In this document: piece after piece, positions 1-38,853 of the stretch
Layout of the letters: every line of letters starts with the position of its first letter
How positions within the stretch are numbered: position 1 is the stretch's first letter
Assembly: GCA_947468085.1 (NCBI GenBank)
Contig: CANIKY010000019.1
Location: forward strand, 1 to 38,853
Length of the DNA stretch: 38,853 nucleotides
Source of the DNA: Paracoccaceae bacterium
GTDB lineage: Bacteria > Pseudomonadota > Alphaproteobacteria > Rhodobacterales > Rhodobacteraceae
Direction of reading: 5' to 3'
Program-made: the position numbers and the translations under genes
The notes under the pieces: generated by a model
Told to the model about the DNA's origin: nothing
Database searches by the model: none
What the model saw: only the letters and a program-made list of their open reading frames with translations

Positions 1-258
1 ATCCCCTCGACCCTAACTGTCAACAACTACTTCGGCGTCTTGCAGGCTGTTTTGAACCACCTTGGCATCGGGGTTCTGCCCGATTACGTCACCGAAGATT
101 CCCCCCACCTGATCCGCGTCCTTCCCGAAGTGGAAAGTGCCGAAGTGCCTGTGTTTCTGGCCTATCCTGAAGAACTGCGCCATTCCAAACGCGTGGCGGC
201 GTTTCGCGACTTTGTGATGGACGAGATCATGGCCTTTCGGCGCCGTCAGCAAGACTAG
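1..258 (+). CDS. C-terminal part of a probable LysR-type transcriptional regulator (truncated by window start)
   Basis: Open in frame 1 from base 1 to tag at 256-258; ...VLNHLGIGVLPDYVTEDSPHLIRVLPEVE...VFLAYPEELRHSKRVAAFRDFVMDEI resembles the effector-domain end of LysR regulators. Confidence 0.7.
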   Translation: MPSTLTVNNYFGVLQAVLNHLGIGVLPDYVTEDSPHLIRVLPEVESAEVPVFLAYPEELRHSKRVAAFRDFVMDEIMAFRRRQQD

Positions 259-418
259 CGTGGGGCGGTTAGACCGGCGTGCTATGCACGCAGCGCATAA
301 CGGAATTGCTGCATAAGCAGCACTGCAGCCGTTGCCTAAATTCTAAGCAAAGCCTATCTGCGTCAGTGAGGCGTCAATCGAGTTCGCTCTTTGCGCTTCA
401 TACCTCCCTGTTGGACTT

Positions 419-446
419 GGCCGAGCGCAAGCTCGGCCTTTTTTTT
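419..446 (+). terminator. Rho-independent terminator
   Basis: GGCCGAGC-GCAA-GCTCGGCC perfect 8-bp stem with GNRA-type loop followed by T8. Confidence 0.85.
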
Positions 447-780
447 ACGGCCTAAATTCTGCGTTTTGCCGCAAATATAGCCACCTTAGCGAAGGACCCG
501 CTCAAAGCTTATGCGCCTTCAAAATCGCTCAAGCGCCGAAGCTTTCAAATCCCAACCCTGCCCTGCACCGCGCGACCCCGCAGAACCCAAAATGAGCGCT
601 TGCGACCCATGGCCTTCAATCAGGGGTGCCTATGGGAGAAACACATAAAATTTCCACGCCTTTGTGAAAAATCGGCTCGTTTTCAGCCGAACGGGCCCAA
701 GCGTGCTTTTCCTTTCTTTCCCCTTGCCCTAAAGGGCAGCAAAGGCCTGATGACCTGTGCCGCTATAAGGGAGACTGCCA

Positions 781-2939
781 TGTCAGAACCCGCGATCACC
801 CCCGCGCTTGTTGCCTCCCACGGATTGAAGCCTGATGAGTACGACCGCCTTTTGGGCATCATTGGCCGAGTGCCAACCTTTACCGAACTGGGCATCTTTT
901 CGGCCATGTGGAATGAACATTGTTCTTATAAATCGTCGAAGAAATGGCTGCGCACCCTGCCCACCACGGGCCCACAGGTCATTTGCGGGCCCGGAGAGAA
1001 TGCCGGCGTTGTCGATATTGGCGACGGGCAGGCCGTGATCTTCAAGATGGAAAGCCACAACCACCCGTCTTACATCGAACCCTATCAGGGCGCTGCGACC
1101 GGTGTGGGCGGGATTTTGCGCGATGTTTTTACCATGGGCGCGCGGCCTATTGCTGCGATGAACAGCCTGTCTTTTGGCCTGCCGTCGCATCCCAAGACGT
1201 CGCACCTTGTCAAAGGTGTGGTTGAAGGTGTCGGCGGTTACGGCAATGCCTTTGGCGTGCCGACAGTCGGCGGCGAGGTGCGCTTTCATCGCAGCTATAA
1301 CGGCAATTGTTTGGTGAACGCCTTTGCCGCTGGCTTGGCCGATGCCGACAAGATCTTTTATTCGGTGGCCTCAGGTGTCGGAATGCCCGTGGTTTACCTT
1401 GGGGCCAAGACAGGGCGTGACGGGGTGGGTGGGGCCACCATGGCCTCGGCCGAATTCGACGCCTCGATCGAGGAAAAGCGCCCGACGGTGCAGGTCGGCG
1501 ACCCTTTTACCGAAAAGCGGTTGCTAGAGGCGTGTTTGGAACTGATGGCCTCGGGTGCTGTGATATCTATTCAAGACATGGGGGCTGCTGGCCTGACCTG
1601 TTCGGCGGTTGAGATGGGCGATAAGGGCGGCTTGGGGATCAAGCTGCAGCTTGACGCCGTGCCGCAGCGCGAAACCAACATGACCGCCTACGAGATGATG
1701 CTGTCAGAATCGCAAGAGCGGATGTTGATGGTGCTGAAACCCGAGCTGGAAGATGTCGCCCGCGCGATCTTTGTGAAATGGGATCTGGATTTTGCCATTG
1801 TGGGGCAAACCATTGCCGAGGATCGGTTTTTGATCCTGCATGGTGACCAGATCAAGGCCGATTTGCCCTTGTCCAAACTTTCCTCTTCTGCTCCTGAATA
1901 TGACCGGCCTTGGGTGGCAACCCCGCCCGCAGCCCCGCTGCCCGCCTTTCCCGCCATCGGCGCATTGGATGCGTTGCGCGCCCTGATCAGCGCGCCGTCT
2001 TATGCCCACAAGGCTTGGGTTTATGAACAATACGACAGCCAAGTGCTGGCCGACACCATCCGCCGCCCGGGCATGGGGGCTGGTGTTGTACGGGTGCATG
2101 GCACCAAAAAGGCGCTGGCCTTCACATCCGATGTGACACCACGCTATGTAATGGCCAACCCCGAACGTGGCGGCTTGCAGGCGGTCGCGGAAGCTTATCG
2201 CAACCTGTGTGCGGTGGGCGCGCTGCCCTTGGCCACGACCGACAATCTGAACTTCGGCAACCCCGAAAAGCCCGAGATTATGGGCCAATTGGTAGGTGCT
2301 TTGAAAGGGATTGCAGCGGCCTGCATTGCCCTTGATATGCCCATCGTGTCAGGCAACGTGTCGCTTTACAACGAAACCGATGGCGCAGGAATTATGCCCA
2401 CGCCGACGATCGGTGCTGTGGGCATCTTAGCCAATGCAAGCGATCTGATCGGCGGTGTGCCGCAGGAAGGCGATGTGGCGGTTCTGATTGGCACAACCTT
2501 TGGCCATCTGGGCCAATCGGCCCTGCTGGCAGAGGCCTTCGGGATCGAGGCAGGCGATGCCCCACCGGTTGATCTGGCGGCCGAAAAGGCCCATGGCAGC
2601 TTTATCCGCGCCCATGGCAAGGCGTTTCATGCGTGTACCGACCTGTCAGACGGTGGCTTGGCCCTTGCAGCCTTTGAAATGGCCGAAGGAGCAGGCTTAG
2701 GGCTGACCCTAACCGCCGCCGATACAGCGACACTTTATGGCGAAGATCAGGCCCGCTATCTGGTGGCCCTGCCCGCCCCAAAGGCCGAGGCGCTTTTGGC
2801 CCAAGCCACGGCCCACGGGATCCCAGCCGCCGCCATCGGTCACTTTGGCGGCAATCTCGTCACTTTTGGTCAAGAAAGCGCCCCCTTGGCGGCCCTATCA
2901 GCCCTGTACCGTACCGCCTTTGCCAAGGCGGTTGCATGA
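781..2939 (+). CDS. purL: Phosphoribosylformylglycinamidine synthase subunit PurL
   Basis: [57 protein letters not shown]... and [25 protein letters not shown] motifs; start at 781 preferred over the ORF-track start at 600. Confidence 0.97.
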
Positions 2940-3436
2940 TCCTTCGCCCAGCCACGCCCGCAGATTTCGCCTTTATCCGCGGGCTGGCGGGGCACCCCAC
3001 CTATGCGCCCTTCATCACCGACGACGACGAGCCCACCCTTTTTGCCCACCTGACCAACCCAGCCCACCGCTTGGTGATCTGGCAAGATGCGACAGGCCCC
3101 GCAGGATTTGCGCTGTATTGCGAGATTGGCGAGCCTTCTGGCCGTGTCGAACTGCGCCGTCTGGCCTTGGCTCACCCCGGTCAGGGCGAGGGCGCGGCGT
3201 TCTTGGGCGCGCTGATCGACTATGCCTTCGTTGACCTGCACGCGCAGCGCCTGTGGTTGGATGCCTCGTCCGAAAACCCCCGCGCTCAAAAAGCCTATCT
3301 GAAGGCAGGCTTTGTCTTTGAAGGCCGCCAACGCGCCCATTGGTACCGCCCCGCCTTGGGCCGCGCTGTCGATCTGATGCTTTACGGCATCCTGCGCGAT
3401 GAATGGCTGACCTTCAAAGCACCCTTGCAGCCCTGA
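2936..3436 (+). CDS. GNAT family N-acetyltransferase
   Basis: ATGA overlap with pur[22 protein letters not shown]...[28 protein letters not shown] (GNAT motifs). Confidence 0.85.
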
Positions 3437-3476
3437 CCCGCGCGCCCTACATCTTATGCAAAGAACAGGAGACCCC

Positions 3477-3719
3477 ATGGCCATGCAAGCCCATGACATC
3501 GAATCCCTGATCCGCGCCAGCTTTCCTGACGCGCAGATCACCATCACCGACCTTGCCGGTGACGGCAACCATTGGGCGGCCGAGGTGATCGATGCCAGCT
3601 TCAAGGGCCAAAGCCGTGTGCAACAACAGCGCGCGGTCTATGCCAGCCTGAAAGGCAAGATGGATGGGGCACAGGGCGAATTGCACGCCTTGGCCCTAAC
3701 CACCAAAGCGCCAAACTAA
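3477..3719 (+). CDS. BolA family protein
   Basis: [58 protein letters not shown]; directly upstream of a CGFS glutaredoxin; AGGAGA ribosome-binding site. Confidence 0.9.
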
Positions 3720-3771
3720 CTTTCATCCCAAAACCGAACCGCACAGATTGACCTGCGGCGAAAGGAAAAAA

Positions 3772-4137
3772 ATGAACGCGATTGACACAATCAAAGACAC
3801 CGTGGCCAAGAACGATGTTGTCTTGTTCATGAAAGGCACCAAGATGATGCCGCAATGCGGATTTTCATCGCGTGTGGCGGGGGTGCTAAATTACATGGGC
3901 ATCGAGTTCGCCGATGTGAACGTTCTGGCCGATGCCGAGATACGTCAGGGTATCAAGGACTTTTCGGACTGGCCCACGATCCCGCAGCTTTACGTCAAGG
4001 GCGAGTTTGTCGGCGGCTGCGACATCGTGACCGAGATGACCCTGTCGGGCGAGTTGGACCAACTCTTGGAAGCCAAAGGTGTCACCTTTGACAAAGCCGC
4101 TTCAGAAAAGATCCGCGAAGCCAATAAAGAAGCCTAG
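3772..4137 (+). CDS. grxD: Monothiol glutaredoxin, Grx4/GrxD family
   Basis: [26 protein letters not shown]...[24 protein letters not shown] active site. Confidence 0.95.
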
Positions 4138-4152
4138 GCGGGCGGGTTAACA

Positions 4153-4169
4153 AATTTTCTGCGAAAATT
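4153..4169. repeat. Short inverted repeat, TGC-loop orientation
   Basis: AATTTTC-TGC-GAAAATT, 7-bp perfect arms. Confidence 0.8.
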
Positions 4170-4176
4170 GATGCTT

Positions 4177-4196
4177 GGCGCGCTGAAAAGCGCGCC
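4177..4196. repeat. GC-rich hairpin 3' of grxD, possibly a terminator without a T-tract
   Basis: GGCGCGCT-GAAA-AGCGCGCC, perfect 8-bp stem with a GAAA loop. Confidence 0.6.
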
Positions 4197-4199
4197 GAT

Positions 4200-4241
4200 G
4201 TCCTTTGAACTGACAAATAAAAAAAAGTACCCCCCCCTGTC
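4200..4241 (-). repeat. G8/T8 dispersed repeat, copy 1
   Basis: Minus strand GACAGGGGGGGGTACTTTTTTTTATTTGTCAGTTCAAAGG; similar to plus strand 35970-36006. Confidence 0.6.
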
Positions 4242-4257
4242 GGGCCGCGCTACACCA

Positions 4258-4276
4258 AGATTTTCGCAGAAAATCT
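4258..4276. repeat. Short inverted repeat, GCA-loop orientation
   Basis: AGATTTTC-GCA-GAAAATCT, 8-bp perfect arms. Confidence 0.8.
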
Positions 4277-4293
4277 GTTACACCTCTGGCAGA

Positions 4294-4662
4294 TCAGTTG
4301 ATCACTGCGTCCAGTCTGTCGGCCAAAGCCTCCGCCTGAGCCGCGATATGGGACAAAACTTCCACCGACCCCTGCGCAACGCCCGAGGGGTCGACCGCGC
4401 CTGTTTGCTTTAACAAACGCTCCATCTCGGCGATGCGCGCTTTGGTGCGGCGCAGGTCTTCTTCCAATGTGGCGGTCCGGTCGGCCAGCATCAAACCCGC
4501 CATCAAAAGCATCCGCACCTCTGGCAAGCGGCCGACTTTCGCTTGCAAGGGGCCTGCCTCGTCATCCAGCATCTTGGCCGCAGCTTGCAAAAACGTCTCT
4601 TCGCCAGCCTGACAGGTGACAAGAAATTTGCGATCGGCAATAAATATTTCAAGATCAGGCAT
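4294..4662 (-). CDS. zapA: Cell division protein ZapA
   Basis: MPDLEIFIADRKFLVTCQAGEETFLQAAAKMLDDEAGPLQAKVGRLPEVRMLLMAGLMLADRTATLEE; ZapA family, next to tkt as is common in alphaproteobacteria. Confidence 0.9.
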   Translation of the reverse strand: MPDLEIFIADRKFLVTCQAGEETFLQAAAKMLDDEAGPLQAKVGRLPEVRMLLMAGLMLADRTATLEEDLRRTKARIAEMERLLKQTGAVDPSGVAQGSVEVLSHIAAQAEALADRLDAVIN

Positions 4663-5071
4663 TGGGATGGGCCTCTGCTGCGTCGACCAAGGGGGCTAGT
4701 GCTGCCAAGATTTTAGCAATCTCAGCAGTTTCAGCTTCGCGCGCTTGAATAAGCGCATCAAATTCGGCTTGAAGCGTTTGGGTGGCGCGGCTTGCTTGTG
4801 CCAAGTGGGCATCAGCCTGCTCTTCCATCAGGCGCAAGTCTTCGCGCAACTGGGCAATGGCGCTGTGCAGGCGTTGATTTTCAAAGCTGCTTTCATCCAC
4901 TTTACGCTGAAGGCGAACCAGTTCAGCGGATATCTCTTCACCAGTGCCGAATTGGAAGGCTGTATCATTAACCCTTGGGTCCGTGGCACCTGCGGACCAC
5001 TGGTCAATGCCAGCGCCGATCCGTGCCAAAGCAGACAGGATGCGCTGTTCTAGTGTGGCTAAATCGGCCAT
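4655..5071 (-). CDS. Conserved coiled-coil hypothetical protein upstream of and overlapping zapA
   Basis: MADLATLEQRILSALARIGAGIDQWSAG...EEISAELVRLQRKVDESSFENQRLHSAIAQLREDLRLMEEQADAHLAQ; heptad-like pattern, overlaps the zapA start. Confidence 0.75.
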   Translation of the reverse strand: MADLATLEQRILSALARIGAGIDQWSAGATDPRVNDTAFQFGTGEEISAELVRLQRKVDESSFENQRLHSAIAQLREDLRLMEEQADAHLAQASRATQTLQAEFDALIQAREAETAEIAKILAALAPLVDAAEAHPNA

Positions 5072-5241
5072 CGGATCCCTCGGTCTTTGCGCGTCACTCG
5101 TCCTTAACTTGGCGATGCAAACCCCGCCGCGTCAAGGCCGATCTTCACACAATTTTCCCCGCCCCGCTTGAACTTGTCCGATAGGCTGCTATGCACGGGT
5201 GCAACCAAGACTTGATCCTTTCTTAACATCAGGACACCAAA

Positions 5242-7257
5242 GTGAATATCGACACCCTGCGCGCGCGCCACCCCGAGCATTGGATGGCCGCCTGCGCCAT
5301 TCGCACTTTGACGCTGGACGCGGTGGCCGCCGCCAATTCGGGGCATTCCGGCATGCCGATGGGCATGGCCGATGTTGCGACAGTTTTGTTTGAAAAGCAT
5401 CTGAAGTTCGATCCCACAGCGCCGCATTGGCCCGACCGTGACCGCTTTATCCTGTCGGCGGGGCATGGGTCGATGCTGCTGTATTCGGTGCTGTATTTGA
5501 CGGGCTACGCCGATATCACCCTTGACCAGATCAAAGGCTTTCGCCAATGGGGCATGCGCACGGCGGGGCATCCTGAATATGGCCATGCGGCGGGGATTGA
5601 AACCACCACCGGCCCCTTGGGCCAAGGTTTGGCCAATGCCGTGGGCTTTGCCATGGCCGAGGCCAACCTGCGCGCCCGTCTGGGGGCCAAGGTTCAAAGC
5701 CACCGCACCTATGTGATGGCGGGCGATGGGTGTTTGATGGAGGGCGTCTCGCAAGAGGCCCTTGCCTTGGCGGGCAAGCATAAGCTGGAAAACCTCATCG
5801 TGCTGTGGGACGACAATGGCATCACGATTGATGGCAAAGTGTCCATGGCCGATATCACTGACCAAAAGGCGCGCTTTGCGGCCTCTGGCTGGGCGGTGTT
5901 CAGCTGTGACGGCCATGATCCGGTCGATATCGACCGCGCCCTGACCCAAGCGAAAGCTGCAGGCGCGCCGTCAATGATCGCCTGCAAGACCCATATCGCG
6001 CTGGGGTCTTCTGCACAGGACACTTCTAAAGGCCATGGTGCCTTGACCGATGCCAAGCTGATCGCCGACACCAAAGCCGCCTATGGCTGGACTGAGGCGC
6101 CCTTTGGCATTCCTGCTGCCGTCAAGGCGCGTTGGGAAAGCTTGGGCGCGCGTGGTGCGGCGGCACGTTCGGCTTGGGAGGCAAACCTTGCCACCCTGCC
6201 CCAAGCTCGCCAAGACCTTGTCGCGCGTATTTTTGCGGGTGACGCGCCAAAGGGTCTGAAAAAAGCCATCACCGAGGTGAAAAAAGCCGCAGTCGAAGGC
6301 AAACCCAAGCTCGCCACGCGCTCGGCCAGTGAAAAGGTGCTGACGGCCGTCAATCCGGTAATGTTTGAAACCATCGGTGGTTCTGCCGATTTGACCGGTT
6401 CGAACAACACCAAGACGCCGGACTTGGGCGTTTTCTCGCCCGAAGACCGCAAGGGCCGCTATGTGTACTACGGCATCCGCGAACATGGCATGGCGTCGGC
6501 CATGAACGGCATGGCGCTGCATGGCGGCGTGCGGGCTTATGGTGGCACGTTCATGTGCTTTACCGACTATGCCCGCCCCGCCATGCGCCTGTCAGCGCTA
6601 ATGGGCGTGCCGGTGGTCTATGTGATGACCCATGACAGCATCGGTCTGGGCGAAGACGGGCCGACCCACCAGCCGGTGGAACACTTGGCCATCAGCCGTG
6701 CAACGCCCAACACCTATGTCTTCCGCCCCGCCGATCTGGTGGAAACCGCCGAGGCTTGGGAACTGGCGCTGACGGCCAAATCCACCCCGTCGGTTTTGGC
6801 CCTGAGCCGCCAGAACCTCCCCACCGTGCGCCTGACCCATTCCAACGCCAACCTCACCGCCAAAGGCGCCTATATTCTGGCCGAGGCCGAGGCCAAGCGG
6901 CAGGTGATCTTGATTGCCACCGGATCGGAAGTAGAAATCGCCCTGAAAGCCCGCGCAGCACTTGAGGCCGAGGGGATTGGCACCCGTGTCGTCTCGATGC
7001 CCTGTATGGAGCTGTTTGCAGCACAGGATGAGGCTTATCGCCGCAAAGTGCTGCCTCCGGGGCCAGTGAGGGTGGGCATCGAAGCCGGTGTGCGCCAAGG
7101 CTGGGACCGCTGGCTTTTGGGTGAGCGCGGGCGCGAGGCCAAGGCGGGCTTTGTGGGTATGGCGTCTTTTGGCGCATCCGCCCCGATTGACCGTTTGTAC
7201 AAAGAGTTTGGCATCACGGCAGAAGCGGCTGCGGCCTTGGCCAAGAGCTTGCTTTAA
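5242..7257 (+). CDS. tkt: Transketolase
   Basis: [44 protein letters not shown]...[14 protein letters not shown]...[23 protein letters not shown] start. Confidence 0.97.
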
Positions 7258-7260
7258 AAA

Positions 7261-7306
7261 CGGGGGGCTCACCCCCCCGCGCATCCCAAGAATATTTGGG
7301 CTAAGA
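7261..7306 (+). repeat. Hairpin plus AGAATATTTGGGCTAAGATGAA-type composite element, copy A
   Basis: CGGGGGG-CTCA-CCCCCCCG hairpin followed by CATCCCAAGAATATTTGGGCTAAGATGAA, just after the tkt stop. Confidence 0.6.
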
Positions 7307-7340
7307 TGAACGTCAGGCGCAGCGCCCTTGGAGCTGCGCC

Positions 7341-8300
7341 TTACTGTTTGCTGAAGCGGGCAAAAAGCGGGCCAATTACGCGGGTGGCCAGCGGAATGAT
7401 CGCCATCCCTGCAATCAGGCCGACCACGCCGTCCAGCGCGGCTTTGACGGCCCAAGTGACAAAGCCCTGCGCTACGGGCACAGCATAGGCGACGATCTCG
7501 GCCCAATGTTCAAAGGCATGGGCAGGTGCTGCGAACCCAAACACCTCGGCCCCGTGAACAAGCATCGACCCGCCCACCCACAGCATCGCTGCCGTGCCGA
7601 GCGTGGCCAAGAAAGACAAAAACATCGGCATCGCCAAAACCAAACCCCGCCCCAAAGCCCGCATCCCACGCCAAGCAGCAGTGCGCGCCAGATACAGGCC
7701 GATGTCATCCATTTTAACGATCAGCGCCACCGAGCCATAGACCAAGACAGTGATCGCAACGGCGACAAGGGCAAGGGTCACGGCCTCGACCCACAGGGCG
7801 CTGTCGGGAAGTTCGCCCAAGGCGATTGTCATGATCTCTGCCGACAAGATGAAGTCGGTCTTGATGGCGCCTGCCACCTTTTGCTCTTCCAGATGGGCGG
7901 GATCGGCTGTGTCAAAATCCGCCTCAACTTGTGCGTCTTTATGGGGGGCTAAGGCGTGATACACCTTTTCGGCCCCTTCAAAGCACAAATAGGCCCCGCC
8001 CAGCGTCAGCAGCGGCACAATGGCCGAGGGCAGAAAGACCGACAGCAGCAAAGCGATTGGCAGCAAGATCAGCAGTTTGTTCTTCATCGAACCCTTGGCG
8101 ATGCGCCAGATGATGGGCAGTTCACGGTCCGCCGAAAAGCCCGTGGCATACGACGGCGTGACAGCCGCGTCATCAATCACCACGCCTGCAGCCTTGGCCC
8201 CCGCCTTGGCCGCAGCCGCCGCGATATCATCAACCGAGGCCGCCGCCACTTTGGCAATCGCTGCCACATCATCCAATAAGGCTAGAAGTCCACTCATCAC
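7341..8300 (-). CDS. DUF808 family inner membrane protein (YedI-like)
   Basis: SGLLALLDDVAAIAKVAAASVDDIAAAAAKAGAKAAGVVIDDAAVTPSYATGF...RELPIIWRIAKGSMKNKLLILLP, characteristic DUF808 N-terminus. Confidence 0.92.
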   Translation of the reverse strand: MMSGLLALLDDVAAIAKVAAASVDDIAAAAAKAGAKAAGVVIDDAAVTPSYATGFSADRELPIIWRIAKGSMKNKLLILLPIALLLSVFLPSAIVPLLTLGGAYLCFEGAEKVYHALAPHKDAQVEADFDTADPAHLEEQKVAGAIKTDFILSAEIMTIALGELPDSALWVEAVTLALVAVAITVLVYGSVALIVKMDDIGLYLARTAAWRGMRALGRGLVLAMPMFLSFLATLGTAAMLWVGGSMLVHGAEVFGFAAPAHAFEHWAEIVAYAVPVAQGFVTWAVKAALDGVVGLIAGMAIIPLATRVIGPLFARFSKQ

Positions 8301-8521
8301 TCACCAAAGGTTGTTTGGCGCTATCTAGGCAGGCGGAGTGGGTTTGCAAAGGCCCTAGCATCCAGCGGGTGAGTGGAATTTTGGCCTTTGTCACGATCTC
8401 TTCGCAAGAATTGCGTCTTTTTGCCCGCAATATCGCAAATCAGCGGTTGATCTTGGACCCGTTCTGGCGAATTTACCGCGCAGGCCCACACGCATCGTCA
8501 TCCTTTGCTTAGGAGTTCGTC

Positions 8522-9526
8522 ATGACAGTCAAAGTCGCCATCAACGGTTTCGGCCGTATCGGGCGCAATGTGCTGCGCGCCATCTTGGAATCGGGGCGCA
8601 CCGATATTGAAGTGGTCGCCATCAACGATCTGGGCCCTGTAGAAACCAACGCGCATCTCTTGCGCTTTGATTCGGTACATGGACGCTTTCCCCATGTGGT
8701 GACCACCACCGCCGATACGATTGACGTGGGCCGCGGGCCAATGAATGTCACCGCCATTCGCAATCCGGCCGAACTTCCGTGGGGCGATGTCGATGTCATC
8801 ATGGAATGCACCGGCATCTTCACCGCCAAAGACAAGGTGCAAGCGCATCTGTCGACCGGGGCCAAGCGGGTGCTGATTTCGGCACCGGGCGATAATGCCG
8901 ACAAGACGATTGTCTTCGGGGTGAACCACGGCACGCTGATGAAAGACGATCTGGTCGTATCGAACGCCTCGTGCACCACCAACTGCTTGTCGCCAGTGGC
9001 CAAGGTGCTGAATGATTCCATCGGGATCGTGAAGGGCTTTATGACCACGATCCACAGCTATACCGGCGATCAGCCAACGCTCGATACGATGCACAAAGAC
9101 CTGTACCGCGCGCGTGCTGCGTCGCTAAGCATGATCCCAACCTCCACCGGCGCTGCCAAGGCGGTGGGGTTGGTGCTGCCGGAACTGAAGGGCAAGTTGG
9201 ACGGCGTGGCCATCCGCGTGCCCACGCCCAATGTGTCGGTGGTGGATCTGGTGTTTGAAGCCAAGCGGTCCACCACGGTCGAAGAGATCAACGCCGCCAT
9301 CCGTGTGGCTGCCACCACGGGGCCTTTGGTGGGAATTTTGGGCTATACCGATCAGCCCAATGTCTCGGCAGATTTCAACCATGACCCGCATTCCTCGGTG
9401 TTCCATATGGACCAGACCAAGGTATTGGATGGCACGATGGTGCGGATCTTGGCGTGGTACGACAACGAATGGGGCTTTTCGAACCGGATGTCGGATACGG
9501 CTGTGGCCATGGGCAAGCTGATCTGA
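8522..9526 (+). CDS. gap: Type I glyceraldehyde-3-phosphate dehydrogenase
   Basis: [26 protein letters not shown]...[19 protein letters not shown]...[12 protein letters not shown]. Confidence 0.97.
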
Positions 9527-9544
9527 AACGGGACTTAGAATACC

Positions 9545-9572
9545 AAAAGGGCGCCGTCTGGCGCCCTTTTTT
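9545..9572 (+). terminator. Rho-independent terminator after gap
   Basis: AAAAGGGCGCC-GTCT-GGCGCCCTTTTTT. Confidence 0.9.
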
Positions 9573-9590
9573 AGGCCGTTGCGCAGGGAA

Positions 9591-10112
9591 TCACCCCTGC
9601 GCCACCAAGCCCTTGGCATAGCGTAAGGCGTTGCGCCGATACCCTTCGGCAGAACGCAGCAGGCGGGCTTGCTCTTCCGGTTCCAGCATCCGCACCACTT
9701 TGCCGGGCGACCCCATGACCAGCGCGCCGTCAGGAATTTCCTTGCCTTCGGTGACCAGCGCACAAGCGCCAATCAGGCAGCCTTTGCCAATCTTGGCCCC
9801 GTTCAAGATCGTCGCCCCCATGCCAATCAGCGTGCCGTCGCCAATTGTGCAGCCATGCAACATTGCGCGGTGGCCGATGGTGCAATTGGCCCCGATCACC
9901 ATGGGCACGCCCATGTCGGTGTGGATCACAACATTGTCTTGCACATTCGACCCTTGGCCCACAATCAGCACTTCGTTATCGCCGCGCAGCACAGCACCAA
10001 ACCAGACGCTTGCGCCATCCTCCAGCACCACTTTGCCAATCAAATCAGCGGTGGGGGCAGCCCAAGCGCCTACGCGCAGTTCTGGGGTGTGGCCGTCAAG
10101 CGTGTAGATCAT
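9591..10112 (-). CDS. Gamma carbonic anhydrase family protein (YrdA/PaaY-like hexapeptide repeat)
   Basis: [47 protein letters not shown]...[34 protein letters not shown]. Confidence 0.93.
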
Positions 10113-10747
10113 CGCGCAGAAAACTCCTGATTAAGGCCGCGCACAAACTCGGCCAAATGGGGCTGGCGGTCGCGCCGCAGCCGCTCGGCCTGAACGATTG
10201 TGACAAGTTCGGCAAAAGCCGCTTCCAGATCGCGGTTCACGATCACATAGTCATATTCCATCCAATGGCTGATCTCGGACTGACTTTTGGCCATGCGCTG
10301 GGCGATCACGTCTTCGCTGTCTTGGGCACGGCCGCGCAATCGGCCTTCCAGCTCGGCAATGGACGGAGGCAAGATAAAGATCGACACCACATCGCCGCGC
10401 ATTGCCTGTTTGATCTGCTGGCCACCTTGCCAATCAATATCAAACAACGTGTCACGTCCTTGGATCATAGCCGTTTCCACCGGACCGCGTGGCGAGCCAT
10501 AGAAATTTCCGAAAACCTCGGCGTGTTCCAACATCTGGCCATCTTTCACCATGGTCTGAAACGCAGCACGTGATTTGAAATAGTACTCGCGCCCATCCAC
10601 CTCTGCGCTGCGCGGGCTGCGGGTGGTGGCGGAAACCGAAAAACTTAGAGAGGGGTCCCAAGCCATCAGTTTGCGCGACAAAGTTGACTTGCCTGCCCCC
10701 GAAGGGGACGAGAGGATCAGCAAAAGCCCGCGTCGCGTCATGGTCAT
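10109..10747 (-). CDS. gmk: Guanylate kinase
   Basis: [28 protein letters not shown]...[21 protein letters not shown]. Confidence 0.97.
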
Positions 10748-11649
10748 TCCACGTTTTGCACCTGTTCGCGCATCTGATCAATGACAGTCTTAAGGTCAAG
10801 CCCGATGCGGGTAAGCTGGATGGATTGCGCTTTAGAACACAGCGTATTGGCCTCGCGCAGGAACTCTTGCACCAAAAAGTCAAACTTGCGCCCGATCTGG
10901 CCAGCTTCAGCCAAAAGCGCACGGGCAGCTTGCAGATGAGCGGTAAGGCGGTCGATTTCTTCGGTGATGTCAGTTTTTACCACAAGAAGTGCCAGTTCTT
11001 GGGAAAGGCGGGCGGGGTCGACTGCGTCACTTTGCGCCAAAATCCGCGCCACAGCGTCGCGCAGGGCAAGCGCTGCCTCGCCTTGGCGGGCCAAAGCGGC
11101 GACTTTGGCTTGGGCCACCAGATCAGCTATGCACCCTATCTGGGCGGTGAGAATTGAGGCCAGCGCGGCACCCTCTGCGGCCCGCATAGCATTGAAATCA
11201 GCAAGAAGGGCGGGCAGATCAGCCAGAATGGCTGCGCGCAGGGCTGCCGTATCCACCTCGGCCGCGCCTTGATCGACCACCCCCCGCACGCCAAGCACAT
11301 CGGCCGCCGAGGCTTGGCCAAGCGTCACACCGATGCGCATAGCGTGATCTTCGACGGCACGCAGCGCCAGAAGGGCCGCTTGCAGCGCGGTTGGGTTCAG
11401 CCGCAGGCCAACCGCACCCTCTTCTGCCCCATCACGGGTGATTTTCAACGCCAGAGACACACTGCCACGCCCTAAGGCCTTGGCGAGATCGCCACGTAAG
11501 GCCAGTTCCAGCCCATCGACCCAATCTGGTAATCGCAGGCGCAGATCCAAACCCTTGCCATTGACCGCGCGAAGATCCCATGCCCAAGAATGCCCCGCCC
11601 CCTGCCCTTTGCGCGCGGCAAAGCCTGTCATGGAAAGGGTCATCTGCAT
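10744..11649 (-). CDS. YicC family protein
   Basis: [14 protein letters not shown]... at N-terminus and ...[50 protein letters not shown] at C-terminus, diagnostic for YicC; overlaps gmk. Confidence 0.95.
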
Positions 11650-11783
11650 CTCCTATCAGGGGCATTAGAGGTCTTGGGGTCCGATGGACCAGCGTTTACC
11701 ATTTGTTTAGATTGTCCACCACAATGGCCCGCAAGCTTGTATGTAAAGCCATTGGCAAGCGAAGTTGCCGCAATCTTAACCTC

Positions 11784-11817
11784 GCCCCGTAGGAAAACGA
11801 AACCCTTCCTGCGGGGC
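11784..11817 (+). other. Stable stem-loop upstream of the PAS-domain gene
   Basis: GCCCCGTAGGAA-N10-TTCCTGCGGGGC, 12-bp stem with one G-U pair. Confidence 0.55.
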
Positions 11818-11859
11818 TATTTGAAAAGGCGTCCCGCATCCAGCGGCGACGGGCGTAAT

Positions 11860-12579
11860 ATGGCATTCTCATCTTGGGGCACGGGGCCCTTTTCTGACGA
11901 CTTGGACCAACGAGACGGTGGGCGACGCTTTGCCCTTTTGGCGCAGGTGCGCGCTTATTGGCAGGGTTTACGGCAAGACGGGGCGCTGCCCGCGCGCAAC
12001 ACAATTGACCCGCGCGGCATTGCTGAGGCTTTGGAAAGCACCTTTTTACTGGAACGCGTCGCCAAGGGTGTGGCGCGCTTTCGCATTGCGGGCATGCATC
12101 TGCATGATTTGATCGGAATGGATGTGCGCGGGATGCCCCTGTCGACTCTTTTTGATCCGGCCGGGCGCAATCGGTTGTCGGAAGGGTTAGAGGCTGTCTT
12201 TACGACCCCCGCCGTCCTTGAGATCTGGCTTGAAGCCGAGCGCGGACTTGGCCGTCCACGTTTGGAAGGCCGGATCCTGGTGCTGCCCTTAAGCGATGCG
12301 CAGGGCCAAACGACACTCGCCTTGGGCTGCCTAGCCATGTCCGGCGCGCTTGGACGCGCTCCGCGCCGCTTTGCCATGACGGGATTGCTGCGCGAACCTA
12401 TATCTATCGGGGCGGGGGCGATAGCGGCGCTAGCAGACACGCCCGAAAGCAGCGCAACCTTCACCCCGCTTCCAAGCCTGCCCAAAACAAGATTATTGCA
12501 TCTGGCTGAGGGATTGCATTTTGCTAAGGGCAGTCGCCGCACCAAGCCCTATCTGCGGCTGGTGCATTCGCGCGACTAG
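11860..12579 (+). CDS. PAS domain-containing protein (PAS_5-like, PF07310 type)
   Basis: MAFSSWGTGPFSDDLDQRDGGRRFALLAQVRAYWQGLRQDGALPARNTIDPRGIAEALESTFLLERVAKGVARFRIAGMHLHDLIGMDVRGMPLSTLF; start at 11860 inferred, ORF extends upstream to 11590. Confidence 0.75.
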   Translation: MAFSSWGTGPFSDDLDQRDGGRRFALLAQVRAYWQGLRQDGALPARNTIDPRGIAEALESTFLLERVAKGVARFRIAGMHLHDLIGMDVRGMPLSTLFDPAGRNRLSEGLEAVFTTPAVLEIWLEAERGLGRPRLEGRILVLPLSDAQGQTTLALGCLAMSGALGRAPRRFAMTGLLREPISIGAGAIAALADTPESSATFTPLPSLPKTRLLHLAEGLHFAKGSRRTKPYLRLVHSRD

Positions 12580-12582
12580 GTC

Positions 12583-12611
12583 AAAAAAGGGCCCAAGGTT
12601 TGCCTTGGGCC
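12583..12611 (-). terminator. Rho-independent terminator of the DAHP synthase gene
   Basis: Minus strand GGCCCAAGG-CAAA-CCTTGGGCC followed by CTTTTTT. Confidence 0.85.
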
Positions 12612-12634
12612 ACTAATCGTCTAGGTCGTCTGGC

Positions 12635-14005
12635 TTACAGTGCCACGCGGCGTTGCACATCGCGCATTGACGACAGTTCTTCCGACACCAAGAAGGCGAG
12701 CTCTAGCGACTGGCTGGCATTCAGGCGCGGATCACAGGCGGTGTGATAGCGATCCGACAGATCCTCGTCCTTCACCGCACGCAGGCCGCCGGTGCATTCG
12801 GTCACATCCTTGCCGGTCATCTCGAAATGCACGCCGCCCGGAATGGTGCCTTCGGCTTTGTGGATGCCAAAGAACTCGCGCACTTCGCGCAGCACCGATT
12901 CGAAAGGCCGCGTTTTATAGCCCGACGCCGCCTTGATCGTGTTGCCATGCATTGGATCGCACGACCACAGCACGTTGGCCCCCTCGGCCTGAACGGTCTT
13001 GATCAGACGGGGCAGATTGTCGCCCACTTTGCCCGCGCCAAAGCGGGCAATCAGGGTCAAACGGCCGGCTTCGTTCTGCGGGTTCAACTTGGCCATCAGA
13101 ACTTTCAGATCTTCCGCCGTCGTTGTGGGCCCGCATTTCAGCCCAATCGGGTTCAAGACACCGCGCGCGAATTCGACATGCGCGCCGTCGGGCTGACGGG
13201 TGCGGTCGCCGATCCAGATCATATGGCCCGATCCGGCCACCGGCTGACCAGTGATCGAATCAATCCGGCAAAGCGCTTCTTCATATTCCAGCAGCAAAGC
13301 TTCATGGCTGGTGTAAAAATCCACCGAGGCCAGCGAAGGGGCGGTTTCAGAATTGATCCCGGCAGCGTTCATGAAATCAAGCGCGTCCGAGATGCGGTTG
13401 GACAGGGCGCGGTAGCGTTCGGCCTTGTCATGTTCGGCAAAGCCCAAAGTCCAGGCATGCACGCGGTGGATATCGGCAAAGCCACCCGTCGAAAAGGCGC
13501 GCAGCAGGTTCAGCGAGGCGGCCGATTGTGTATAGGCCTGCAACATCCGCGCCGGATCTGGCACGCGCGAGGCGGTGTCGAAATCAAAGCCGTTGATGAT
13601 ATCGCCGCGATACGAGGGCAGTTCCACCCCGCCGATCACTTCTGTGCCAGCGGAACGCGGCTTGGCAAACTGGCCCGCCATGCGCCCCACTTTGATCACC
13701 GGCACTTTGGCGCCATAGGTCAGCACAACGGCCATTTGCAGCATCACGCGGAAGGTGTCGCGGATGTTATCGGCGGCAAATTCCGCAAAGCTTTCTGCAC
13801 AATCGCCGCCTTGCAGCAAAAACGCCTTGCCTTCCGCAGCCAGCGCCAATTGCTTTTTCAGCTTGCGCGCTTCGCCGGCAAAGACCAACGGCGGGTATTT
13901 GGCCAATTGCGCCTCTGCCCCGTTCAGGGCCGCTTGGTCGGGATAATCGGGCATCTGCACCCGTGGCTTTGCGCGCCAATCCGATTTTGTCCAGCCTTTG
14001 GTCAT
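12635..14005 (-). CDS. 3-deoxy-7-phosphoheptulonate synthase, class II (DAHP synthase)
   Basis: [53 protein letters not shown]...[15 protein letters not shown]...[12 protein letters not shown]; class II DAHPS. Confidence 0.96.
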
Positions 14006-14172
14006 TTTCCGTGTCCTCACGTCAGAAGTTCACCGCGATATAAGGAAATTAGTGCCCTTTGCAAAGAGCAGAACGCCACCGATTTTTTGTGCCCAATTTT
14101 CTGGCATTCCCCCCTTGCGGCGGGAAACTATTCCTGTACCTATGCGTCAATAACGACACGTCAGGTCGCAAC

Positions 14173-15198
14173 ATGTCTATCGCCCCGCTTAAAGCCACCC
14201 AGACTTCTAAGCCAGAGGCGCCGCGCCGCTTTGTCTTTCTGCTGTTGGACAAATTCACCATGCTGGCCTTTGCCTCGGCCATCGAACCCTTGCGGATTGC
14301 CAACCGGGTTTTGGGAGAGACGGCCTATACTTGGGCCTTGGCGGGAGAAGGCGGGGCGTGGGCCACCTGTTCCAACGGCACGGCGTTTAAGCTGGATATG
14401 GGGCTAGACGAGATCGAGCGCGACGATATTTTATTGGCCTGCGGCGGCATCGATGTACAAAAAGCCGCGACCAAACCGATCTTGAACTGGCTGCGGCGCG
14501 AGTCGCGGCGCGGGGCTATCATCGGCGGGCTTTGCACGGGGGCTTATGCCTTGGCCAAGGCGGGGCTGCTGGATGGCAAGAAAGCGACGATCCACTGGGA
14601 GAATCAAGACGGGTTCTTGGAAGAGTTCGACGATGTCACCCTGACCAAGTCGGTCTTTGTGATGGATGGCAACCGCTGGTCAACGGCGGGGGGCACCTCG
14701 TCTTTGGATTTGATGCTGAAGGTGATTGCGGGCGATCACGGCGAGGATGTCGCCAATACCGTGGCGGACCAGTTGATCTATTCCACCCCGCGCACTGATC
14801 AAGACACCCAACGCCTGTCGATCCCCACCCGCATAGGTGTACGCCACCCCAAGCTTTCCCAAGTCATCCAGATGATGGAAGGCAATATCGAAGACCCGAT
14901 GTCGCCCGCCGATCTGGCCGAGGAAGTGGGCATGTCAACCCGCCAGTTGGAGCGCCTGTTCCGCCGCTATCTAAACCGCAGCCCCAAGCGCTATTACATG
15001 GAATTGCGGCTGCAAAAGGCGCGCAACCTGTTGATGCAGACAGATATGTCGGTGATCAACGTCGCACTCGCCTGCGGCTTTGCCAGCCCGTCGCATTTTT
15101 CCAAATGCTACCGCAGCCATTATAACACAACGCCCTACCGCGAGCGTGGAACCCAAGGCAATCCCACGCCGCCTATGGCAGGCCGCTTGTCGATTTAA
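14173..15198 (+). CDS. GlxA/GbdR-like AraC-family transcriptional regulator with DJ-1/PfpI-like N-domain
   Basis: FVFLLLDKFTMLAFASAIEPLRIANRV...GGLCTGAYALAKAGLLDGKKATIHWE... plus C-terminal AraC HTH (MSPADLAEEVGMSTRQLERLFRRYLNRSPKRYYMELRLQKARNLL). Confidence 0.92.
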   Translation: MSIAPLKATQTSKPEAPRRFVFLLLDKFTMLAFASAIEPLRIANRVLGETAYTWALAGEGGAWATCSNGTAFKLDMGLDEIERDDILLACGGIDVQKAATKPILNWLRRESRRGAIIGGLCTGAYALAKAGLLDGKKATIHWENQDGFLEEFDDVTLTKSVFVMDGNRWSTAGGTSSLDLMLKVIAGDHGEDVANTVADQLIYSTPRTDQDTQRLSIPTRIGVRHPKLSQVIQMMEGNIEDPMSPADLAEEVGMSTRQLERLFRRYLNRSPKRYYMELRLQKARNLLMQTDMSVINVALACGFASPSHFSKCYRSHYNTTPYRERGTQGNPTPPMAGRLSI

Positions 15199-15581
15199 GC
15201 GGTTGGCTGCCCATGTTGATTGGGGCCTAGATCACTTTTCTGACAGAACCACACGATCAGCACGATGATCCCGATCAACGGGATCAGCATGATGCAAAGC
15301 CACCATCCCGATTTGCCAATGTCATGCAACCGCCGCGCCCCGACCGCCAGCGAGGGCAGAAAGTTTGCCAGGGTCCACAAATTTGACATCGTGCCGCCGT
15401 GGTAGCCCATCGCCATCGTGTCGGGGTCCATCATCATGACACCATGTCCAAAAACGATGCCAATCGCGGCAGTGGCAAGAATTTGGAACAGCGTCCACCA
15501 CCAATAAGCCGACCGCGAGGCGCGGCCATTAAAATTTGCGTAGCTTTGATAGCCAGAAACGATAGCGCCCTGAAAGGTCAT
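15195..15581 (-). CDS. DUF805 family membrane protein
   Basis: MTFQGAIVSGYQSYANFNGRASRSAYWWWTLF...LPSLAVGARRLHDIGKSGWWLCIMLIPLIG; start at 15581 preferred. Confidence 0.9.
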   Translation of the reverse strand: MTFQGAIVSGYQSYANFNGRASRSAYWWWTLFQILATAAIGIVFGHGVMMMDPDTMAMGYHGGTMSNLWTLANFLPSLAVGARRLHDIGKSGWWLCIMLIPLIGIIVLIVWFCQKSDLGPNQHGQPTA

Positions 15582-15658
15582 CCGCAGATCCTTGATGCTT
15601 TGTGCCACCGCCAGTAGGCCAGAAGTTTGGGCGCTCGCCAAGACACCTTGCAGAGTGT

Positions 15659-16018
15659 TTAAGAACCTTCGTTGCAGAAAGACTGCACGATCAAACAATT
15701 GGCCGTGTAGCCCGAGCAATTGGCCAAAGCCGTCTCTTCCGCCTTGGCCACCGATTGGTCAGCCGAAAAGCCCATGCCAAACCCATCGCCTACGGCTACA
15801 GCGCCACAGTTGGGAAAAACCACAACCGCGTTGCAATCGCCAACGCCACAACGGGTGATCGAATCAGCGGATGCCTCGTCCTTGGAGGTAAAGTTCCACC
15901 CGGCCCCGACCTTACCGGTAGAGGGTGAAAAGGCGATGGCACCAAACAGGCCCTCGGCCAAAACAGGGGCCCCTAGGGCAAGCGTGAACACAAAGGCTGT
16001 GGCCATACGGTAGGACAT
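15659..16018 (-). CDS. DUF4189 domain-containing secreted protein
   Basis: N-terminal signal peptide-like MSYRMATAFVFTLALGAPVLA; GAIAFSPSTGKVGAGWNF...AVAKAEETALANC, DUF4189-like. Confidence 0.8.
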   Translation of the reverse strand: MSYRMATAFVFTLALGAPVLAEGLFGAIAFSPSTGKVGAGWNFTSKDEASADSITRCGVGDCNAVVVFPNCGAVAVGDGFGMGFSADQSVAKAEETALANCSGYTANCLIVQSFCNEGS

Positions 16019-16293
16019 GGTTTCCTTTCACCCCCCGCGAACAGACCGGAGTTGTATCAGATAGGTGGAGACGCCAAGGGTCAGCGTCAAGGCCCGCCGC
16101 ACCTTCGCACCCAAGTTTGCAACCAAACTTGCGCAAAACAGCACCGCAAAACAGGGTTTTTTTGCAGCTTCATCCACTTTGCCCTCAAAAAACGCGAAAA
16201 TCCGCCTTGAAATACCCATCACTGCCCACTTTTCTTTTACATCGCATCCCTCTAGTCTAAAGGAAGGATTGCGATCCAACATGGGAGTTAAAA

Positions 16294-17496
16294 ATGAAAA
16301 AACTGCTGCTCGCTACGGCTGCAACCGCGCTTTGCGCCTCCGTTGCCTCGGCCGAAGACGTGAAACTGGGGATTTTGATCGGCTTCACCGGGCCGATTGA
16401 ATCCTTGACCGGCCACATGGCCAATGCCGCTGAGGCAGCTATGGCCGAAGTGAACGCGGCAGGTAAATCGCTGAACGGCTGGACCTTTGTGTCCGTGCGC
16501 GGCGATGACACCTGCACTGACGCTGCTGTTGCGCAAACTGCGGCTGAAAAAATGGTCACTGCAGATGGCGTCAAGGGCATCATCGGCGGCGACTGCTCTG
16601 GCGTGACCGGTGCTGTCTTGCAGAACGTGGCGCGTCCGAACGGCATCGTGATGGTGTCGCCCTCGGCCACCTCGCCCGCTTTGTCGACCGCTGAAGATGA
16701 TGGCCTGTTCTTCCGCACAGCCCCGTCGGATGCGCGCGAAGGCGAAGTTATGGCTGACGTGCTGAAAGAACACGGCGTAACCTCGATCGCGCTGACCTAT
16801 TCCAACAGCGACTACGGCAAGGGTCTGGCCGATGCGATTGCAACGTCTTTTGCAGCCGTTGGCGGCACTGTGACGATCAACATCCCGCATGAAGACGGCA
16901 AGTCCGACTACTCGGCCGAAGTCGCCTCGCTGGCAGCAGCGGGCGGCGATCTGCTGGTTGTGGCAGGCTATCTGGACCAGGGCGGCAAAGGCATCATTCA
17001 AGCCTCGCTCGACACCGGCGCTTTTAGCAAGTTCGGTCTGCCCGGCGGCATGGTCGGCGACAGCCTGCCCTTGGCCATCGGCCCGGCGCTTGACGGCTCG
17101 TACGGCCAAGTCGCTCAGTCTGACTCGGCAGGTGCTGCCATCTTGGCAGACATGGGCAAAGCCGCAATGCCGGCTTACGATGCCACTTCGCCCTACACGA
17201 TGGAAAGCTACGACGCAGCAGCTTTGATCATGTTGGCCATGCAGGCGACAAATTCGACCGACTCCAAGGTCTATTCTGCCAAGATCATGGAAATCGCCAA
17301 CGGTCCGGCCGATGGTTCGGGCGAAAAGATCCTTCCCGGCCAACTCGGCCACGCGATGGAGCTGATCGCTGCTGGCAAAGCCATCGACTATGATGGCGCA
17401 TCGGGCGTGACTTTGGTCGGCGCTGGCGAATCCGCTGGCCGCTACAAAGAGTTCGAAATCAAAGCGGGCAAGTACGAAACCATCAAGTTCCGTTGA
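16294..17496 (+). CDS. LIV-type ABC transporter substrate-binding protein
   Basis: Signal peptide MKKLLLATAATALCASVASA then EDVKLGILIGFTGPIESLTGHMANAAEAAMAEVNAAGKSLNG...; Peripla_BP_6 style. Confidence 0.93.
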   Translation: MKKLLLATAATALCASVASAEDVKLGILIGFTGPIESLTGHMANAAEAAMAEVNAAGKSLNGWTFVSVRGDDTCTDAAVAQTAAEKMVTADGVKGIIGGDCSGVTGAVLQNVARPNGIVMVSPSATSPALSTAEDDGLFFRTAPSDAREGEVMADVLKEHGVTSIALTYSNSDYGKGLADAIATSFAAVGGTVTINIPHEDGKSDYSAEVASLAAAGGDLLVVAGYLDQGGKGIIQASLDTGAFSKFGLPGGMVGDSLPLAIGPALDGSYGQVAQSDSAGAAILADMGKAAMPAYDATSPYTMESYDAAALIMLAMQATNSTDSKVYSAKIMEIANGPADGSGEKILPGQLGHAMELIAAGKAIDYDGASGVTLVGAGESAGRYKEFEIKAGKYETIKFR

Positions 17497-17519
17497 TCAC
17501 CCTTTGATATAAGACAAAG

Positions 17520-17546
17520 CGGCCCGGGGCTTACCCCCCCGGGCCG
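17520..17546 (+). promoter_or_regulatory. Stem-loop between SBP and ATPase genes (possible 3' stabiliser or attenuator)
   Basis: C-GGCCCGGGG-CTTACCC-CCCCGGGCC-G, at least 9 GC-rich pairs and no T-tract. Confidence 0.6.
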
Positions 17547-17603
17547 TTGCCTTACATAAATTGACCCAGAGCCCATAAGGGCCACAGGGGGAAGCAGGGA
17601 AAC

Positions 17604-18386
17604 ATGATCGTCGTGGAAGATCTTCACCGTCATTTCGGCGCCTTTCGTGCCGTGGATGGGGCATCGCTGGAAATTGCTTCGGGGTCGATCACTGGCCTTA
17701 TTGGGCCAAATGGCGCCGGCAAAACCACGTTGTTTAACGTGATCGCAGGGCGGTTAAAGCCCACCTCTGGCCGCGTGCTGATGGATGGGCAAGATATCAG
17801 CGGCCTTGCGCCGCATGAATTGTTTGCCAAAGGATTGCTGCGCACCTTTCAGATTGCTCATGAATTCGCCTCTATGACAGTGCGTGAAAATTTGATGATG
17901 GTGCCTGCGGGTCAAGCTGGTGAAAAACTGTGGAACACTTGGTTCCGACGCGGCCTGATTGCCCAAGAAGAGGCGGCTTTGCGCAAGAAAGCCGATGAAG
18001 TTCTTGAATTCCTAACAATTTCCCACATTGCAGATGAAAAAGCCGGCAATATTTCGGGCGGGCAGAAAAAGCTCGTCGAACTGGGCCGCACGATGATGGT
18101 GGATGCCAAAGTGGTGTTTTTGGACGAAGTTGGCGCGGGGGTGAACCGCACGCTGCTCAACACCATTGGCGATGCGATCGTGCGCCTGAACAAAGAGCGC
18201 GGCTATACGTTCTGCGTGATCGAACATGACATGGATTTCATCGCGCGCTTATGTGATCCGGTGATTGTGATGGCCGAAGGCAAGGTGCTGGCCAAAGGCA
18301 CAGTGGATCAGGTCAAGAATGACGAACGCGTGATTGAAGCCTATCTGGGCACCGGCTTGAAAAACAAGGTGCTTGCGCATGGCTGA
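17604..18386 (+). CDS. LIV-type ABC transporter ATP-binding protein (LivG-like)
   Basis: GLIGPNGAGKTTLFNVIAGRLKPTSG ... NISGGQKKLVELGRTMMVDAKVVFLDEVGAGV. Confidence 0.95.
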   Translation: MIVVEDLHRHFGAFRAVDGASLEIASGSITGLIGPNGAGKTTLFNVIAGRLKPTSGRVLMDGQDISGLAPHELFAKGLLRTFQIAHEFASMTVRENLMMVPAGQAGEKLWNTWFRRGLIAQEEAALRKKADEVLEFLTISHIADEKAGNISGGQKKLVELGRTMMVDAKVVFLDEVGAGVNRTLLNTIGDAIVRLNKERGYTFCVIEHDMDFIARLCDPVIVMAEGKVLAKGTVDQVKNDERVIEAYLGTGLKNKVLAHG

Positions 18387-18398
18387 CCCCAAAGAACA

Positions 18399-18415
18399 GA
18401 TTTTCTGCGAAAATC
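18399..18415. repeat. Short inverted repeat, TGC-loop orientation
   Basis: GATTTTC-TGC-GAAAATC. Confidence 0.8.
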
Positions 18416-18426
18416 CTGAGAAAAAC

Positions 18427-18445
18427 CAATTTTCTGCGAAAATTG
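18427..18445. repeat. Short inverted repeat, TGC-loop orientation
   Basis: CAATTTTC-TGC-GAAAATTG. Confidence 0.85.
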
Positions 18446-18455
18446 TGTCGCAGAG

Positions 18456-18469
18456 TTTTCGCATGAAAA
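18456..18469. repeat. Degenerate copy of the short inverted repeat
   Basis: TTTTC-GCAT-GAAAA. Confidence 0.55.
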
Positions 18470-18479
18470 TTCGTCACTG

Positions 18480-18498
18480 GAATTTTCGCAGAAAATTC
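18480..18498. repeat. Short inverted repeat, GCA-loop orientation
   Basis: GAATTTTC-GCA-GAAAATTC. Confidence 0.85.
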
Positions 18499-18529
18499 GT
18501 GAGCGCGACCGCTGTGATGGAGCCCCCCC

Positions 18530-19240
18530 ATGCCTGACCCCTTCCTGATCGGCGAGGCGATGACGGGCGGCTATGGCGCCACCGACATTTTGCACGACTG
18601 CACCATTGCCGTTGAAAAAGGCCAAATTGCCGTCATCGTCGGCCCAAATGGCGCGGGAAAATCCACCGCGATGAAGGCGGTTTTTGGAATGATCAACCTG
18701 CGCGGCGGTCGGGTGCGGCTGAATGGCGAGGATATAACCAAACTTAGCCCCCAAGACCGCGTTGCCCGTGGCATGGCCTTTGTGCCGCAGACCCACAACA
18801 TTTTCACCTCAATGACGGTGGAAGAGAACCTTGAAATGGGGGCCTTCCTGCGCCGTGACGACATCAAGCCAGCTTTAGAGCAAGTTTATCACCTGTTCCC
18901 CATCCTCAAGACCAAGCGCACCCAGCCTGCAGGCGAGTTGTCGGGCGGCCAGCGCCAGCAAGTGGCCGTAGGCCGCGCCTTGATGACCCAGCCACAGGTA
19001 TTGATGCTGGATGAGCCTACCGCCGGTGTCAGCCCGATTGTGATGGACGAACTTTTTGACCGCATCATCGAAGTGGCGCGGTCTGGCATCTCGATCCTGA
19101 TGGTCGAGCAAAACGCCCGTCAGGCCCTGAACATCGCCGACAAAGGCTATGTGCTTGTGCAAGGGGCCAACCGTTACACCGACACCGGGGCCAATCTTTT
19201 GGCCGACCCCGATGTGCGCCGCAGCTTTTTGGGGGGCTAA
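18530..19240 (+). CDS. LIV-type ABC transporter ATP-binding protein (LivF-like)
   Basis: VIVGPNGAGKSTAMKAVFGMINLRGG...LSGGQRQQVAVGRALMTQPQVLMLDEPTAGVSPIVMDELF. Confidence 0.95.
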   Translation: MPDPFLIGEAMTGGYGATDILHDCTIAVEKGQIAVIVGPNGAGKSTAMKAVFGMINLRGGRVRLNGEDITKLSPQDRVARGMAFVPQTHNIFTSMTVEENLEMGAFLRRDDIKPALEQVYHLFPILKTKRTQPAGELSGGQRQQVAVGRALMTQPQVLMLDEPTAGVSPIVMDELFDRIIEVARSGISILMVEQNARQALNIADKGYVLVQGANRYTDTGANLLADPDVRRSFLGG

Positions 19241-19243
19241 GGG

Positions 19244-20251
19244 ATGGATCTATTGAACGCTCTGGTCGCTTTCTTGAACTTTGTGTTTATTCCGGCCGCC
19301 TCTTACGGCGCGCAGTTGGCGGTCGGGGCCTTGGGGGTCACGTTGATCTTCGGCATCCTGCGGTTTTCCAACTTTGCCTGGGGCGACACCATGGCCTTTG
19401 GCACAATGGTGGTGATTTTGTTCACTTGGTTGTTCCAAAGCCTTGGCGTTTCCATAGCCCCGTTGCCCACGGCCCTTCTGGCTTTGCCCTTCAGCATTGT
19501 GGTCACGTCAGTGCTTTTGCTGGGCACAGATCAGGTGGTTTACCGATTTTACCGCAAACAAAGGGCCAAGCCGATCATTTTGGTCATCGTTTCCGCCGGG
19601 GTGATGTTTGTGATGAACGGCCTTGTGCGCATCATCATCGGCACCGAGGAACAAAACTTCGCAGATGGTGGGCGGTTTTTGATCTCGGCGGGGGACTTCA
19701 AGGCATGGACAGGTCTTGCAGAAGGTTTAGCCATCAAAGGCACCACGGCCGTGACGATGGTGACAGCGCTGCTGACGATGGTCGCGCTGTTTTGGTTTTT
19801 GCAAAAAACCCGCACCGGAAAATCGATGCGCGCCTTTTCGGACAATGAGGATTTGGCCCTGCTGTCGGGCATAAACCCCGACCGTGTGGTGCAAGTGACT
19901 TGGGTGATTGCCGCAGCCTTGGCAGTGATCGCGGGCACCCTTTACGGCTTGGACAAAAGCTTTCGACCGTTCATCTATTTCTCGCTTCTTCTGCCGATCT
20001 TTGCCGCCGCGGTGGTGGGCGGTCTTGGGTCGCCCATGGGCGCTGTGGCGGGGGGATTTGTTGTCGCCTTCTCTGAGATCGTGGTGACTTATGCTTGGAA
20101 AAAAGTCATCACCTATGTCGTCCCCCAATCCTGGGCGCCGGACAGTTTGATGCAGCTTTTGTCAACTGATTACAAATTTGCCGTCAGCTTTTCGATCCTG
20201 ATCATCGTGCTTTTGTTCATGCCCAATGGGCTGTTCAATAAGGGGAAATAA
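19244..20251 (+). CDS. LIV-type ABC transporter permease (LivH-like)
   Basis: QLAVGALGVTLIFGILRFSNFAWGDTMAFG...PIFAAAVVGGLGSPMGAVAGGFVVAFSE. Confidence 0.93.
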   Translation: MDLLNALVAFLNFVFIPAASYGAQLAVGALGVTLIFGILRFSNFAWGDTMAFGTMVVILFTWLFQSLGVSIAPLPTALLALPFSIVVTSVLLLGTDQVVYRFYRKQRAKPIILVIVSAGVMFVMNGLVRIIIGTEEQNFADGGRFLISAGDFKAWTGLAEGLAIKGTTAVTMVTALLTMVALFWFLQKTRTGKSMRAFSDNEDLALLSGINPDRVVQVTWVIAAALAVIAGTLYGLDKSFRPFIYFSLLLPIFAAAVVGGLGSPMGAVAGGFVVAFSEIVVTYAWKKVITYVVPQSWAPDSLMQLLSTDYKFAVSFSILIIVLLFMPNGLFNKGK

Positions 20252-20252
20252 G

Positions 20253-21554
20253 ATGAACACCCGGGCCATTTATCTCTTTGCCGGCGTGGGGATGCTTTAT
20301 GTCCTGACGGGGGTCTTGCTGTCTTGGAACGTCAGCTTGAACATTCTGATCTTGGGCCTTTTAAGCGCTATCATGGCGTTGGGCGTGAACATGCAGTGGG
20401 GCTATGCGGGCCTGTTTTCCACGGGCATCGTCGGGTCCATCGCACTGGGCGGTTTGGCTGTTGTCTTTGTCTCGGGCAACCCTGTACCCGAAGCCTTCGC
20501 CGCAGGGGGGTGGCAGGCGATCTTTGGGCTGGTGGTGGCTGTGGCCGGCATCGCCGCCGCCGTCGCCGCTTGGACCTATATGGCGCCCGGCCGTCTGCGC
20601 AACCTGGTGGTCGCTGCGATCTTGATCGGGGGATTTTTTCTGTATCGCGGCATTTTTGACCCCGCAGTAGAGCGGATCGAGGCCTTTGATCCTGCCACAC
20701 ATGGCAATGTAGGCGGCTTTGGGTTGAACTCGATATGGGCATGGCCTGTGGGCGGGCTTTTTGCCGCCGTGGCCGCTTGGGCCATCGGCAAAATTGCCCT
20801 TGGACTGCGAGAGGATTACTTGGCCATCGCCACCCTTGGCATTGCCGAGATTGTCATTACGGCGATCAAATCGGAAGACTGGATGTCACGCGGGGTGAAA
20901 AACTTGGTCGGCCTGCCCCGACCTTGGCCCGTCCCTTATGAAGTAGACATGCAGGCCGACCCCGGCTTTTTGGCGTTTTGCACCAATTGGGGCCTGAACC
21001 CCATCACGACTTCCACCTTGTCCGTCAAGGGCATCTATATTGTGATGTTTGCCATCGTGCTTGGGGTGCTGATCTGGTTGCTGCAACGTGCGCTCAATTC
21101 CCCATGGGGGCGCATGATGCGCGCCATTCGCGATAACGAGGTGTCTGCCGCCGCCATGGGCAAAGACGTCAAGCGCCAACACCTGATCATCTTTATTCTG
21201 GGTGCTGCTGTCGTGGGCATGTCGGGGGCCATGTATGTGTCGATGCTGGGGCAATTGGTACCTGGTGAGTACACGCCGCTGCGCTTTACCTTTCTGATCT
21301 GGATCATGGTGATCGTCGGCGGGTCGGGCAACAATTGGGGCTCGGTTCTGGGCGGCTTGCTGGTGGGATGGCTTTGGCTGATCGTGGACAATGCCGGGCC
21401 TTTGATCATGAGTGCGGCAACGGCAGGCTTGGCCGACGGCGCGCTGAAATCGCATTTGGTAGATGTGGCCCCGCAACTGCGACTTCTGACATTGGGCGTG
21501 GCCCTTCTGTTGGTGCTGCGCTTTAGCCCGCGCGGGTTGCTGCCCGAAAAGTAA
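20253..21554 (+). CDS. LIV-type ABC transporter permease (LivM-like)
   Basis: ALGVNMQWGYAGLFSTGIVGSIALGG...LREDYLAIATLGIAEIV...MMRAIRDNEVSAAAMGKDV...WGSVLGGLLVGWLW. Confidence 0.93.
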   Translation: MNTRAIYLFAGVGMLYVLTGVLLSWNVSLNILILGLLSAIMALGVNMQWGYAGLFSTGIVGSIALGGLAVVFVSGNPVPEAFAAGGWQAIFGLVVAVAGIAAAVAAWTYMAPGRLRNLVVAAILIGGFFLYRGIFDPAVERIEAFDPATHGNVGGFGLNSIWAWPVGGLFAAVAAWAIGKIALGLREDYLAIATLGIAEIVITAIKSEDWMSRGVKNLVGLPRPWPVPYEVDMQADPGFLAFCTNWGLNPITTSTLSVKGIYIVMFAIVLGVLIWLLQRALNSPWGRMMRAIRDNEVSAAAMGKDVKRQHLIIFILGAAVVGMSGAMYVSMLGQLVPGEYTPLRFTFLIWIMVIVGGSGNNWGSVLGGLLVGWLWLIVDNAGPLIMSAATAGLADGALKSHLVDVAPQLRLLTLGVALLLVLRFSPRGLLPEK

Positions 21555-21694
21555 CCCCGTCTTTTTGTCACCAAACACCCGCCCTTGCATTGCGGCAGGG
21601 GGATTGCATTCTATCCGCGACGCGCAATGTCGCCTTCGGGCGTGACTTTGCCTGTTTGGCGGTATTCTCTGACCCAAATTTGCCAGCATAGGGA

Positions 21695-24121
21695 ATGGTC
21701 ATGAAATCGCATACGCGCGTGGTGGTTATAGGCGGCGGCGTTGTCGGCTGCTCGGTTCTTTATCACCTGACCAAGCTTGGCTGGTCAGATGTGACCTTGA
21801 TTGAAAGGTCTGACCTGACTTCTGGCTCAACTTGGCACGCGGCAGGTGGCTTCCACACGATCAACGGCGATACCAATATGGCAGCCCTGCAAGGCTATAC
21901 GATCCGCCTGTATAAAGAGCTGGAGGCGATCACCGGCATGTCGTGCGGGCTGCACCATGTGGGCGGTGTGACGCTGGCCGATAACGAGGCGCGGTTTGAA
22001 CAGCTGAAAGCTGAACGCGCCAAGCACCGCTATATGGGGCTGGATACAGAGATCCTCTCGCCAGAAGAAATCTCAAAGCTGACGGATGGCTTGGTCAATA
22101 CCAAGGGCATCTTGGGCGGGCTTTACGACCCGCTTGATGGCCACCTTGACCCATCAGGCACGACCCACGCCTATGCCAAAGCGGCCCGCATGGGCGGGGC
22201 AGAGATTATCTTGCACAACCGTGTGCTGGAAACCAACCCCATCAAAGACGGCTGGGAAGTGGTCACCGAACAAGGCACGATCACCTGCGAGCATCTGGTC
22301 AACGCAGGCGGCCTTTGGGCGCGCGAAGTGGGGGCTATGGCTGGCATTTACCTGCCCTTGCTGCCCATGGCGCACCAATATATCGTCACCGACGATATCC
22401 CTGAAATCATGGACATCTTGAAAACTGGCCGCGAATTTCCCCATGTCATGGATCCGGGCGGAGAGTTCTACCTGCGCCAAGAGGGCCGCGGCATGTGCAT
22501 CGGCTTTTACGAAAAGCCGTGCGAGCCGTGGTCAGTTGATGGCACCCCATGGAACTTTGGCCATGAACTGCTCAACGAGCAATTCGACAAAATCGAAGAT
22601 TCCGTCAACTTCGCCTATCGCCGCATTCCCGTGTTGGAACGGTCGGGCGTCAAGCGGGTGATCCACGGGCCCTTTACCTTTGCCCCCGATGGCAACCCGC
22701 TGATCGGCCCGGTGCCGGGGCTGCGCAACTATTGGTCGGCCTGCGCTGTGATGGCGGGCTTTAGCCAAGGCGGCGGCATGGGTCTGGCGCTGGCGCAGTG
22801 GATGATCCATGGCGAGGTGGAACGCGACCCGCGCGGCTTTGACGTGGCGCGCTTTGGCAATTGGACCAGCCCCGGCTATACCGTGCCCAAGGTGATCGAA
22901 AACTACCAGATGCGCTTTTCCGTGGGCTACCCGAACGAGGAACGCCCCGCCGCCCGCCCCTTCCGCACCACGCCCATGTACGAGGTGTTCGACAAAATGA
23001 ACGCCGTCTGGGGCCAGCAATACGGGCTGGAAGTGCCCAATTACTACGCCCTGCCCGGCGAGCCGCGCTACGAAGAGCCGACTTTCAAACGCTCTAACGC
23101 GTGGGAAGCGACCCGCCAAGAGGTGATGGCCGTGCGCGAAGGCGTGGGCATCAACGAAGTGCAGAACTTCGGCAAATATCTGGTCAAAGGCGCAAATGCC
23201 CGCGCTTGGCTGGATAAGATCATGGCCGGCCGCATCCCCAAGCCGGGCCGTCTGTCGCTAACCCCGATGCTGGCCCATTCCGGCAAGATCATCGGCGATT
23301 TCACTGTGTCTTGCCTGTCGGAAACCGAATTCCAGCTGACCGCCAGCTACGGCGCGCAGGGTTGGCATGTGCGCTGGTTCGAGCAGAACGTCATGGAGGG
23401 TGTCACGGTCGAAAACATCTCTGACGCGCGCTCGGGCTTTCAGATCGCAGGCCCTAAGGCCCGTGAACTGCTGTCGCGCGTCACCCGTTCGGATGTCTCG
23501 GCTGAGGCGTTCAAGTTCATGGATGTGCGCAAGATGACAGTGGGCATGGCCAATTGCCTTGTGCAGCGCGTCAGCTACACCGCTGATCTGGGCTATGAAA
23601 TCTTCACCGACCATATGTCAGTGCGCCAAGTGTGGGACACGCTGAATGCCGCAGGGGCCGACCTTGGGCTGCGTGCCTTTGGGATGCGGGCGATGATGTC
23701 GCTGCGGCTTGATAAATGGTTCGGCTCTTGGGGGCGCGAATTCTCGCCCGATTATACGCCGGCCGAAACGGGGCTGGATAAGTTCATCTCGTGGAACAAA
23801 CCCGCCGATTGGATCGGCAAAGCCGCCGCCATGGCCGAACAGGCCAAGGGCCCGACGCGCAAACTGGTGCCCATCGTGATCGACGTGTCGGATGCCGATG
23901 TTGTGGCGTGGGAGCCGATCTGGCTTGATGGCGGCGTTGTGGGCTGGTGCACCTCTGGCGGGTTCAGCCATTGGACGGGAAAATCCGTGGCCCAAGGCTT
24001 CATCCCCGCCGACCGCGTGGTCGACGGGCTGGCGCTAGAGGTGGAAATCTTGGGCGAACGCCGCCCTGCCCGCGTCCATCTGGCCCCCCTATGGGATGAT
24101 CAAGGCAGGATGCGCGCCTAA
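21695..24121 (+). CDS. GcvT family FAD-dependent oxidoreductase (dimethylglycine/sarcosine dehydrogenase-like)
   Basis: VVVIGGGVVGCSVLYHLTKLGWSDVTLIERSDLTSGSTWHAAGGFHTINGDTNMAALQ (DAO domain) plus C-terminal GcvT-like region (FMDVRKMTVGMANCLVQRVSYTADLGYEIF). Confidence 0.92.
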   Translation: MVMKSHTRVVVIGGGVVGCSVLYHLTKLGWSDVTLIERSDLTSGSTWHAAGGFHTINGDTNMAALQGYTIRLYKELEAITGMSCGLHHVGGVTLADNEARFEQLKAERAKHRYMGLDTEILSPEEISKLTDGLVNTKGILGGLYDPLDGHLDPSGTTHAYAKAARMGGAEIILHNRVLETNPIKDGWEVVTEQGTITCEHLVNAGGLWAREVGAMAGIYLPLLPMAHQYIVTDDIPEIMDILKTGREFPHVMDPGGEFYLRQEGRGMCIGFYEKPCEPWSVDGTPWNFGHELLNEQFDKIEDSVNFAYRRIPVLERSGVKRVIHGPFTFAPDGNPLIGPVPGLRNYWSACAVMAGFSQGGGMGLALAQWMIHGEVERDPRGFDVARFGNWTSPGYTVPKVIENYQMRFSVGYPNEERPAARPFRTTPMYEVFDKMNAVWGQQYGLEVPNYYALPGEPRYEEPTFKRSNAWEATRQEVMAVREGVGINEVQNFGKYLVKGANARAWLDKIMAGRIPKPGRLSLTPMLAHSGKIIGDFTVSCLSETEFQLTASYGAQGWHVRWFEQNVMEGVTVENISDARSGFQIAGPKARELLSRVTRSDVSAEAFKFMDVRKMTVGMANCLVQRVSYTADLGYEIFTDHMSVRQVWDTLNAAGADLGLRAFGMRAMMSLRLDKWFGSWGREFSPDYTPAETGLDKFISWNKPADWIGKAAAMAEQAKGPTRKLVPIVIDVSDADVVAWEPIWLDGGVVGWCTSGGFSHWTGKSVAQGFIPADRVVDGLALEVEILGERRPARVHLAPLWDDQGRMRA

Positions 24122-24130
24122 GCCCCGCCC

Positions 24131-24181
24131 TTCAGTGAGGCGCAAATACTTTACGGGGTGCAGGGGGGAAACACCTGCACC
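24131..24181 (-). repeat. Hairpin plus AAGTATTTGCGCC-type composite element, copy B (antisense)
   Basis: GGTGCAGG-N9-CCTGCACC hairpin at 24157-24181, then minus-strand CCGTAAAGTATTTGCGCCTCACTGAAG. Confidence 0.5.
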
Positions 24182-24203
24182 AACCTAGATGATAGAGCGC
24201 AAG

Positions 24204-24812
24204 ATGTCAGACCTGACCATCGTCATCCCTGCCGCTGGCGCCTCCTCTCGCATGGGGGGGGCAGATAAGCTGTTAATCACGATTGACGGGGTGCCCCTTG
24301 TGCGCCGCACGGCTTTGAGGGCGCTGGCCGCTTGTCCGCAGGTGCTGATCACGCTGCGGGAAAATGACGGCGCACGCCTTCAGGTCTTGCACGATTTACC
24401 GGTGCAAATTGTGCCAATCCCCGATGCTGCCATTGGGCTTTCCGCCTCGCTGCGCCGTGCTGCAGCGCAGGGCCAAGGCCGCTTGATGATATTGCCCGCA
24501 GATATGCCTGATCTGACGCCCGAAGATCTGACCCGGTTGATCCAATCCTCTGACGCTGCCCCCGATACGCTGTGGCGAGCCTGCGGCCAGGATGGCATCC
24601 CTGGCCATCCGGTGATCTTTCCAGCCAATCTGCGCGCGGCCTTTGCTACCTTGCACGGCGACCACGGCGCGCGACCCATTTTGCTGGCCAATGCGCACCG
24701 CCTGCAGACCCTAGTGCTGCCCGGCCAGCACGCGCTCACCGATCTTGATACGCCCGAAGCATGGCAAGAGTGGCGGCAATCACTATTGCTTTTGAAGGGA
24801 TCAAAACCCTAG
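24204..24812 (+). CDS. Nucleotidyltransferase family protein (MocA/MobA-like)
   Basis: MSDLTIVIPAAGASSRMGGADKLLITIDGVPLVRRTALRAL...LMILPADMPDLTPEDL...GHPVIFPANLRAAFATLHGDHGARPIL. Confidence 0.9.
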   Translation: MSDLTIVIPAAGASSRMGGADKLLITIDGVPLVRRTALRALAACPQVLITLRENDGARLQVLHDLPVQIVPIPDAAIGLSASLRRAAAQGQGRLMILPADMPDLTPEDLTRLIQSSDAAPDTLWRACGQDGIPGHPVIFPANLRAAFATLHGDHGARPILLANAHRLQTLVLPGQHALTDLDTPEAWQEWRQSLLLLKGSKP

Positions 24813-25022
24813 TTTCAGTGCTTGATCTTTTGTGATCGCCAGATTTCTCAACGATTTTGTCATCAATTATTCTTACTTCTTAAGCCGCGATGTGAGGCAA
24901 ATGCAGCGCAAAGCCCTAAACTTTTCGGATCCCCCGCGAACATACTAAGTGATCCAAGACGCCGTGCCTTTAACCCAGCGACGCGCACCCTTAGGGCAGT
25001 GCAAATATATTCTCTGAAACAC

Positions 25023-25106
25023 TGGTGCGGGCGGTCGGACTCGAACCGACACACCTTGCGATAACAGATTTTGAGTCTGTCGCGTCTACCATTCCGCCAC
25101 GCCCGC
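25023..25106 (-). tRNA. tRNA-Leu (anticodon CAA)
   Basis: Minus strand GCGGGCGTGGCGGAATGGTAGACGCGACAGACTCAAAATCTGTTATCGCAAGGTGTGTCGGTTCGAGTCCGACCGCCCGCACCA; 7-bp acceptor stem, CTCAAAA anticodon loop, variable arm, encoded CCA. Confidence 0.95.
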
Positions 25107-25190
25107 ACTGGGGCAGTGTTTAATTGTCCCAGACGGCCGCGTCAACGCCCCTCGTGGTGAAATCCAAACACTTGCCTTGCGATCCCACCC

Positions 25191-25841
25191 TTGACCCCGC
25201 AGCGCAAAGTCGCCACATCGCATATGCGTTTCCCGTCCCTGATCGCAAGGCCCCCGATGTTTTCCCGCCTGAGCCAAAGATTGCACGCAGCGTCCCACTC
25301 GCGCCATGCGCAAGTGGTTTTGGCGGCGGTGGCCTTTTTGGAAAGCTCGATTTTTCCAGTGCCTGCCGAAGTGATCATGGTGCCCATGTGCCTGACAAAA
25401 CCGGCGCAGTCGCTGCGGTTTGCCACCATTGCGGGGGTGGCCTCGGTACTGGGGGGCATCTTTGGCTGGATGATAGGCCATTTTCTGTTTGACCTGATCG
25501 CTGCTCCATTGTTGACCTTTTGGCACGCCATGGCCGCGTTTGAGGCACTTAAGGCACAAACCGGCACGGGCATGATCCTTGTCTTGCTTTTGACATCAGG
25601 CGCTGCCCACCTGCCGCCCATGAAGGTGGTCACCATTCTGGCGGGGGCCGTGGGGGTGAACATATGGCTCTTTATCTTGGCGGCAGTCGTGGCGCGAGGC
25701 GGCAAGTTTTTTTTAATGGGATGGGCCCTGCAGCGCTATGGCGCCCCCTTGGCCCAGGCTTTGGCCAAGCGCATAGCCCTCGTGTCGCTGGTCGTGATTC
25801 TTGGGTTGGTTGTGATAGCTTGGGTGAAGTTTTATGGTTAA
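25191..25841 (+). CDS. YqaA family (DedA/SNARE-associated-like) membrane protein
   Basis: AQVVLAAVAFLESSIFPVPAEVIMVPMCLTKPAQSLRFATIAGVASVLGGIFGWMIGHFLFD; start uncertain (25191, 25215 or 25257). Confidence 0.85.
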   Translation: MTPQRKVATSHMRFPSLIARPPMFSRLSQRLHAASHSRHAQVVLAAVAFLESSIFPVPAEVIMVPMCLTKPAQSLRFATIAGVASVLGGIFGWMIGHFLFDLIAAPLLTFWHAMAAFEALKAQTGTGMILVLLLTSGAAHLPPMKVVTILAGAVGVNIWLFILAAVVARGGKFFLMGWALQRYGAPLAQALAKRIALVSLVVILGLVVIAWVKFYG

Positions 25842-26316
25842 GTCCCTACAGCGCAGCACCCTGATCGCAATGGCTACGGGCGGGTCTTTCTTGGCTCTCG
25901 CTGCGGCCTATGCCTTTCAATATCTGGGGGGATTGGCGCCGTGCCATCTGTGCTGGCTGCAACGCTACCCGCATTTTGCAGCCGTAGGCTTGGGGGCACT
26001 GGCCTTCTTGATCCGCTTGCCCGTTGCTGGCCGCAGTCTGGCCCTTGCCGGCGGGACTGCAGCCCTGATATCCGCTGCAATCGGGGCCTATCACACAGGG
26101 GTTGAGCGCCATTGGTGGCCCGGCCCCTCCACCTGTACCTCAGGCTCTATCGCCAATATCTCGGCCAAAGACCTGCTGGCCCAGATCCAAGCCGCCCCAG
26201 TGATCAAATGCGATCAAGTGGCTTGGCAGATGATTGGCCTGTCCATGGCCTCGTGGAATATGCTCTTTTCATTGGCCTTGGTGGCCCTTTGGCTATTCGC
26301 CTTTAAGAAGCACTAA
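25834..26316 (+). CDS. dsbB: Disulfide bond formation protein B family
   Basis: FQYLGGLAPCHLCWLQRYPHFAAVGLGAL, PCHLCW motif; second Cys pair region WPGPSTC...VIKCDQVAW. Confidence 0.93.
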   Translation: MVKSLQRSTLIAMATGGSFLALAAAYAFQYLGGLAPCHLCWLQRYPHFAAVGLGALAFLIRLPVAGRSLALAGGTAALISAAIGAYHTGVERHWWPGPSTCTSGSIANISAKDLLAQIQAAPVIKCDQVAWQMIGLSMASWNMLFSLALVALWLFAFKKH

Positions 26317-26336
26317 AGGCTTAAGGCCCAGCAGGG

Positions 26337-27524
26337 TCACAAAGAGCTAGGCCCAAACCCCGCGCCCAACAGGCGTTCTCCCTCGGCCAAGGCGAAACGG
26401 TCGGTCATTCCCGCCACATAATCACACACACAGCGCGCCAGCGCCGTTTCATCTTGCACAGCCAAAAGATCAGCTTGCCACTCAGCAGGCAAAAGGCTTG
26501 GCTGGGCCATGAACAAAGGGAAAAGCCCGTCAATCACTCGGCTTACCCGCGCGCGTTCTACCATCACTGATGGCGCGCGGTACATCCGCGTGAACAAAAA
26601 CGACCGCACGGCCTTCAGGTCTTGATAAAGCGGTTTGGAAAAGCGGATCATGGTTGTGCCCAAGTGGCGTATCTCGTCCACGCTGCGCGGTTGGGCTGCG
26701 GCAAGTCGGTTTTGCGCGACTGCGATCACATCCTCGACCATCACGCCAAACACCCGACGCAGCGCCTCATGCCTGCGGCGCATCTTCTCAAGCCCTGGGT
26801 AAAGCAGATCCACCTCGCCAAAGGCGGGGCCGGTGACGGGTAGGTCCAAAAGGTCAGCCTCATCAAAAAGCCCTGATCGCAAGCCGTCATGCAAATCGTG
26901 GTGGGAATAGGCAATATCATCGGCAATTGCCGCCACCTGCGCCTCGGCACTGGCGTGGGTGTCCAATTCCAAATCCCATGCGGCATTCACGTGAGCCAAA
27001 GCATAGGGCAAGGGTCCAGCGTGCTTTTCTGTTGCAAGCGGGCCACGCAAAGGGCCGTTGTGCTTGGCTATGCCCTCTAACGTCTCCCAAGTCAGGTTTA
27101 GCCCATCAAAATCGGCATAGTGTCGTTCTAAACGGGTCACGATGCGCAAGGCTTGGGCGTTGTGATCAAAGCCACCATAGGGCGCCATCAACCGCTCCAT
27201 CGCGTCTTCGCCGGTATGGCCAAAGGGCGTGTGGCCCAGATCATGGGCCAAGGCGATCGCCTCGGCCAAATCGGTGTTCAGCCCCAAAACACCCGCAAGG
27301 GTGCGCGCCACTTGGGCCACCTCGATCGTATGGGTCAGACGCGTGCGGTAATAATCACCCTCATGTTCGACGAAAACCTGCGTTTTATGCTTTAACCGAC
27401 GAAAAGCGCTGGAATGAATGATCCGATCACGGTCGCGCTGAAAGGGCGAGCGGAAAGACGACAAACGCTCGTCCTGCAGACGCCCGCGCGATTGGTCGGG
27501 ATGACAGGCGAAAAGGGCAAGCAT
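26337..27524 (-). CDS. Deoxyguanosinetriphosphate triphosphohydrolase-like protein
   Basis: MLALFACHPDQSRGRLQDERLSSFRSPFQRDRDRIIHSSAFRRLKHKTQVFVEHEGDYYRTRLTHTIEVAQVARTLA...ALAHDLGHTPFGHTGEDAM; start moved to 27524. Confidence 0.95.
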   Translation of the reverse strand: MLALFACHPDQSRGRLQDERLSSFRSPFQRDRDRIIHSSAFRRLKHKTQVFVEHEGDYYRTRLTHTIEVAQVARTLAGVLGLNTDLAEAIALAHDLGHTPFGHTGEDAMERLMAPYGGFDHNAQALRIVTRLERHYADFDGLNLTWETLEGIAKHNGPLRGPLATEKHAGPLPYALAHVNAAWDLELDTHASAEAQVAAIADDIAYSHHDLHDGLRSGLFDEADLLDLPVTGPAFGEVDLLYPGLEKMRRRHEALRRVFGVMVEDVIAVAQNRLAAAQPRSVDEIRHLGTTMIRFSKPLYQDLKAVRSFLFTRMYRAPSVMVERARVSRVIDGLFPLFMAQPSLLPAEWQADLLAVQDETALARCVCDYVAGMTDRFALAEGERLLGAGFGPSSL

Positions 27525-27627
27525 AAGACCTCCCGTTGGATTTTTCCCCTTATACGCCCCCCGCCCTTCCAAACCAACCCAAAGCCTCTCAATTTGCACT
27601 TTGCCGCTAAACTCCCGCCGGAAGCCT

Positions 27628-27646
27628 GATTTTTCGCAGAAAAATC
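27628..27646. repeat. Short inverted repeat, GCA-loop orientation (singleton)
   Basis: GATTTTTC-GCA-GAAAAATC. Confidence 0.75.
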
Positions 27647-27712
27647 GCACCCCACCTTGCGCCTTGAACCTTGGCCCGCTTGGGCCTATCTTTGACCTTC
27701 AAGGAGTGCCCC

Positions 27713-28045
27713 ATGTCCCTTACCCTACCCCCCCACGTCACCGACCGCGCCTTTGATCGCTTGGCCGAGATTGCAGCACTCACCGGCAAAGCCAAGGCCC
27801 TGCGCGTGGCAGTCGAAGGCGGCGGATGTTCTGGCTTTCAATATGATATCAAGCTTGACGAGCCCGCAGCCGACGATCTTATCTTAGAAAAGAACGGTCA
27901 ACGTGTGCTGGTCGATCAGGTCTCGCTGCCGTTTCTTTCCAACGCTGTGATTGATTTCTCGGCCGAGCTTATCGGCGCGCGCTTTGTCATTCAAAACCCC
28001 AACGCGCAATCTTCTTGCGGCTGCGGCACATCTTTCTCGCTCTGA
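27713..28045 (+). CDS. HesB/IscA/ErpA family iron-sulfur cluster assembly protein
   Basis: ALRVAVEGGGCSGFQYDIKLDEP...NPNAQSSCGCGTSFSL. Confidence 0.95.
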   Translation: MSLTLPPHVTDRAFDRLAEIAALTGKAKALRVAVEGGGCSGFQYDIKLDEPAADDLILEKNGQRVLVDQVSLPFLSNAVIDFSAELIGARFVIQNPNAQSSCGCGTSFSL

Positions 28046-28101
28046 TCCCTCGCCCCTGCCTAATTTTGCCCTAACTTCCGTCTTTGAATACCGGAGGTTT
28101 C

Positions 28102-28806
28102 ATGCGCATCGCTCTTATGCTTGGCTCTGCCCCCAATGCGCTGGACGCCCGCGCTTGGCCACGCGCGCCGTTTGACCATATCGTGACCATCAACAACGCG
28201 TGGCGCATCCGCGACGATTGGGACGATCTGTGCTGCCCGTGGGATTTTCCCGAAGATAAGCGCCCTACCCCACAGCCCAACCAACGCCTGATCTTGCAAG
28301 AAGATTTTGTGCCCACCCAGAACCTGTACGGCGGCTTTGTCTATGCTGGCGGAACCATGGCTTTTACCACGGCCTATTGGATGCTCGCCGCCCTCAAGCC
28401 GGATGTCTTGGCGGTGCTCGGCTGCGATATGCACTATCCGGCCTCTGGTCAAACCCACTTTTACGGCATAGGCACCGCCGACCCTTTGCGCCCTGACATC
28501 ACCCTGCGCAGCCTAGAAGCCAAATCTGCCCGTCTGATGATCTTGGCGGCCCGCCAAGGCTGCGCCATAGTCAACCTGTCCACTGGCCCATCGCGCCTTG
28601 TCTTTCCCCGCACCAACCAAGCGCAATTGTCGCAAATCCGCCCTGCCCCGTTTGACGAAAGCCTAACCAAAGCTGCCTTGGCCCGTGAATCCGCCCTTGG
28701 CTACCAAGTACCCTCAGGCCGCTACTGGGAGGAGGCGCACCGGTTCGATGTTGCCGAAATCGACCAGCTTGACGCCCTTTGGCTGCGCGCCGCCAAAGTC
28801 TCCTGA
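28102..28806 (+). CDS. Conserved hypothetical protein (possible DUF115/GT-like fold)
   Basis: MRIALMLGSAPNALDARAWPRAPFDHIVTINNAWRIRDDWDD...KPDVLAVLGCDMHYPASGQTHFYGIGTADPLRP; GGAGG ribosome-binding site upstream. Confidence 0.8.
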   Translation: MRIALMLGSAPNALDARAWPRAPFDHIVTINNAWRIRDDWDDLCCPWDFPEDKRPTPQPNQRLILQEDFVPTQNLYGGFVYAGGTMAFTTAYWMLAALKPDVLAVLGCDMHYPASGQTHFYGIGTADPLRPDITLRSLEAKSARLMILAARQGCAIVNLSTGPSRLVFPRTNQAQLSQIRPAPFDESLTKAALARESALGYQVPSGRYWEEAHRFDVAEIDQLDALWLRAAKVS

Positions 28807-28880
28807 CCGTGAACCACCATCCCAAAGGGGTGACAGCGCCCGACTGACAGGCTACCAAGGCGCGGACAGGAGCATCGCGC

Positions 28881-29663
28881 ATGAAAATCGCCACCTTCAA
28901 CATCAACGGCATCAAAGCCCGCACCCAAGCCCTGCTCGATTGGTTGGCTGAGGCGCAGCCAGATGTCGCCTGCCTGCAAGAGATCAAATCGGTGGACGAG
29001 GCCTTCCCCCGCGAACCCTTTGAAGCCTTGGGATACCATATCGAAACCCACGGCATGAAGGCCTTCAACGGGGTGGCGATCCTGTCCAAACTGCCGCTTG
29101 AAGATGTCACCCGCCGCCTGCCAGGGGATGACGGCGACGAGCAGGCCCGCTGGATCGAGGCCACAGTGATGGGGCCAAAGCGCCCCGTGCGGGTTTGCGG
29201 CCTTTACCTGCCCAATGGTAACCCGACCCCCGGCCCGAAATATGAGTACAAACTGGCCTGGATGGACAGGATGCTGACCCGCACCCGCACCCTTTTGGGC
29301 GACGAGCAGCCCTTGGTCCTGTGCGGCGATTACAACATCATCCCGCAGGCCGAAGATGCCGCCAACCCGCAAAACTGGCTGACCGATGCGCTTTATCTGC
29401 CCGCCTCGCGTGCGGCCTATCAGCGGCTGTTAAATCTGGGCCTAACCGATGCCATCCGCGCCCAAAACCCTGCTCCCGGCACCTATACATTTTGGGATTT
29501 CCAAGCCGGTGCGTGGGAGCGTAACAACGGCATCCGCATCGACCATCTGCTTTTGTCACCCCAAGCGGCCGATCTGTTGCAAGGCTGTGGCATCGACAAA
29601 GCGGTACGCGGACGCGACAGGCCCTCTGACCATGTGCCCGTCTGGATCGATCTGGACGCCTGA
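28881..29663 (+). CDS. xthA: Exodeoxyribonuclease III
   Basis: MKIATFNINGIKARTQALLDWLAEAQPDVACLQEIKSVDEAFP...LCGDYNIIP...RIDHLLLSP...SDHVPVWIDL. Confidence 0.96.
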   Translation: MKIATFNINGIKARTQALLDWLAEAQPDVACLQEIKSVDEAFPREPFEALGYHIETHGMKAFNGVAILSKLPLEDVTRRLPGDDGDEQARWIEATVMGPKRPVRVCGLYLPNGNPTPGPKYEYKLAWMDRMLTRTRTLLGDEQPLVLCGDYNIIPQAEDAANPQNWLTDALYLPASRAAYQRLLNLGLTDAIRAQNPAPGTYTFWDFQAGAWERNNGIRIDHLLLSPQAADLLQGCGIDKAVRGRDRPSDHVPVWIDLDA

Positions 29664-30937
29664 TGTATCCCCAAACCTACTATGCCCAAACCCGCAGCGA
29701 TCTGGCCGCGCGCCCTGCCCTGCACGGTGCGGTGGATACCGACACTGTCATCGTGGGCGCCGGCCTAGCGGGCCTGACCACCGCGCTGGAACTTGCCCGA
29801 GAAGGCGTGGCCGTCACCGTTCTTGAAACTGAATGCATCGGCTTTGGCGCATCTGGCCGCAACGGCGGCATCGTCTCACCCGCCTTTGCCTGCGGATCAG
29901 ACGCGATCGAGGCCCGCGTCGGCCCTGAAAAAGCCCGCGCCCTGCACCGCTTGACCATCGAAGGCGTGCAACGCTTGCGCGGCCATATCCAGACCCTGAA
30001 CATCCCTCAGGCAGAGCCTGTCGCAGGCCTCCTTAACCTGCGCCGGTTCGATCAGGCGCAAGACCTGCGAGCCTATGCGCAAGATTTCGAACGCGACTAC
30101 GGTTATGCCCTCACCTATCTTGATCGCCCCACCATCCAAGAGCGTCTGCAAACCACCCGCTACCTCCACGGACTGGAAGACCCCTTAGCCTTCCACATCC
30201 ACCCCCTGAACTACCTGCGCGCCCTAGCGGCCGAGGTGGAGCGTCTGGGCGGCAAGATATATGAACACAGCCCCGCCACAGGCTGCGCCCTTGGCCCCCA
30301 AAAGCGCCTGCGCACCCCCAATGGCCAGGTCACCGCCAAACGCGCAATCTTTGCCACAGGCGGCTACACCGGCCCCCTGATCCCACGCCTTAAACGCGCG
30401 GTGCTGCCGATTGCCACCTATATGATGGTCTCAAAACCCGCCTCCGGCCTTTTGGCCAAAGTGATCAAGACACCAAGCGCTGTGCTCGACGATCGCCGCG
30501 CCTCAGATTACTACCGCTTGGTTGAGGGTGGCCAGCGCCTCCTCTGGGGGGGCCGCATCACCACCCGCGCCGCTTCCCCCCAAGCTGTAGCCGCCGACCT
30601 GCGGCGCGCTATGCTGGATGTCTACCCCCAACTTGCCCCCTTAGAGACCGATCTGGCTTGGTCAGGCCTGATGGGCTATGCCCGCCACCTGATGCCCCAA
30701 ATCGGCCCGTTGCAGCCCGATGTCTGGCACATCACCGCCTTTGGCGGCCACGGCCTTAACACCACCGCCATTGCCGGCAAGGTTCTGGCCGAAGCCATCC
30801 TTGGCCAATCTAACCGCATCGACCTTTTCGCGCCTTGGGGCCTTACCTATGCTGGCGGCCCGATAGGTCTCGCCATAGCCCAACTCACCTATTGGTCCCT
30901 GCAAGCCCAAGATCATTGGCGCGAAAGACAGCGCTAG
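29663..30937 (+). CDS. NAD(P)/FAD-dependent oxidoreductase (DadA/PuuB-like)
   Basis: TVIVGAGLAGLTTALELAREGVAVTVLETECIGFGASGRNGGIVSPAF...HITAFGGHGLNTTAIAGKVLAEAI. Confidence 0.92.
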   Translation: MYPQTYYAQTRSDLAARPALHGAVDTDTVIVGAGLAGLTTALELAREGVAVTVLETECIGFGASGRNGGIVSPAFACGSDAIEARVGPEKARALHRLTIEGVQRLRGHIQTLNIPQAEPVAGLLNLRRFDQAQDLRAYAQDFERDYGYALTYLDRPTIQERLQTTRYLHGLEDPLAFHIHPLNYLRALAAEVERLGGKIYEHSPATGCALGPQKRLRTPNGQVTAKRAIFATGGYTGPLIPRLKRAVLPIATYMMVSKPASGLLAKVIKTPSAVLDDRRASDYYRLVEGGQRLLWGGRITTRAASPQAVAADLRRAMLDVYPQLAPLETDLAWSGLMGYARHLMPQIGPLQPDVWHITAFGGHGLNTTAIAGKVLAEAILGQSNRIDLFAPWGLTYAGGPIGLAIAQLTYWSLQAQDHWRERQR

Positions 30938-30940
30938 GCT

Positions 30941-31050
30941 TTTCCCCTTCATCTTGCCAAAAACCCTCTCAGGATGGTCTGGAAGGGCAGATGCCCTTCC
31001 AGCGCGGCGGTCAGGAGGGGGCGCCCCTCCGGACGCGGGCCGATGGCCTT
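30941..31050 (-). repeat. Multi-hairpin plus GAGGGTTTTTGGCAAGATGAAG composite element, copy C
   Basis: CTGGAAGGGC-AGAT-GCCCTTCCAG (30979-31002) and GGAGGGG-GCG-CCCCTCC hairpins; minus strand continues CCAGACCATCCTGAGAGGGTTTTTGGCAAGATGAAGGGG. Confidence 0.6.
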
Positions 31051-31078
31051 TTGGGCCTGAGGCGCGCGTCACCCCCCA

Positions 31079-31441
31079 TCACACCGGCAGCAAACAGGCC
31101 GCAATCCGCCGCCCCTCGCCCAACAGCACATTATAGGTGCGCGCTGCGGCCGGAGAGTTCATCCCCTCCACCCCGATCCCGGCACTTTCAAACGCGGCCC
31201 GAAAATCGGCCGGTAGATGGGCAATTTCGGCCCCTGTGCCCACGATCAGCACATCAATCTTGTCAATCAACGTCAAAGGCCCTGCCCAATCGCTTAAGCC
31301 CCCCCACGGTCCTGCATCCCAAGGGGTGACCAAACACGCCCCGCGCAGCACATGGCGGCCGATGCGAAAAAAGCCCGGTCCATAGCCTTCGATGGCCAAG
31401 GCCGCGCCATAGGTGATCTCGGTCATGCGGATATCGGCCAT
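31079..31441 (-). CDS. Mth938-like domain-containing protein
   Basis: MADIRMTEITYGAALAIEGYGPGFFRIGRHVLRGACLVTPWDAGPWGG...IDVLIVGTGAEIAHLPADFRAAFESAGIGVEGMNSPAAARTYNVLLGEGRRIAACLLPV. Confidence 0.93.
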   Translation of the reverse strand: MADIRMTEITYGAALAIEGYGPGFFRIGRHVLRGACLVTPWDAGPWGGLSDWAGPLTLIDKIDVLIVGTGAEIAHLPADFRAAFESAGIGVEGMNSPAAARTYNVLLGEGRRIAACLLPV

Positions 31442-31445
31442 TTGA

Positions 31446-32426
31446 TTAGGCGTCTATCTTGGCAAACTCGTGATCCGCCCCTTTGCCCGTGGCGCGCGGC
31501 TTGTCGGTGCGGTCAAGCCCAAGGAACAAAACCAAGTTCTTGGCCACATAGACCGACGAATAGGTGCCCAAGATGATCCCCATGAAGATCGCAAAGGAAA
31601 ATCCCCGGATCACATCCCCGCCCAAAGCCAGCATCGACCCCACCGCCAACAATGTGGTAAACGACGTGGCCAATGTGCGGCTGAGGGTCTCGTTGACCGA
31701 CAAGTTCATCACCTCTTTCAGCGGCATGGTCTTGTATTTCATTAGATTTTCGCGCAACCGGTCAAAAACCACCACTGTGTCGTTGATCGAATAGCCCAAG
31801 ATTGTCAGCAAGGCCGCCACAATGGTAAGATCAAACTTGATCTGAAACACCGCGAAAATCCCCACCGTTATGAACACATCATGCAGCAGCGCCAAAACAC
31901 CACCAAAGGCAAACTGCCATTCAAACCGCAGCCAGATATAACCCAAAATCCCCAACGAGGTGGCCGCCAAAGCGATGATCGACGACCAGACCAACTCGGA
32001 CGATACCTTGGGCCCCACAGTTTCCACCGAGACGATTTTCAGCGCAGGGTCCATGGCGGTCAGCGCATCCGAAACGCGCTTTAAGCCTGCATCATCAATT
32101 TGGTCTTGCCCATTGGCCGCCGAGATCCTGATCCCCGCTACATGCTGGTCGGCGCGGAACGTGGGGTCAAACACCTCGTTGATCGCCACATCGCCCAAAC
32201 CCAACCCATCCAGCGTTGCGCGGTACAGGGCCGTGTCAATCACCGTGGCCGAATCAGTGCGCAACGTGGTGCCGCCCTTGAAGTCGATGCCATAATTCAG
32301 CCCCATAACGCCCCAAGCGACAAAGGACAAAACCATCAGCAGCATCGACCCGCCAAAGGTAATCCATTGCAACTTGAAAAAGTCGATATTGGTTTTTTCC
32401 GGGGCCAGTCTTAGACGCCATGCCAT
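31446..32426 (-). CDS. secF: Protein translocase subunit SecF
   Basis: VAWGVMGLNYGIDFKGGTTLRTDS...LTILGYSINDTVVVFDRLRENL. Confidence 0.97.
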   Translation of the reverse strand: MAWRLRLAPEKTNIDFFKLQWITFGGSMLLMVLSFVAWGVMGLNYGIDFKGGTTLRTDSATVIDTALYRATLDGLGLGDVAINEVFDPTFRADQHVAGIRISAANGQDQIDDAGLKRVSDALTAMDPALKIVSVETVGPKVSSELVWSSIIALAATSLGILGYIWLRFEWQFAFGGVLALLHDVFITVGIFAVFQIKFDLTIVAALLTILGYSINDTVVVFDRLRENLMKYKTMPLKEVMNLSVNETLSRTLATSFTTLLAVGSMLALGGDVIRGFSFAIFMGIILGTYSSVYVAKNLVLFLGLDRTDKPRATGKGADHEFAKIDA

Positions 32427-32436
32427 GACGATTACC

Positions 32437-34116
32437 TCACACGATCAGGGTCTTGGGCTTGCGCCAGTTAAACCAAACCTGAATGATCAACCGCGTCACA
32501 AAAAGCGCGGTAAACACCGAGGTGATGATGCCGATGAACAGGGCCACGGCAAAGCCGCGCACGGGCCCTGCCCCAAAGAAGTACAGCACGACAGACGTGA
32601 TCAACGTGGTCACGTTGGCATCCACAATCGCACTTGTGGCGCGTTCATACCCCAGTTCAATCGCCCGCGCGGCAGTCTTTGCGTGGCGCAATTCCTCGCG
32701 GATCCGCTCATAGACCAGCACATTGGCATCCACCGCCGTGCCAATCGTCAGCACAAGGCCCGCAATGCCCGGCAACGTCAGTGTGCCACCAATGATCGAT
32801 AGGATGCCAAAGATGATCCCCATGCTGATCACCAAGGTGATGTTGGCAAAAAGCCCAAACATCCCATAGCTCGCCAGCATAAACAGACCCACCAACACCA
32901 TGCCCGTGATGGCGGCAATCTTACCGGCGTCAATCGAATCCTGCCCTAGTTCTGGGCCGACCGTGCGCTCTTCCAGAAAACTCATCTCGGCAGGCAAGGC
33001 GCCTGCGCGCAGCAGGACAGCCAAATTGGTCGCACCTTCCACAGTGAAGTTGCCCGTTATGATCCCCGACCCGCCGGTGATGGCGGTTTGAATGGTGGGG
33101 GACGAGATCACCTGCTTGTCCAGCACAATTGCAAAAGGCAGCCCCACATGCGCCCCAGTATAGTCGCCAAACTTACGCGCGCCCGAAGTGTCAAAGCGAA
33201 AACTCACCGCCGGACGGCCGTTTTGGTCAAAGGAGGGCTGCGCATCGACGAGATCGTCACCGGTGACCACTGGCAGTTCTTCAACGACGATATAGTCATT
33301 CGGACGATCGGCCGAAGGCAGCAACAGATTACCCGCGCCGGGCGCATCGGTTTTTTGGGCAGATAGGGTGACTACGGAATTAAATGTCAGTTTGGCCGTC
33401 GTGCCGATGATGGCCTTCAGCTCCTCAGCCGAGCCGATGCCGGGCACTTCGATCAAAATCCGATCCGCCCCCTGCCGCTGGATTGACGGTTCGCGCGTGC
33501 CTGCCGCATCCACCCTGCGGCGGATGATTTCCAAAGATTGCTGCATCGTGCGTGTGTCGGTCGCGGCTTTTTCGGCATCCGACAGGGTGACGACAATATC
33601 GCCACCATCTGCAACGATATCCATATCCTTCTGACCCGCGCCGGTCAGGCTGGCCACATTGGAAGTCAGCCCCTGCATCTTGGCCAAAGCTGCTTGCATG
33701 CCGTCAGGATTGGTCAGGGTTATGCGCAAGGTGCCGTCTGGCGACGGCTTACGCTTGATCGGCCCGGTCGCATCACGCACATCTTTCAGCGCATCGCGGG
33801 CATCAGGCCAAAAGGCGTCCATCCGCTGCTTGTAAACATCGGCCAGCTTCACTTCAGCCAACAAATGTGCCCCACCGCGCAGATCAAGCCCAAGGTTGAC
33901 CAAGCCTGACGGCGCCCATGACGGCCAGACACCCAGTGCGACCATCTGTTCGGGCGTGGCCGCCCCACCAAGCTTTTCCGCCTTGGCAATGGCCTTGGCC
34001 GCATCATTGTGGGTTTCAACCCGAGAATAAAACAGGTTCGGAGCGGCAAGGATCAACCCAACCACCACAGCAGCCCAGACCAAAAGGCTTTTCCAAAGCG
34101 GCGTTTCCAATTGCAT
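32437..34116 (-). CDS. secD: Protein translocase subunit SecD
   Basis: LVNLGLDLRGGAHLLAEV...IIRRRVDAAGTREPSIQRQGADRILIEVPG...VDANVLVYERIREELRHAKTA. Confidence 0.97.
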   Translation of the reverse strand: MQLETPLWKSLLVWAAVVVGLILAAPNLFYSRVETHNDAAKAIAKAEKLGGAATPEQMVALGVWPSWAPSGLVNLGLDLRGGAHLLAEVKLADVYKQRMDAFWPDARDALKDVRDATGPIKRKPSPDGTLRITLTNPDGMQAALAKMQGLTSNVASLTGAGQKDMDIVADGGDIVVTLSDAEKAATDTRTMQQSLEIIRRRVDAAGTREPSIQRQGADRILIEVPGIGSAEELKAIIGTTAKLTFNSVVTLSAQKTDAPGAGNLLLPSADRPNDYIVVEELPVVTGDDLVDAQPSFDQNGRPAVSFRFDTSGARKFGDYTGAHVGLPFAIVLDKQVISSPTIQTAITGGSGIITGNFTVEGATNLAVLLRAGALPAEMSFLEERTVGPELGQDSIDAGKIAAITGMVLVGLFMLASYGMFGLFANITLVISMGIIFGILSIIGGTLTLPGIAGLVLTIGTAVDANVLVYERIREELRHAKTAARAIELGYERATSAIVDANVTTLITSVVLYFFGAGPVRGFAVALFIGIITSVFTALFVTRLIIQVWFNWRKPKTLIV

Positions 34117-34123
34117 GGGCGGC

Positions 34124-34456
34124 TCAGGCAGACGCAGGTTCGGTCTTGGACATCACTTGGGTGATCGTATGCTTGACGACCTTGACCTTGACGCCTTCGG
34201 CAATTTCAATTTCCAACATATTGTCATCGCCCACTTTGACGACTTTGCCGATGATACCACCTGCCGTCAGAACTTGGTCACCACGCCGAACAGCTTCGAC
34301 CATGGCCTTCAGGTCTTTCATCTTCTTTTGCTGAGGACGGATCAGCAGCATGTACATGATCCCGAAAATCAGGATCAGTGGCAAGAAAGAGGCTACGGCC
34401 GAACCAGCACCCCCTGCAGCACCAGCGGTCTGAGCATAAGCAGCAGTCACAAACAT
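34124..34456 (-). CDS. yajC: Preprotein translocase subunit YajC
   Basis: LPLILIFGIMYMLLIRPQQKKMKDLKAMVEAVRRGDQVLTAGGIIGKV. Confidence 0.96.
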   Translation of the reverse strand: MFVTAAYAQTAGAAGGAGSAVASFLPLILIFGIMYMLLIRPQQKKMKDLKAMVEAVRRGDQVLTAGGIIGKVVKVGDDNMLEIEIAEGVKVKVVKHTITQVMSKTEPASA

Positions 34457-34672
34457 CGGTCGTCCTTTCGGTCAAGGGCAGCCCTCAGCGGCCACCTTGA
34501 AATTTGGCGCACCCTAGCCCTACGGGGCCATAGGCGCAAGGCAGTCAGCATCCAACCTTGACCAGATGAGGCTTGCACGATCGGGTTTCAAGGTCAGGGG
34601 TGTTTGAATTGCGCTTCACCCGCACGCGTTGATCGGGCATATGGAGGCATCGATCCTCAAATAGGTTCCGCC

Positions 34673-35965
34673 ATGCACGACATTCGCACCATTCGTGAAA
34701 ACCCCGCAGCCTTTGACGCATCGCTTGCCCGGCGTGGCCTACAGGGCCTATCTGCTCAAGTGCTGGTATTAGACGAAGACCGCCGCGGTAAAATCCTTGC
34801 GGCCGAAACTGCGACAGCAGAGCAAAACCGCGCCTCAAAAGAAGCGGGGGCGGCAAAAGGTCGCGGCGATGAGATCGAATTTGAACGCCTGCGCGCGGAG
34901 GTTGCGGTTAAAAAAGCAGCTATCCAGCGCCTGACAGAAGAGGCCGCCGCCCAAGACCAAGCCTTGCGCGACCTGCTGATGGGCATTCCCAACCTGCCAC
35001 TAGATGCGGTGCCCGACGGCAAGGATGAAACCCAAAACGTCGAAATTCACCGCTGGGGTACGCCACGCGACTTTGACTTTACCCCCAAAGAACATTTCGA
35101 CATCGCTGGCGTCATTCCAGGAATGGATTTCGCCACCGCCGCAAAACTGTCCGGCAGCCGGTTTGTGGTTCTGAAAGGCGCTGTCACCCGCGTACACCGC
35201 GCCTTAGCCCAACTGATGCTGGACACCCATGTCGAAGACCACGCCCTAACCGAAACTTGGACGCCCGTGCTCGTCAAGGACGAAGCCATGTACGGCACCA
35301 ACCAATTGCCCAAATTCGCCGAAGACAGCTATCAAACCACCAACGGCTGGTGGCTGATCCCCACCGCTGAAGTAACACTGACCAATTCCGTCGCGGGTGA
35401 GATTCTAGACGAAGTTCTACTGCCCATCCGCATGGCAGGCCACAGCCAATGTTTCAGGTCCGAAGCGGGGTCTTCGGGCAAAGATACCACGGGCATGCTG
35501 CGCCAGCACCAGTTCGAAAAGGTCGAAATGGTGACGATCTGCACGCCACAAACAGCGCTGGCCGAACATGACCGCATGACCAAATGCGCCGAGGCGATTT
35601 TGGAAAAGCTGGGCCTGCCCTACCGAACCATCGTGCTTTGCACCGGCGACATGGGCTTTGGCGCGCAAAAAACCCATGATCTAGAGGTTTGGCTGCCCGG
35701 CCAGCAAAAGTACCGCGAGATCTCTTCTGTTTCGACCTGCGGGTCCTTCCAAGCCCGCCGCATGAACGCCCGCTTCCGCCCAAATGGCGGCGGCAAGCCG
35801 GATTATGTGGCGACGCTGAACGGTTCTGGCCTTGCGGTGGGCCGCTGCCTGATCGCTGTGTTGGAAAACGGCCAGGAGGCAGATGGCTCTGTGACCCTGC
35901 CTGCGGCCTTGCATCCCTACCTTCACGGCAAGACCAAGATCACGGCCGAGGGCACCTTGTCCTGA
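34673..35965 (+). CDS. serS: Serine--tRNA ligase
   Basis: [23 protein letters not shown]...[26 protein letters not shown]...[25 protein letters not shown]; start at 34673. Confidence 0.97.
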
Positions 35966-35969
35966 CGCA

Positions 35970-36006
35970 GACAGGGGGGGGGTGACTTTTAATTTGTCCG
36001 ACCAAA
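35970..36006 (+). repeat. G9/T4 dispersed repeat, copy 2
   Basis: GACAGGGGGGGGGTGACTTTTAATTTGTCCGACCAAA; similar to minus strand 4241-4200. Confidence 0.6.
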
Positions 36007-36251
36007 ACTATGTTGTTAAAGAAAATAAAGGAATTCGTGTGTTGACAGTATTGCAGCATGAATACCAAAGTGTCAGTGCACCGCTTAATATTCTTTCCAG
36101 CATCAGCCGAAACTGCGAAGGGTCGTGAGGGTGGCCAGAAAGATCGTGCAGAGAAGGAAAGCGTTTTGGGCTTGCAAAATGGCCAAAAATTGTTTAGCAG
36201 CGTTTATATAATTTATAGTTTAATCGTCGTATTTCAGTAGGAATTTGGATT

Positions 36252-37052
36252 TTGACAAACCGTTTCCCTGTTTTCATCGTCGGCTCTCCTCGCTCGGGCA
36301 CAAGTGCCATGGTGTCGGCACTCTTGGGTGTCGGATACAACGGGTTCCTTGAAGGCAATTTTCTGTCCTTGATTTCCGCAGTCAATGAGGCCGTTGACCG
36401 CCACTTCGCAATTTTTTCTAATGGTAATCCCTATACTATGGTCAATTTAATCGACCCAGCTGCGGTGAAATCATCTATAGCCGCTGTCTTGGCATCCCGC
36501 GCAGCCGAACTTAATCCGACTGCCCCTTGGCTAGACAAGTCGGGCAATCCCCAGATGATTGAGGCTATACCTTATCTTTTGGAAACCTGGCCGGAGGCGA
36601 TGTTTATATTCTCAAAGCGGCGTGGGATCGAAAATATCGTCTCACGTCTAAAGAAATTCCCAGCGCATAATTTCGAATACCATTGCAAAGATTGGGCGCG
36701 CGTTATGAGAACGTGGCGTGAAGCTCGCACAAAGTTAGACCCTCTGAGCTTTTTAGAGATGGATCAGCAAACGCTGATCACCGCACCCACAACGGCATCC
36801 ATTAAACTGGCTAACTTTTTGAACCTGTCAGACACCCAGAGGGACGCTTTGGGCAGCATCTTTGCCAAGAAACGTCCGCAACAAACCTCAGACGGGTCAG
36901 CCAGCCGTGTCTATGCCTTAGATACTTTGTGGACTGAACCTCACCGTGCTATTTTTCAAAACATCTGTGGTCCAGAAATGGAGGCCTTCGGCTATTCTAA
37001 CGATGAATCCTACAGGAATGAGGTCGAGCAGATTGCGCCCGAAACACCATAA
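36252..37052 (+). CDS. Sulfotransferase family protein
   Basis: FPVFIVGSPRSGTSAMVSALLGVGYNG (PAPS-binding P-loop-like) and AMFIFSKRRGIENIVSRLKKFP; TTG start with AGGA upstream. Confidence 0.8.
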   Translation: MTNRFPVFIVGSPRSGTSAMVSALLGVGYNGFLEGNFLSLISAVNEAVDRHFAIFSNGNPYTMVNLIDPAAVKSSIAAVLASRAAELNPTAPWLDKSGNPQMIEAIPYLLETWPEAMFIFSKRRGIENIVSRLKKFPAHNFEYHCKDWARVMRTWREARTKLDPLSFLEMDQQTLITAPTTASIKLANFLNLSDTQRDALGSIFAKKRPQQTSDGSASRVYALDTLWTEPHRAIFQNICGPEMEAFGYSNDESYRNEVEQIAPETP

Positions 37053-37300
37053 GCACTTTGGGGCAGTTTGCCGGCTTAGTGAGTTACCGTTGAGGGATTC
37101 TTGCCGATTTCGTTGCGGCAGGCATCAAAGCATTATCCTTAACGCGATTCCCTTGGTGCCCAGCGACTGTGGGCCATGACGAAGTGATAGATGTCAACGG
37201 CAAAGCAAAAGTGGGCCAAAGGGCGGCGCAAAATGTTGCCACTTTGGGGTTGGCGAGATTGCCGCGTGAGCGAGCGCTAGCATCCGGACGACCGCGCTTA

Positions 37301-37506
37301 TCACGGAGCTGGCGGTATCCATAGACCTCACCACTTTCCTCCCAAGCTTTCTTGATAAGCTTGGTCTGCCGCTGATCCTCCAGCGCCCGTTGGGAAAGGG
37401 GTTCGCGCAGCCATGCATAAAAGCCACTCGGATGAACCAGCAGCATCCGACACATGGCCCTGACTGCAAAGATCAGCCGGTTCTCAGCAATGAAGGCATA
37501 CCTCAC
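37301..37506 (-). pseudogene. IS3-family OrfB transposase, N-terminal remnant
   Basis: MRYAFIAENRLIFAVRAMCRMLLVHPSGFYAWLREPLSQRALEDQRQTKLIKKAWEESGEVYGYRQL then loss of similarity. Confidence 0.8.
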
Positions 37507-37562
37507 CGGGATCCCCTGACGAAGTATGCGGTCGCCTTTTTTAAGATGTCCCCATTCGCTGG

Positions 37563-37587
37563 GAAAACAGTCTTCCAGACTGTTTTC
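37563..37587. repeat. Perfect hairpin inside IS3 remnant
   Basis: GAAAACAGTCT-TCC-AGACTGTTTTC, 11-bp perfect arms. Confidence 0.9.
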
Positions 37588-37596
37588 TGATCGAGC

Positions 37597-37815
37597 TCAA
37601 ATCCGTGACCCGCGCTTAAGGCGACGAATCTCGTCGGCCTGAGCATCGACTTCTTGGATCACCTTCGCTGGCCGCGAAAACTGCTTTTGCCAGGTGTAGA
37701 TCGACTTGGTGCTGACGCCCAACCGCTCGGCCACTTCGCTCACTGGATAACCCCGATCAACAACTTGCGCGACCGCATCGCGGTTGAACTCGTCTGTGAA
37801 TTTAGCTCCGGACAT
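37597..37815 (-). pseudogene. IS3-family OrfA transposase (HTH_Tnp_1), frameshifted
   Basis: [49 protein letters not shown]...ADEIRRLKR; stops early, while an alternate frame carries ...GDILKKATAYFVRGSR*. Confidence 0.8.
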
Positions 37816-37867
37816 CTCGTCCTCCTTGCTTCCAAAGTTACCAAGCAAGGCGTCTACAAATCTAGGG

Positions 37868-38136
37868 GCTATTCACTCAGCTTCCGCGAATGGCCTACCG
37901 TTTTCGGTGATGCCAAAATGACTACAGCCTTGCTCGACCGCCTCACCCACCGCTGCCACATCCTTGAAACTGGAAACGAGAGCTTCCGCTTCAAAGCAAG
38001 TTCAGCTGCTGCATCCACCGCCAAGAAAAAGAAGGAGACAACACACAGCTTGACCCCGCCCTGAACCGAAATCTTTAATCGGAGGTGGCTCACTTCTGGG
38101 TGAAAAACTCGGCTCACTTCTGGTTGAAAATTAACA
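37868..38136 (+). mobile_element. 3' remnant of an IS21-type element (IstB C-terminus plus right end)
   Basis: Plus-strand peptide [55 protein letters not shown] is IstB C-terminus; followed by tandem GGCTCACTTCTGG[G/T]TGAAAA repeats and a ...TTAACA end. Confidence 0.8.
38087..38130 (+). repeat. Two tandem 20-bp terminal repeats of the IS21-type end
   Basis: GGCTCACTTCTGGGTGAAAA (38087-38106) and GGCTCACTTCTGGTTGAAAA (38111-38130), period 24, one mismatch. Confidence 0.9.
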
Positions 38137-38258
38137 TGCAGCCCCTTACTTTAAGGGTGGAGTACCACATGTGACGATTAACGGCTTTCAATTTCTAACA
38201 TATTCAGGCTAAGGTTGGTGTCTAAGTCGGTCAACCGATGCTGATGCGGGAGCTTTGG

Positions 38259-38654
38259 ATGTTAATTGGTGAACTGGTGAAAATAACCGGATTGTCCAAG
38301 GACGGCTTGCGTTACTATGAAGACCTTGGGCTGATCCACTCCAAGCCGCGCAAAGCTGGAAGCCGCATTTACCGCGAATATGACGACACAACACTTGACC
38401 GGCTAAGCCTGATCGCCTTGGGCAAGCGGATGCATTTTTCGTTGCGCGAAATCGCGGGGGCCTTGGACCGGGTCATCAACAATCAAACCACCAGTGAAGA
38501 GCGTCGCGCCTTTATGGTGGCCCAGATCGCACAGGTCGATGCCAAAATAGCCGATCTAGAAGATGTGAAAAAGCAGCTTTTGGTCTTTGCCATGCGGCCC
38601 GAAAAAGTGGCTGTCGATGCCCATCTAAAAAAGATCGGGCTTCTTTACGAATAA
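38259..38654 (+). CDS. MerR family transcriptional regulator
   Basis: MLIGELVKITGLSKDGLRYYEDLGLIHSKPRKAGSRIYREYDDTTLDRLSLIALGKRMHFSLREI; ORF track start is 38238. Confidence 0.92.
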   Translation: MLIGELVKITGLSKDGLRYYEDLGLIHSKPRKAGSRIYREYDDTTLDRLSLIALGKRMHFSLREIAGALDRVINNQTTSEERRAFMVAQIAQVDAKIADLEDVKKQLLVFAMRPEKVAVDAHLKKIGLLYE

Positions 38655-38732
38655 GCTTGGGCTTTCGGCCTACAGAGCGGCTTTTCAAACACCGCCCAGC
38701 AGGATAGCAAAGCCCATCAAAGGGAGATGAGC

Positions 38733-38853
38733 ATGAACAAAGATATCAAACGCATCGGCACTGGTGCGCGCATGTCAGAGGCGGTTTGCTATAACGGCAT
38801 CGTCTGGGTGGCAGGGCAAGTTGGCACGCCGGGCGAATCGGTGGCAGAGCAGA
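38733..38853 (+). CDS. RidA/YjgF family protein (truncated by window end)
   Basis: ATG at 38733; MNKDIKRIGTGARMSEAVCYNGIVWVAGQVGTPGESVAEQ..., GGGAGATGA upstream. Confidence 0.85.
   Translation, partial: MNKDIKRIGTGARMSEAVCYNGIVWVAGQVGTPGESVAEQ

Follow-up and report, generated by a model that had tools for sequence, protein, structure and literature searches.

What is a cluster of short palindromes doing between two genes of a LIV transporter operon? The 143-bp spacer at 18387-18529 of the window (the whole 38,853-nt stretch of Paracoccaceae DNA that was analysed, from a genome hereafter termed G000) separates livG-like and livF-like ABC ATPase genes, and an initial annotation described four copies of an inverted repeat within it, attributing them to a mobile REPIN/MITE-like element, to an RNA processing element, or to both. 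The repeats belong to a REP/BIME-like family of short palindromes that is peculiar to part of the Rhodobacteraceae, and its members resemble functional elements at gene ends, akin to known REPs, rather than a recently jumping element.

The livG-livF cluster and other sites in the window

The four-copy cluster exists as described, with three intact hairpins and one damaged hairpin, in the following arrangement:

17604..18386, plus strand: livG-like ABC ATPase gene upstream of the cluster, stop codon at 18384-18386
18378..18390, plus strand: left copy of a 13-bp imperfect direct repeat flanking the insert, CATGGCTGACCCC, equal to the livG stop/livF start overlap of empty sites
18398..18416, plus strand: hairpin copy 1, TGC orientation (GATTTTC-TGC-GAAAATC at 18399-18415), seven pairs and an A-C mismatch at the foot, foot C at 18397
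18427..18445, plus strand: hairpin copy 2, TGC orientation, CAATTTTC-TGC-GAAAATTG, foot C at 18426
18453..18472, minus strand: hairpin copy 3, degenerate with a 4-nt loop, GAGTTTTC-GCAT-GAAAATTC
18480..18498, minus strand: hairpin copy 4, GCA orientation, GAATTTTC-GCA-GAAAATTC, foot G at 18499
18529..18541, plus strand: right copy of the 13-bp imperfect direct repeat, CATGCCTGACCCC, at the present livF start
18530..19240, plus strand: livF-like ABC ATPase gene downstream of the cluster, ATG at 18530

Copy 3 has an intact counterpart in the relatives G005 (GAATTTTC-GCAC-GAAAATTC) and G013, and G015 keeps one of the four hairpins. Taken singly, a hairpin has little stability (-5 to -6 kcal/mol); the spacer RNA as a whole folds to -45.1 kcal/mol (z = -5.1) in one nested hairpin that joins copy 1 to copy 4 and copy 2 to copy 3. 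A 52-codon open reading frame (18379-18537) links the old and the new livF starts in frame, passing through the hairpins; its score lies at the threshold of the gene caller, and it is probably spurious and was not taken as a gene.

Two further sites of the family in the window, at 4155/4261 and 27631, were absent from the initial list:

4152..4170, plus strand: member lying in a convergent spacer, behind the stop of the gene that ends at 4137; retained in G015, G004, G005 and G013
4258..4276, minus strand: inverted partner of 4152..4170, behind the stop codon of the gene at 4294-4662 on the minus strand; retained in G005 and G013, decayed in G015 and G004
27628..27646, minus strand: lone member between divergent genes; kept in G015, G013 and G005, absent from G004

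Across orthologues of the 4137-4294 spacer, hairpins persist in G015, G004, G005 and G013, some of them with compensated arms; eight other congeners have an empty site, and G007 bears hairpins with GGC or GAC loops.

The repeat unit and its genomic placement

A genome-wide search for the core, proposed in the initial annotation, returned 69 exact matches to TTTTCTGCGAAAA in the 3.22-Mb genome (33 on the plus strand and 36 on the minus strand) against none for the reversed control; in the window, allowing at most two mismatches, 8 matches were found where 1.3 are expected. The repeat unit consists of a stem of 8 bp closed by a 3-nt loop, with a nearly invariant unpaired C at the foot; its length of 19 bp (about 20 with the foot base) and high copy number agree with the general description of REPs as palindromes of 20-40 bp present in many copies per genome. 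Variants exist beyond the 69 exact copies, including GGC/GCC loops and altered inner stems, and the apparent invariance of the core is partly imposed by the exact-match search. The three bases outside TTTTC...GAAAA differ among copies (GAT, GAA, AGT, ACT, GGA, CAA and others), yet these outer three stem pairs form, all as Watson-Crick pairs, in 69, 69 and 64 of the 69 copies, compared to shuffled means of 37.6, 54.3 and 49.9. The covariation of the outer arms first read from the cluster is thus borne out over the whole family, and the accompanying claim that the stem is conserved rather than the sequence stands among copies but not among orthologues, where the stem sequence is kept as well. 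Immediately 5' of the stem, read along the TGC strand, the foot base is a C in 67 of 69 copies (75/78 and 66/70 in two relatives) and is unpaired with the base opposite; the foot consensus is NCAC, of which C alone is invariant. In sequence the unit reads (C)NNNTTTTC-TGC-GAAAAN'N'N', often occurring as inverted pairs.

Gene context was taken from sequence stretches around copies with a custom codon-usage gene caller, and placement was counted over 919,617 bases of the relatives G005 and G015, 90% of them coding, such that spacers make up less than 10% of the DNA. As expected from the initial annotation, the copies are mostly extragenic, with 142 of 148 lying in spacers. Spacers with copies number 40 of 115 among the convergent ones, 37 of 317 among the co-directional ones and 5 of 146 among the divergent ones (convergent versus divergent, P = 1.6e-11); these rates come from stretches chosen around copies and are not genome averages, but the contrast among spacer types stands. 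In 74 of 117 cases (63%) in these two relatives, no more than 15 nt separate the hairpin edge from a stop codon, often with overlap of a TGA. The family has the mostly extragenic, 3'-end placement and avoidance of divergent spacers that are typical of REPs in general. One copy, at position 1496 of G000:C72 (L040), lies within an open reading frame and is retained at the matching position in G015 and G005.

Relative to the upstream gene, the two loop orientations occur in nearly equal numbers (66 TGC, 51 GCA), which argues against a strand-specific reading of the loop in RNA and makes a DNA-level role possible. Mirror symmetry is found in 27 of the 29 convergent spacers that hold at least two copies, and G000 contains 22 inverted neighbour pairs of the kind known from BIMEs and REPINs. 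The pairing anticipated by the initial annotation is real, but the fixed distance of about 100 bp is not, as spacing ranges from 25 to 147 bp in two classes. Inverted neighbours have outer arms in common above chance (12/22 versus 8.0, 18/28 versus 9.6 and 16/23 versus 9.9), and the DNA between them differs among loci, unlike the conserved inner DNA of a REPIN that moves as one unit.

Inheritance among relatives

With all exact clusters of G000 available for comparison, site sharing was counted without bias from the side of each relative, a procedure in which altered gene order also scores as not shared. Of the relatives' sites, 36 of 41 in G015 and 36 of 44 in G005 are shared with G000 (82-88%), compared to 6 of 20 and 2 of 20 in the more distant congeners G009 and G011 (10-30%). 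When orthologous hairpins are aligned, 1430 of 1440 arm positions are identical (99%), a value that owes something to choosing sites with the core in both genomes, compared to 512 of 720 (71%) for the four adjacent bases on each side; the outer three pairs, which lie outside the search pattern, are still about 98% identical. At the three window sites, an unbiased count in four close relatives found 11 of 12 sites and 21 of 28 hairpins retained, so individual hairpins do get lost.

Among 16 genomes of the genus, the livG-livF junction holds hairpins in 8, a bare ATGGCTGA overlap of the livG stop and livF start in 5 and other DNA in 3, and the occupied/empty polymorphism foreseen in the initial annotation therefore exists, with filled and exactly empty sites among relatives. 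Filled sites carry a near copy of the stop/start overlap on either side, as if the junction had been duplicated upon insertion, and recombination between these near copies could give back the empty form. Several other genera also have hairpins in this spacer, some with other loops. The livG-livF regions of L092, L096, L098, L104, L110 and others in the Rhodobacteraceae bear no hairpins, and their livF appears to be extended at the N-terminus by a sequence of the type NPYQxDRGNKDRSI. A GAGTATTTTxGCAAAGATGAA-like string recurs before livF in many relatives (L065, L073, L081, L088, L094) and looks like another family-wide spacer motif.

Across the Rhodobacteraceae, GATTTTTC-N3/4-GAAAAATC is present in 52 of 298 genomes, with a control match in none, and the loop class varies by lineage (TGC, GGC, GGA, GTC, GTAC, GTCC, TGGC); the family is patchy, with lineage-specific loops. 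In a tree built from four gene fragments, the genomes rich in hairpins do not form one clade, which implies repeated loss, repeated spread or exchange.

RAYT transposases and known REP systems

RAYTs (NF047646) occur in 13 of the 16 genus genomes, that of G000 included; an apparent absence from G000 in a Pfam PF01797 search was a miss by a weak model, and NCBIfam and protein searches recovered the gene:

G000:C130:3401-3829 (L183), minus strand: own RAYT, no flanking hairpin or REP, His at the catalytic Tyr position

This His stands where the E. coli TnpA-REP has the catalytic Tyr115, and Y115F is a catalytic mutant of that enzyme (PMC8266576). The initial annotation had looked to a RAYT with flanking copies, but no hairpins were found flanking any RAYT in the genus genomes: genus RAYTs adjoin GTAG REPs or nothing. 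RAYTs also occur in genomes without hairpins. The His-type RAYT is found in most of the genus (L183, L176, L177, L180, L189, L190, L191, L192, L194) with its HUH motif kept, and is possibly a domesticated, cleavage-dead hairpin binder. A second RAYT class (L165-L172, L154-L160), with the Tyr mostly intact, is followed by classic GTAG REPs, such as GTAGGGTGGGTGCAACCCACCC. In G000:C130, G004:C5, G005:C5 and G015:C20, the His-type RAYT gene (the residue was read in the first three) has a hairpin pair at a distance of about 2-2.8 kb, which may be plain synteny; a cobT-like coding sequence follows the RAYT in G000 and G004.

The likeness to REPs and BIMEs that had been noticed in the cluster extends to the family, which is genome-wide, extragenic and palindromic, with inverted pairs and occupied or empty sites in relatives. 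Two REP superfamilies are known, tagged GTAG and CGTC, and the hairpins bear the tag of neither. CGTC-tagged REPs lie next to the 3' ends of ORFs and between convergent genes, mainly in Alphaproteobacteria (Di Nocera 2013; PMC3733652), and the hairpin family shares with them this placement and taxonomic range, stems of 8-9 bp, an unpaired motif at one end, inverted dimers and the absence of a link to a transposase. It departs from them in having a single invariant tag base, the foot C, with a variable 3' side and neither the unpaired CGTC nor the CCA tail, in a loop of 3 nt instead of 4-5 nt, and in tag-outward dimers that are as common as tag-inward ones. With the GTAG REPs, REPINs and BIMEs of E. 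coli and Pseudomonas (PMC3116915; PMC8266576) it has in common extragenic palindromes, inverted pairs, several sequence subfamilies and a RAYT in the genome, but the NCAC foot replaces the unpaired GTAG, the spacer within pairs is unconserved, no RAYT is flanked and the RAYT of G000 has lost its catalytic Tyr. According to work cited in PMC12306157, REPs of E. coli stall ribosomes and affect translation when they lie no more than 15 nt from a stop codon; the hairpins resemble these REPs in their distance to the stop codon, with unrelated sequence. The curated models of Rfam gave no credible match to the hairpin, a literature search with the core string returned only an unrelated C. elegans paper, and one for REPs in Rhodobacteraceae or Rhodobacterales yielded nothing relevant.

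Weighing the explanations

If the hairpins were a REPIN/MITE in active or recent transposition, driven in trans by a RAYT, this would account for the matching outer arms of inverted neighbours, for the RAYTs in most of the genus, for sites that differ in distant congeners and for the filled and exactly empty livG-livF junctions. This reading, the first offered by the initial annotation, is nonetheless unlikely: most sites are common to close relatives, different loci do not share the DNA within pairs, RAYTs occur in hairpin-free genomes and are flanked, if at all, by GTAG REPs, and the RAYT of G000 lacks the catalytic Tyr. At some BIMEs of E. coli, gyrase relieves supercoiling between convergent genes, and the hairpins might by analogy be duplex DNA sites at which a nucleoid protein or topoisomerase plays this role. 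The strong excess between convergent genes and the absence of strand bias relative to the gene speak for such sites, but the stem ends vary freely if paired, a pairing that a duplex-reading protein would not need, and the closeness to stop codons points to the transcript; the proposal is unlikely.

A location directly after stop codons and in convergent spacers would also suit transcription terminators of the upstream genes, but the hairpins have weak A/T stems with no U-tract after them, in place of the GC-rich stem and T run of an intrinsic terminator, and a separate GC-rich, terminator-like hairpin lies between the copies at 4155-4273, as it does in relatives. A strict scan found terminators in 1 of 40 copy-bearing spacers versus 16 of 75 others, as though hairpins replaced them; a relaxed scan (11/40 versus 25/75) did not agree, and copy-bearing spacers do not lack terminators by that count. 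A terminator role is quite unlikely. Least probable is a REP-like family taken over by its hosts as a standard stop-proximal 3' element, in which a host factor would read the stem and foot C, the loop class would have been switched genome-wide between lineages, and the Tyr-less RAYT could be the factor.

With a 3'-end placement like that of known REPs and a nested fold at livG-livF, 3'-end RNA hairpins that set decay or ribosome behaviour are favoured. On balance we lean towards an inherited REP/BIME-like family, kept by selection and most likely acting as stop-proximal 3' RNA hairpins. Copies across the genome, covarying stems, their placement, inverted pairs, conservation by descent and empty sites are seen in the sequences themselves; selection for function, action as RNA and an effect on livG/livF are what we infer. 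The family would have spread before the split of G000, G004, G005, G013 and G015, and would since have been inherited largely in place under purifying selection. In the transcript, a hairpin immediately 3' of the stop codon would slow 3'-to-5' decay and/or affect the ribosome at the stop. At livG-livF, where the RNA processing element of the initial annotation is plausible given the predicted fold, four nested units would form one long hairpin and determine how much livG (and upstream) message there is relative to that of livF.

Whether REP-like repeats ride along selfishly or do work for the cell is an old question, and this hairpin family, REP-like without a tie to the RAYTs of the same genomes, makes the question testable, with filled and empty livG-livF operons in relatives offering the comparison.
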